Source: Halorussus litoreus | GTDB lineage: Archaea; Halobacteriota; Halobacteria; Halobacteriales; Haladaptataceae | Assembly (NCBI RefSeq): GCF_003382685.1 | Contig: NZ_KZ859510.1 | Span: 1 to 47,688 of the forward strand | Length of the DNA: 47,688 bases | Direction: 5' to 3' | In this document: positions 1 through 47,688 of the stretch, piece after piece | How positions within the stretch are numbered: the first letter of the stretch is position 1 | Layout: each line of letters begins with the position of its first letter | Notes under the pieces: generated by a model | Told to the model about the DNA's origin: nothing | Database searches by the model: none | What the model saw: only the letters and a program-made list of their open reading frames with translations | Program-made: the position numbers and the translations under genes

Positions 1-63
1 CGTCGACGCGATGCGGTGCGGGCGCGCCGGTAGCGTTTTTCGACCCGAGCACGACCGACCAGT

Positions 64-534
64 ATGGCCGACTCGTCTTCGGACCCGCCGCTGACCCACC
101 GACTCGTCGGTGGCCTCCAGTGGGCCGTGACCGGCTCCTACCTCTTCCTGCTCGGCGTCGCGGCGTGGGCGTGGTATCTCCGGCGCACGCGAACCCCGGC
201 GGCGCTCGACCTGACGCTGCCGTTCGCGGTCGTCCTCCTCGTCGCGTTCGCCGCCGGACTCGTCTGGGTCGGAGCGCGGTCGCCCGACGCCGAGGCTCAC
301 GCGCGCCGCATCGAGGTCGTGGTCACCCTGCTCGTGCTCGGGTTCGCGTTTCCGTTCGCGGTGCCGCGCCTGCTCGCAGTTGTCGGCGCCACGCCGCAGG
401 GCGTTGGGGGTTCGCTTCCGCTGTTCGGGTTCGGCGTTGCGTACGCGCTGGCGCTGGCGGTCTCGTACGGCCTGGTGTACGCGCTCGGAACCCGGTTCTT
501 CCTCGGCTCGGACCCCGCGATGGTCCGTGAGTGA
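64..534 (+). CDS. Small four-helix membrane protein, function unknown
   Basis: A 156-residue protein of which most is hydrophobic. I see four likely membrane helices at about residues 18-38, 48-68, 83-108 and 118-143, with a short polar N-terminus and tail. No catalytic motif is visible and I do not recognise the family; it resembles the many short lineage-specific membrane proteins of haloarchaea. A T-rich stretch at 35-40 lies about 27 bp before the ATG, so the message is probably leaderless. The gene converges on the next one with only 2 nt between the stop codons. Confidence that it is a real gene is good; function cannot be assigned. Confidence 0.7.
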   Translation: MADSSSDPPLTHRLVGGLQWAVTGSYLFLLGVAAWAWYLRRTRTPAALDLTLPFAVVLLVAFAAGLVWVGARSPDAEAHARRIEVVVTLLVLGFAFPFAVPRLLAVVGATPQGVGGSLPLFGFGVAYALALAVSYGLVYALGTRFFLGSDPAMVRE

Positions 535-536
535 CG

Positions 537-1166
537 TTACAGAAGCGCTGCAATTCTCGTGGCGGTCTCGTCGACTCGCGCTCGCCAGTCGTCGGGTCGC
601 TCACCGCCGCGCTTCGGCGGGTCGACGGGGAGCCGGAGCGAGTGGAACGCGACGCGCTCGACCGATTCGGCGGCCGTCTCGCCCACGAACTCCGCGACCG
701 CGCGCTTCGAGGACACGTCCCCGGAGGCGAGGTCGTAGTAGCCCGAGAAAAGCTGGCAGACGACCACATCGTCGTAGTCGTTCAGGTCGCCCTCGTCGGC
801 GTAGTAGAACAGCTTCGCGGTGTTGTTCGCCGGATCGGCTCTCCGCCACTCGACCTCGACCGCGACGAACCGATTCGCGACGGATTCGTCGGGGTCGGTC
901 GCCACCACGTCGACGGGGGTCCGCCGGATCCGCTGCTCGGTCGTCCAGTCGAGCGACGGGCACCGCTCCGTGAGGCCGTCTCGGAGTCGGTCGCGCACCG
1001 CGTCGGCGAACTCGCCCACGAGCTGGGCGAGTCGCGGGCGGCACGTCAACGTTTCGACCGACCGAAGAGACGGACGTATCGCGCTTGGGACTGCCTGCCG
1101 CAATTCTTGCCGGTATCCAACAGACTCGTCAGTCAGGTATGGCAGTTCTTTTAGCCGGGAGTTCAC
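537..1166 (-). CDS. Hypothetical protein, possible PD-(D/E)XK-like nuclease fold
   Basis: A soluble protein of up to 209 residues. Its centre has a hydrophobic strand ending in VAVEVEW, followed by RRADPANN. This acidic strand next to an Asp-Pro loop is reminiscent of the BglII/BstYI-like branch of restriction-type nucleases, where an EVEW-N..DP segment forms the active site. An upstream Asp in PVDVV could be the first metal ligand. This rests on motif resemblance only. The 1166 start is a GTG; the first 40-50 residues are less acidic, so TTG at 1049 or GTG at 1019 could be the true start. No methyltransferase lies beside it, so it need not be part of a restriction system. It is divergent from leuS and convergent with the small membrane gene. 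Confidence 0.6.
   Translation of the reverse strand: MNSRLKELPYLTDESVGYRQELRQAVPSAIRPSLRSVETLTCRPRLAQLVGEFADAVRDRLRDGLTERCPSLDWTTEQRIRRTPVDVVATDPDESVANRFVAVEVEWRRADPANNTAKLFYYADEGDLNDYDDVVVCQLFSGYYDLASGDVSSKRAVAEFVGETAAESVERVAFHSLRLPVDPPKRGGERPDDWRARVDETATRIAALL
1148..1154 (+). promoter_or_regulatory. TATA box of leuS
   Basis: CTTTTAG is centred 27 bp before the leuS ATG at 1178. This spacing is that of a leaderless haloarchaeal transcript and supports 1178 over the upstream in-frame start at 1085. Confidence 0.6.
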
Positions 1167-1177
1167 TAACGTTCAGT

Positions 1178-4036
1178 ATGAGCTACGACCCGCGGGAAAT
1201 CGAGACGAAGTGGCAGGACCGCTGGGCGCGGGAGGGCCAGTACGAGGTCGATCCTCAAGACGACGAGGCGACCTTCGTCACGGTCCCGTACCCCTACCCC
1301 AGCGGCGGGATGCACATCGGCCACGCGAGAACGTACACGGTCCCCGACGTGTACGCCCGATACCGACGACTGCAGGGCGACAACGTCCTGTTTCCCATCG
1401 CGTGGCACGTCACTGGGACGCCCATCGTCGGCGCGGTCGAGCGCCTGAAGAAGGGCGAGGCGGACCAGCTGTCGGTCCTGAAAGACACCTACGACGTGCC
1501 CGAGGACACCCTGCAGGATCTGGAGACGCCGATGGGGTTCGCGCGCTATTTCGTCGACGAGCACTACAAGAAGAACATGAAGTCGCTCGGGCTGTCCATC
1601 GACTGGCGGCGCGAGTTCACCACCAACGACGACCGCTACTCGAAGTTCATCACGTGGCAGTACGAGACGCTGAAGGAGCGTGGCCTGCTGGAGAAGGGCC
1701 TCCATCCCGTGAAGTACTGCACGAACGAGCAGAACCCCGTCACGACCCACGACCTGCTGGAGGGCGAGGAGGCCGAGTTCCAGGAGTACACCCTGATCAA
1801 GTTCGGCTGGGAGAGCGACGGATCCGACGTGACCGTCCCGATGGCGACCCTGCGCCCCGAGACGGTGTACGGGGTCACGAACGCCTACATCGACCCCGAC
1901 GCCGAGTACGCCCGTGCGAAGGTCGACGGTGCGGAGTGGCTCGTCTCCAGCGCGGCGGTCGAGAAGTTCCGCCTGCAGGAACGCGACGTCGAGGTGTTAG
2001 AGGAGTTCACCGGCGAGCGGCTGGTCGGCGAGCGCGTCACCAACCCCGTCACCCAACACGACGTGCTGGTGCTGCCCGCGGACTTCGTGGACGCCGACAA
2101 CGCCACGGGCGTCGTGATGTCCGTCCCGGCCCACAGCCCCGACGACTGGATGGCGCTCCAGGAGGCCAAGCAGGACCGCGACCGCATGGAATCGTACGGC
2201 ATCGACCCCGACGAGGTCGAGGCCATCGAGCCGACGGCGATTCTCGACGTCGAGGAGTACGGCGAGTTCCCCGCGAGGGACGCGGTCGAGGAACACGGCA
2301 TCGACTCCTCGGACGACCCCGCGCTGGAGGACGCGACGCAGGAGGTGTACAACCGGGAGTTCCACGGCGGCGTCCTGCGCGAGATGTACGGCGACTACGC
2401 CGGCGAGGTCGTCGAGGACGTGCGCGACGACCTGAAGGCCGACTACGAGTCGCGGGGATCGTTCGACTCGATGTACGAGTTCAGCGAGGAGGTCGTCTGT
2501 CGCTGCGGCGGCGATGTCGAGGTCGCCAAGCAGGACACGTGGTTCCTGCGGTACAACGACGCCGAGTGGAAGGAAAAGACCAAGCGCGCGGTCGAGGGGC
2601 TGGACGCCATCCCGGAGAACACTCGCGAGCAGTACGACCACACAATCGACTGGCTGAACGAGTGGCCCGCCATCCGCAACTACGGGCTGGGCACCCGGCT
2701 GCCGTGGGACGACGAGTTCGTCATCGAGCCGCTGTCGGACTCGACCATCTACATGGCCTACTACACCATCGCCCACCGGATCGAGGACGTGCCGGTCGAG
2801 GAGCTGGACCGGAACTTCTTCGACACGCTGTTCATGGGTCCAGAGGCAGTGGACGAACCCAACGAGACGGCCCTCGACCTGCGCGAGGAGTGGGACTACT
2901 GGTACCCGATCGACTACCGGTGTTCGGCCAACGACCTCATCAGCAACCATCTGACCTTCTTCCTCTACCACCACGCCGAGCTGTTCGAGGAGCCCAAGTG
3001 GCCCCAGGGCATCACCGTGATGGGGATGGGCCTGCTGGAGGGCCAGAAGATGTCCTCCTCGAAGGGCCACGTCGTCCTGCCGGCCGAGGCCATCGAGGAG
3101 TACGGCGCGGACACGGTCCGGTTCTTCCTGCTGAACTCCGCCGAGCCGTGGCAGGACTACGACTGGCGGTCCGAGCAGGTCCAGTCGACCCACGACCAGC
3201 TGGCGCGGTTCTGGACGCGCGCGAATGAAATTATCGAAGACGCCAGCGACGTGCCCGACGACCCCGACCTGAAGCACGTCGACCGCTGGCTCCTCGCCAA
3301 ACTCCAGTCGACCGTCCGGGAGGCGACCGACGCGATGGAGAACTTCGAGACGCGGACCGCGAGCCAGACCGCCTTCTACGGCTTCGAGGAGCACCTGAAG
3401 TGGTACCGCAAGCGCGCGGATCTTGACCGTCCCGGAGCGAAGTGGACGCTGGAAGAAGTCCTGCGCACGCGCCTGCGCCTGCTGGCCCCGTTCGTCCCCT
3501 TCGCGGCGAACGAGCTCCACGAGCGACTGGACGGTGTCCCCGTCGAGGACGCCGCGTGGCCCGAGCCCGACCCCGAGTTCGAGAGCGCTCGGACGGAGGT
3601 CGAGGAGGGGCTGATCGAGGCCCTGACCGAGGACGTGCGGGACATCGTGGACGTGACCGAAACCGACCCCGACACCGTCCGGGTCTACGTCGCAGCCGAC
3701 TGGAAGACCACGGTGCTCGAAGCAGTCGTGGACACCGGCCCGGACGTGGGCGCGGTGATGGGCAAGGTGATGCAACACGAGGAACTGCGCGAGAAGGGCA
3801 ACGAGGTCAACGACCTCGCGCAGGATCTGGTGGAGTTCGTCCGCGAGCGCCCCGACGACGAGGTCGCGGTGCTGAGCGAGGTCGACGAGCAGTCGGTGTA
3901 CGAGAGCGCCGAGCGATTCCTCGAACGCGAGTTCGACGCCGACGTGGAGGTGTACCGCGAGGGCGAGGACGCCTACGATCCCGCCGACAAGGCCGGGAAC
4001 GCAGTGCCGTTCCGGCCGGCGGTTCATCTGGAGTAA
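1178..4036 (+). CDS. leuS: Leucyl-tRNA synthetase
   Basis: A 952-residue class I aminoacyl-tRNA synthetase that charges tRNA-Leu with leucine in the cytoplasm. The ATP-binding HIGH motif is at residues 46-49 (MHIGH) and the KMSKS-type loop reads KMSSS at 624-628. The long insertion between them corresponds to the editing (CP1) domain, with the T-rich ATLRPETVYG segment typical of Leu/Ile/Val enzymes. A helical anticodon-binding region follows (about 690-800), then an archaeal-type C-terminal domain. Length and order match archaeal LeuRS. The ATG at 1178 begins the usual MSYDPREIE-type N-terminus and sits 27 bp after a TATA box; the frame is open 31 codons further upstream, but that stretch is unlike a LeuRS. 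Confidence 0.97.
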   Translation: MSYDPREIETKWQDRWAREGQYEVDPQDDEATFVTVPYPYPSGGMHIGHARTYTVPDVYARYRRLQGDNVLFPIAWHVTGTPIVGAVERLKKGEADQLSVLKDTYDVPEDTLQDLETPMGFARYFVDEHYKKNMKSLGLSIDWRREFTTNDDRYSKFITWQYETLKERGLLEKGLHPVKYCTNEQNPVTTHDLLEGEEAEFQEYTLIKFGWESDGSDVTVPMATLRPETVYGVTNAYIDPDAEYARAKVDGAEWLVSSAAVEKFRLQERDVEVLEEFTGERLVGERVTNPVTQHDVLVLPADFVDADNATGVVMSVPAHSPDDWMALQEAKQDRDRMESYGIDPDEVEAIEPTAILDVEEYGEFPARDAVEEHGIDSSDDPALEDATQEVYNREFHGGVLREMYGDYAGEVVEDVRDDLKADYESRGSFDSMYEFSEEVVCRCGGDVEVAKQDTWFLRYNDAEWKEKTKRAVEGLDAIPENTREQYDHTIDWLNEWPAIRNYGLGTRLPWDDEFVIEPLSDSTIYMAYYTIAHRIEDVPVEELDRNFFDTLFMGPEAVDEPNETALDLREEWDYWYPIDYRCSANDLISNHLTFFLYHHAELFEEPKWPQGITVMGMGLLEGQKMSSSKGHVVLPAEAIEEYGADTVRFFLLNSAEPWQDYDWRSEQVQSTHDQLARFWTRANEIIEDASDVPDDPDLKHVDRWLLAKLQSTVREATDAMENFETRTASQTAFYGFEEHLKWYRKRADLDRPGAKWTLEEVLRTRLRLLAPFVPFAANELHERLDGVPVEDAAWPEPDPEFESARTEVEEGLIEALTEDVRDIVDVTETDPDTVRVYVAADWKTTVLEAVVDTGPDVGAVMGKVMQHEELREKGNEVNDLAQDLVEFVRERPDDEVAVLSEVDEQSVYESAERFLEREFDADVEVYREGEDAYDPADKAGNAVPFRPAVHLE

Positions 4037-4527
4037 TCCACGCTGTTTCGGCGTCGGTTCCTCGAAGTAGAGTCGCAGCGAGCGTCTGACGCCACTGTCT
4101 CCGCTATTTCGGCGGTAGAAATACACGAAACAAACGAGGCGAGCGGTCGCCGCAAACGCTTATCCCGCTTCTCGCCGATAGCCCTGGTATTCATCTCGAA
4201 GATAATAGGCAAGGCAGCGCGGAAAGCACCGACAGAACGGTTCTAAAGGACGAATAGGCGAGTCGGTCGGTAGCTGGTTCAGTATGCTCTCGTAGCAAAC
4301 GGTAGACAGTGGTGTGAAGCTAGCTTCTACCTCGACCTAGGAGAGACCGCACCGCCACCGCACAGCACCGCGACCGCGAGCCTCACACCTCCCCAGCCTC
4401 TTGCGCTTCTCGGCCTTCGGCCTGCGATGCTCATCCCTCGCACGCGTTACTCGCGCGCGCCGGGGTAGAGGTTCCAGAACGAGAGCGAAACTCCGACTGA
4501 ATAGAGAATCTCCAAATAGAGGGGGCC
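4037..4527. other. Intergenic region with dispersed repeat copy 1
   Basis: A 491-bp spacer between leuS and the converging cyclodeaminase-family gene. I find no convincing reading frame. The right part (4318-4470) is a copy of a dispersed repeat found twice more in the window. A TATA-like GCTTATCC near 4158-4166 could start a short plus-strand RNA, but nothing downstream supports a product. Confidence 0.5.
4318..4470 (+). repeat. Dispersed repeat family, copy 1 (short)
   Basis: Starts near AGCTAGCTTCT, contains one CCGCACAGCACCGCGACCGC unit, then CCTCACACCTCCCCAGCC, a TCGGCCTTCGGCC segment, GCGATGCTCATCCCTCGCACGC and a GCGCGCGCC end. The same ordered blocks occur at 11533-11705 (inverted) and 41851-42093. 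No ORF is shared among the copies, so it looks non-coding. This copy lacks the long GC hairpin seen in the other two. Confidence 0.6.
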
Positions 4528-5523
4528 TTACTGCGTCTCCGTGCCGATCAGGTCGAACGGGTAGCCGTTGTCGTTCTCGTCGGCGTGCTCGTACACGACG
4601 TGGGCCGCGGCCACGTCCTGAATCGCGAGACCGGTGCTGTCGAACACCGAAATGCCGTCCTCGGCTGTCCGGCCCGCTATCTCGTCGACCACGATGTCGC
4701 CCAACTCGCCGTAGATGTCGTCGTCGCCCAGCACGCCCTCGTGGTACGGGACGTTGATCTCGCCCGAGTGGGTGGTCTGTGCGTGGTCGTCGATGACCAG
4801 CTTCGCGTCGAGCAGGATCTCGTCGGCGAGTTCGTGCTTGCCCTCGGCGTCCGCGCCCATGGCGTTGACGTGGGTGTGCTCGCCGATGACCTCCCGCGAG
4901 ACGATGGGCTCTTCGACCGGCGTGACCGTCGAGAGCACGTCGCACTGGGCGGCCTCCTCGATGGAGCCGGCGCGCACGTCGAACTCGCCCTCGAAGTAGT
5001 CGATGAACGCCGCGACGCGCTCCTCGTCGAGGTCGCTGACGACGACCTCATCGATGGGGCGAACTTTCGAGATGGCTTCCAGTTGCGTGTACGACTGGAC
5101 GCCAGCGCCGACGATGCCCAGCGAGGTCGCATCCTCGACGGCGAGGTGGTCGGTCGCGACCGCTGCCGCCGCGCCGGTGCGCTTCATCGTCAACTCCGTC
5201 CCGTCCATGATGGCCAGCGGGACCGCGGTCTCCGGGTCCGAGTACACCATCGTTCCCATCACGGTCGGCAGGTCGAACGACTCGGGGTTGTCCGGGTGGA
5301 CGTTGACCCACTTGATGCCGGCGGCGTCCCAGTCGTCGGCCGCCATGTAGGCGGGCATCGACCGGAAGTCCCCATTGTACTGGGGCAGGTCGATGTACGA
5401 CTTCGCGGGCATCTGGGCGTCCCCGCGCGCGTACGCGGCGAATGCCTCCTCGACCGCTCGGATGACGTCCGGCATCTGGGTGTTCTCGTCGACGGCGTCC
5501 TGATTGAGCAGGAGCGTATCCAT
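4528..5523 (-). CDS. Ornithine cyclodeaminase / alanine dehydrogenase family protein
   Basis: A 331-residue NAD(P)-dependent enzyme of the ornithine cyclodeaminase/mu-crystallin family. Members deaminate or reductively aminate small amino acids: ornithine to proline, or pyruvate to alanine in the archaeal alanine dehydrogenase. The N-terminal substrate domain carries the likely catalytic Lys in GIKWVNVHP (K71). The Rossmann motif is GIVGAGVQS (about 136-144), after the conserved KRTGAAAA segment. A later GADAEGKHEL segment is also family-typical. Sequence alone does not separate cyclodeaminase from alanine dehydrogenase, so I give no symbol. A TATA box at 5549-5557 is about 30 bp from the ATG, giving a probable leaderless single-gene message. 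Confidence 0.85.
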   Translation of the reverse strand: MDTLLLNQDAVDENTQMPDVIRAVEEAFAAYARGDAQMPAKSYIDLPQYNGDFRSMPAYMAADDWDAAGIKWVNVHPDNPESFDLPTVMGTMVYSDPETAVPLAIMDGTELTMKRTGAAAAVATDHLAVEDATSLGIVGAGVQSYTQLEAISKVRPIDEVVVSDLDEERVAAFIDYFEGEFDVRAGSIEEAAQCDVLSTVTPVEEPIVSREVIGEHTHVNAMGADAEGKHELADEILLDAKLVIDDHAQTTHSGEINVPYHEGVLGDDDIYGELGDIVVDEIAGRTAEDGISVFDSTGLAIQDVAAAHVVYEHADENDNGYPFDLIGTETQ

Positions 5524-5548
5524 ACGGGAACAATTCTGCCCGGCCCAC

Positions 5549-5557
5549 TATAAAGTA
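5549..5557 (-). promoter_or_regulatory. TATA box of the cyclodeaminase-family gene
   Basis: On the minus strand TACTTTATA is centred about 30 bp before the ATG at 5523. The site is AT-rich against a GC-rich background. Confidence 0.6.
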
Positions 5558-5715
5558 TTCAAAACTCCGGCGGATGGCGCAACTTTGGTACGGTCAACTC
5601 GCGACGAAGCGAACAGCAGAAGCGGGAACTCGAAAAAATACGTGTCGGAAGCGGATTGCAGTTCGACGCGACGGTCGAGCGAGGGAATCGGAGACGGCGG
5701 TCGATCAGCCCGAGC

Positions 5716-7371
<1,656 letters not shown>

Positions 7372-7399
7372 AGTACAGACGAAGATATGATTGTGCTTC

Positions 7400-7413
7400 T
7401 ATATAAATGTAGG
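7400..7413 (-). promoter_or_regulatory. TATA/BRE region of the thermosome gene
   Basis: On the minus strand this reads CCTACATTTATATA, with the TATA part about 30-35 bp before the ATG at 7371. The identical 14-mer occurs upstream of the prepilin peptidase gene at 22070-22083. Confidence 0.65.
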
Positions 7414-7655
7414 GGTTGTCGCTTCATTCGTCGGCCGGCAGTGAGAGGAACTAACACACGAATCGAGGGCGTCAGCGTCGGTATCTCCGTTTTGATGTGC
7501 TATCCATTGGCATGGCGGTGGCGCTCCTTCAGGACTCCTCTTGTGATTTATAAGGGGCCGAATCCGCATCGCCGGTCCTAGTCCTCAACGTCCGAGTAGA
7601 GCTCGATTGATTATAATCGAGAAATCCGCTACACCGTCGAGATTCGCTCGAAAAA

Positions 7656-7737
7656 CGCCGGGACTGGGATTTGAACCCAGAACCCCTAACGGGGACACGC
7701 TTTCCAGGCGTGCGCTTTGCCATTCGGCCATCCCGGC
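7656..7737 (-). tRNA. tRNA-Ser (anticodon GGA)
   Basis: An 82-nt class II tRNA. The acceptor stem GCCGGGA pairs with TCCCGGC and is followed by discriminator G, the serine identity base. The anticodon stem-loop is CACGC-CTGGAAA-GCGTG, so the anticodon is GGA, reading UCC/UCU. A long variable arm (CCCC-GTTA-GGGG) and a T arm CTGGG-TTCAAAT-CCCAG complete the fold. No intron and no encoded CCA. Confidence 0.95.
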
Positions 7738-7779
7738 CTACCGAAACGTAGTCCCGTCCCGCGCTTAAACCCTTTCTTT

Positions 7780-7971
7780 CTACTCGAACACCAGTGGCTC
7801 GGCGACGTAAGAGACGCCGGTCGCGCCCGCGCCCACCGCGAGCGCGACCCCGACCTTGACGCCGAGCGCGTAGCGGAACCCCGTGGCCAGCTCGTACCCT
7901 TGGAGCAACACCAGAAAGCCCAGCAGGCCGACGAAGCCCCACAGGACGCTGGCTTTCACGCGTGGTCGCAT
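7780..7971 (-). CDS. Small two-helix membrane protein
   Basis: A 63-residue protein with two hydrophobic helices at about residues 8-30 and 38-58, a basic N-terminus (MRPRVKAS) and a short acidic tail. It lies 30 nt downstream of ridA on the same strand, so it may be the last gene of an ilvA-ridA transcript. It looks like a small conserved haloarchaeal membrane protein. Codon use matches its neighbours. I do not know its function. Confidence 0.65.
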   Translation of the reverse strand: MRPRVKASVLWGFVGLLGFLVLLQGYELATGFRYALGVKVGVALAVGAGATGVSYVAEPLVFE

Positions 7972-8001
7972 GCGGAAGTCGAGTGTTCGCGTCGTCCCTC
8001 G

Positions 8002-8382
8002 TCAGTCGCTCGTGGCGATGGCCTCGATCTCTACGCCGACGCCCTTCGGGAGGTTGCCGACCTCCACCGCGCTCCGGGCCGGCGGGTTGTCCTGGAAGTA
8101 CTCCTTGTAGGCGTCGTTCATCTCCTCGAAGTCGTCGATGTCGCCGAGGAACACCGTCACCTTCAGCACGTTCTGCATCGTCAGCCCCTCGTCCTCGAGG
8201 ATGCCCTTGACGTTCTCCAGACTCTGGCGGGTCTGGACCGCGATCTCCTCGTCGTCGAGCAGGTCGCCGTCGGGCGTCATCGGAATCTGGCCCGCGGTGA
8301 AGACGAGGTCGCCGTTGGTCGTTGCCTGACTGTACGCGCCGACCGCCTCGGGTGCGTCCTGCGTGCTGATGATGCGCTTCAT
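8002..8382 (-). CDS. ridA: RidA/YjgF family enamine/imine deaminase
   Basis: A 126-residue protein of the Rid family. RidA trimers hydrolyse the reactive 2-aminoacrylate or 2-aminocrotonate enamine/imine released by PLP dehydratases, giving 2-ketoacids and ammonia. Family features are visible: VGAYSQA near the N-terminus, FTAGQIPM, the NPPARSAVEV segment with the active-site Arg, and the final VEIEAIA strand. The start was set at ATG 8382 because it begins the usual MKRIIST-type N-terminus; the frame continues 13 codons upstream without family similarity. It follows ilvA by 46 nt on the same strand, which fits a role in clearing IlvA's intermediate. Confidence 0.92.
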   Translation of the reverse strand: MKRIISTQDAPEAVGAYSQATTNGDLVFTAGQIPMTPDGDLLDDEEIAVQTRQSLENVKGILEDEGLTMQNVLKVTVFLGDIDDFEEMNDAYKEYFQDNPPARSAVEVGNLPKGVGVEIEAIATSD

Positions 8383-8428
8383 ACCTCGTTGGTTCGCGCC
8401 CCGCAACTTAAACTTAGGCAAGCGAGCG

Positions 8429-9640
8429 CTACGCCAGCACCTCGACGTCGAATCCTTCCTCGCGCAGAGCCGCCAGCAGTTCCTCGACGTGGTCGTTGCC
8501 GCGGGTTTCGAGGTCGAGTTCGACCTCCGCGGCGTTCATCGCGATGTCCCGGGAGGTCCGGTCGTGCTGGATGCCGTAGATGTTGGCCTGTTGGCCCGAG
8601 ATGACGTCGAGCAGGTCGTCGAGCGCGCCCGGCCGATCCTTGAGCACGGTCCGGAGCTTGACGTACCGCCCGGTCTCGACCAGCCCGCGCATGATGACGG
8701 TCGTGAGCGTGTTCATGTCGATGTTGCCGCCCGAGAGGACGGGGACGACGACCTCGTCCTCCTCGTACTCGATAGCCCCGGACAACAGCGCGGCGAGCGG
8801 GACCGCGCCAGCGCCCTCGACCATCGTCTTGGCGCGTTCGAGCAGGTGGGTGACCGCCACGGCGATCTCCGAGTCCGAGACCGTCACCACCTCGTCGACG
8901 CGCTCCTCGATGACCTCGAAGGTCCGCTCGCCCACGCTTCGGGTGGCGATACCGTCCGCGATGGTGTCGACCGAGTCGAGGGTGTGAACCTCGCCCTTCG
9001 CCAGCGACTGGGCCGCGCTGGAGGCCCCCTCGGCCTGCACGCCGATCACCCGCGCGTCGGGCTTCTGCTGTTTGACCGCGGTCGCGACCCCGGCGATCAG
9101 CCCGCCGCCGCCGATGGGGACGATCACGGTCTCGACCTCCGGAAGGTCCTCGAGTATCTCCAGCCCGATGGTGCCCTGTCCGGCCATCACCATCTCGTCG
9201 TCGAAGGCGTGGACGTAGGTGCGGCCCTCCTCGCGCTCGATGTCGTGGGCGCGCTCGGCGGCCTCGTCGTAGTCGTCGCCGAACAGTTCGACCGTCGCGC
9301 CGTAGTTCCGCGTGGCCTTCACCTTCGAGATGGGCGCGTGGTCGGGCATCACGATGGTCGAGTCGACGCCGCTTCTGGTCGCAGCGAGCGCGACGCCCTG
9401 CGCGTGGTTGCCCGCGCTCGCGGTGACGACCCCCGCGGTTCGCTCCTCGTCGGTGAGCGTCTCGATGCGGTTGGTCGCGCCACGGATCTTGAACGACCCC
9501 GTTCGCTGGAACGTCTCCAGCTTCAGGTGGACCTCCGCGCCGGTCATCGCCGAGAACGTGTGGGAGTAGTCCAGCGGTGTGCGCCGGGCGGTCTCCTCGA
9601 CCCGGACCCGTGCGTCGAGAACGTCCGAAAGCTCCAACAT
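8429..9640 (-). CDS. ilvA: Threonine ammonia-lyase (threonine dehydratase)
   Basis: A 403-residue PLP enzyme that converts threonine to 2-oxobutanoate, the first committed step to isoleucine. The PLP lysine is K51 in GSFKIRGA, the phosphate-binding loop is the GGGGLIAG stretch near residue 177, and the substrate loop is SAGNHAQG. The C-terminal part (about 325-403) has the pattern of one ACT domain (LRTVLKDRPGALDDLL), which in this family binds regulatory amino acids. The architecture is that of the shorter IlvA/TdcB-ACT type. A TATA box at 9664-9672 fits a leaderless start at 9640. ridA follows directly. Confidence 0.93.
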   Translation of the reverse strand: MLELSDVLDARVRVEETARRTPLDYSHTFSAMTGAEVHLKLETFQRTGSFKIRGATNRIETLTDEERTAGVVTASAGNHAQGVALAATRSGVDSTIVMPDHAPISKVKATRNYGATVELFGDDYDEAAERAHDIEREEGRTYVHAFDDEMVMAGQGTIGLEILEDLPEVETVIVPIGGGGLIAGVATAVKQQKPDARVIGVQAEGASSAAQSLAKGEVHTLDSVDTIADGIATRSVGERTFEVIEERVDEVVTVSDSEIAVAVTHLLERAKTMVEGAGAVPLAALLSGAIEYEEDEVVVPVLSGGNIDMNTLTTVIMRGLVETGRYVKLRTVLKDRPGALDDLLDVISGQQANIYGIQHDRTSRDIAMNAAEVELDLETRGNDHVEELLAALREEGFDVEVLA

Positions 9641-9663
9641 GTGAAGACGTAGCCGGGGAACCA

Positions 9664-9672
9664 GTTTAACCC
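9664..9672 (-). promoter_or_regulatory. TATA box of ilvA
   Basis: Minus-strand GGGTTAAAC is centred about 28 bp before the ilvA ATG. Confidence 0.6.
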
Positions 9673-9711
9673 TTTATCACGAGCAGGCCGGACTGTCGAA
9701 CTCGTCCGCGG

Positions 9712-9807
9712 TCACCGACCGGACGCACTGTCGGGGACAGCCGTCGCTACCGAACTCGAAAGCAGGGGGAAAGTGGGGGAAGTGGGCGCGAAGCGTGTGA
9801 CGCGCAC
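9712..9807 (-). CDS. Possible leaderless mini-ORF upstream of ilvA (uncertain)
   Basis: A 31-codon GTG-initiated frame lying about 26 bp after a second minus-strand TATA box (GGGTTTAAG, 9830-9838). It ends 71 nt before ilvA. The predicted peptide is rich in Ser, Thr, Pro and Val and has no isoleucine. ilvA also has its own nearer promoter, so this may be chance. The rest of 9677-10130 holds no convincing gene; several overlapping frames there are poor in acidic residues. Confidence 0.2.
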   Translation of the reverse strand: MRVTRFAPTSPTFPLLSSSVATAVPDSASGR

Positions 9808-10136
9808 TTGTGACGAGTGCCGCCAATAACTTAAACCCTTGCTGGCCGGAGCGGAAGTGAAAGTGACCGAGGGCGTCGGGGAAAACCTCCCGTCTGACGC
9901 TTGGCACACGATTATCGGTAGTGTAAACGTGCTGGCCGTCGCTCCGGGTCGAAGAGCGACTGGACGAGCAGGGTGCGAGAAGCGACGACCTCCGAAGCCT
10001 TCGCGATCCACGTGGGTACTCGCTGTAGAATCGGTTTTCTGTCGACGCCATCGGGACACGTATCGGTCTCTGTCCAGTAACACTTGCAGAGTTCGGTCAA
10101 ACCCATACCGGTCGGCCCGACCTCGCACTGACGAAC

Positions 10137-10146
10137 GTTTTTATCC
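10137..10146 (+). promoter_or_regulatory. TATA box of the PhoU/TrkA-C gene
   Basis: GTTTTTATCC is centred 27 bp before the ATG at 10168, consistent with a leaderless message. Confidence 0.6.
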
Positions 10147-10167
10147 GGAGCCGACCAACCGACACGC

Positions 10168-11436
10168 ATGGATTCGTCCGGCGGCGAGGTCGAGTACGAA
10201 CCCGTCAGCGTCAAGGCGGTGCTCTCGGAGATGAAGGACACCGCGGAGCTCCTCATCGACCTCTCCTTCTCGGCGGTGCTGAGCGGTAGCGACGACGTGG
10301 CTCGCGAGGTGCTGGCGCTCGAAGCCCGGATGGACCTGCTTCAGATGCGCGCCCGGATGAGCCTGCTGATGGCTGCCAGAACCCCGGAGGACGCCGAACA
10401 GCTCGCGCCCGTCCTCGGCGTCGTCGGCGCGGCCGAGAAGATCAGCGACGCCGCGGGCGACATCGCCAAGGTCGTGCTGGAGGACATCGGCCTGCCCGAC
10501 GCGATGCGGGCTGCGCTCCCCGAGGCGGTCGAGACACTCGTCCGCGCGGGCGTCGCGCCCGAATCCGAGTACGCGGGCCGGACGCTCGGCGACGCCAACG
10601 TCGAGACCGAGACCGGCGTCCGGGTCATCGCCATCCACCGTGGCACCGTCGAGCAAAGCTCGACGAGCGATCAGAACGCGGGGCGTTCTGATAATGAGAA
10701 CTGGATCACGAACCCCGACAGGGACACCGAACTCCGCGCTGGCGACACCGTCCTCCTGCGGGGCCCCGACGACGGAGTCGCGACCGTGTACGAGCGCGCG
10801 ACCGGCGAGGCGTACGAACCGCCGGCCCCGCCGGAGCCGGGCATCGAGGACCTCGAACGTGCAGTCGACTCCATCGTGTTGATGAAGAACATCAGCGAAC
10901 TCGCGGTCGACCTCGCGTACGGGAGCGTGCTGTTCGACAGCGCGGCGGTCGCCGAGGAGGTGGTCGAACTCGAAGCCGAGGTCGACGCGCTCCAGTCGCG
11001 CTTCGAGGCGTGGACGCTTCAGGCGGCCGCCCGGGTCGACGACCCCGTCTCGCTCCGGGGACTGGTCCACCTCGCGAACGCCACGGAGGTCATCAGCGAC
11101 GCCGCGGTCGAGATCAGCGAGGGCGTGCTTCGCGGGCTGGGCACCCATCCGGTCGTCGCGCAGGCGGTCTCCGAGAGCGACGAGGTCATCGTCCGGCTGA
11201 CGGTCGCGCCCGGCAGCGAGTTCGACGGAGTGACCCTCGGCGACCGCGCGGTCAAGACCGAGACGGGAATGAGCGTCATCGCGGTCCGGCGGCCCCACCG
11301 CGACGAGGACGACCGCGACGGCGAGTGGGTCATCCAACCGGGTCCGGAGACGCGACTCCGCGCCGGCGACGTGTTCCTCGCCAAGGGGACCCGTTCCGGC
11401 GCGGAGCGACTCGGGGAGTTGACCGGCTCGGGGTAG
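10168..11436 (+). CDS. Tandem PhoU-like / TrkA-C (RCK_C) domain protein
   Basis: A 422-residue soluble protein made of two similar halves. Each half has an all-helical PhoU-like part (about 10-110 and 230-330) with the AEKISDAAGDIA / TEVISDAAVEIS motif, then an RCK_C (TrkA-C) domain with ETGVRVIAI / ETGMSVIAV and ELRAGDTVL / RLRAGDVFL. RCK_C domains bind small ligands such as nucleotides or ions and gate cation transporters; haloarchaeal PhoU-TrkA-C proteins often sit beside MgtE/SLC41-like or potassium transport genes. No transporter lies next to this one. The first RCK_C domain has a linker built on two perfect DNA hairpins (10648-10692). A ligand-sensing regulator of ion transport is likely; the partner is unknown. 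Confidence 0.85.
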   Translation: MDSSGGEVEYEPVSVKAVLSEMKDTAELLIDLSFSAVLSGSDDVAREVLALEARMDLLQMRARMSLLMAARTPEDAEQLAPVLGVVGAAEKISDAAGDIAKVVLEDIGLPDAMRAALPEAVETLVRAGVAPESEYAGRTLGDANVETETGVRVIAIHRGTVEQSSTSDQNAGRSDNENWITNPDRDTELRAGDTVLLRGPDDGVATVYERATGEAYEPPAPPEPGIEDLERAVDSIVLMKNISELAVDLAYGSVLFDSAAVAEEVVELEAEVDALQSRFEAWTLQAAARVDDPVSLRGLVHLANATEVISDAAVEISEGVLRGLGTHPVVAQAVSESDEVIVRLTVAPGSEFDGVTLGDRAVKTETGMSVIAVRRPHRDEDDRDGEWVIQPGPETRLRAGDVFLAKGTRSGAERLGELTGSG

Positions 11437-11532
11437 TCCGTGGACTCGCCGACCTCCGGTCGCTCGGGGATTTTGCGTTTGCTCGCTCGACCACTACACC
11501 ATCATCAGCGTCGCCAACTCCACCATCATCTC

Positions 11533-11705
11533 GGCGCGCGTTCGGGCGCGGCGCGGTTACGCGCCGCGCCCTAGCGTGCGAGGGAGGGGCGCGTTTATGC
11601 GACCCGAGGCTGGGAGGTCTGAGAGGCTCTCGCGGTGGCGGTTGCGCTGCGGTGGCGGTCGCGGTGCTGTGCGGTCACGCCGAGGCGCAAGCAGCAGCTA
11701 GCGTC
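11533..11705 (-). repeat. Dispersed repeat family, copy 2 (inverted)
   Basis: On the minus strand it runs GCTAGCTGCTGCTTGCGCCTCGG, then a CCGCACAGCACCGCGACC unit, CCTCCCAGCC, CCCTCGCACGCTAGGGCGC and a GC hairpin, ending in ACGCGCGCC. The hairpin has 11-bp perfect arms (11544-11554 and 11561-11571). The blocks follow the order of the copy at 41851-42093. The 368-bp gap 11437-11804 contains this element and no supportable gene. Confidence 0.65.
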
Positions 11706-11804
11706 TTGCTTTTTCCAGACCCCGCAGTACGATTGTCAGGAGATCAAACAGGCGCTCAACTTCTCACGAAATTCAGCCGCGACGCGAACCGGTCGACAAG
11801 CTCC

Positions 11805-12071
11805 CTACGTCACGTTCTCTTCCTTCGCCAGCCGATACGCCGATACCAGCGTGAGCACGGTGGTCACCAGCGCGCCGAGCGACAGCGCGAGCACAGCTCC
11901 GAGCGCCAGATAGTACGGCGTCGCGCGGCGGCTCCCCGGCAGGAAGACGAACAGCGCCATCACGCCGGCAGTGGCGAGCGCGGCGAAGCCGAATCCCAAG
12001 ACTGCGTTCCGGCGGACGTTCAGCGCCGCGAGGAAGTTGGCTCGCGGGCGCTCGGGCACGCTCTCGGACAC
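11805..12071 (-). CDS. Small two-helix membrane protein, haloarchaeal DUF
   Basis: An 88-residue protein with a polar N-terminus (ERPRANFLAALNVRRN) and two membrane helices at about residues 22-45 and 54-79. It ends in a charged tail (LAKEENVT). The pattern resembles a small conserved haloarchaeal membrane family (I believe the DUF7536 type). The frame is open far upstream to 13397 against the methyltransferase gene, but that part is a shadow. I chose GTG at 12071 because it begins the acidic, family-like N-terminus. Function unknown. Confidence 0.7.
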   Translation of the reverse strand: MSESVPERPRANFLAALNVRRNAVLGFGFAALATAGVMALFVFLPGSRRATPYYLALGAVLALSLGALVTTVLTLVSAYRLAKEENVT

Positions 12072-12308
12072 AATCGGAGGTTGGGAGCGCCGGATGAAAG
12101 GCGCGTCGGTTCTGGTGACGCAATGCAGTCCCGTTCGCGTCGGTTCCTCCGTTGGGGGAACCGAGCTCTGCTGAACTCGTATACGTGCGACACTGTCTGG
12201 GGTGAAACGACCGGTACGCAGGGTCGCGAATTTCCCACCAAGCCTCCGAGTTTGGTAATGCTTAACAAGGATCGCCTCGTAGAGGCAAGACGGGTAAGGG
12301 GTGACACG

Positions 12309-13373
12309 ATGTCCATTAGAGAAGACCGGCTCGAAGAGTTGATAGAAACTGCCACGACCGATATCGGTGCCATCGCGTATGCACCGCTGGCCGTCATCGG
12401 TGATCGACTCGGACTCTACGATGCGCTCGCCGAACACGGACCGCTCACGTCGAGCGAACTCGCCGATCACACCGACACCGCCGAGCGGTACGTGCGCGAG
12501 TGGCTCGCCGCGAGTGCAGCCAGCGATTACGTGAACTACGACGCCACCGCGGAGCGGTACAGCCTCTCTCCGGAACAGGCGCTCTTGCTGGCCGATACGG
12601 ACGGTCCAGCATCTCCCGTCGCGGGGCTGTTCCAGATCGCCACCGCCGCCGGCAAGGCTTTGCCCGAGATCGAGACGGCCTTCCGGAGCGGTGACGGCGT
12701 TGGATGGCACGAGCACGACGAGGAACTCTTCCAAGGCATGATGCGTACCTCCGAATTCGGCTTCAGGGAAAGCCTCGTCTCGGACTGGATCCCCGCGCTC
12801 GACGGGGTGGACGAGAAACTTCGGGAGGGCGCGCGAGTCGCTGACGTCGGGTGTGGCCACGGCGAATCGACGATCACCATGGCTCGGGCCTATCCGAATT
12901 CGACCTTCGTCGGATACGATTATCACGAGGAATCTATCGAAGCGGCACGCGAGCGCGCGGCTACCGCTGACGTAGCCGACGAAGTCAGCTTCGAGGTCGC
13001 GAGGGCCAAGGAGTACGACGGTGACGAGTACGACTTCGTCACCTCTTTCGACTGCCTGCACGACATGGGCGATCCAGTCGGTGTTGCACGTCACGTCCGA
13101 GAGACGCTCGCTGACGACGGCACGTGGATGATCGTGGAACCGATCAGTGGTGATCGGGCCGAGGAGAACCTGAATCCGCGCGGGCGGATGTTTTACTCGA
13201 TTTCCACGATGGTGTGTACGCCGAACGCACTCGATCAGGAGGGTTCCCACGCGTTGGGCGCACAGGCCGGGGAAGAACGGCTGCGTAATGTAGTCACCGA
13301 GGGCGGCTTCTCGGAGTTCCGCCGCGCGACCGAGACGCCGCCGTTCGACATGGTGCTCGAAGCGAAGCCGTAG
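12309..13373 (+). CDS. Winged-helix/SAM-dependent methyltransferase
   Basis: A 354-residue two-domain protein. The N-terminal part (about 20-90) looks like the winged-helix dimerisation domain of O-methyltransferase-like and Rv2258c-like proteins (LGLYDALAEHGPLTSSELA). The C-terminal part is a class I Rossmann methyltransferase with motif I VADVGCGHGEST (about 177-188), an acidic strand end GYDYHEES and the FDCLHDMGDP motif IV region. The substrate cannot be read from sequence. A GGGGTGA Shine-Dalgarno at 12296-12302 precedes the ATG, and a TATA-like CTTAAC lies near 12259, giving a leader of about 20 nt. It has no obvious partner gene and converges with the S9 peptidase. Confidence 0.82.
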   Translation: MSIREDRLEELIETATTDIGAIAYAPLAVIGDRLGLYDALAEHGPLTSSELADHTDTAERYVREWLAASAASDYVNYDATAERYSLSPEQALLLADTDGPASPVAGLFQIATAAGKALPEIETAFRSGDGVGWHEHDEELFQGMMRTSEFGFRESLVSDWIPALDGVDEKLREGARVADVGCGHGESTITMARAYPNSTFVGYDYHEESIEAARERAATADVADEVSFEVARAKEYDGDEYDFVTSFDCLHDMGDPVGVARHVRETLADDGTWMIVEPISGDRAEENLNPRGRMFYSISTMVCTPNALDQEGSHALGAQAGEERLRNVVTEGGFSEFRRATETPPFDMVLEAKP

Positions 13374-13525
13374 CGGGCGGATATCTTTGATAGCCACGGA
13401 CGCTGAACTACGGCGATATCTGCGAAGCCGCCACCGTCTCGAAATACGTGGCGAATTCGCGCTCTGTACGTACTAACGGATACCGAACCTATCACCAGTT
13501 CGGGATCTCAGTAGAGCGAAACCCG

Positions 13526-15616
13526 CTACTCCTCACTTTCGCCCGCGTCCGCCTCGCTCTCGTCCTCTTCATCCCCGTCCGCACCGGCCGACAGCCCCTC
13601 GTCGCCGCGCTCTAACGCCGGCGGTACGTCGTGGTGGTCGGAGTAGCCGTCGAACCAGCGCACGAGGCGTTCGAGCCGGTCGACGACGTGGGCGGGCTCG
13701 CCGCTCCGCGAGAGCTCGTGGCCCTCGCGGGGGTAGCGCACCAGCCGGGTCTCCACGCCGTGCTTGCGGTAGAGTCGATAGAGCAGTTCGGCACCGCCGA
13801 CCGGGACCCGGTAGTCCTCGTCGCTGTGGACCAGCAGGGTCGGCGTGTCCACCTCGTCGGCGTGGGCCACCGGCGACTGCTCCCACAGGAACGCGGCGTC
13901 GCCCGGCGGCCGCGCGTCGAAGTCCCACTCGACCAGTTTGAACGCGTCGGTCGACCCGTAGAACCCGTCGAGGTCGTAGACGCCGCGCTGGCTGACCGCG
14001 CCGGCGAACCGGTCGGTGTGGCCGACGATCCACGCGGTGAGGTAGCCGCCGTAGCTCCCGCCGGTGACGAACAGGTTCTCCTCGTCGACCGAGGGCCTGC
14101 TCGCCACCTCGTCGACGCCGGCCAGCACGTCCTCGTACGCTGGCGGCCCCCACTGCCCGTCGCCGATGGCGGCCATGAACGCCTCGCCGTAGCCGGTCGA
14201 GCCTCGCGGGTTGCACCAGAAGACGACGTAGCCCCGCGCGGCCAGCAGCTGGAACTCCTGCCACATCGTCCGGCTGGTGCCCCACATCGAGTGGGGACCG
14301 CCGTGGATCTCGACCGCGAGGGGATACGTTTCGTCTTCATCGAAGTCCGGCGGCGTCAGCACCCAGCCCTGTATCTCGTCGCCCGAGTCGTTCTCGAACC
14401 GGATCTCCTCGGGTTGGGCGACCGCGCGGTCGTCGAGATACCCGCTGTTGACCCGTGTCAACCGCCGGGACTCCGCGCCGCGGAGCGTGGTCGCGAACAC
14501 GTCGCCAGGATGGTCCCACTCGCCGGCGACGTACGCCACCGCGTTCTCGCCGACCGACGCGCCGTACACCTCCCGGTCGGCGACGACGCGTTCGGGGTCC
14601 GCGCTGGCGTCGCCCGGCGCGCGCCAGAGCGCGACGTCGCCCTCGTCGGGCGTCAGGAAGAAGAGGTCCTCCTCGTCGGGGCCCCACTCCGGGACGCCAG
14701 CGGGCCAGTGGGCCACCGGCGCGGTGGCGAGGGTCCGGTCGAGCGAGGCGGTCGGAGTCGTCACCTCGCCGGTCTCGCGGTCGAGCACCTCGATCTCCGT
14801 CTGGCGGAGCGTGGGCGCGTCCTCGTCGGTGGTCGCGTACGCGAGTCGGCCGTCGCTCGTCGCAGCGAGGCTCGCGCCCCACGCGGCGGTCTGCACCACG
14901 GTTTCGACCTCCTCGTCGGCGTCGAGGTCGTACTCCGCGATGTCGACGATGACGTTGTCGTCGGGGTCGCCGGTCCGCTTGACGCCGTAGTAGATGGTCG
15001 ACTCGTCGGCCCACTCCGGCCCGGAGTAGTCGTAGTCGCCGTCGGTGAGCCGGCGTGCCGTGCTGTCGTTCTCCGGATCGATCACGTACACGTGCGAGCG
15101 CCGCCCGTCGACGTAGCCGCCTTTCGACCGGTAGACCAGTCGGTCGACGACCCGCGGGTCGGGCTCTTCGGGTTCGTACTCCTCGTCGTCGAGCGCGAGG
15201 TCTCGGCCGGCCTCGCGGTCCTCGGCGGTGGCCTGCTGGACGAACGCGATCCGACTGCCGTCGGGCGACCACGCGGGACTTCCCACGCCGCCGACCACGT
15301 CGGTCACCTGCTGGGCTTCGCCGCCGTCTGTCGGCACGACCCAGAGTTGGGGCCGGTCGTCGTCCGCGCCGCGGGTGCTGACGAACGCGAGCCGGTCACC
15401 GCTCGGACTCCACCGCGGGGAGCTGTCGACGCCCTCCGCGACGGTGAACTGTCGGGGCTCGTCGCCGCCGACGGGGACGACGTAGACGGTCGCCTCGTAC
15501 CCGTCGTCGCCGTCCGGTACTTTTCGGACGAACGCGACTCGCTCCCCGTCGGGCGAGATGCGGGGCTCGCCAACCTGAACGACGCCGTGATAGTCACTCG
15601 CACGGACAGTTTCCAT
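13526..15616 (-). CDS. S9 family peptidase (prolyl oligopeptidase / acylaminoacyl peptidase type)
   Basis: A 696-residue serine peptidase that cleaves short peptides. The N-terminal two thirds contain repeated WSPDG/SPSGDRLAF-type blades of a beta-propeller, which restricts access to the active site. The C-terminal alpha/beta-hydrolase domain has the nucleophile in GGSYGGYLTAW (Ser about 521), the acid in LVHSDEDYRVP and the His in REGHELSRSG. There is no signal peptide, so it is probably cytoplasmic. I set the start at ATG 15616 (METVRAS...), since the nine codons upstream lack the usual pattern. The very acidic C-terminal tail (EDEESEADAGESEE) is typical of halophiles. Confidence 0.92.
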   Translation of the reverse strand: METVRASDYHGVVQVGEPRISPDGERVAFVRKVPDGDDGYEATVYVVPVGGDEPRQFTVAEGVDSSPRWSPSGDRLAFVSTRGADDDRPQLWVVPTDGGEAQQVTDVVGGVGSPAWSPDGSRIAFVQQATAEDREAGRDLALDDEEYEPEEPDPRVVDRLVYRSKGGYVDGRRSHVYVIDPENDSTARRLTDGDYDYSGPEWADESTIYYGVKRTGDPDDNVIVDIAEYDLDADEEVETVVQTAAWGASLAATSDGRLAYATTDEDAPTLRQTEIEVLDRETGEVTTPTASLDRTLATAPVAHWPAGVPEWGPDEEDLFFLTPDEGDVALWRAPGDASADPERVVADREVYGASVGENAVAYVAGEWDHPGDVFATTLRGAESRRLTRVNSGYLDDRAVAQPEEIRFENDSGDEIQGWVLTPPDFDEDETYPLAVEIHGGPHSMWGTSRTMWQEFQLLAARGYVVFWCNPRGSTGYGEAFMAAIGDGQWGPPAYEDVLAGVDEVASRPSVDEENLFVTGGSYGGYLTAWIVGHTDRFAGAVSQRGVYDLDGFYGSTDAFKLVEWDFDARPPGDAAFLWEQSPVAHADEVDTPTLLVHSDEDYRVPVGGAELLYRLYRKHGVETRLVRYPREGHELSRSGEPAHVVDRLERLVRWFDGYSDHHDVPPALERGDEGLSAGADGDEEDESEADAGESEE

Positions 15617-15917
15617 ACGTCCGACGTGCGGCCATGCCACCAATAGGATTCCGGTTCCGCGTGGGAATCGCGGGCGCTGTGCGACCCTTCGATTCGCCGG
15701 CTACAACCCGACGTTTCCGGGGCGGCGGTCGCGTCACGATTCCGGGCGGCGGGCGTCGCCGAGTTCGACAACCTCGGATTTCGTCGCGTCCGTCTCTACC
15801 TATCTGCCCGGAGCCCTGGATCCCCACCGAAATCCAGCGTTACGGAAGCGAAGCGACGGATTTCCGATCCGGAGCGTCGATAGGGTATATTCCGGTCGAC
15901 GTACAGGTACACCCGCA
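15617..15917. other. Divergent intergenic region, S9 peptidase / TRAP receptor
   Basis: A 301-bp spacer between diverging genes. A TATA box GGGTATATTCC at 15883-15893 is 30 bp before the receptor ATG at 15918. No other gene is supportable here. Confidence 0.5.
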
Positions 15918-17003
15918 ATGGTGGGGAATACCAACAGACGCGACGTATTGAAGGGAACGGGTGCGGCCGGACTCGCGGGCCTGATCGGCTTCACGGGGAG
16001 CGGACTGGCTCAGGACCAGCGGCTCTCGTGGCACGCCGGCGGCACCGGCGGGACGTACTTCCCGCTGTCGAACGAGATCAAGACGGTCGTCGAGGACAAC
16101 ACCGACTTCACGCTCCAGGTCCAGTCGACGGGCGCGAGCGTCGAGAACGTCGGAAGCCTCGCACGGGGTGACGCCGACTTCGCGCTCATCCAGAACGACG
16201 TGGCGTACTTCGCGTACAACGGCACGGGCATCGAGGCGTTCCAGGGGAACGCGGTCGAGAGCCTCCGCGGGGTCGCCACGCTCTACCCGGAGACCATCCA
16301 CGTGGTGACGCGGCCGGGGACCGACATCGAGACGCTCGAAGACCTCGAGGGCGCGACCATCAACACGGGCGACCTCGGGAGCGGGACGCAGGTCAACGCG
16401 CTCCAGATCCTCCAGTCGGCCGGCATCGAGCAGGGGGACTTCGAGGAGCAGAACGCCAGCTTCTCGCAGGCGGCCGACCAGCTCCGCGACGGCGACATCG
16501 ACGCCGCGTTCGTCGTGGGCGGCTGGCCGCTCGGGGCCATCGAAGAGCTCGCGACCACGAACGATATCTCCATCGTGGAGATTTCGGGCGACGCCCGCGA
16601 GGCCATCCTCGGCTCCTCGCCGTGGTTTGCCGAGGACACCATCCCCGGCGGAACGTACAGCGGGGTCGACGAGGACACGGAGACCGTCTCGGTGCAGGCG
16701 ATGATCGCCACCCGCGAGGGGCTCGACGCCGACACCGTCGAGACGGTCACGCGGGCCATCTTCGAGAACACCGACGGGTTGACGATCAAGACCGACTTCA
16801 TCGGCGAGGACTCGGCGCTCGACGGGATGTCCATCCCGCTCCACGAGGGTGCCCAGCGCGTCTTCGGCGAGGTCACCATCCAGACGCCCTCGGGCGGCAT
16901 GGGCGGCGGGGAGACCACGACCGGCGGCGGGATGGGCGGCGAGACGACGATGGCCGACGGCGGCAACGAGACCGAGATGGGCGAGACGACGACCGAGAAC
17001 TGA
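15918..17003 (+). CDS. TRAP transporter solute receptor, TAXI family
   Basis: A 361-residue periplasmic-type binding protein, the substrate receptor of a TRAP-TAXI importer (ligands in the family include glutamate and other carboxylates). The N-terminus is a twin-arginine signal, TNRRDVLKGTG, followed by a hydrophobic stretch, so it is probably exported folded. The body shows the TAXI pattern: HAGGTGGTYFPLSNEI, QSTGASVENV, DFALIQNDVAY and the GATINTGDLGSGT ligand-domain segment. The last 40 residues are a Gly/Thr/Glu-rich low-complexity tail (GGM and ETT repeats) that may act as a cell-surface spacer. It is followed after 3 nt by the DUF1850 gene and then the permease. Confidence 0.92.
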   Translation: MVGNTNRRDVLKGTGAAGLAGLIGFTGSGLAQDQRLSWHAGGTGGTYFPLSNEIKTVVEDNTDFTLQVQSTGASVENVGSLARGDADFALIQNDVAYFAYNGTGIEAFQGNAVESLRGVATLYPETIHVVTRPGTDIETLEDLEGATINTGDLGSGTQVNALQILQSAGIEQGDFEEQNASFSQAADQLRDGDIDAAFVVGGWPLGAIEELATTNDISIVEISGDAREAILGSSPWFAEDTIPGGTYSGVDEDTETVSVQAMIATREGLDADTVETVTRAIFENTDGLTIKTDFIGEDSALDGMSIPLHEGAQRVFGEVTIQTPSGGMGGGETTTGGGMGGETTMADGGNETEMGETTTEN

Positions 17004-17006
17004 GAC

Positions 17007-17663
17007 GTGACTCGACTCCCCCCGCTGGTCGGCGCGTGCTCGCTCGTCGCCACGTGTCTGCTCGCCGCGGCGGTCGGCGGCGCCCTCGCGGGCGCAGCGC
17101 TGCCGAGCGCTGCGCCCGCGAGCGCGCCGCACGCGCCGGGTGGTGGTATGGTCGTGAGCGCGCAGGACGACACGGCGACGACTGCGCAGGACGACACGGC
17201 GACGACCGCGCCGAGAGATGGTACAGCGACGACCGCGGAGAGCGACCACGAGAGCGCGCTCGTGGTCGCGGACGCCGAGACTGGGGAGCGACTGCTGGCG
17301 GTGCCGGTCGCCGAGGGGATGACGGTCGCGCTGAACTACACCCATAGCGTGGAGAAGACCCCGGTGCTCGACGTGTACGAGGTCAACGGCACCGAACTGG
17401 AGATGGTCCGGATGGAGTTCCAGTCCTACGGAGCGGGGCTACCGGCTCGCGCCGAGGTGACCATCACCGAGAACGACACGTTCGTCTTCGACCCGGAGGG
17501 GAGCTACGAGCAGTTGTACGTCACGCCGGGTAGCATCGCGGGCCACGAACTCGTCGTCGCCGACCGGACGTACGACCTCGTGGGCCTCTCCGAGGGCCGC
17601 ACCGTGAAGCTCTCGGTCGAGCCCCGGGCGACGAACGCGAGCGACACCGACGCCTCTCACTGA
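17007..17663 (+). CDS. DUF1850 domain protein of the TRAP-TAXI system
   Basis: A 218-residue protein starting with GTG 4 nt after the receptor stop. It has an N-terminal hydrophobic signal or anchor (about residues 6-34), a Thr-rich linker with two near-perfect AQDDTATT repeats (about 52-67), and a C-terminal beta-rich domain with the DUF1850 hallmark YTHSVEKTPVLD. DUF1850 proteins are commonly encoded between TAXI receptors and fused permeases, where they are thought to be accessory components outside the membrane. The Thr-rich linker could be O-glycosylated, as in haloarchaeal surface proteins. A 4-nt spacer separates it from the permease gene, supporting one operon. Confidence 0.8.
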   Translation: MTRLPPLVGACSLVATCLLAAAVGGALAGAALPSAAPASAPHAPGGGMVVSAQDDTATTAQDDTATTAPRDGTATTAESDHESALVVADAETGERLLAVPVAEGMTVALNYTHSVEKTPVLDVYEVNGTELEMVRMEFQSYGAGLPARAEVTITENDTFVFDPEGSYEQLYVTPGSIAGHELVVADRTYDLVGLSEGRTVKLSVEPRATNASDTDASH

Positions 17664-17667
17664 TACC

Positions 17668-20376
17668 ATGACAACGAGCGCAGGAGCGGGAGACGCCCCG
17701 ATTCCAGAGGAGGACCAGCAGGAACTCATCAACGAACTGGAGCGCAAGCGGAGTCTCCGCGGGTGGATGGCGGTGGCGGTCAGCGCCGTCGCCATCCTGT
17801 TCTCGGCGTTCCAGATGTGGCTGGCCGCGCGAGGGTTCGTCCTCAGCGTGACGCTCCCGGTCGTCGGCAGCTTCGAACTCGCCGCCCTCCAGCTGTTGCA
17901 GGTGAACGCCGTCCACGTCTGCTTCGCGCTCGTGCTGGCCTTCCTCCTCTTCCCGCCATCCACCGGTGACGGCTTCCTCTCGCGCCGACTCGCTCGCGTG
18001 GTCCCCGCGCTCCGCGACCGGTTCGGCGACGACAGCCCGGTCACGCGAGCGGGCGAGAGCGCTCGCGGGGTCGTCCGCTGGCTGTTCATGGATCCCCGCC
18101 GACGCCGGATCACACCGTTCGACGCCGTGCTCGTGCTGTTCTCCGTGCTTGCAGGAGCGTACATGATCACCAGCTTCGACGAGATCCGTCGGATGCGGGC
18201 GCTCGGGCTCGCGGCGGGCCGAACGATCGGTGAGGTGTACCCGTTCCTCGGCCCCGTCACGGACGCGTTCGCCGCGCTCGGCGTGCCGCTGAACGAGGTT
18301 TCGTACGCGTTCGTGCTCGGGGCGGTCGGCGTCCTGCTCGTGCTGGAGGCGACCCGGCGGGCGCTCGGGCTCTACCTGATGCTCATCGTCGCCTCCTTTA
18401 TCGTCTACGCGCGGTGGGGCTACCTCATCCCGACCACCGCCCCGCTGGTCGGCGTGCTCTCGATCACGCCGCTCGGGTGGGACTCCATCGTCCAGAACCT
18501 CTGGTACAACACCGAGAACGGCGTGTTCGGCATCCCCGTGACCGTGAGCGTCCGGTTCATCTACATCTTCATCCTGTTCGGCGCGTTCCTCGAGATGAGC
18601 GGCGCGGGCAAGTGGTTCATCGACCTCGCGTACTCGGCGACCGGCAGCCGCCGGGGCGGCCCCGCGAAGGCCAGCATCGTCGCGAGCGGGTTCATGGGAA
18701 CCATCAGCGGGTCCTCCATCGCCAACACGGTCACGACCGGCGCGTTCACCATCCCGCTGATGAAGCGGTCGGGCTACAGTCCCGAGTTCTCCGGCGCGGT
18801 CGAGGCGTCGGCGTCCTCTGGCGGCCAGATCCTCCCGCCCGTGATGGGCGCGGCCGCCTTCCTCATCGTGGAGTACACCCTGACGCCGTTCCGTGACGTG
18901 ATTATGGCCGCCGCCATCCCCGCAATCGTCTTCTTCTTCGGCGTCTGGGTGATGGTCGACCTCGAAGCCTCGAAGCGCAACATCGGCGGGCTGGCGGCCG
19001 CGGACATCGTGTCGTGGCGGCCGCACATGCTCCGGGGCTGGTTCTACCTCGTCCCGCTCGTCCTCCTGCTGTACTACCTCATCGTCGAGCGGCTCTCGGT
19101 CGCGCGGTCGGCGTGGTTCACGCTCGTCGCCATCATGGCGCTCATCGCGCTGGTGGCCGCCTACGACGAGGACACCCGGGTTCCGCTGCTCGGGACCATC
19201 GCGGGGCTGTTCGCGCTGGAGGCGGCGGCCCACGTGGCGACGGGCGGCGGGATCGTCGCCGCGGTCAGGGGAACGGCCCCTGGCGGCGGTATGGAGGTCA
19301 TCCCGGCGGTGCTCGCGGCGGCGGGCAAACTTGGTTGGATGGCGCTGGCTGTCAGCTTCGTGACGATGCTCGTCCGCCCGCGGATGGACGCCCCGCTGCT
19401 GGACTTCGACGCGCAGGTCGACGGCGCGGTCCAGTCGGCCGCCGACGCGGTCCGGCGGCCGAGCCTCGCTGGCGCGAAACCGTTCCAGTACGTCGGGTTC
19501 GTGCTCAAGTCGATGGACGCCGGGGCGCGCACCGCGACCACGGTCGTCATCGCGGTCGCGGCCGCGGGCATCATCCCGGGCATCATCAGCGTCAGCGGCC
19601 TCGGCCCGAACCTGACCGCGCTCATCCGTACGGTCGCGGGCGGGTCCATCGTCGTCCTGCTCGTGCTGACCGCTATCTCCTCGATCATCCTCGGGATGGG
19701 GATGCCGACCACCGTGACGTACATCATCCTCGTCTCGATGCTCGGCCCGGCCATCACCGAGATCGGAGGCATCCCGATACTCGCTGCCCACCTGTTCATC
19801 CTCTACTTCGGCGTCATCGCGGACATCACGCCGCCGGTCGCGGTCGCGGCCTACGCAGCCTCCGGCATCGCCAAGTCCGACCAGTTCGACACGGGGGTGA
19901 AGGCGTTCTCGCTGTCGCTCAACAAGGCCATCGTCCCCTTCGCGTTCGTGCTGACGCCCGGTATCTTGCTCCTCCGCGGGACGGGCACCGGCGAGGAGGT
20001 GTCGGTCATCGGCTTCTCGGATATGGTGGATCTGGGTTACTTCGTTCCGGAGGTGCTCGTCCCGGTGATCGGCGTGTTCGTCGGCGTGGTGGCGCTCGGC
20101 GCGACCATCATCGCCTACCTCTACACGGACGTCGGCGGGGTCGGACGGTGGCTGTTCGCGCTCGCGGCGCTCCTGCTGATGGCTCCGTTGCTCCTGTTCA
20201 ACTCGGTGACGAGCCTGCTCTCGCTGGTCGGCGTGGCGGGCGAACTCGACCCCGGCGCGTTCGACCTCGTGCTGAGAGCGTTCGGGGCCGTGCTGTTCGG
20301 CGCGCTCGCGCTGCGGAACCGCAGGCGCGCGGAGGCCGAGCAGCCGGAGGCCGAGGCCGTCGCCGATACGGCGTGA
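17668..20376 (+). CDS. TRAP transporter permease, DctQ-DctM fusion (TAXI type)
   Basis: A 902-residue membrane protein that forms the channel of the importer. The first part (about 30-230) corresponds to the four-helix DctQ-like small subunit, and the remainder to the large DctM-like subunit. Typical DctM stretches are GTISGSSIANTVTTGAFTIP, SSGGQILPPVMGAAAF and MGMPTTVTYI. TAXI systems usually carry this 4TM/12TM fusion. TRAP transporters are secondary transporters that in halophiles use the sodium gradient. It is the last gene of a receptor-DUF1850-permease operon; the next gene starts 183 nt later with its own promoter. Confidence 0.93.
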   Translation: MTTSAGAGDAPIPEEDQQELINELERKRSLRGWMAVAVSAVAILFSAFQMWLAARGFVLSVTLPVVGSFELAALQLLQVNAVHVCFALVLAFLLFPPSTGDGFLSRRLARVVPALRDRFGDDSPVTRAGESARGVVRWLFMDPRRRRITPFDAVLVLFSVLAGAYMITSFDEIRRMRALGLAAGRTIGEVYPFLGPVTDAFAALGVPLNEVSYAFVLGAVGVLLVLEATRRALGLYLMLIVASFIVYARWGYLIPTTAPLVGVLSITPLGWDSIVQNLWYNTENGVFGIPVTVSVRFIYIFILFGAFLEMSGAGKWFIDLAYSATGSRRGGPAKASIVASGFMGTISGSSIANTVTTGAFTIPLMKRSGYSPEFSGAVEASASSGGQILPPVMGAAAFLIVEYTLTPFRDVIMAAAIPAIVFFFGVWVMVDLEASKRNIGGLAAADIVSWRPHMLRGWFYLVPLVLLLYYLIVERLSVARSAWFTLVAIMALIALVAAYDEDTRVPLLGTIAGLFALEAAAHVATGGGIVAAVRGTAPGGGMEVIPAVLAAAGKLGWMALAVSFVTMLVRPRMDAPLLDFDAQVDGAVQSAADAVRRPSLAGAKPFQYVGFVLKSMDAGARTATTVVIAVAAAGIIPGIISVSGLGPNLTALIRTVAGGSIVVLLVLTAISSIILGMGMPTTVTYIILVSMLGPAITEIGGIPILAAHLFILYFGVIADITPPVAVAAYAASGIAKSDQFDTGVKAFSLSLNKAIVPFAFVLTPGILLLRGTGTGEEVSVIGFSDMVDLGYFVPEVLVPVIGVFVGVVALGATIIAYLYTDVGGVGRWLFALAALLLMAPLLLFNSVTSLLSLVGVAGELDPGAFDLVLRAFGAVLFGALALRNRRRAEAEQPEAEAVADTA

Positions 20377-20519
20377 GACGCCCGAGCGCGCCGAAACGAC
20401 TTGGGACGGAGCCGGTCGGATACTGACGAATGCGAAACACGATTCGAACGGATGGAAACGCATCTGTCTTGGTCCGTGTGCGCCGCAGAACCACGCCAAA
20501 TACTATAAAATCACAAACA

Positions 20520-20537
20520 AAATATTTTTATATTTTA
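20520..20537 (+). promoter_or_regulatory. AT-rich promoter of the Cys-rich miniprotein gene
   Basis: The stretch from 20503 to 20540 is almost pure A/T, with AATATTTTTATATTTTA at 20520-20537. Its centre is about 30 bp before the ATG at 20559, so the message should be leaderless. The AT content is far above that of the surrounding sequence. Confidence 0.6.
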
Positions 20538-20558
20538 TTCCCTAGGTGTTGAGTGGGT

Positions 20559-20843
20559 ATGAAAAGAAGAAACGTCATCCGGAACGTCGCAGCCGGCAGT
20601 CTGTTCGTCGCGGGAGTCGGCTCGGCGAGTGCAGTGAACACCGAGAGCGGGTCCACGATTTACAAACTCGAAAAACAGGGCGACACCTTCGAGGTCGTCG
20701 ACACGTTCGAAGGCGACGTGGGCGTCGAACACCACTGCGACCACGACGACCCCGGCTGCTGCGCAGAGAAATGCTGCAACTGTGACAGCGGCTGCGGCGT
20801 CTGCTACTGTCACGAATACTGCGATGAGCCGATAAAGGCCTAA
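20559..20843 (+). CDS. Cys-rich Tat-exported miniprotein, function unknown
   Basis: A 94-residue protein. The N-terminus MKRRNVIRNVAAGSLF is a twin-arginine-like signal followed by an Ala/Gly segment and a likely cleavage site after SASA. The mature part starts with a short acidic linker (about 27-58). Its last 33 residues hold 10 cysteines and four histidines, including CC-AEK-CCNC, GCGVCYC and HEYC. This could form several disulfides or bind metal; Tat export would allow folding or metal loading in the cytoplasm. Tat-exported Cys-rich peptides in haloarchaea include halocin C8, but I see no sequence match to it and no immunity gene. The gene is alone between the TRAP operon and the prepilin peptidase. 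Confidence 0.75.
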   Translation: MKRRNVIRNVAAGSLFVAGVGSASAVNTESGSTIYKLEKQGDTFEVVDTFEGDVGVEHHCDHDDPGCCAEKCCNCDSGCGVCYCHEYCDEPIKA

Positions 20844-20988
20844 CCCAACCGCGGGGTATCGGAGCGACGACCGGCGAACAGTCGTGACAGCCGGCGACGA
20901 TCACCAACAGAACGAGCGTCCCGTTTTATCTATTCGGTCGAGGCGGCCACCCGTCGGGATTTCTCGGAACGGGCCAGAACTTCGCCCG

Positions 20989-22029
20989 TCAGTTCAACCC
21001 GACCAGCCGTAACATCCCGAACAGCAGGTCGCCGTAGGTCAGCGCGACCACCGTTCCGACGAACAGTGGGACGACGAACGGGATGCCCGGCGACACCCAG
21101 ACCTCGTCTTCGCTGGTCAGCACGTCGAGGCCGTCTCGCAGACGCTCCGGAGTCGCGCCGTACGCGCCGTGGTCGAGGCCCGCGAGGAACGCCGCGGTAC
21201 CCCACGGGTCGTCGTCGGGGACCTCCGCCGGCTGAATCGTCTCGCTCTGTTCGAGGGCTCCGCCGTCCGCGCTGACCCCTTCGGCGTCGCTGTTGCCAGC
21301 TACGTCGTCTGTCGGCCCCACCGCTCCGTCGCCCGGCGGGTTCGGCTCGGCGGGCAGGGTCGCGGGGTCCCGGAGACCGTCGGCGTGCTCGCGCAGTTCG
21401 GCCAGCGTCAGGCCGCGCCACCGGAGGTACATCCGGATCGCGTCGAGGTCCACACCGTTCCGGGTCACGCCGTCGGGCGTCTCCAGCAGGCGGCCGTGCT
21501 CGTCGGGTATCGCGTCCCACGCCACGGGCTTGCCGACGAACATGACCGACGAGAACCGTCCGGCGGCCGCATTCCGCGCGAGCACCGCGAGCGGATAGAG
21601 CGCCCCCAGCAGCACGGTGTTCGTCAGGATGGTCAGCGAGAACGAACCGACCAGCGTCTGCTGGTGGGGAAGCGTCCACCCGAGCACGCCGTACGCCGGG
21701 TACGTCGGGAACAGCGCGGCGACCACGAGGAACGCCTTGGCGTCCGCGCCGCCGAACGCCCGAAACCACCAGAAGGCGATCACCAGCGGCGCGACGAAGC
21801 CGAGGCTGATCGCGGTCCGGACCGCGAAGGCACGCGTTTCGAGGGCGGTGCCGTTCCACGCCAGCCAGCCGTCGACCGCCAGCAGAACGACCGCGAGCGC
21901 GGCGAGCGGGTACCACGTCCGGTTGGGAATCCGGCGGGTCTGCACGTCCCGCCACGCCGCCCAGCCGAAGACGGGGACGACGAGGAGTCTGAGCAGGTCG
22001 GGGATGGAGGCGTCGATTGGGGTAGACAC
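20989..22029 (-). CDS. pibD: Archaeal prepilin peptidase (A24 family, PibD-like)
   Basis: A 346-residue membrane aspartic peptidase that removes the signal peptides of archaellins and type IV pilins. The two catalytic aspartates are visible: D28 in [11 protein letters not shown] and D96 in the GGADAK motif, the archaeal form of GxGD. Five to six helices occupy residues 8-160; one more, at about 315-335, ends the protein. Between them is an unusually long acidic cytoplasmic loop (about 165-305) with a low-complexity part. The start is GTG at 22029. The upstream TATA element is identical over 14 bp to that of the thermosome gene. Confidence 0.9.
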
Positions 22030-22069
22030 GTCGCGTAGTTCTCCGTGAGCGGGGTTTGTTTCGCCATCG

Positions 22070-22083
22070 TATATAAATGTAGG
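22070..22083 (-). promoter_or_regulatory. TATA/BRE region of pibD
   Basis: Minus-strand CCTACATTTATATA, about 45 bp before the GTG start at 22029, implying a leader of roughly 15-20 nt. The same 14-mer precedes the thermosome gene at 7400-7413. Confidence 0.6.
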
Positions 22084-22119
22084 AGGGGTAGAGTGAGGTG
22101 GGTCGCATCGAACACCGGA

Positions 22120-22371
22120 TTACATACTTTCGCTGACGCTGTGAATCCTGTCCAACTGCCAAACCGTCCCTGACTCGCCCGACCGGACGAGCGTCGCGTC
22201 GATGGTCCCCGAGGTGCCCACGAGATTCTCGAACACCTCCGCTTTCCCTTCCGGAATCGGCACCGCGACGTACTGGTCGTCCGAGCTCCTGAGGACGACC
22301 TCGCGCTCGACGCTGTCGACGTTCCAAACCCCGAAGCTGTCGCGCATCGTCCGGGTCGAGTCGTCGGGCAT
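22120..22371 (-). CDS. Small soluble haloarchaeal protein, unknown function
   Basis: An 83-residue protein with a mostly beta pattern: DSFGVWNVDSVEREVVLRSS, then YVAVPIP, then GTSGTIDATLVRSG and a final WQLDRI. The folding pattern suggests a small barrel such as an OB-like or SH3-like domain, but no catalytic motif is present. I placed the start at ATG 22371; an in-frame GTG seven codons upstream is possible. It lies between pibD and the ferredoxin gene, all on the minus strand, without overlap. I do not recognise a function. Confidence 0.65.
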   Translation of the reverse strand: MPDDSTRTMRDSFGVWNVDSVEREVVLRSSDDQYVAVPIPEGKAEVFENLVGTSGTIDATLVRSGESGTVWQLDRIHSVSESM

Positions 22372-22474
22372 CGACAAAGCTACCCTCGCCACGACCTAAA
22401 AGACGCTGCCCGGTGACACCGCTACTTGGAAGTGCTGATGAAAAAACGAGCAGTCCAGTGTCGCGAACGGCCGT

Positions 22475-22864
22475 TCAGATGACGCGGTTCTGCAGGTAGT
22501 CGAGGTGCTTCGCGTTGTAGACGATCTTGACCTCGTCGGTCGCGGCGCTGCCGATGCAGGTCAGGCGGACGTTCTTCTCTTCGACCTCCTCGTCCGAGAG
22601 GATCTGCTGCATGTCCATGTCGATCTCGCCCTCGAAGACGATGGCCGCGCAGTTGGCGCAGGCACCGGCCCGGCACGAGAACGGCCAGTCGTAGCCCTGC
22701 GCTTCCGCGGCTTCGAGGATGTATTCGCCCTCGGCCACGTCGAGCGTGCCGTAGTCCTCGCTGTCGAGGCCCGCGTCGGCGGCTTCCTCGAAGAGGTCGT
22801 CGTCGTCCATCTCCCAGCCCTGATCGTCCAGCACTTCGTAGTTGAGGTATTCGACGGTTGGCAT
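22475..22864 (-). CDS. fdx: Halophilic [2Fe-2S] ferredoxin
   Basis: A 129-residue plant-type ferredoxin. The cluster ligands are C64, C69 and C72 in [10 protein letters not shown], and C103 in LTCIGSAA. The acidic N-terminal insertion ([19 protein letters not shown], about 19-37) is the hyperacidic domain known from Halobacterium and Haloarcula ferredoxins. In haloarchaea this protein takes electrons from pyruvate and 2-oxoglutarate oxidoreductases. Start chosen at MPTVEYL (22864); the preceding in-frame GTG would add one residue. Single gene, conserved length. Confidence 0.95.
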
Positions 22865-22968
22865 CACCCTGAGAGTTCGGCAGCGACATGGTTAGTAGTT
22901 ATTGTTTGCGTCCGCCCAGCGCGACGTTCTTCCGTAGACGATAGGCGACATTCACAGTTGGGGCGACA

Positions 22969-24177
22969 CTACCCGTAGATCGGGACGAACTCGAACAACA
23001 GGAACGACGCCACCGCCGAGATGCTGGGAGTCAGAATCCAGAGCACGACGACTCGGCCGGTCGCGGACGGGTCGAACAGGTCACCGGTGCTGAGTTCCGC
23101 GGGGTCCTCCTCGCCGATCTTCTGCACCTCGTCGGATTCGGCGGTGAGTGCGTTCACCGACATCGGCGTACTCGCCTCGCCACCCTGGCGGGCGCTAGCG
23201 TCGGTCTTGCCGCCCCGCATGGCGGCGCTCGCGGCGTTCCGAACTTTCACCACCCGCGTCGCGCGCCCCCAGCCGAGGCCAACGATGCACATCGTCGCGC
23301 TCACCGCGAGGCTGGCGGGGATACCGAGGTACGACAGGAACGTGATGAGCGACGCCGACACGACCTCGACGATCAGCGCGGCCAGCAGCGGGAGGTCGGT
23401 CAGGTCGTTGCCGACGGTGTCGAGGGTGCGCCGAGCGATGGTGAACGCCCCGAGCGCGATGGCCCCGCCGGCCAACAGGATGCCCTGATCGGTCGTGATG
23501 GCCTCGCTGCCCACCAGCGGGGCGACCGCGTTGGCGACGTTGCTCGCGCCCGCCGAGAACGCCATGTAGCAGCCGATGACGACCACGAGAACGCTGCTCA
23601 CCAGCTCGCGCCGGTTGGTGTTGGCCGCCGGAACCGGGTAGGGAATCGACGCCGCGCGGCGGTATTCGAGCAGCGGGCCCTCCGACTGGTCGATGCGGAA
23701 CCACACGTCGAGATACGGGTAGAGGTAGCGCCCGACGACCGCGCACACCCAGAACGCGATGATGGGCGCGACCAGCCACCACGAGACGATGCGGCCCATC
23801 ACGCCCCAGTCGATGTTCCCCGCCGCGACGCCGAGTCCCGCAATCGCGCCGACGGCCGTCATCGAGGTCGAGGCGGGCACGCCGAACAGGTTCGAGACGA
23901 GGAGCGCGAGTCCGACGAAGAACAGCACGCCGACGCTCGCCCCGAGGGTGAACAGTTCGGCCGGCACGATGTCGCCGCCCATCGTGGCGACGACGTTCCG
24001 GCCGACGGTCCAGCCACCGAGCAGCGCGAACGCCGCCATCAGGGCGGCCGCACCCAACTTCGAGACGACGTCGCTGCCGACCGCGGGGCCGAACGCAACG
24101 CCGGTCGAGGAACCGCCGATGTTGAAGCCGACGAACGCGGCGACCGCGAGACCGACGACGAGGAGTGGACCGAGCAT
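22969..24177 (-). CDS. pitA: Inorganic phosphate transporter, PiT family
   Basis: A 402-residue membrane protein that imports phosphate by cation symport. Two inverted repeats carry the family signature: N-terminal GFNIGGSSTGVAFGPAVG and C-terminal GASNVANAVAPLVGS. The N-terminal copy departs from the usual GxNDxANAxG. About ten helices are visible, with a polar central loop (about 155-200) and a cytoplasmic stretch near 325-375. A TATA box at 24201-24208 lies 27 bp before the ATG. It is divergent from serA with about 100 bp between the starts. No phoU gene is adjacent; the tandem PhoU/TrkA-C gene is 12 kb away. Confidence 0.9.
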   Translation of the reverse strand: MLGPLLVVGLAVAAFVGFNIGGSSTGVAFGPAVGSDVVSKLGAAALMAAFALLGGWTVGRNVVATMGGDIVPAELFTLGASVGVLFFVGLALLVSNLFGVPASTSMTAVGAIAGLGVAAGNIDWGVMGRIVSWWLVAPIIAFWVCAVVGRYLYPYLDVWFRIDQSEGPLLEYRRAASIPYPVPAANTNRRELVSSVLVVVIGCYMAFSAGASNVANAVAPLVGSEAITTDQGILLAGGAIALGAFTIARRTLDTVGNDLTDLPLLAALIVEVVSASLITFLSYLGIPASLAVSATMCIVGLGWGRATRVVKVRNAASAAMRGGKTDASARQGGEASTPMSVNALTAESDEVQKIGEEDPAELSTGDLFDPSATGRVVVLWILTPSISAVASFLLFEFVPIYG

Positions 24178-24200
24178 GCGTACCCCTTCGAAGGCGGATG

Positions 24201-24208
24201 TTTAAAAG
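24201..24208 (-). promoter_or_regulatory. TATA box of the PiT transporter gene
   Basis: Minus-strand CTTTTAAA is centred 27 bp before the ATG at 24177. Confidence 0.65.
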
Positions 24209-24247
24209 GGGGCGGTCGTTGCTCGGCAAAAGCCACGGGCGAAGAAA

Positions 24248-24256
24248 GGGTTATCC
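24248..24256 (+). promoter_or_regulatory. TATA box of serA
   Basis: GGGTTATCC is centred 28 bp before the serA ATG at 24280, indicating a leaderless message. Confidence 0.6.
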
Positions 24257-24279
24257 CGCCGGCACGACTCCGAGTACGC

Positions 24280-25866
24280 ATGAAGGTCCTCGTAACGGAT
24301 CCCATCGCCGACGCCGGTCTGGACCGACTCCGCGAGGCGGGCCACGAAGTCGAAACCGCCTACGACGCAGAAGGGGACGCGCTTCTGTCTGCGGTCTCCG
24401 ACGCGAACGCGCTCGTAGTTCGCTCGGGTACCGAGGTCACCGAGGAGGTGTTCGAGGCCGCCCCGGAACTCGTCATCGTCGGTCGAGCCGGCATCGGCGT
24501 GGACAACATCGACATCGACGCCGCGACCGACCACGGGGTCATCGTCGCCAACGCGCCGGAGGGTAACGTCCGAGCCGCGGCCGAACACACCGTCGCGATG
24601 GCGTTCGCCACCGCGCGCTCGATCCCGCAGGCTCACGTCCGGCTCAAGGAGGGCGAGTGGGCCAAGGGCGACTACCTCGGTACGGAGGTCAACGCCAAGA
24701 CGCTGGGCGTCGTCGGCCTCGGTCGCGTGGGCCAGGAGGTCGCCAAGAAGCTCGACTCGCTCGGGATGGAGCTCGTGGCGTACGACCCGTACATCAGCGA
24801 GGACCGGGCCGCCCAACTCGGCGCGGAACTCGTGGACCTCGACGACTGTCTCGACCGCGCGGACTTCCTGACGGTCCACACGCCGCTGACGCCCGAGACG
24901 GAGGGGCTCATCAGCGACGAGGAACTCGCACAACTCGAAGGCGGCTACGTGGTCAACTGCGCGCGCGGCGGCGTCGTCGACGAGCGAGCGCTCGCCGAGG
25001 CGGTCGAGGACGGCGTGCTCGCCGGTGCGGCGGTCGACGTGTTCGCCGACGAGCCCGTCTCGCCCGACAACCCGCTGCTCGACGTGGACGACGTGGTGGT
25101 CACGCCCCACCTCGGCGCGAGCACGGAGGCCGCACAGGAGAACGTCGCCACCAGCACCGCCGACCAGATCGTGGCCGCCTTCGCCGAGGAGCCGGTGGTC
25201 AACGCCCTGAACGCGCCCTCCATCGACGAGAGCGCGTTCCCTCGCGTGGAGCCGTACATCGGCCTCGCCGAGACCGCGGGCAAGATTGCGACCCAGCTGC
25301 TCGACGAGCGCATCGAGTCCATCGAGGTCCACTACGAGGGTGACATCGCCGACGAGGACGTGGAGCTCGTCACCGCGAGCGCCCAGAAGGGCGTGTTCCA
25401 GCCGTTGGAGTGGCAGGTCAACGCGGTCAACGCGCCCCAGATCGCGACGGACCGCGGCGTCGAGGTAACCGAGAGCAAGACCCGCCAGACCGAGGACTTC
25501 CAGAGCCTCGTTCGCGTGACCGTGGCCGGCGACGACGAGTCGGTCAGCGTCGAGGGGACGCTGTTCACGGGCGGCGACCCCCGCATCGTCCGCGTGGACG
25601 ACTACCGCGTCGACGCCATCCCGCGCGGCCACATGCTCGTCGCCCGGAACAAGGACGCGCCGGGCGTCATCGGCTTCATCGGGACCGTGCTGGGTGACCA
25701 CGAGATCAACATCGCAGGGATGTTCAACGCCCGCGAGGCCCACGGCGGCGAGGCGCTGACGGTGTACACGCTCGACGAGCAGGTCCCCGACGCCGCCAAG
25801 GAGGTGCTGGAAGCCGACGAGCGCATCATCGAGGCGCGGTACATCGAGTTGAACGGGGCGGAGTAG
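24280..25866 (+). CDS. serA: D-3-phosphoglycerate dehydrogenase
   Basis: A 528-residue enzyme that oxidises 3-phosphoglycerate to 3-phosphohydroxypyruvate, the first step of serine synthesis. The NAD-binding motif is GVVGLGRVGQEVA (about 145-158). The dehydrogenase signature NCARGGVVDERAL contains the substrate Arg, and the catalytic Glu/His regions are in the D-isomer family pattern (FADEPV, TPHLGAST). After about residue 310 an allosteric substrate-binding domain follows, then a C-terminal ACT domain (about 455-528, NKDAPGVIGFIGTVL), which usually binds serine as feedback inhibitor. Full length for the long type. Leaderless start supported by the TATA box. Confidence 0.95.
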   Translation: MKVLVTDPIADAGLDRLREAGHEVETAYDAEGDALLSAVSDANALVVRSGTEVTEEVFEAAPELVIVGRAGIGVDNIDIDAATDHGVIVANAPEGNVRAAAEHTVAMAFATARSIPQAHVRLKEGEWAKGDYLGTEVNAKTLGVVGLGRVGQEVAKKLDSLGMELVAYDPYISEDRAAQLGAELVDLDDCLDRADFLTVHTPLTPETEGLISDEELAQLEGGYVVNCARGGVVDERALAEAVEDGVLAGAAVDVFADEPVSPDNPLLDVDDVVVTPHLGASTEAAQENVATSTADQIVAAFAEEPVVNALNAPSIDESAFPRVEPYIGLAETAGKIATQLLDERIESIEVHYEGDIADEDVELVTASAQKGVFQPLEWQVNAVNAPQIATDRGVEVTESKTRQTEDFQSLVRVTVAGDDESVSVEGTLFTGGDPRIVRVDDYRVDAIPRGHMLVARNKDAPGVIGFIGTVLGDHEINIAGMFNAREAHGGEALTVYTLDEQVPDAAKEVLEADERIIEARYIELNGAE

Positions 25867-26150
25867 TCGAAGTTCGTCGGTGCTGGAAATATTTGTTTCA
25901 CCACGTGGACTATTGTGACGCGCTCTACGGCCATTTCGACCGCCGCGACGCGCCCCTTCCGAAGCTGATCCGCCGTCTGACTCGTCGTTTCTACGCGGTC
26001 GTCGACCGTAGAGACGTGTTCCAGTGCTATCGCCGCTCAGGTAACTCGGATTACAGGACGTCGTTGTATCTTTCGTCTGTACGGAACGACTACCGCCAAA
26101 CTCCTGCCGCAAAACCCGAACCCAAATACCTCCGCCTCGTTGCTCCCGTC

Positions 26151-27413
26151 GTGTCACGCGGCCGGGCCGACGAGACGAACGCCAGCGAGAGCGATTCCGG
26201 CGAAAGCGCCCCGGAAAGCACCGACGAGCGCCTGCTCACCGGGTACTCCGGCCGCCTGTTGCTCGCGGTGTCGCTCGGCTGGGCCGCGATCCAGTCCGGC
26301 CGGCTCGCGCTCTCGCCGCTCCTGCCCGCGGTGATGGCCGACCTCGCTATCGCCGACTTCCGCGCCGGCGTGGCCCTCACGACGCTCTGGGGGCTGTACG
26401 CGCTCGGTCAGTATCCCAGCGGTCGGCTCTCGGACGGGTTGACCCGCAAGAGCCTGCTCGTCGCCGGCCTCGCGCTCGTGATCGTCGGCTTCGGTGCCCT
26501 CGCGAGTGCGCCGACCTATCCCTTCTTCCTGCTCGGAGCTGCAGTCGTCGGCCTCGGCGCGGGACTGTACCCGACGCCGGCCCGGGCGTTGGTGTCGGAT
26601 CTGTTCGTGGAGCGCCGGGGGCAGGCGTTCGGGCTCCACACTGCGTCGGGCGACGTTGGCGGAGCGGCCGCGGCCGGGCTCGCGGTCGCGGCGCTCGCGG
26701 TGGCCGGCTGGCGGGCGGCCTACCTCCCGGTGGTCGCCGTCCTCGCGGGCGTGGCGGTCGCGCTCCACATCTGGGGACGCGAGGGGTACACCCGGCCCGC
26801 GGTCGACCGCGGTGCGGTCGCGGACGGGCTCGCGGACGCCCGCGCCACCGCGTCGCGACTCTGGGCGAACTCCCGGATGCGATGGCTCCTGCTGGCGTAC
26901 GCGCTTTTCGCGTTCACGTGGCAGAGCGCGACCGGGTTCCTGCCGACGTTCCTCCGCGACGCGAAGGCGTTCCCGCCGGAACTCGCCAGCGGTGGGTTCG
27001 CGGCGCTGTTCGTGGTGGGCGCGCTCGTCAAGCCCATCTCCGGCTCGCTCGGCGATCGGTTCGCTCGCGCTGGCGTGGCCGCGAGCGCGCTGGTGCTCGC
27101 GGCCGCCGCGCTCGCGGGTCTGCTCGTCGCGACGAGCACGCCCGCGGTCGTCGTCGCGGTGATCGTCTTCGCGGGCGGGCTGATGGCGTACCCGCCCGTG
27201 ATGCAGGCGCTGTTGATGGACACGTTCCCGGACGGGAGCATGGGCGGCGACCTCGGCGCGACCCGGACCGTCTACCTCGGCCTCGGGAGCCTCGGGCCGA
27301 GCTACGTCGGGTTCGTCGCGGGCCGGGCGTCGTACACCGCGGCGTTCGCCGGCCTGTTGGGCTGTCTGCTCGTGAGCGCGGCGATAGTGGTCGGACTGGC
27401 GCGAACGGAATGA
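26151..27413 (+). CDS. Major facilitator superfamily transporter
   Basis: A 420-residue transporter with about 12 helices and a polar N-terminus of about 30 residues. The MFS loop 2-3 signature is visible as YPSGRLSDGLTRKSL, and the second half has the matching GSLGDRFARAG loop. The substrate is not evident; the overall pattern is that of the nitrate/nitrite-porter-like or hexuronate-type branch with a drug-transporter-like fold. I place the start at GTG 26151 (SRGRADETN...), because the frame upstream to 25893 is basic and unlike haloarchaeal protein. A possible TATA-like CCAAATAC near 26121-26128 supports this. Confidence 0.85.
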   Translation: MSRGRADETNASESDSGESAPESTDERLLTGYSGRLLLAVSLGWAAIQSGRLALSPLLPAVMADLAIADFRAGVALTTLWGLYALGQYPSGRLSDGLTRKSLLVAGLALVIVGFGALASAPTYPFFLLGAAVVGLGAGLYPTPARALVSDLFVERRGQAFGLHTASGDVGGAAAAGLAVAALAVAGWRAAYLPVVAVLAGVAVALHIWGREGYTRPAVDRGAVADGLADARATASRLWANSRMRWLLLAYALFAFTWQSATGFLPTFLRDAKAFPPELASGGFAALFVVGALVKPISGSLGDRFARAGVAASALVLAAAALAGLLVATSTPAVVVAVIVFAGGLMAYPPVMQALLMDTFPDGSMGGDLGATRTVYLGLGSLGPSYVGFVAGRASYTAAFAGLLGCLLVSAAIVVGLARTE

Positions 27414-27456
27414 GCCGCCGGGCAGCTCCCGGTCGGCGGTCCGCTCGCGACCAGTG

Positions 27457-27897
27457 CTACCGCAACCAGTTCTTCAGTCGGGCGAGCAGTCCGGGCGACT
27501 GCCTGCGACCGGTCCACTGGATGTCGTCCTCGTCCGCTTCCTGCTCCGCGATCTGCCGACGGTAGGACTCGGTGCGAGCTTCGAGGATCTGCTCGTTGCG
27601 CGCGACGACCGCGTCGAGCTGGGACTCCTTCCGGGCGAGCTGGCGTTCGAGAGCCTCCACCTCGTCGGCCAACTGGGCGCGCTCGCTCAGCAGGGTCTCG
27701 TACTCCCGGTCGTACCTCCGACAGAGCCGTTCGCGCGACTCGTCGAGTTCGGGCCGTAGCTGTTCGTACGTACTGTGCTGGCAGATCACCACTACCAGTT
27801 CGTCGTCGGGGCGTCCGTCCGCCCCGTCCTCGTTCGCCGTGCTCTCGCGGGCGGTCTGGGCGGGGTCGTGAGCGTCCTCGGTGGTCTCGATGCTCAC
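27457..27897 (-). CDS. Coiled-coil protein, function unknown
   Basis: A 146-residue soluble protein starting with GTG. After an acidic, probably disordered N-terminus (1-33) comes a short strand DELVVVICQHS, then a long heptad-rich helix at about residues 45-120 (ERLCRRYDREYETLLSERAQ and following) that should form a coiled coil. The basic tail ends LLARLKNWLR and could be amphipathic. It converges with the MFS gene and stands alone upstream of thrC. No family recognised; a structural or scaffold role is only a guess. Confidence 0.7.
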   Translation of the reverse strand: MSIETTEDAHDPAQTARESTANEDGADGRPDDELVVVICQHSTYEQLRPELDESRERLCRRYDREYETLLSERAQLADEVEALERQLARKESQLDAVVARNEQILEARTESYRRQIAEQEADEDDIQWTGRRQSPGLLARLKNWLR

Positions 27898-28007
27898 TCT
27901 AATCCATACGTTAGCACGAACCAAAAAGACGCGTCAGACGCGTCCTGCGAACGTCTGACGCCCGAACGACACCGTTTCGACTGGAGATAGGTCCGCCGTT
28001 CGACGGA

Positions 28008-29297
28008 TCACTCGTCGCCGAGATGCGCCAGCACGCCCTCGGTGTCGGCGGGGACCGGCTCCGGCGCGACGCCGGCCGCCGCGGCCGCGTCGGGGTCCTT
28101 CAGCAGGTGGCCGGTCGTCAGGCAGGCGACCTGCTCGTCGGCCGTGATCTCGCCCGACTCGCGGAGCTTCCGGAGTCCGGCCACCGAGGCCGCGCTCGCG
28201 GGCTCGACGCCAACACCGTCCCGAGCGAGCGCTCGCTGGGCGTCGGTGATCTCCTCGTCGGACACCGCCACCGCGGTGCCGCCGGTCTCTCGGATGCCCG
28301 GGAGCGCCTTCGGGGCGTTGACGGGGTTGCCGATGCGGATGGCTGTCGCGCGGGTCTCGACCTCGTCCCAGCGGCGTACCTCGTCCCAGCCGTTCTCGAC
28401 CGCCTCGACCATCGGGGCCGCGCCCTCGGCTTGCACGCCGGTGAGCGCCGGCACGTCCTCGGTCGCGAGCGAGCCGGCGGCGACCAGCTCGCGGAACGCT
28501 TTGTAGAGCGCCGCGGTGTTGCCCGCGTTGCCGACCGGCAGGACGATGCGGTCGGGGAAGTCGCCGGTCTGGTCCCGGAACTGCTCCAGCATTTCGAGGC
28601 CGATGGTCTTCTGGCCTTCGAGCCGGAACGGGTTCAGGGAGTTGAGCAGGTACGCCTCCCCGCGGTCGGCGAGGTCCGAGACGATGTCGAGGCAGGCGTC
28701 GAAGTTGCCGTCGACTTCGAGGATGCGCGCGCCGTGGAGGCTGGCCTGCGCGACCTTCCCCGCGGCGACCTTCCCCGCGGGGAGGAGGACGAGAACCTCC
28801 GTGTCAGCGCGCGCCCCGTAGCACGCGAGCGCCGCGCTCGTGTTGCCGGTCGAGGCGCACGCGAGTCGGTCGACGCCCAACCGCTCGGCGACCTTCACGC
28901 CGACGGTCATCCCGCGGTCCTTGAAGCTCCCCGTCGGGTTCATCCCCTCGTGTTTGACCCGGAGGTCGGCGACCCCGACTTCCTCCTCGATGGTCGGCAC
29001 CGCGTAGAGCGGCGTGTCGCCCTCGTCGATGCTCACGCCCGCGTCGAACGGGAGCGCGTCGGCGTACCGCCAGACGCCCCGGGGCGGCTGGCCGTCCTCG
29101 CGGTCCTGCGCCGCGAAGTCCGCCAGCGAGGGGTGGTCGGCGTACCGGACTTCGAGCAGGCCGTCGCACGCGTCGCAGGTGTACCGGACCGCCTCGAACG
29201 GCGGAAAGGCGTCCCCGCACGCGATGCATTCGAGCCAGACGCCGTCGACCGCCGCGTCCGGCGGGTCGGGTCGGTCCGCGGAGAGACTGAGACTCAT
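28008..29297 (-). CDS. thrC: Threonine synthase
   Basis: A 429-residue PLP enzyme that turns O-phosphohomoserine into threonine. An N-terminal zinc-ribbon-like knuckle has C24-x2-C27 and C41-x2-C44 (CIACG, CDAC), common in archaeal ThrC. The PLP lysine is K126 in NPTGSFKDRGM, and the phosphate loop is VGNAGNTAALYKA. The product feeds IlvA, encoded 19 kb away. The ATG at 29297 gives the expected N-terminus. The last 50 residues are a halophile-type acidic and Ala-rich extension. Confidence 0.94.
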   Translation of the reverse strand: MSLSLSADRPDPPDAAVDGVWLECIACGDAFPPFEAVRYTCDACDGLLEVRYADHPSLADFAAQDREDGQPPRGVWRYADALPFDAGVSIDEGDTPLYAVPTIEEEVGVADLRVKHEGMNPTGSFKDRGMTVGVKVAERLGVDRLACASTGNTSAALACYGARADTEVLVLLPAGKVAAGKVAQASLHGARILEVDGNFDACLDIVSDLADRGEAYLLNSLNPFRLEGQKTIGLEMLEQFRDQTGDFPDRIVLPVGNAGNTAALYKAFRELVAAGSLATEDVPALTGVQAEGAAPMVEAVENGWDEVRRWDEVETRATAIRIGNPVNAPKALPGIRETGGTAVAVSDEEITDAQRALARDGVGVEPASAASVAGLRKLRESGEITADEQVACLTTGHLLKDPDAAAAAGVAPEPVPADTEGVLAHLGDE

Positions 29298-29461
29298 CGT
29301 TCTCCGGGAAGGCGGCGACCGGCAAAAAGCAGTTGGTTAGCGGTACTTCTGCGAGACCCGCGCTCCGTCGACCTCGGGCCAAAAGTCGACTTGCGTCGTG
29401 GCATCGGCTGTGCTCGACGGTGTCGTAGTCGCGAGGAACAGCCAGCTAGCAGGACGAGACC

Positions 29462-30433
29462 TCAGGCCGCCACCAGACGCTCGGCCTCCTTCTCCTCGCC
29501 GAAGGCGTCCTGCAGGTGGGCGTCGATCTCCTCGACGGCGTCCCACGCGCGCTCGACGCGGGGTTCGGCGAGGTTCGTGAAGAACGAGTGGACCATCCGG
29601 TCGTAGTGCACGTGCTCGACCGCGGTTCCGGCGTCTGCGAGTCGCTGGGCGTACTCCTCGCCCTCCTCGCGCAGGGGGTCGAACTCGGCGGTGAGCACGG
29701 TCGCCGGCGGGAGGTCGCTCAGGTCCCGGGCCTGCAACGGCGAGGCGTACGGACTCATCCCGTCGACCTCGTCGCGGAGGTACAGGTCCCACGACCACTC
29801 CAGATCGGGTTCGGTGATGAAGTAGCAGTCCGCGCCGGTGGGTTCGTCGCCGAACTCGAACGAGAAGGTCGTGGTCGGGTACACCAGCACCTGATAGTCG
29901 ATCTCCGGGCCGTCCATGTCGCGGGCGAGCAGCGAGGTCGCGGCCGCGAGGTTGCCACCCGCGCTGTCCCCGCCGACGAGAAGCCGGTCCGAACCGTCGC
30001 CCAGCGTTCGGGTCCGGTCGGAAGCCCATTCGACGACCGCGTAGCAGTCGCGCAGTCCGGCCGGGAACTCGTGCTCGGGCGCGAGCCGGTAGTCGGGCGC
30101 GACCACGACGCAGTCCAGTTCGTCAGCGAGGACGCGACAGACCGGGTCGTAGGCGTCGACGTCGCCGAGCACGAACCCGCCGCCGTGCATCCAGACCAGT
30201 ACCGGGAGCGGGCCGTCGCCCTCGGGCGTGTACACTCGGATGGGGACGGTGTTGTCGTCCGGTCCCGGAACGACGCTGTCGCGCACGTCCGCCAACGTGC
30301 CGAGGTCGCCGTCGACGCTGAGGAACTGTTCGTATCCCCGGCGCGCCTCTTCGAGCGGGAGACTGCGTAGTGGTGGTAATTTCGAGACGACTGTTTCGAT
30401 GTCAGGGTGTGCCTCTGACATATTCTGTCGCAT
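29462..30433 (-). CDS. Alpha/beta-hydrolase, HSL-type carboxylesterase
   Basis: A 323-residue hydrolase of the hormone-sensitive-lipase (bHSL/family IV) group. The oxyanion loop is HGGG (83-86), the nucleophile Ser157 lies in GGDSAGGN, the acid is in AEFDPLREEG and the His in MVHSFFTNLAEP. Such enzymes cleave short-chain esters. No signal peptide, so it is cytoplasmic. An AT-rich minus-strand TATA element (TTTTAATTAT, 30461-30470) places the transcript start near 30438, close to ATG 30433; ATG 30421 is an alternative. The physiological substrate is unknown. Confidence 0.9.
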   Translation of the reverse strand: MRQNMSEAHPDIETVVSKLPPLRSLPLEEARRGYEQFLSVDGDLGTLADVRDSVVPGPDDNTVPIRVYTPEGDGPLPVLVWMHGGGFVLGDVDAYDPVCRVLADELDCVVVAPDYRLAPEHEFPAGLRDCYAVVEWASDRTRTLGDGSDRLLVGGDSAGGNLAAATSLLARDMDGPEIDYQVLVYPTTTFSFEFGDEPTGADCYFITEPDLEWSWDLYLRDEVDGMSPYASPLQARDLSDLPPATVLTAEFDPLREEGEEYAQRLADAGTAVEHVHYDRMVHSFFTNLAEPRVERAWDAVEEIDAHLQDAFGEEKEAERLVAA

Positions 30434-30527
30434 ACCGGGGCTTTACAAAAAGATTTCGATATAATTAAAATACGTATATTGGAGAATTATGGCCTGGTAT
30501 GCCGATTGAGGCGGCTCAAGCATAAAG

Positions 30528-30605
30528 GGTACCTCGGCTGAAAACGAGTGGCGAACAGAATAAGTTGTACTCGCGGTGTGATAAGTGGTACCTTGGCTGA
30601 AAACG
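30528..30605. repeat. Pair of 19-bp direct repeats
   Basis: GGTACCTCGGCTGAAAACG at 30528-30546 and GGTACCTTGGCTGAAAACG at 30587-30605 differ at one position. Both are preceded by ATAA and start with the palindrome GGTACC. Start-to-start distance is 59 bp. Confidence 0.75.
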
Positions 30606-30894
30606 CTCGCGGGTACTGTTTCCCGCCGTGCGTCGTCCGAACGTGGCGCGCCCGCGCTCGGCTGATCGACCGGCTGGTTCGCCAGCGCCGGATCCCTCCG
30701 CTATCTGTGCCCCAATCACACACCCTCCGTTTCGCGTGGAACGGAACCCCGAAATCAGTCGCGGGAGTTCGCCGTAGGGCGTGCCGAAGGGCCGGAATCT
30801 TTCGGTCCGCGGTACTCGAAACGAGGGGGTGGCGAGACGACCGCCGAAGCGTCGGGGTTCGCTCTGCCGGAAGAGACAACCGCACTGCTGGGCA

Positions 30895-30928
30895 CGCGCT
30901 GGCGCGGCACTTGCGCCGCGCCAGCGCG
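30895..30928. repeat. Perfect hairpin with 14-bp arms
   Basis: Arms 30895-30908 (CGCGCTGGCGCGGC) and 30915-30928 are exact reverse complements around the 6-nt loop ACTTGC. No U-tract follows on either strand, so it is not a simple intrinsic terminator. Confidence 0.75.
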
Positions 30929-31005
30929 CAGCAACCGGCAGAAAATCCGCACTGCGGAGCGACCGCCGAAAAACAGCCCATCGGCGGTCCGGCGGTCGCG
31001 CCGAG

Positions 31006-31848
31006 CTACTCGCCCTCGATGGTCGAGTCCTCGCCGCCGCTGGCCTCGTTGTACATCTCCGCGATGGCCTTCTCCAGTTGCGGGTTACCGCCGCCGGGCT
31101 GGTTGCCGAACGAGAACTCGCCCTTCCCGTCGACGGACACGCCCTCGGTCCAGCGTTCGTGGGGGTTCTCGCGGTCCTCGCGGAACGTGGACATGAACTC
31201 GTAGTCGAACTCCTGATTTTCCTTCTCCTGCGGGAAGCTCGCGGGGACGGGCACCGTCTCGCCCAGTTCCTCCAGCGCGGCGTGCCACTGGTTTTGATGC
31301 ATCGTGTCCCTGGCGATGAGGTACGCCAGCATGTCCTTCATCCCCGGATCGTCGGTCATCTCGTAGAGGCGCGTCGCGAGCAGTCGCCCGGTCGACTCGG
31401 CCATGATGTTGGCGTACATATCGGCCGCGAGATTCCCGCTGGCGACGATGAAGTTCCCGCTGAAGGCGTTCCCGTTGGCGTCGACCGGCATGGCGTGGAG
31501 CCCCGCCGACAGCGCCTGTCGCGGCTGGCCGCCGCTCATCATCGCGTCGATGACGGCGTCGTTCTCGCGGGCCTCCCGGCGAAGCTCCTCGGGCGCTCCC
31601 TGGAGATTCTTCGAGACGGCGGTTGCGAGCATCTCGATGTGGCCCAACTCCTCGGCCGCGGTCTCCATCAGCAGGTTCCGGTACTCCTGTTTCTCCTTGG
31701 GCTGGCCGAACGCCTGGAACATGTACTGGAGCGCGACCCGCATCTCGCCCTCGACCCCGCCGATGGCCTGCTGGAGCATCTTGGCGAAGTACGGGTCCGG
31801 CTCCTCGACCTCGACGTCGTACTGGAGTTCGTTGTCGTGGAAGAACAT
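31006..31848 (-). CDS. Manganese catalase
   Basis: A 280-residue ferritin-like protein that breaks down hydrogen peroxide with a dimanganese centre. Metal-ligand segments are visible: GGVEGEMRVALQYMFQ (first Glu), METAAEELGHIEML (Glu and His of the second helix), the AESTGRLLATRLYEMT region and RDTMHQNQW. Length and the acidic Gly-rich C-terminus (GGGNPQLEKAIAEMYNEASGG) match haloarchaeal manganese catalases. I chose ATG 31848 (MFFHDN...), which has GGAGAG a few bases upstream, over an in-frame GTG at 31866. It is a lone gene downstream of the arginine cluster. Confidence 0.93.
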   Translation of the reverse strand: MFFHDNELQYDVEVEEPDPYFAKMLQQAIGGVEGEMRVALQYMFQAFGQPKEKQEYRNLLMETAAEELGHIEMLATAVSKNLQGAPEELRREARENDAVIDAMMSGGQPRQALSAGLHAMPVDANGNAFSGNFIVASGNLAADMYANIMAESTGRLLATRLYEMTDDPGMKDMLAYLIARDTMHQNQWHAALEELGETVPVPASFPQEKENQEFDYEFMSTFREDRENPHERWTEGVSVDGKGEFSFGNQPGGGNPQLEKAIAEMYNEASGGEDSTIEGE

Positions 31849-31983
31849 GGATTCTCTCCGTAACACGACACGACGGGAGCGCTCATAAGGTGTTTGGCGG
31901 ATAACATTTGTAACCGGCTAGTTGAAAGCGCTCGGACACCACTAGTCGATCTGTCGGATTCGAGCCAGCGTAACGTGGTGCAG

Positions 31984-32961
31984 TCAGACGGTCTCTATCG
32001 TGTCTTGGTCTCCGAGCAGGTACGCCAGCAGCGCCTTCTGGACGTGCATCCGGTTCTCGGCCTGCTCGAAGACGACCGCGCGGTCGCCGTCGAGCACCTC
32101 GCTGGTGATCTCCTCGCCCCGATGGGCCGGCAGACAGTGCATCACGGCCGCGTCGGGCGCGCTCGCGAGCAGGTCGTCGTTCACCTGGAACTCCTCGAAG
32201 TCGGCGATCTTCTCCTCGCGGTCGTCCTCCTGACCCATGCTGACCCAGACGTCGGTGTACACCACGTCCGCACCCGCAACGGCGGCTTCCGGGTCGTGGA
32301 CGACCTCCGGCGCGGTCCCGCGCGCGTCGGCCCGCGAGAGGACCTCCGCGTCGGGTTCGTACCCCTCGGGCGTCGCCATCGTGAGGTCGATCCCCGCCAT
32401 CGCGGCCCCCACCGCGAACGACTGGGCGACGTTGTTGCCGTCGCCGACCCACGCGACCGACGCGTCCTCGAACCCGTCGAACAGTTCGTAGACGGTGAAC
32501 AGGTCCGCGAGCGTCTGACACGGGTGGGCGTCGTCCGAGAGGCCGTTTATCACCGGGACCGAGCTTCCGGCCGCCATCGATTCGAGGGCGTCGTGGTCGA
32601 ACACCCGGGCCATCATCGCGTCGACGTACCGCGAGAGGGCGCGGGCGGTGTCGCCGACCGGCTCCCCGCGGTCGAGCTGGGTGTCGCCCGGCCCGAGGAA
32701 CAGCGCGTGGCCGCCGAGTTGGGTCATCCCCGCCTCGAAGGAGACGCGGGTCCGCGTACTCGGCTTCTCGAACAACATCGCGAGGCTCCGGTTCGGCAAG
32801 AGTGCGTGGGGCTCGCCTCGCCGGTGGGCCGCCTTCAGGTCCGCGGCGGTCGAGAGCACCGCCGCGAGGTCGTCGTCCGAGAGGTCGTCCACGTCGAGGA
32901 CGTGCTGTGGCGATTCGTCGGCGTTCGGTGCGGGCGTGGTATGGGTCGCGTACTCGTTCAT
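31984..32961 (-). CDS. argF: Ornithine carbamoyltransferase
   Basis: A 325-residue transferase that joins ornithine and carbamoyl phosphate into citrulline. The carbamoyl-phosphate motif is STRTRVSFE, the second ligand loop HPCQTLAD, and the ornithine-binding Cys loop MHCLPAHRGEE. The start at 32961 is MNEYATH..., overlapping the argE stop by 4 nt (ATGA type); the frame is open 44 codons further upstream, but that region is argE in another frame. It is the last gene of argW-argF. carAB for carbamoyl phosphate is not in the window. Confidence 0.95.
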   Translation of the reverse strand: MNEYATHTTPAPNADESPQHVLDVDDLSDDDLAAVLSTAADLKAAHRRGEPHALLPNRSLAMLFEKPSTRTRVSFEAGMTQLGGHALFLGPGDTQLDRGEPVGDTARALSRYVDAMMARVFDHDALESMAAGSSVPVINGLSDDAHPCQTLADLFTVYELFDGFEDASVAWVGDGNNVAQSFAVGAAMAGIDLTMATPEGYEPDAEVLSRADARGTAPEVVHDPEAAVAGADVVYTDVWVSMGQEDDREEKIADFEEFQVNDDLLASAPDAAVMHCLPAHRGEEITSEVLDGDRAVVFEQAENRMHVQKALLAYLLGDQDTIETV

Positions 32962-34052
32962 GGTTGCAGGTCCTCGCAGACGTCGGTCAAGACCGCGACT
33001 GCGCGGTCGAACTCCGCGAGATCGAGGCGTTCGTTCGGCGCGTGATCCAACTCGGAGTCGCCGGGACCGTAGGTCGCCATCGGGCAGTCCCACGCCCCGG
33101 CGAAGATGTTCATGTCGCTGGTGCCGGTCTTTCGGAGCAGTCGGGGGTCGCCCCCGGCTCGTCGGATGGTGACCCGGAACGCCCGCGCTACCTCGGTCCG
33201 CGGGCTCTCCATCACGGGCGGGATGGGCTCGCGCCAGTCGATTTCACCCTCATTCGCTTCTCCGTCCAGGGCTGTTTCGACCGCGCTCCGGACCGCGCCG
33301 GCCGATTCGCCGGGCGGAATCCGGAACTGGGCCGCCACGCTCGCCTCGACCGAGAGGCCGTCGTCGGCGGTGCCCCCGGAGAACTCGACCGGCTTGGCCG
33401 TGACCTGCTCGAAGACGGATGCGTCGGCGTCGGTTTCGCCATCGGTTTCCTCGTCGGTGTCCGCGCTCTCGAACTCGCGCTCGACCGTCTCCCACCACGC
33501 CATCGCGTGCTGGATGGCGTTGGGCTCCGGCCGGGAGGTGTGGGTCGAGTCGGTCCCGACCGCGTACTCGCCGGCGAGAAACCCCCGGTAGCCCAGCGTC
33601 ACGCCGTCCCAGCCGGAGGGCTCGCCGTTGACCACCGCGTCGGGCGCGTCGCGGTCCTCCACGAGGAAGCGCGCGCCCCGGGAGTTGGTCTCCTCGCCGA
33701 CCACGCCGACGTAGCTGACGCCGGTTTCGACCGCCGCGGCAGCCATCGACGCGAGCGGTCCCTTCGCGTCGACGCTCCCGCGACCCCAGAGCTCGCCGTC
33801 TTTCACTTCGACCGGAATCTCGCCCGGCACGGTGTCGACGTGCGAGGTCAGCAGCACCGCGTCGTCGGCGGGCGCGCGAACGTTGCCCACCTCGTCGACC
33901 CACACCTCGCGGGCGTGCTCCTCGAAGAACGCGGCGAGGCGCTCGGCGCACGCCGCCTCCTCGCCGGTGGGCGAGGGAATCTCCACGAGGTCGCGGAGTA
34001 GCTCGCGGGCCGCCCCATCTTCGACGCCGGCCGAGTCGCCGCTCGCGCTCAC
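32958..34052 (-). CDS. argE: [ArgW]-L-ornithine hydrolase (LysK/ArgE-like M20 peptidase)
   Basis: A 364-residue metallopeptidase of the M20 family that releases ornithine from the ArgW carrier protein. The first zinc His is in LLTSHVDTVPG, the bridging Asp in GRGSVDAKGPLASM, and the Glu pair in GVVGEETNSRGA; a later RKTGTSDMN segment matches LysK. The start is GTG 34052, overlapping the argD stop by 4 nt. An acidic low-complexity insertion (about 200-220, DTDEETDGETDAD) interrupts the dimerisation domain. LysK enzymes can serve lysine or arginine synthesis; the neighbours here are all arginine genes. Confidence 0.92.
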   Translation of the reverse strand: MSASGDSAGVEDGAARELLRDLVEIPSPTGEEAACAERLAAFFEEHAREVWVDEVGNVRAPADDAVLLTSHVDTVPGEIPVEVKDGELWGRGSVDAKGPLASMAAAAVETGVSYVGVVGEETNSRGARFLVEDRDAPDAVVNGEPSGWDGVTLGYRGFLAGEYAVGTDSTHTSRPEPNAIQHAMAWWETVEREFESADTDEETDGETDADASVFEQVTAKPVEFSGGTADDGLSVEASVAAQFRIPPGESAGAVRSAVETALDGEANEGEIDWREPIPPVMESPRTEVARAFRVTIRRAGGDPRLLRKTGTSDMNIFAGAWDCPMATYGPGDSELDHAPNERLDLAEFDRAVAVLTDVCEDLQP

Positions 34053-35188
34053 GCGGACACCTCCGCGAGCGCGTCTCCGAGCGCGGAAACGAGCGCGTCG
34101 GCGTGGGCCTCCTCGACGGTCAGCGGCGGGAGCAGGCGCACTACGGACCGTCCCGCGGGGAGCGCGAGAATCCCGTGGTCCATCGCCAACTGCTTCAGGA
34201 CGCGGTTCGCGCCCCGCCCGACCTCCACGCCGAGCAGCAGTCCCTCGCCGCGAACCGTGCGAATCGGTAACTCGCCACCCCTCAGTTTCGACTGGAGGTA
34301 GTCGCCGACCTGCCCGGCGTTCCCGGCCAGATCGTCCTCGACTATGGCCGAGAGGGTCGCCTCGGCCGCGGCGCTGACGACCGGGCCGCCCGAGAACGTC
34401 GAGCCGTGGGGGCCCGACTCCTCGGCGATCCAGTCGGCGCAGAGCGTGGCTCCGACCGGAAGCCCGCCGCCGAGCCCCTTCGCGGACGTGAGCACGTCGG
34501 GGACGACGCCGCGCTTCTCGCAGGCCCACAGCGAGCCGGTCCGGCCCAGCCCGGTCTGGATCTCGTCCAGAATCAGGGCTGCACCGGTCTCCTCGGTAAC
34601 TTCGCGTGCCGCTTGGAGATACCCTTCCGGCGCGGGGTTGACGCCGCCTTCGCCCTGAATCGGTTCGAGCAGGACTGCGGCCGTCTCGTCGTCGACGGCG
34701 TCGGCCAACGCGTCCTCGTCGCCGAACGGGACGAACTCGAAGTCGGCAGCCAGCGGCTCGAACGGCTTCTTGTACTTCGGTTTCCACGTCGCGGCGAGCG
34801 ACCCCATCGTGCGGCCGTGGAAACCGCGCTGGGCCGCGATGATTTTCGAATTGCCCGTCGCGCTCCGGGCGAACTTGAGCGCGGCCTCGTTGGCTTCGGT
34901 CCCTGAGTTGCAGAGCCAGACGTTCTCGAGGTGGTGGGGCGCGACCGCCCCGAGCTTCTCGTACAGCGCGTCGCGGGCCGAGTTGGGGTAGCTGGCTTGC
35001 ACGAACGTCAGCTTACCGACCTGCGACTCGACGGCCCCGACCACCTCGGGGTGGGCGTGGCCGACCGCCGCGACCCCGTAGCTCGCGCCGAAGTCGAGGT
35101 ACTCGTTTCCGGCGTCGTCGTAGAGGTACGGTCCCGATCCCGACTCGATGCGGATGGGCTTCTCCGAGTAGACGAAACTGCCCGTCAT
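34049..35188 (-). CDS. argD: [ArgW]-glutamate-5-semialdehyde aminotransferase
   Basis: A 379-residue class III PLP aminotransferase that transfers an amino group from glutamate to ArgW-bound glutamate semialdehyde, giving ArgW-bound ornithine. The PLP Lys is in LTSAKGLGGG, preceded by LILDEIQTGLGRTG with the Asp that binds the cofactor ring nitrogen. The GTEANEAALKFAR segment is the phosphate-binding loop. Length is normal for the ArgD/LysJ branch. It overlaps argB and argE by 4 nt each, so translation is probably coupled. Confidence 0.94.
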   Translation of the reverse strand: MTGSFVYSEKPIRIESGSGPYLYDDAGNEYLDFGASYGVAAVGHAHPEVVGAVESQVGKLTFVQASYPNSARDALYEKLGAVAPHHLENVWLCNSGTEANEAALKFARSATGNSKIIAAQRGFHGRTMGSLAATWKPKYKKPFEPLAADFEFVPFGDEDALADAVDDETAAVLLEPIQGEGGVNPAPEGYLQAAREVTEETGAALILDEIQTGLGRTGSLWACEKRGVVPDVLTSAKGLGGGLPVGATLCADWIAEESGPHGSTFSGGPVVSAAAEATLSAIVEDDLAGNAGQVGDYLQSKLRGGELPIRTVRGEGLLLGVEVGRGANRVLKQLAMDHGILALPAGRSVVRLLPPLTVEEAHADALVSALGDALAEVSA

Positions 35189-36210
35189 CTCACCGCCCCC
35201 GGGTGGAACTCGGTGCCGTGGCCGGTCCGCGCGGCCGTGATGGGGTCGCGGTTGTTCGCGTCCGCGACCGTCACCGAGGCCGCGCCGCCCTCCAGCGCCT
35301 CCACGGCGGCCATGACCTTCTTCGTCATGAACCCCTCCGCGGCGTCCTCGGCGGCGGCCAGTTCGGCTGGCGTCTCCACGGCGTCGACGAGCGTCGCCGA
35401 ATCGTCGGGGTCCTCGTAGAGGCCGGCCACGTCGGTCAACACGACCAGTTCGCCGCCGAGCGCGCCCGCGACCGCGGCGGCCGCGCGGTCGGCGTCGGCG
35501 TTGACGGGGGTGAACGCTCCGGCGGTTTCACCGCCACCGCCGCGGCCGGTCGAAGACGCGCCGCGCGTCTCCTCGCCCAGCATCGGGACCGTCACGACCG
35601 GGACGTAGCCCCCCGCGAGCAGGGTCGAGAGCAGGTCGGCGTTCACCGACTCGATCTTCCCGGAGTGGTCGCCGCGCCGGATCTTCTTCCGGCCGTCCTC
35701 GACGACCTTGACCGCGGACTTGCGCGGGCCGGTCAGGAGCTTGCCGTCCGCGCCCGACAGACCCACGGCGTTTACGCCCTGATTCTGGAGTCCGGCCACG
35801 AGGTCGGTGTTGAGCTTGCCCGGCAGCACCATCTCGAACGCCTCCATCGCGGTCTCGTCGGTGAACCGACCGACGACGCCGCCCGGCGTCTCGACGTACT
35901 CCGGTTCCTCTCCGAGGCGTTCGAGGGTGTCGTCTACTGCGGTCGAACCGCCGTGGACGACCACCACGTCCTCGCCGTTCGCGACCAGGTGGGCCACGTC
36001 CGCGAGCGCGCCCTCGGGGTCGACCGCGCGAGCGCCGCCGACCTTCACGACGACCGGCGGGTTCTCCTCTTGTGCATCACTGGCGACTCCGCCGTCGGTT
36101 CGGAGGCGGTCGTCGCCGAGGTCGTTGTCGATCAGCTTCGCGTGTGCCGATTCCAGTTCCGCCTTCGTGCCCGCGTCTCCGTTCGCGTCGAAATCTCCGT
36201 GCTCGGTCAT
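35185..36210 (-). CDS. argB: [ArgW]-glutamate kinase (LysZ/ArgB type)
   Basis: A 341-residue amino-acid kinase that phosphorylates the carrier-bound glutamate. Kinase motifs: VVVKVGGARA with the Lys (about 53-62), the VVVHGGSTAVDD glycine loop, and ADADRAAAAVAGAL near the ATP site. It is longer than usual. The first 50 residues are an acidic extension absent from typical LysZ, and a GASSTGRGGGG linker (about 214-224) sits just before the ATP-binding half. That linker region is encoded by two short DNA hairpins (35521-35535, 35555-35569). Overlaps argC and argD by 4 nt. Confidence 0.92.
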   Translation of the reverse strand: MTEHGDFDANGDAGTKAELESAHAKLIDNDLGDDRLRTDGGVASDAQEENPPVVVKVGGARAVDPEGALADVAHLVANGEDVVVVHGGSTAVDDTLERLGEEPEYVETPGGVVGRFTDETAMEAFEMVLPGKLNTDLVAGLQNQGVNAVGLSGADGKLLTGPRKSAVKVVEDGRKKIRRGDHSGKIESVNADLLSTLLAGGYVPVVTVPMLGEETRGASSTGRGGGGETAGAFTPVNADADRAAAAVAGALGGELVVLTDVAGLYEDPDDSATLVDAVETPAELAAAEDAAEGFMTKKVMAAVEALEGGAASVTVADANNRDPITAARTGHGTEFHPGAVR

Positions 36211-37298
36211 GGACTACCCACCGGGTGTAATCCCTGAAATTCGAGTCCCGCAGTCTCCTCGAAGCCGAGCGCGAGGTTGGCGGCGTGGACCGCCTGCCCG
36301 GCCGTTCCCTTCACCAGATTGTCGATGGCGCTGAACACCACGACGCGCTCGTTGCCGGGGTCGAGTTCGAATCCGACCTCGGCCATATTCGTCCCCGCGA
36401 CCGCCTTGGGCTCGGGATAGCGATACACGCCCGACCCGCCCGACTGGAGCCGGACGAACGGCTCGTCCTCGTAAGTTCCCCGGAAGGCTTTCCAGAGGTC
36501 GCCCTTCGAGACGGGCTGGTCGGGGAAGATATGGCAGGTCGCGGCCGCGCCGCGGACCATGTCGACCGCGTGGGCGGTGAACGACACCGAGCCGCCCAGT
36601 TCCTGTTCGATCTCGGCCTCGTGGCGGTGGCCGGTCGGTGCGTAGGGCCGCACGACGCCCGAGCGCTCGGGGTGGCTCCCGGCCTTGCTCGCGCCAGCAC
36701 CACCCTCCGAGGAGCCGACCTTCACGTCGGCGACGACGCGCTCGTCGCCGTCGCCACCCTCGCCGGACAGGATTCCGCTCTCGAACAGCGGATACAGCCC
36801 CAGGATCGTCGCGGTGGCGTTACAGCCGCCCGCCGCGATCAGGTCCGCGCCCGGTAGCTCCTCGCGGTGGAGTTCCGGCAGGGCGTAGACCGCCTCGTCG
36901 AGGTACTCGGGCGCGTCGTGGCCGTCGTACCACTCCTCGTACTGCGCTTCGGTGTTGAGCCGGAAGTCCGCGCTCAGGTCGACCACGGTGTCGGCGACCG
37001 CGTAGAACTCCTCGATCTGGCCCATCGAGAGGCCGTGGGGCGTCGCCGCGAACAGCACGTCCACCGAGTCGAGGTCGGCAGGTGAGGTAAATCGCAGGTC
37101 GGTCCCGCGGAGAGTGGGATGGACCGAGCCGACCGACTTGCCGGCGTATTCGCGGCTGGTCGCGCCCGCGAGGTCGAAATTAGGGTGTCCTGCGAGCAAA
37201 CGCAGGAGTTCGCCGCCCGCGAAGCCCGACCCGCCGACCACGGTGGCGGTGAGGGTGTCGGCGTCGGCGTCGCTCGTCGATTCTGTCTTCGCGGCCAT
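36207..37298 (-). CDS. argC: [ArgW]-glutamate-5-phosphate reductase (LysY/ArgC type)
   Basis: A 363-residue NADPH-dependent reductase that makes carrier-bound glutamate semialdehyde. The Rossmann start is VVGGSGFAGGELLRLL (about 20-35), the catalytic Cys is in AAGGCNATATI, and the LysY-type HPERSGVVRPY and GHRHEAEIEQEL segments follow, the latter with the active-site His. The first 17 residues are a polar acidic extension. Its start codon overlaps the argX stop by 1 nt and its stop overlaps the argB start by 4 nt. Assignment to arginine rather than lysine comes from the gene neighbourhood. Confidence 0.94.
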   Translation of the reverse strand: MAAKTESTSDADADTLTATVVGGSGFAGGELLRLLAGHPNFDLAGATSREYAGKSVGSVHPTLRGTDLRFTSPADLDSVDVLFAATPHGLSMGQIEEFYAVADTVVDLSADFRLNTEAQYEEWYDGHDAPEYLDEAVYALPELHREELPGADLIAAGGCNATATILGLYPLFESGILSGEGGDGDERVVADVKVGSSEGGAGASKAGSHPERSGVVRPYAPTGHRHEAEIEQELGGSVSFTAHAVDMVRGAAATCHIFPDQPVSKGDLWKAFRGTYEDEPFVRLQSGGSGVYRYPEPKAVAGTNMAEVGFELDPGNERVVVFSAIDNLVKGTAGQAVHAANLALGFEETAGLEFQGLHPVGSP

Positions 37299-38218
37299 CA
37301 GGCGACCACCTCCTGTTTTACGCCGTCCGCAGCTTTCGCTTCGAGCCAGTCGACGACTTCGGCGGGCACGTCCACGTCGGTCGCCTCGTTCAGCGCCTTG
37401 AACTCGACCGTGTGGTTGACCTCGTGGACGGTGTAGCCGGTCGCGTCCTGCGGCGTATCGCCGCTCGACGTTTCCGAGGCGCTTCGCGCCTCGCTCTCCA
37501 TCAGGTCGATGCCGAGCAGGCCGCCGCCGACCGCGTCGCTGGCCTGCTGGACCAGCTTCTCGGCTTCCGCGTCGAGTTCGAACTCAGCGGTCTCGGCACC
37601 CTTCGCGGCGTTCGTGAGCCAGTGGTCCGACGACCGGACCATCGCCGCGATGGGTTCGCCGTCCGTGGCGACCACGCGGATGTCCCTGCCGGGCTTGTCC
37701 ACGAACTCCTGAACGTAGAACACCTTGTGCTCGTAGTGGCCGAGGGTGGCCTTGTGCTCCAGGATCGCCTCGGCGGCGCTCCGGGAGTCGATCTTCGCCA
37801 TCAGGCGACCCCACGACCCGACCACGGGCTTGAGCACGCAGGGGTAGCCGAAGTTCTCGATGCTCTCCATCGCCGACTCCTTCGTGAACGACACCTCGGT
37901 CGCGGGCGTGGGAACGCCCGCACCCGCGAGCGCGAGGCTGTTCTGGACCTTGTCGGCGCAGATCTGGGCGGTCTCTGGTGAGTTGACGACCGGGATCCCG
38001 TACGCCTCGCAAAAGCGCGTGGCGTAGATGCTCCGGCTCGTTGCCAGACACCGGTCGACCACGAGATCCAGTTCCGCGAACACCTCGGGCGCTTCGGTCA
38101 GCCCGAACTGCTGGTCGCGCACGTCGATCTTCACCACGTCGTGGCCGCGCTCGCGGAGCTCCGACAGCAGGAGCTTCTCGTCCTTCCGGATCCGGGAGTA
38201 GAGTAATCCAATCTGCAA
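37298..38218 (-). CDS. argX: Glutamate-[ArgW] ligase (ArgX/LysX)
   Basis: A 306-residue ATP-grasp/RimK-like ligase that attaches glutamate to the C-terminal Glu of ArgW, the entry step of carrier-bound arginine synthesis. Typical segments are IGLLYSRIRKDEKLL at the N-terminus, YPCVLKPVVGSWGRLM for ATP binding and VHEVNHTVEFK with metal ligands. It starts with TTG one nucleotide after the argW stop, which suggests strict coupling to argW. A low-complexity linker (MESEARSASETSSGD, about 239-253) is encoded around a perfect GAGGCGC-TTC-GCGCCTC DNA hairpin (37476-37492), probably an insertion. Confidence 0.93.
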   Translation of the reverse strand: MQIGLLYSRIRKDEKLLLSELRERGHDVVKIDVRDQQFGLTEAPEVFAELDLVVDRCLATSRSIYATRFCEAYGIPVVNSPETAQICADKVQNSLALAGAGVPTPATEVSFTKESAMESIENFGYPCVLKPVVGSWGRLMAKIDSRSAAEAILEHKATLGHYEHKVFYVQEFVDKPGRDIRVVATDGEPIAAMVRSSDHWLTNAAKGAETAEFELDAEAEKLVQQASDAVGGGLLGIDLMESEARSASETSSGDTPQDATGYTVHEVNHTVEFKALNEATDVDVPAEVVDWLEAKAADGVKQEVVA

Positions 38219-38219
38219 G

Positions 38220-38384
38220 TTACTCCCCCCAGTCCTCTTCGAGCTCCGGGGCTCGATCGAGGACTGGCGGGGTCTGCTCGACGAGTTCGAGTTCCGCGCC
38301 GCAGGTCGTACAGTCGACGATCTCTCCTACCTCGCTGTCCTCGTGCAGGGTTACCTCCGCCCCGCACTCGACGCATTCTGTCAT
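38220..38384 (-). CDS. argW: Amino-group carrier protein ArgW (LysW)
   Basis: A 54-residue acidic carrier. The N-terminal half is a zinc ribbon with MTECVECG and CTTCG knuckles; the C-terminus is EDWGE, the signature of LysW/ArgW, whose last Glu is the attachment point for the glutamate that becomes ornithine. Each intermediate of the pathway is carried on it, which protects the alpha-amino group and offers an acidic surface to the enzymes. A strong Shine-Dalgarno GGAGGAG (38390-38396) lies 5 nt before the ATG, unlike most genes here, which look leaderless. It is the first gene of argWXCBDEF. Confidence 0.96.
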   Translation of the reverse strand: MTECVECGAEVTLHEDSEVGEIVDCTTCGAELELVEQTPPVLDRAPELEEDWGE

Positions 38385-38428
38385 AGCAACTCCTCCTATT
38401 CCGCTGTTACACTTAAACCCATCGAATT

Positions 38429-38444
38429 TGTAAAACAGGTTACA
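38429..38444. promoter_or_regulatory. Inverted repeat upstream of argW, possible operator
   Basis: TGTAA-AACAGG-TTACA: perfect 5-bp arms with a 6-bp spacer, 45-60 bp before the argW start. It overlaps a minus-strand TATA-like TTTTACAAAT (38427-38436), so a bound repressor could block a promoter here. The regulator is unknown. Confidence 0.35.
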
Positions 38445-38448
38445 TTAG

Positions 38449-38470
38449 AAAAAGGCGGCTCTAAAGCCGC
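38449..38470 (-). terminator. Hairpin with U-tract between argH and argW
   Basis: On the minus strand GCGGCT-TTAG-AGCCGC forms a perfect 6-bp stem, followed by C and five U. It lies 85 nt downstream of the argH stop and 65 nt before argW. It could end the argGH transcript or act as an attenuator in an argW leader. Confidence 0.6.
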
Positions 38471-38493
38471 GAGAGTGCAAAATCCGCCCCAAA

Positions 38494-38526
38494 CGAAGTC
38501 TGACTTCGGACTTCGATAGTATTTAA
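38494..38526 (-). promoter_or_regulatory. Upstream TATA box with overlapping inverted repeat, argH-argW spacer
   Basis: Minus-strand CTTAAATA (38520-38527) resembles a TATA box, giving a start near 38496. Between the box and that start lies CGAAGTC-TGACTTCG-GACTTCG on the plus strand (38494-38515). Its outer 7-bp arms are perfect and GACTTCG occurs twice. An operator over the start site is one reading. A second GC hairpin (GGTCCC-GAAG-GGGACC, 38530-38545) lies just after the argH stop. Confidence 0.4.
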
Positions 38527-38554
38527 GCTGGTCCCGAAGGGGACCGGCGGTCGC

Positions 38555-40066
38555 TCAGGCATACTGACTCACCTCCTCGTGCAGTCGGTCGCGGGCCGCG
38601 GCCAGCGACTCGCGCCGGTCGCCCAGCGCGCGCTCGTCGGCCGCGATCCCGTCCTGGGCCGCCGCGAGCCCCGCCGCCACGGCGTCCGGCGCGGGCCCGC
38701 CGGTCGAGTCGCGCGCCGCCACGCTCTCGACGGGGTCGAGCGCGGCCTCGACCGCTTCGCGTTCGACGTACGACGAGAGCGAGTCGCCGAGCACGTCCTC
38801 GGCGGCGGCGTCGAGCGCCGCGTAATCGGCTCCCGATTCCGAAGCCTTCGCGACCATCTCGTGGGCCTTCCGGAAGGGAAGGCCAGCCATCGCGAGCAGG
38901 TCGGCGACCCCGGTCGCGGTCGAGAACCCCTCGCCAGCCGCCTCGGCGAGCGCCTCCTCGTCCCACGTCGCGGTCGCCGCCGCGCCGGCGGCGACCGCGA
39001 CCGCCTCGGTCACGTCGTCGACCGTCTCCCACGCGTGGGGCGTCGCCTTCTGGAGGTCGCGGTTGTACGCCCGCGGCAGGCCCTTCAGTGTCGTGAGCAG
39101 GCCGTTCAGCCCCGCCGCGGCGTCTCCGGCGGTCGCCCGCACGAGTTCGAGCGTGTCGGGGTTCTTCTTCTGAGGCATGATCGAGGAGGTCGAGGAGTAG
39201 TCGTCCGACAACTCTGCGAGCCCCTTGTTCGAGAACACCACGAGATCCTCGGCGAACCCCGACACCGTCGCGGCGAGATTCGCGAGCGCGGCCACGACCT
39301 CCACGAGGAAGTCCCGTGTCGAGACCGCGTCCATCGAGTTGGAGACGACGCCGTCGCTACGCTTCGCTTGCGACGAGGTCACACTCGCTTCGCTCGCGTG
39401 ACCGCCGTCGAACCCGAGCAGGTCGGCGGTGCGCTCCCGATCCACGTCGAACGGCGTGCCGGCGAACGCGGCCGCGCCGAGCGGCGACCGGTTGACGCGC
39501 TCGTAGGCGTCGAACAGCCGGGCGGTGTCGCGCGCGACCGCCTGCTCGTACGAGAGCAGGTAGTGGCCCACGGTCGTGGGCTGGGCGGGCTGGAGGTGCG
39601 TGTAGCCGGGCATCACGATCTCGGCGTGCGCCTCGGCGGCTTCCGCGAGCGCCTCGCGGAGCGCGACGGTCGCCTCCACCGCGTCCAGCACGTCCTCGCG
39701 CAGGCGGTGCCGGATGCAGGTCGCCACCTCGTCGTTGCGCGAGCGAGCGGTGTGCATCTTCCCGCCCACGTCGCCCGCGCGGTCGACTACCGCGGTCTCG
39801 ATGGCGGCGTGCACGTCCTCGCCGTCGGGCAGGGCCGAGAACCCGTCCGCTTCGACCGCGTCGAGCGCGTCGAGGATGGCGGCGGCCTCGTCGTCGCCGA
39901 CGATCCCCTGCTCGGCCAGCATCACGACGTGCGCGCGGTCGACCGCGAGGTCTGCTGCGAAGATGCGCTCGTCGGCCGCGAGGCTGGAGAGGAACCCGCG
40001 TGCGGGGCCGCCGCTGAAGCGGTCGCGGCGCACCACGTCGGACGCGCTCTCGGGTTCCTCGCTCAC
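38555..40066 (-). CDS. argH: Argininosuccinate lyase
   Basis: A 503-residue fumarase/aspartase-superfamily enzyme that splits argininosuccinate into arginine and fumarate. The family signature is SSIMPQKKNPD, and the catalytic-His region is VMPGYTHLQPAQP. The start is GTG 40066, 3 nt after the argG stop, so the two genes form one unit. A Ser/Lys-rich stretch (HASEASVTSSQAKRSDGV, about 219-236) interrupts the middle and is encoded by a TTCGCT-rich, partly palindromic segment (39353-39402); it looks like a tolerated insertion. The C-terminal domain is Ala-rich and acidic. Confidence 0.95.
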   Translation of the reverse strand: MSEEPESASDVVRRDRFSGGPARGFLSSLAADERIFAADLAVDRAHVVMLAEQGIVGDDEAAAILDALDAVEADGFSALPDGEDVHAAIETAVVDRAGDVGGKMHTARSRNDEVATCIRHRLREDVLDAVEATVALREALAEAAEAHAEIVMPGYTHLQPAQPTTVGHYLLSYEQAVARDTARLFDAYERVNRSPLGAAAFAGTPFDVDRERTADLLGFDGGHASEASVTSSQAKRSDGVVSNSMDAVSTRDFLVEVVAALANLAATVSGFAEDLVVFSNKGLAELSDDYSSTSSIMPQKKNPDTLELVRATAGDAAAGLNGLLTTLKGLPRAYNRDLQKATPHAWETVDDVTEAVAVAAGAAATATWDEEALAEAAGEGFSTATGVADLLAMAGLPFRKAHEMVAKASESGADYAALDAAAEDVLGDSLSSYVEREAVEAALDPVESVAARDSTGGPAPDAVAAGLAAAQDGIAADERALGDRRESLAAARDRLHEEVSQYA

Positions 40067-40069
40067 GAA

Positions 40070-41323
40070 TTACTCCTCACCGTTGCCGTCGGCGAGCAGT
40101 TCCTCCTTCTTCGCCTCGGCGTCCTTCGCGACCGAATTGGCGAGCCGCGACTGGAAGCCGTGGTACTTGGCGACGCCGGTCGCGTCGGACTGGGCGATAC
40201 CGTCGACCGACTCGGTGTTGAACGAGGCGGCCGACTCGGAGTACACCGCGTAGTCGCTCTCGCGGGCGACCGGCCGGGCCTGCCCGCCCTCGAACTTGAC
40301 GGTGACTGTGCCGGTGACCTTCTTTTGGGTGGCCTCGACGAACCCGTCGAGGGCGTCCACGAGCGGGGCCGACAGCAGTCCTTCGTAGGCCTTCTCGGCC
40401 CACTGCTGGTCGACCTGCTTCTTGAAGTCGCGCTCCTCCTTCGTGAGAACCAGCCCTTCGAGCGCTTCGTGGGCATTCAGGAGAGTGGTCGCGGCGGGGT
40501 GCTCGTAGTTCTCGCGCACCTTCAGGCCGAGCATGCGGTCTTCCATCATGTCGGTGCGGCCGACCCCGTAGCTCCCCGCGAGGTCGTTGAGGTACTCGAT
40601 GAGCTGGACGGCGGGCAGTTCCTCGCCGTCGACCGCGACGGGGTCGCCGTCCTCGAAGGTGATCTCGATGGTCTCGAACGCGCCGTCCTCGGGCGCGTTC
40701 TCGCCGGGCGCGTCGGTCCACTCGTAGATGTCCTCCGGCGGGACGTAGCCCGGGTCTTCGAGGTCCGCGCCCTCGACCGACCGGCTCCAGAGGTTGGTGT
40801 CGATGCTCCAGTCGCCCTCGTTGCCGCCCTCGACGGGGAGGTCTTTCTTCGCGGCGTACTCCATCTCCCACTCGCGGGTCAGCCCGAGTTCGCGGACGGG
40901 CGCGATGACTTCGAGGTCGGACTCGCGCCACACCGCCTCGAAGCGGAGCTGGTCGTTCCCTTTGCCGGTGCAGCCGTGCGCGATGGCGTCGCAGCCCTGC
41001 TCTTTGGCCACGTCGAGGATGGCCTCGGCGATGACCGGGCGCGCGAGGGCGGTGCCGAGCGGGTAGCCCTGATACGTCGCGTTGGCGGTCACCGAGTCGA
41101 GGCACTGCTCTGCGAACTCGGCCTTGGCGTCGATCACGTAGTGGTCGAGATCGAGCGCCTCGGCGGTCTCCTCGGCCTCGTCGAACTCCTCGGCCGGCTG
41201 GCCGACGTCGACGGTGACGCCGATTACCTCGTCGTGGTCGTACTCCTCTTCGAGCAGCGGGACGCAAACTGTGGTGTCGAGCCCGCCGGAGAAGGCGAGC
41301 GCGACTTTCGATTGTGCTGTCAT
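40070..41323 (-). CDS. argG: Argininosuccinate synthase
   Basis: A 417-residue ligase that condenses citrulline and aspartate with ATP. The N-terminal PP-loop is VALAFSGGLDTTV (about 7-19), and later GCTGKGNDQLRFE and VGRTDMMEDRMLGLKVRE are family segments. ATG 41323 gives the expected N-terminus. No TATA box lies at the leaderless distance. The best promoter (CGAAA then TTTAAA, 41565-41578) is about 220 nt upstream and would place a long leader containing a 31-codon ORF in front of argG. Confidence 0.96.
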   Translation of the reverse strand: MTAQSKVALAFSGGLDTTVCVPLLEEEYDHDEVIGVTVDVGQPAEEFDEAEETAEALDLDHYVIDAKAEFAEQCLDSVTANATYQGYPLGTALARPVIAEAILDVAKEQGCDAIAHGCTGKGNDQLRFEAVWRESDLEVIAPVRELGLTREWEMEYAAKKDLPVEGGNEGDWSIDTNLWSRSVEGADLEDPGYVPPEDIYEWTDAPGENAPEDGAFETIEITFEDGDPVAVDGEELPAVQLIEYLNDLAGSYGVGRTDMMEDRMLGLKVRENYEHPAATTLLNAHEALEGLVLTKEERDFKKQVDQQWAEKAYEGLLSAPLVDALDGFVEATQKKVTGTVTVKFEGGQARPVARESDYAVYSESAASFNTESVDGIAQSDATGVAKYHGFQSRLANSVAKDAEAKKEELLADGNGEE

Positions 41324-41384
41324 TGTGATGTGTTGGGTGGTTGTCGTCGGGTGTCGTGTGGTGTCGTCAGACGTGGTTATCGAA

Positions 41385-41398
41385 CGATACGGGTATCG
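41385..41398. promoter_or_regulatory. Inverted repeat in the argG leader
   Basis: CGATAC-GG-GTATCG has perfect 6-bp arms and lies 62-75 bp before the argG ATG, between the leader ORF stop and argG. It could be an operator, since a weak minus-strand GATAACC flanks it, or a short RNA stem. Confidence 0.35.
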
Positions 41399-41443
41399 TC
41401 AGCGGGAAACTCGACGGTGTCGAAGGAGTAGGTGGTAGTGGGG

Positions 41444-41539
41444 CTAGGGACGCCCCGGTCGTCGTCGCGGCACGAGAACGAGCGCGGACCCACGGCTCCC
41501 GGCGACCGCGAACGTGCCGGAACCGCGAGTCCCTGTCAT
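41444..41539 (-). CDS. Possible Arg-rich leader peptide upstream of argG
   Basis: A 31-codon ATG-to-TAG frame. The ATG is 28 bp from the centre of a strong BRE/TATA promoter, exactly the leaderless spacing, so a transcript would begin on this ORF. Six of 31 residues are Arg, including three successive CGA codons shortly before the stop (the peptide ends PRRRPGRP). It ends 120 nt before argG, with an inverted repeat between. This is the layout of an attenuation leader, but no classical terminator with a U-tract follows. Too short for comparison by eye, and it may be chance in GC-rich DNA. Confidence 0.4.
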   Translation of the reverse strand: MTGTRGSGTFAVAGSRGSALVLVPRRRPGRP

Positions 41540-41564
41540 CACCTCTACCTTCTGCCCCCACGGA

Positions 41565-41578
41565 TTTAAACTCTTTCG
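41565..41578 (-). promoter_or_regulatory. BRE/TATA promoter upstream of argG
   Basis: On the minus strand CGAAAGAGTTTAAA joins a BRE (CGAAA, 41574-41578) to a TATA box (TTTAAA, 41565-41570). It predicts a transcript start near 41540. Confidence 0.65.
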
Positions 41579-41722
41579 GGATGGCAACGTTTGCGGCCGA
41601 GGATGTGACACCTAATACCGTTTTAGGTTTCGTTTCGCTACTATCGTTCTCTTTCGGTGGGATGACTGTTGGCTGTACCTCTCTGTGGCTGTGAACTTCT
41701 TCTATCTGAAAGGATCTGGAGG

Positions 41723-41755
41723 GGTTGTGGAGAGGTTGTGGAGAGGTTGTGGAGA
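41723..41755. repeat. Three 11-bp tandem repeats
   Basis: GGTTGTGGAGA occurs three times head to tail without mismatch, followed by related GGTTGCGGGGG sequence. No coding frame is supported. Confidence 0.8.
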
Positions 41756-41850
41756 GAGTTTGGTGGTTGCGGGGGTGCGGTTGCGGTAACTCATTTGCTC
41801 AAGCAGAAGCTAGCTCCGTACTGTACTTCGTGTCTGTCTTTGAGAGGGTT

Positions 41851-42093
41851 GAGCTAGCTACTGCTTGAGCCTCGGAGACACCGCACAGCACCGCAACCGC
41901 GACCGCACAGCACCGTAACCGCGACCGCACAGCACTGCAACCCTGACCGCACGGCACCGCAACCGCGACCGCGGGCCTCAACACCTCCCCAACCGCTTGC
42001 GCTCCTCGGCCTTCGCGATGCTCCGGCCTGCGGTGCTCGTCCCTCGCACGCTAGGACGCGGCGCGTTCCCGCGCCGCGCCCAAACGCGCGCCG
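41851..42093 (+). repeat. Dispersed repeat family, copy 3 (longest)
   Basis: Runs AGCTAGCTACTGCTTGAGCC, four 22-bp tandem units (41881-41968), CCTCAACACCTCCCCAACC, a TCGGCC block, TCGTCCCTCGCACGCTAGG, a GC hairpin with 9-bp perfect arms (42057-42065 and 42070-42078), and ends near AACGCGCGCC. The same ordered blocks occur at 4318-4470 and inverted at 11533-11705. Together with the argG leader and the 11-bp repeats it fills the 912-bp gap between argG and the LigT-like gene. Confidence 0.7.
41881..41968 (+). repeat. Four 22-bp tandem repeats
   Basis: Units at 41881-41902, 41903-41924, 41925-41946 and 41947-41968 follow CCGCACAGCACCGCAACCGC plus GA. Unit 2 has one change, unit 3 three, unit 4 one. 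There are no spacers, so this is not a CRISPR array. The related copies at about 4.3 kb and 11.6 kb have about one unit each. Confidence 0.85.
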
Positions 42094-42235
42094 GACGGTC
42101 TGTGAAAATTAGCGTACGCTCGGGAGATATGCGACCAGCGTCTGCGGAGCGGTTGTTCGATCCTCGAACTTATCGCCCGGTGCACAGTCCCACCGAGCCG
42201 GCGCGCCGTCCGAACCGTCATCCTCTTGTATCGCC

Positions 42236-42814
42236 ATGTCGGACTCACCGCCAGTGTACAGCCTCAACGTCCCGATCCCGGGTGAGGTCGAGCGCCTCGC
42301 CGACGAACTCCACCCTGCACTGCTGGATTTCGACAAGATCCGGGAGCGCCACTCGCTCGTCTGCAAGCGGCTGGGCCAGGGTCCGGTGGACGGGAAGGGC
42401 GCGAACGGTGCGAGCTGGGGCTCCTCGCGCGCGGAGCGACGCCGCGACGTTCCGCGGTTGCGCGAGCAGGTCCGCACCCGGCTCACGGGCGCGCCGGTCT
42501 TCGAGGCCAAGATCACGGGCATCGACTACTTCGCGCGACCACCGTTCGGCAGTGGCCCCGTGGTCTACCTCGCGGTCGAGAGCCCCGGTCTCTGGCAGAC
42601 CCACCGCCGGATGCTCCCGCAGTTCTCGGCGGTCGACGAGTTCGAGGGCGACGACTACTCGCCGCACGTCACGTTGGCTCGCGGCGGGAAGATCGAGGAC
42701 GCCCGGCGACTCGCCGAGCGCGAGATCGAACCGGTGACGTGGACGGTCACGCGACTGACCCTCTGGGACGCCAAGTACGCCGAGCCGGTCGCGGAGTTCC
42801 CGCTGCCGGCGTAG
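42236..42814 (+). CDS. 2H phosphoesterase, LigT-like (2'-5' RNA ligase family)
   Basis: A 192-residue protein of the 2H phosphoesterase superfamily, which act on 2',3'-cyclic or 2'-5' phosphodiester bonds in RNA. The two His motifs are RHSLVCKRLG (about residues 37-46) and SPHVTLARGG (about 142-151), matching the H-x-T/S-h pattern, with a normal spacing. A Gly/Ser/Arg-rich stretch (KGANGASWGSSRAERRRD, about 55-72) separates the lobes and contains a short DNA hairpin (GCTCC...GGAGC, 42420-42437). The substrate in vivo is unknown. It stands between a repeat-rich gap and the RHH gene. Confidence 0.85.
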   Translation: MSDSPPVYSLNVPIPGEVERLADELHPALLDFDKIRERHSLVCKRLGQGPVDGKGANGASWGSSRAERRRDVPRLREQVRTRLTGAPVFEAKITGIDYFARPPFGSGPVVYLAVESPGLWQTHRRMLPQFSAVDEFEGDDYSPHVTLARGGKIEDARRLAEREIEPVTWTVTRLTLWDAKYAEPVAEFPLPA

Positions 42815-42877
42815 AACGCCTTGGAACGGGTTCGTCGGCAGTCAACACCGTCCGGATTCTTCCGCGCCTGCTCACCA

Positions 42878-42887
42878 ATTCTTAAGT
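42878..42887 (+). promoter_or_regulatory. TATA box of the RHH gene
   Basis: ATTCTTAAGT is centred about 31 bp before the ATG at 42914. Confidence 0.5.
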
Positions 42888-42913
42888 GGTGTCGCGTGGG
42901 ATAGCTTCGTAAG

Positions 42914-43324
42914 ATGGGCAACAAGAACAAGACGATCTCGTTCCGGGTGAACGAGGACTCCTTCGAGACGCTCCGGGAGATCGCCGAAGAGCGCGACATC
43001 TCGCTGTCGGCCGTGTTCCGCGACTACGTGGACACGCTGGTCGCCCACGACGGCCGCGTGAAGGTCGTCCCCGAGAGCGAGATCGGTGAGGAGACCGACG
43101 GCGAGGCGTTCCCGCCGAAGGTCGAGGTGCCCAAGAGCTTCGTCCGCGAGCACGAGCGACTCGAACTGGAGGCCGAACACCTCCGCGAGCAGCTACAGGA
43201 GTACAAGCAGTACGCCAGCCATCTCAAGCGACAGGTCGAGGCGGCCGACGACGCCGAGGAGGTCGTCCAACTCGAAGAACTCGACGACGAACTCGACACC
43301 GACGAGACCTACCGCATCGGCTAA
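42914..43324 (+). CDS. Ribbon-helix-helix protein with C-terminal coiled coil
   Basis: A 136-residue protein. Residues 1-45 have the CopG/Arc-type pattern: a basic strand KTISFRVNEDSFETLREIA, then a second helix ISLSAVFRDYVDTLVA, the usual DNA-binding dimer fold. An acidic linker follows (about 50-72), then a heptad-rich helix (EHERLELEAEHLREQLQE, about 74-120) that should form a coiled coil, and an acidic tail. It may be a transcription factor or a nucleoid/architectural protein; no toxin gene is beside it, so an antitoxin role is unlikely. A strong U-rich terminator follows directly. Confidence 0.82.
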   Translation: MGNKNKTISFRVNEDSFETLREIAEERDISLSAVFRDYVDTLVAHDGRVKVVPESEIGEETDGEAFPPKVEVPKSFVREHERLELEAEHLREQLQEYKQYASHLKRQVEAADDAEEVVQLEELDDELDTDETYRIG

Positions 43325-43327
43325 TCT

Positions 43328-43352
43328 CGCGTATTTTTGTTGCGTTTTTTGT
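43328..43352 (+). terminator. U-rich terminator after the RHH gene
   Basis: T5 (43334-43338) and T6 (43345-43350) lie 10-26 nt after the stop codon. Two T-tracts in a GC-rich genome are the typical archaeal termination signal. Confidence 0.65.
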
Positions 43353-43427
43353 CGGATCTCGAAACGTTGAGTTACGTCCTCGAAAGCCCTCGACACGCTA
43401 TACTACCACAAACTGGAAACGCTTCCT

Positions 43428-43545
43428 CGAAAGCCCTCGGCGGCTCGCGGTCGCTCAGCGACATATCCTCGCTCGCTAGCGCTCGCTCGGATAGGGGTCG
43501 CTGAGGCGACTACAGTGAACGCGAGCCGCCTCGCCCTTTCAGTCC
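43428..43545. repeat. Palindromic element upstream of the CNNM gene
   Basis: CGAAAGCCCTCG at 43428-43439 (also at 43381-43392) leads into GGCGGCTCGCG (43439-43449), which is exactly complementary to CGCGAGCCGCC at 43520-43530. Inside are further pairs: TCGCTCAGCGAC with GTCGCTGAGGCGA, TATCC with GGATA, and a GCTAGC centre. It then runs into TCGCCCTTTCAG. No ORF is present. It resembles small non-autonomous palindromic repeats of haloarchaea. Confidence 0.6.
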
Positions 43546-43558
43546 GCCAGGGGTCGAC

Positions 43559-43633
43559 TGACTCACCGGTCGGAACTGGCGGCTGATTCACCGGTCGGAA
43601 CTGCCAGCTGTGTCACCGGCCGATACTGGCGGT
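43559..43633. repeat. Three 25-bp tandem repeats
   Basis: Units at 43559-43583, 43584-43608 and 43609-43633 share TCACCGGTCGGAACTG with few changes; the third has drifted most. No spacers. With the palindromic element it fills most of the gap 43353-43735, where I see no gene. Confidence 0.8.
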
Positions 43634-43735
43634 GGTTGACTAACCGACCGAACCCCGTGGTCTGTCGCGGCTCCCGCACCGCGGCCGACGGGGTGACTCG
43701 CCATCGTTTAGTGACGCCGATACGTATCTCGGAGC

Positions 43736-43804
43736 ATGACTGGCTCTTTCGCCTCGCTTCGCCGTTGGAAGGACGGGCGTGACCCGCGGTGGTCCGCATG
43801 GTAG
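43736..43804 (+). CDS. Possible upstream ORF coupled to the CNNM gene
   Basis: A 22-codon ORF starting at ATG 43736, 28 bp after a TATA-like GTTTAGTG (43706-43713). Its last codons overlap the CNNM start: the CNNM ATG at 43798 lies inside GCATGGTAG, where TAG is the uORF stop. A leaderless transcript would therefore be read first as this small ORF, and ribosomes would end 4 nt past the CNNM ATG, suitable for re-initiation. The peptide is basic and Trp-rich (RRWKDGRDPRWSAW). Confidence 0.4.
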   Translation: MTGSFASLRRWKDGRDPRWSAW

Positions 43805-45186
43805 ACGTCGCGCTCTCGGTGGGACAGCTCGCCCTCGCGCTCGTCCTCGTGGTGCTGAACGGCTTCTTCGTGGCCGCGGAGTTCGCCTACGTGCGCATCC
43901 GGTCGACCAGCGTCGAGTCGTTGGTCGAGGAGGGGCGCTCGGGCGCGGGCCTGTTACAGGACGCCATGGAGAACCTCGACGACTACCTCGCGGTCACGCA
44001 ACTCGGTATCACCATCGCGTCGCTGGGTCTCGGGTGGGTCGGGGAACCCGCCGTGGCGTCGCTGGTCGAACCCGTGCTGGGCTCGGTCCTCCCGTCCGGC
44101 CTCGTCCACTTCGTGGCGTTCGCCATCGGCTTCTCCATCATCACGTTCCTCCACGTCGTGTTCGGCGAGCTCGCGCCGAAGACCATCGCCATCGCGCGGG
44201 CCGAGCAGATCGCGCTGTTCGTCGCCGCGCCGATGAAGTTCTTCTACTACGTGTTCTACCCCGGTCTGGTCGTGTTCAACGGCACCGCCAACGGGTTCAC
44301 GCGGCTCATCGGCATCCCGCCGGCCTCCGAGACCGACGAGACGCTCGAAGAGGAGGAGATCCTGATGATCCTCTCGCGCTCGGGCACGGAGGGGCACATC
44401 GACAAGTCGGAGGTCGAGATGATCGAGCGCGTCTTCGAACTCGACGACATCGTCGCCCGCGAGGTCATGGTCCCCCGACCCGACGTGGTGAGCGTTCCCG
44501 GGGACCTCCCGCTGGCCGACCTCCGAACGCTGATAATCGAGGAGGGCCACACTCGCTACCCGGTCCTCGACGCCGACGATCCGGACCAGGTAGTCGGCTT
44601 CGTCGACGTGAAGGACGTGTTGCGCGCGAGCGAGACCGAGGCGGCCGACACCGGTGGGGACACTCCCGAGACCACTGCCGGAGATCTCGCCCGCGAACTC
44701 CCGGTCATTCCGGAGACCGGCCAGATCGACGACCTCCTGTCGACGTTCCAGGACGAAGAGAGCCAGATGGCCGCGGTCATCGACGAGTGGGGCTCGTTCG
44801 AGGGCATCGCCACCGTCGAGGACGTGGTCGAGCAGATCGTCGGCGACATCCGGGACAACTTCGACGCCGCCGACGGAGAGCCGTCGATAGAACGCCGCGG
44901 GGACGGCTCGTACGCGGTCGACGGCGGCATCTCGGTCTCGGAGGCCAACGCGACGGCCGGGACCGATTTCGAGGCCGAGGGCGTCGAGACCGTCGGCGGC
45001 CTCGTGCTGGCGCGGCTCGGGCGCGCGCCGGAGGTCGGCGACGAGGTCGCGGTCGACGGCTACCGGTTCGAAGTCGAGCAGGTCGACGGCGCGCGCATCT
45101 CGACGGTCGTCCTCCGGGAGGCGTCGGGTGAGGAAGGCGTCGAGGGCGAGCACCCACCGACTGGAGACGCGAGCAATCCGGAATAG
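43798..45186 (+). CDS. CNNM/CorC-type membrane protein (DUF21, CBS pair, CorC_HlyC)
   Basis: A 462-residue protein of the CNNM/hemolysin-C-like family, linked to magnesium or cobalt efflux. The N-terminal DUF21 domain (about 1-190) has four helices and the NGFFVAAEFAYVRIR and VTQLGITIASLGLGW segments. Two CBS domains follow (about 205-330; MVPRPDVVSV, YPVLDADDPDQVVGFVDVKD), which usually bind Mg-ATP. The CorC_HlyC domain is near 345-430 (ADGEPSIERRGDGSYAVDGG). The start was set at ATG 43798, giving the normal N-terminus. A short upstream ORF overlaps this start. Confidence 0.92.
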   Translation: MVDVALSVGQLALALVLVVLNGFFVAAEFAYVRIRSTSVESLVEEGRSGAGLLQDAMENLDDYLAVTQLGITIASLGLGWVGEPAVASLVEPVLGSVLPSGLVHFVAFAIGFSIITFLHVVFGELAPKTIAIARAEQIALFVAAPMKFFYYVFYPGLVVFNGTANGFTRLIGIPPASETDETLEEEEILMILSRSGTEGHIDKSEVEMIERVFELDDIVAREVMVPRPDVVSVPGDLPLADLRTLIIEEGHTRYPVLDADDPDQVVGFVDVKDVLRASETEAADTGGDTPETTAGDLARELPVIPETGQIDDLLSTFQDEESQMAAVIDEWGSFEGIATVEDVVEQIVGDIRDNFDAADGEPSIERRGDGSYAVDGGISVSEANATAGTDFEAEGVETVGGLVLARLGRAPEVGDEVAVDGYRFEVEQVDGARISTVVLREASGEEGVEGEHPPTGDASNPE

Positions 45187-45243
45187 CGACTGCGGAGAAT
45201 CGCCGCGCCGTTGCAGACGGTCGAGTTGTTTCGGACAGTCGAC

Positions 45244-45699
45244 CTACCCCGAGAGCGTCCGCTTCTTCTCGCGAGCCTCGGATTTGGCTTCGTCGTCGCC
45301 CTCCACGGCCGCCAGCTCCTCGACCGCTTCGAGGGTCCGGACCGAGTTGTCGAGGAAGGAGAGCACGTCACCGGGGTAGGCGTACACCATATAGTCGTCG
45401 CTCATCACGTCCACGATGGCTTCAGGGCCCAGCCCCTGCTCGCGCAGGTCGAGGAGATAGCGCATGAACTTCCGCTCGGCGCAGCCGCAGTAGGGGTTGC
45501 TCTGACAGTCGCAGTCGAGGAAGTCCTCGGCGAAGTCGAGCACGCGCTCCTGTGTGGTGTCGTCGAGCTGCGCGAGGTTCTCCCCTTGGAACAGCATGTC
45601 GAGCGTCGCGCCCTTGAACGCCCCCTTCGGGATGTTGGTCTCCAGCTGGGAGCCGATCTGGCGGTGGTTCTTTACGTAGATCTTGTCCGTGATGGCCAC
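45244..45699 (-). CDS. Conserved haloarchaeal DUF5814-like protein with Cys cluster
   Basis: A 151-residue soluble protein. Its centre has CDCQSNPYCGCAERKF, four or five Cys that may bind zinc or an iron-sulphur centre, followed by a conserved helix-rich part with VMSDDYMVYAYPGDVLSFLD. It resembles the haloarchaeal DUF5814 family, whose domain I recall also from the end of some haloarchaeal helicases; that is memory, not a search. Start chosen at GTG 45699 (AITDKIYVKN), about 29 nt after a CTTTTGA box; the in-frame ATG at 45762 would add 21 residues. Convergent with the CNNM gene. Confidence 0.75.
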   Translation of the reverse strand: MAITDKIYVKNHRQIGSQLETNIPKGAFKGATLDMLFQGENLAQLDDTTQERVLDFAEDFLDCDCQSNPYCGCAERKFMRYLLDLREQGLGPEAIVDVMSDDYMVYAYPGDVLSFLDNSVRTLEAVEELAAVEGDDEAKSEAREKKRTLSG

Positions 45700-46061
45700 G
45701 TTTGGCGACTCTTGGGCGCTGGCGCTCAAAAGGATGTCGTCGGCGAGCGCGCGGTGATTCATCGAATTGCTGGCCGCCCTCGCCCCAAGGGTGTCGTGTT
45801 AAGTTAGGAGCGCATCCGGTCGCAGTCGTGCGGTTTTCAGCAGCCAGTGCTGGTTGAGAGAGACCGCTGATTTCATCGGCTTCACTTCGCAACAGCAGTG
45901 ATCAGTCGCATCCGGATCTCGTCGTCATCACACACTGCGTCTAAAGCTGACACTGTGAGCACGTGAAAAACGGCCTGTATCCACCGATTCTGCCTCAGTT
46001 AACACGGCCCCCGAGGGAGTCGTAACGTATTTTAACGGCGGGCATCTACCTACGGTTGCGT
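45700..46061. other. Intergenic region before tRNA-His
   Basis: About 360 bp without a convincing gene. GTATTTTAAC at 46027-46036 is a good TATA box for the tRNA gene, about 30 bp upstream. The rest shows no strong repeat or reading frame. Confidence 0.5.
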
Positions 46062-46133
46062 GTCCGGGTTGGGGTAGTGGTATCCTTCAGCCTTGTGGGG
46101 GCTGAGAGGCGGATTCGATTTCCGCACCCGGAC
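46062..46133 (+). tRNA. tRNA-His (anticodon GTG)
   Basis: A 72-nt tRNA. G at 46062 is the encoded G-1 and pairs with C73, the histidine identity pair. The acceptor stem TCCGGGT pairs with ACCCGGA, the anticodon stem-loop is CAGCC-TTGTGGG-GGCTG with anticodon GTG, and the T arm is GCGGA-TTCGATT-TCCGC. No intron and no encoded CCA. Confidence 0.95.
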
Positions 46134-46189
46134 CTATAAATTATCCAACAATACTCTTCTTGCTCAGTCGTTACTCCGGGCTACTCGTC

Positions 46190-46217
46190 CGAAAAATGTT
46201 TTTGTGACTATATAGTC
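46190..46217 (+). promoter_or_regulatory. HNH gene promoter with palindromic operator-like site
   Basis: A BRE/TATA-like CGAAAAATGTTTTTG (46190-46204) is 30 bp before the ATG at 46230. Between them lies the perfect 12-bp palindrome GACTATATAGTC (46206-46217), placed where a repressor would block initiation. Confidence 0.5.
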
Positions 46218-46229
46218 TAATTAAACACG

Positions 46230-47063
46230 ATGCACGACTGCCCTACATGTGACGACGAGTTTGAAACGAGGCGCGGACTCGGAGTTCATCACAGTCACGC
46301 CCACGGTGAACGTCTCCCGAATCGAGAGTGCGCGAACTGTGGGGACGAGTTCTACTGTGAGTACGAGAAAAAGTACTGCTCCGAATCCTGCCACGACGAC
46401 GCCGTTTCGTTCGAAGGCGAACTGAATCCGAACTACCAGGGGAAGACCGAACGCACCGAATGCGAACTCTGCGGCGACGAGTTCGAGTTCTATCCATCCG
46501 AGAAGGAGGGATTGTACTGTCCCGACTGCGTCGAGACCCAATCGTGGAGACACGTTCGTGATATCGAGGGCTCGGACAACCCCCGCTGGAAGGGAGGGAA
46601 ACTCGAACTGGAGTGCGAAGTCTGCGACGCGACAGTCGAACGCTACCCGAGCAACGTTACGGGAGAAGTCACGGTCTGCAGTGAGAACTGCAGGGCCGAG
46701 TGGCTCTCCGAGTCGTTCGCGAAGTCCGGCCATCCGAACTGGAAAGGTGGGGACAACGGCTCGTACGGCAAGGGCTGGAACGCGGTGCGCCGCCGGGCGC
46801 TCGAACGCGACGGTTACGAGTGCGTGGTCTGTGGCAAGTCCCGCGAGGAGATCGGTCGCAATCCCGACGTGCATCACGTCGTCCCGGTCCGGCGCTTCGC
46901 GATGGCCGACGGCCACTCGAAGACCGACGCTCACTACCTCGACAACGTCGTCTCGCTCTGCGTCGACTGTCACCGCAAGGCGGACTTCGGGAAGCTGTCG
47001 AAGTCGAGGTTGCGGTCGCTCATCCCGTCCCGTCGGCGTTCGCCCCCCGCGGCGGTCGGATGA
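46230..47063 (+). CDS. HNH endonuclease with multiple zinc knuckles
   Basis: A 277-residue protein. The C-terminal HNH domain has C198-x2-C201 (CVVCG), HH at 215-216 (DVHHVVPV), an Asn in YLDNVVSLC and C244-x2-C247-H (CVDCH), all needed for a zinc-braced HNH nuclease. The N-terminus has a C2H2-like finger (C4, C7, H20/H21/H23/H25) and three four-Cys knuckles (34-54, 78-100, 129-154). After each region comes a repeat NPNYQGK (66-72), NPRWKGG (117-123) or HPNWKGG (168-174), the N-P-x-W-x-G motif common in phage and homing-type HNH proteins. It looks like a free-standing, mobile-type nuclease. Convergent partner or methylase genes are absent. Confidence 0.88.
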   Translation: MHDCPTCDDEFETRRGLGVHHSHAHGERLPNRECANCGDEFYCEYEKKYCSESCHDDAVSFEGELNPNYQGKTERTECELCGDEFEFYPSEKEGLYCPDCVETQSWRHVRDIEGSDNPRWKGGKLELECEVCDATVERYPSNVTGEVTVCSENCRAEWLSESFAKSGHPNWKGGDNGSYGKGWNAVRRRALERDGYECVVCGKSREEIGRNPDVHHVVPVRRFAMADGHSKTDAHYLDNVVSLCVDCHRKADFGKLSKSRLRSLIPSRRRSPPAAVG

Positions 47064-47476
47064 CTCCGACGATTGCGGGCTCGCCGCGCCGAATTTCGGT
47101 TCAGTCGTCCACTGTCCCTCCGAAAACATTCCCTGTAGCCGAGCACACGCCACCTGCGGCCCCGAATACGCCGCCTGACGTCCCGAACTCGCTGCCTGCC
47201 CCCGGGAACACGCCGCATAACAAAGTCCGAACCCGTCTTCGGACGTAGATGCGCCCGGCGGCTCGGGCGCAGAGCGTGCAAGCGTTCGACCGCCCGGCGA
47301 CGCCGGAGGCGCTGGTGGCGGGCTGGCCTCCCGCCGTCGTGTCACCAACCCTCCCACGAAAGTTCTCGTTCCGGGCGGTCGTGCCGTTTCACTACTCCTT
47401 TCGGGCCGGTCGATGCCGGTCCGCCGCTCCCATCACGCCCAGTTATCGTCCAGTTCCAATTGAAACGAAGCGGTGT
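47064..47476. other. Intergenic region, 413 bp
   Basis: Contains four imperfect 21-bp tandem repeats (47132-47215). Frames in this part are Pro/Arg/Ser-rich and lack the acidic character of the real genes. I call no CDS. Confidence 0.5.
47132..47215. repeat. Four imperfect 21-bp tandem repeats
   Basis: Units begin CCTG at 47132, 47153, 47174 and 47195 and share the pattern CCTG-n5-CC/GG-GAA-n-nCGCCG. As 21 is a multiple of three the frames stay open, but the encoded Pro/Asn-rich heptads do not look like a haloarchaeal protein. Confidence 0.6.
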
Positions 47477-47620
47477 TCAGAACTCGTCCAGCCCGGTCTG
47501 CACGTCCTCCTCGGCGGCGACCTCCTCGACGAGATCTGGCGAGTCGTTCGCGGGGTCGTTCAGCGCTGACGAAACGGGGTAGGCGTGCAGTTCGGAGGTC
47601 GGTCGGGGTTCGAGCAGGTC
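47477..47620 (-). CDS. SRAP/HMCES-like peptidase, C-terminal fragment
   Basis: The last 47 codons of a gene that enters from the right edge. The encoded end contains SELHAYPVSSALNDPANDSP and DLVEEV, then QTGLDEF before the TGA. The yPVS-x2-VN-x-PANDxP pattern is that of the C-terminus of SRAP (YedK/HMCES) proteins, which shield abasic sites in single-stranded DNA by a covalent bond through an N-terminal Cys. That Cys is outside this window. The frame runs into the 20-G run at 47621-47640 and stays formally open to 47688, but the reading there is unreliable. Confidence 0.6.
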   Translation of the reverse strand, partial: DLLEPRPTSELHAYPVSSALNDPANDSPDLVEEVAAEEDVQTGLDEF

Positions 47621-47640
47621 GGGGGGGGGGGGGGGGGGGG
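47621..47640. other. Run of 20 G, probable sequencing or assembly artefact
   Basis: Twenty consecutive G interrupt the SRAP-like frame. No comparable homopolymer exists elsewhere in the window. The following 48 bp encode no recognisable continuation of the SRAP domain. Confidence 0.7.
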
Positions 47641-47688
47641 CCAGCAAGGTGGCCCGCCACGCATCGCAATATGGGTGGGCGTGGCCGC

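Follow-up and report, generated by a model that had tools for sequence, protein, structure and literature searches.

A class-wide leader ORF with arginine codons and a stop-codon hairpin suggests ribosome-mediated attenuation of the haloarchaeal argG-argF operon

It is textbook knowledge that bacteria control amino-acid operons by translating leader peptides. The attenuators of the trp, his, leu and ilv type have a short leader ORF before the biosynthetic operon, cognate codons in series and a stop codon in the first hairpin, the 5′ arm of which would be covered by a stalled ribosome; the locus described here shares all of these features. The E. coli pyrBI attenuator uses a single hairpin whose folding is blocked by a close ribosome, which resembles the model that we propose below, but it senses UTP via polymerase pausing rather than an aminoacyl-tRNA and ends in a U-tract terminator. 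In fungi, the arginine attenuator peptide encoded by the CPA1/arg-2 uORF acts through its conserved peptide sequence. For archaea, the open-access literature yielded no description of leader-peptide attenuation. A start-site study in H. volcanii listed 16 uORFs in 5′ UTRs of 150-250 nt, all with a low isoelectric point and some preceding tRNA-ligase genes; argG and ilvB are not among the 16, no codon-hairpin logic was described, and translational control by structured leaders was judged untypical of haloarchaea (PMC4983044). In the same species, the main intergenic terminator signal is a T-run, transcripts can end near hairpins, and one such hairpin terminated with 59% efficiency in a reporter (PMC7237163).

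The stretch of DNA analyzed here (the window, 47,688 nt from Halorussus litoreus) contains argG, the first gene of an arginine operon, preceded by a leader with the following elements, all on the minus strand.

41565..41580, minus: leader promoter, BRE-like CCCGAAAG plus TATA box TTTAAA (from sequence; start predicted at the ATG at 41539)
41444..41539, minus: leader ORF of 31 codons, MTGTRGSGTFAVAGSRGSALVLVPRRRPGRP followed by the stop (from the frame and gap lengths in the genus alignment)
41517..41532, minus: 5′ arm (A) of the start-proximal stem, GGACTCGCGGTTCCGG (compensated substitutions among the aligned Halorussus leaders, predicted fold)
41486..41501, minus: 3′ arm (B) of the start-proximal stem, CGGGAGCCGTGGGTCC (same evidence as for arm A)
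41459..41467, minus: putative regulatory codons CGA CGA CGA (codon reading and class-wide CGA preference)
41440..41456, minus: hairpin P, GGGGC(GTCCCTA)GCCCC (class-wide compensatory pair types)
41424..41439, minus: G-free tract ACTACCACCTACTCCT, 16 nt, directly 3′ of P (class-wide G counts)

We consider it probable that this leader is a ribosome-mediated attenuator of the argG-argF operon which senses charged arginyl-tRNA via the leader peptide. Sequence comparison gives good support to the view that it senses an amino acid through a leader peptide, and from its anatomy we infer ribosome stalling, a direction of regulation and an output step, which could be termination, translation or decay. 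Like known ribosome-mediated attenuators, the leader has a short ORF conserved in frame, a series of cognate codons and a structure positioned for control by the ribosome. It differs from the bacterial examples in its archaeal host, its leaderless ORF and an extra stem near the start codon, and also in having a 16-nt G-free tract and no U-tract terminator. Because neither antiterminator pairing nor a U-tract terminator was found, the argG leader falls outside the trp subtype: pairing of the P arms with the downstream region does not exceed that in shuffles at class level, no T-run lies 3′ of P (the tract is G-free instead), and a scan for intrinsic terminators returned no GC hairpin with a U-run, a sigma-70 scan also being empty. 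The fungal system likewise places a uORF before an arginine gene, but the argG leader peptide is not conserved.

Upstream of argG, the minus strand carries CCGAAAGAGTTTAAA and then, at leaderless spacing, the ATG at 41539; the promoter sequence CCCGAAAGAGTTTAAA occupies positions 41580-41565. From the first T of the TATA box to this ATG there are 31 nt, a leaderless spacing shared by most of the genus; TTTAA is present in 17 of 18 Halorussus genomes (the 18th has the variant ATTAA), and across the class the leader ATG usually lies 30-34 nt 3′ of the TATA box. A preliminary description of this DNA had proposed that a BRE and TTTAAA give a leaderless start on a 31-codon ORF with six Arg codons, three of them consecutive CGA, ending 120 nt before argG. 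Each of these elements is present in the sequence: the Arg codons are CGC, CGT, three CGA and CGT, and 120 nt separate the leader stop from the argG ATG. The comparison across relatives that it had suggested bears it out as well, in that loss of the ORF from close relatives, which it had named as counter-evidence, did not occur; the ORF is retained in 18/18 Halorussus genomes with its start, a CGA tract two to four codons long and the hairpin at the stop, and, changed in sequence, it persists in most of the 91 argG upstream regions compared across the class. The genus alignment has 40 gap runs within the ORF, each of exactly 3 nt, which supports translation; 3′ of the leader stop, multiples of 3 account for 25 of 57 gap runs. 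The ORF is probably translated in vivo, from a transcript that is predicted to start on its ATG.

The hairpin at the end of the ORF, the start-proximal stem and the G-free tract were absent from that description. Hairpin P begins two bases 3′ of the CGA tract and contains the stop codon TAG (41444-41446). Its stem varies within the class (GGGGTC/GACCCC, GGGCC/GGCCC, GGCCC/GGGCC), and the pair types change in a compensatory way across 63 different hairpins, a count for which the arms were picked for complementarity and which is weaker in a MAFFT alignment. The last Arg codon starts 1-5 nt 5′ of the P arm in all 83 leaders counted. Ribosomes shield roughly 12 nt 3′ of the first A-site base; on this geometry, one stalled at either of the last two CGA codons would occupy the entire 5′ arm of P and one stalled at the first would touch it, so that P folding would depend on ribosome position. 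Directly 3′ of P, G makes up 0-7% (mostly 0-2%) at each of positions 0-15 across the class, and the nearly G-free stretch is 16-17 nt long. The start-proximal stem A:B pairs codons 3-8 with codons 13-18, and both stems are present in the predicted fold of the leader, the whole of which is no more stable than its shuffles (z -0.18). Two-sided changes occur in 6 of 17 consensus pairs of the genus alignment, and the start-proximal stem ranks 5 or better among 100 codon shuffles in 45 of 83 leaders, with about 5 expected.

Across the class Halobacteria, a first search found a short ORF with terminal Arg codons and a stop hairpin in 86 of the 91 argG upstream regions that were long enough to judge; three doubtful regions (L069, L085 and L109) were omitted from the statistics. 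Because this search had filtered on the hairpin, a strict signature was run on shuffles and other windows too. It occurs in 75 of 91 argG upstream regions, whereas none of 1820 dinucleotide shuffles and none of 2193 windows from elsewhere in the genomes contain it. R1, a covariance model built on the argG hairpin region, has matches in 205 of 242 genomes and in 68 of 74 genera, usually a single one in each genome, and its strong matches (18/18 in the genus and 30/30 fetched from the class, 48 together) all lie just before argG on the same strand. Most of 20 genomes that have no R1 match carry a diverged copy recognizable by eye; L189, whose argG is distant (59% identity), has no diverged leader copy. 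Genomes of the Halonotius and Halohasta type (L085, L088, L096, L174, L175) have diverged argG leaders, with QRRLRRL early in the ORF and a weak or altered hairpin. Upstream of argG in L053 and L069, the leader is enlarged by repeats (GACAGAGAGG and CAGTCGG/CCGACGAC), apparently through local repeat expansion.

The layout is also specific. We used a detector that is blind to the amino acid, combining a TATA-like box, an ORF, a stem round the stop and, directly after that, 16 nt with no more than one G. Applied to both strands of the window, it found the argG leader only; other loci, amounting to 892 kb when both strands are counted, gave 58 matches, all 58 of them argG leaders, and 2.0 Mb (about 54%) of one Halorussus chromosome again gave the argG leader only. 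A relaxed version added four matches, which were unconvincing. Since the scans of these parts gave argG leaders only, such leaders appear to be few per genome.

In Halorussus, a leader of the same anatomy precedes ilvB, which encodes the acetolactate synthase of the isoleucine/valine pathway. It comprises a TATA-like box, an ORF, a start-proximal stem (CGACAGTC/GACTGTCG or the compensated CGACGGTC/GGCCGTCG), Val-Ile-Ile-Val codons, a stop hairpin, TGTAGGGGC(CTGA)GCCCCTACA, and a G-free tract. Separate models were built for argG and ilvB because a joint alignment was poor; the ilvB model matched 58 of 116 genomes at E 0.05, weaker matches being taken unchecked, and all 30 matches fetched from the class lie upstream of ilvB on the same strand. 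As the argG and ilvB leader sequences are unrelated, the ilvB layout amounts to an independent test of attenuation, which the hypothesis passed. Both leaders favor codons that are rare in the window genes: CGA accounts for 247 of 320 Arg codons among the last nine codons of class argG leaders against 15 of 185 in window genes, ATT for 54 of 75 Ile codons of ilvB leaders against 9 of 100, and GTA for 51 of 79 Val codons against 9 of 353, a bias that may come partly from hairpin constraints where the codons overlap the hairpin. The ilvB leader of the H. litoreus genome itself lies at C12:108658-108713 (L263). The ilvB leader peptides end in VERVIIVGA or APIIVGV before the stop (loci L244-L261 and L262-L291); L245 has TGG instead of the stop TGA, so its leader may be read through. 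At hisG, trpC, pheS, leuA and hom in Halorussus, the detector found no comparable leader in whole-locus scans; the start codons of hisG and ilvB are hard to place, which makes their upstream views approximate. The trpC start in Halorussus (L208-L224) is covered by a strongly conserved block, TGTACAATTCCGTCCGTTRATGCACAATG, which by eye resembles an operator with repeated TGTACA/TGCACA, and because of these operator-like repeats trp control seems to be exerted by a DNA-binding factor.

Between the leader ORF and argG lies an inverted repeat, ACGATACCCGTATCGT, at 41384-41399. The preliminary description had placed an inverted repeat here, and it does exist; it is not the conserved structure, since relatives keep only part of it and are not regularly palindromic, and for that reason we set it aside as part of an operator or riboswitch. 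Most of it falls within a genus-level element.

41376..41394, minus: genus-level element ACCCGTATCGTTCGATAAC (consensus CCCGTATCGTCCGCGAAC), conserved in Halorussus only

The element at 41376-41399 (CCCGTATCGTCCGCGAAC) is partly complementary to the Arg-codon region, a pairing that has no statistical support at class level (Halorussus mean z -0.87).

Downstream of the leader, nine arginine genes follow on one strand, those after argG spanning 31984..40066.

40070..41323, minus: argG, argininosuccinate synthase (NF010392 and TIGR00032, over cut-off)
38555-40066, minus: argH (NCBIfam, ORF)
38220-38384, minus: lysW (NCBIfam, ORF)
37298-38218, minus: lysX/argX (NCBIfam, ORF)
36207-37298, minus: argC (NCBIfam, ORF)
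35185-36210, minus: argB (NCBIfam, ORF)
34049-35188, minus: argD (NCBIfam, ORF)
32958-34046, minus: lysK/argE (NCBIfam, ORF)
31984-32961, minus: argF (NCBIfam, ORF)

Their overlaps and common strand suggest that argG to argF are co-transcribed, and the leader could thus set the entire arginine pathway. In 41 non-Halorussus leaders (L036-L108), mostly from Haloferacales and Natrialbales, a TATA-like motif (e.g., GAATTTAAG) lies about 30 nt before the argG ATG; the motif is absent in Halorussus. Upstream of it, Haloferacales have a conserved block, CTATAGGCATCTCTACC. In these genomes, argG may have a second promoter and perhaps an operator too, and because of the TATA-like motif near argG the leader may not be its sole source of RNA there.

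As the class-wide conservation of ORF, Arg codons and hairpin is joined by an unrelated Ile/Val leader before ilvB, ribosome-mediated attenuation is the best explanation of the argG leader. Attenuation had also been the reading of the preliminary description, and the conserved elements and the ilvB parallel support it, except that the relevant hairpin is the one enclosing the stop and not the inverted repeat nearer to argG. As a plausible mechanism, transcription would begin on the ATG of the leaderless 31-codon ORF. With ample arginine, a ribosome would pass the CGA codons, reach the stop within P and depart, allowing P to fold; folded P together with the G-free tract would then reduce expression of the operon, most likely by transcription termination or by recruiting a termination or cleavage factor. 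Under a shortage of arginyl-tRNA, the ribosome would stall at CGA with its front edge over the 5′ arm of P, keeping P unfolded, and RNA polymerase would read through to argG. The start-proximal stem A:B may gate ribosome loading on the leader. We favor termination as the output because P and the tract persist where argG has a TATA-like motif nearby and because hairpins near transcript ends are documented in H. volcanii (PMC7237163). The chances seem to us evenly balanced that the two leaders represent a general, so far undescribed form of ribosome-mediated attenuation in haloarchaea. Its components would be a leaderless ORF, rare codons for the cognate amino acid, a stop-enclosing hairpin and a G-free tract that serves a factor-dependent terminator of archaeal type; it would control the arginine and branched-chain operons at least and would have been inherited class-wide. 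With the right codons in one layout at two operons, class-wide and including the genetic model genus Haloferax (loci L036, L045 and L050), these leaders point to translation-expression coupling in archaea, and they provide a compact, testable system for the control of archaeal termination or message fate.

The main competitor, to which we give roughly one chance in three, retains the same sensor and changes the output: ribosome position would set the translation or stability of the argG message without premature termination of transcription, either because a nuclease or another protein acts at P and the G-free tract or because termination on the uORF sets the supply of ribosomes at argG. The missing T-run 3′ of P fits this possibility, as does the long untranslated leader of Halorussus argG with an A/C-rich region before the ATG. 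However, P does not overlap the argG start, and the unit is kept where a TATA-like motif lies near argG, from which a transcript would lack the uORF.

Nascent-peptide arrest, in which the leader peptide and arginine as ligand would stall the ribosome as in the fungal arginine attenuator peptide, would account for a short uORF with an Arg-rich C terminus near the stop. We regard it as improbable: the frame over P shifts between genera, ending in RRPGR, RRPAL or RRRAL before the stop, and as this part of the peptide varies, what is kept is the codons and the RNA, not the peptide, which is poorly conserved while the RNA stem covaries. The ilvB leader, moreover, has equal anatomy and another peptide.

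Very unlikely is a reading in which P is an operator in the DNA, bound by a protein that represses or activates the arginine operon, with the ORF incidental. P is indeed an inverted repeat just 3′ of the promoter, and haloarchaeal transcription factors act at other amino-acid genes (the operator-like trpC repeats, seen by eye). Against this, the stem changes pair by pair and the loop ranges from 3 to 8 nt with the stop codon inside nearly every one, the ORF keeps its frame, and ilvB has a different stem and different codons. That the ORF encodes a small functional protein merely co-transcribed with argG finds some backing in the frame retained in the genus, but is scarcely credible given a leader peptide of 22 to over 50 residues with no cross-genus sequence conservation outside the Arg codons and stems. 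Just as implausible is an arginine-binding riboswitch with direct ligand sensing, which a conserved structured leader ahead of an amino-acid operon might suggest, but for which Rfam gave only weak matches, all far below gathering scores, in a leader of just two simple hairpins with an open frame of cognate codons and an Ile/Val parallel before ilvB.

Further features were seen around the leader. A possible H-type pseudoknot between leader and argG was recognized by eye in Haloarculaceae-like genomes (L073, L081, L105, L091, L092), the candidate being CCGCCC-ACC-GTCGGGT-TCT-GGGGCGG ... ACCCGAC with its end 10-30 nt before argG. In the window, the divergent neighbor at 42236-42814 encodes a 2′-5′ RNA ligase superfamily protein (PF13563). 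The intergenic region contains tandem repeats at 41708-41762 and 41880-41989, with about four 11-nt units (GAGAGGTTGTG) and four 22-nt units (ACCGCACAGCACCGCAACCGCG), respectively, and an imperfect inverted repeat at 41782-41885 whose 35-nt arms are 80% complementary and 34 nt apart.
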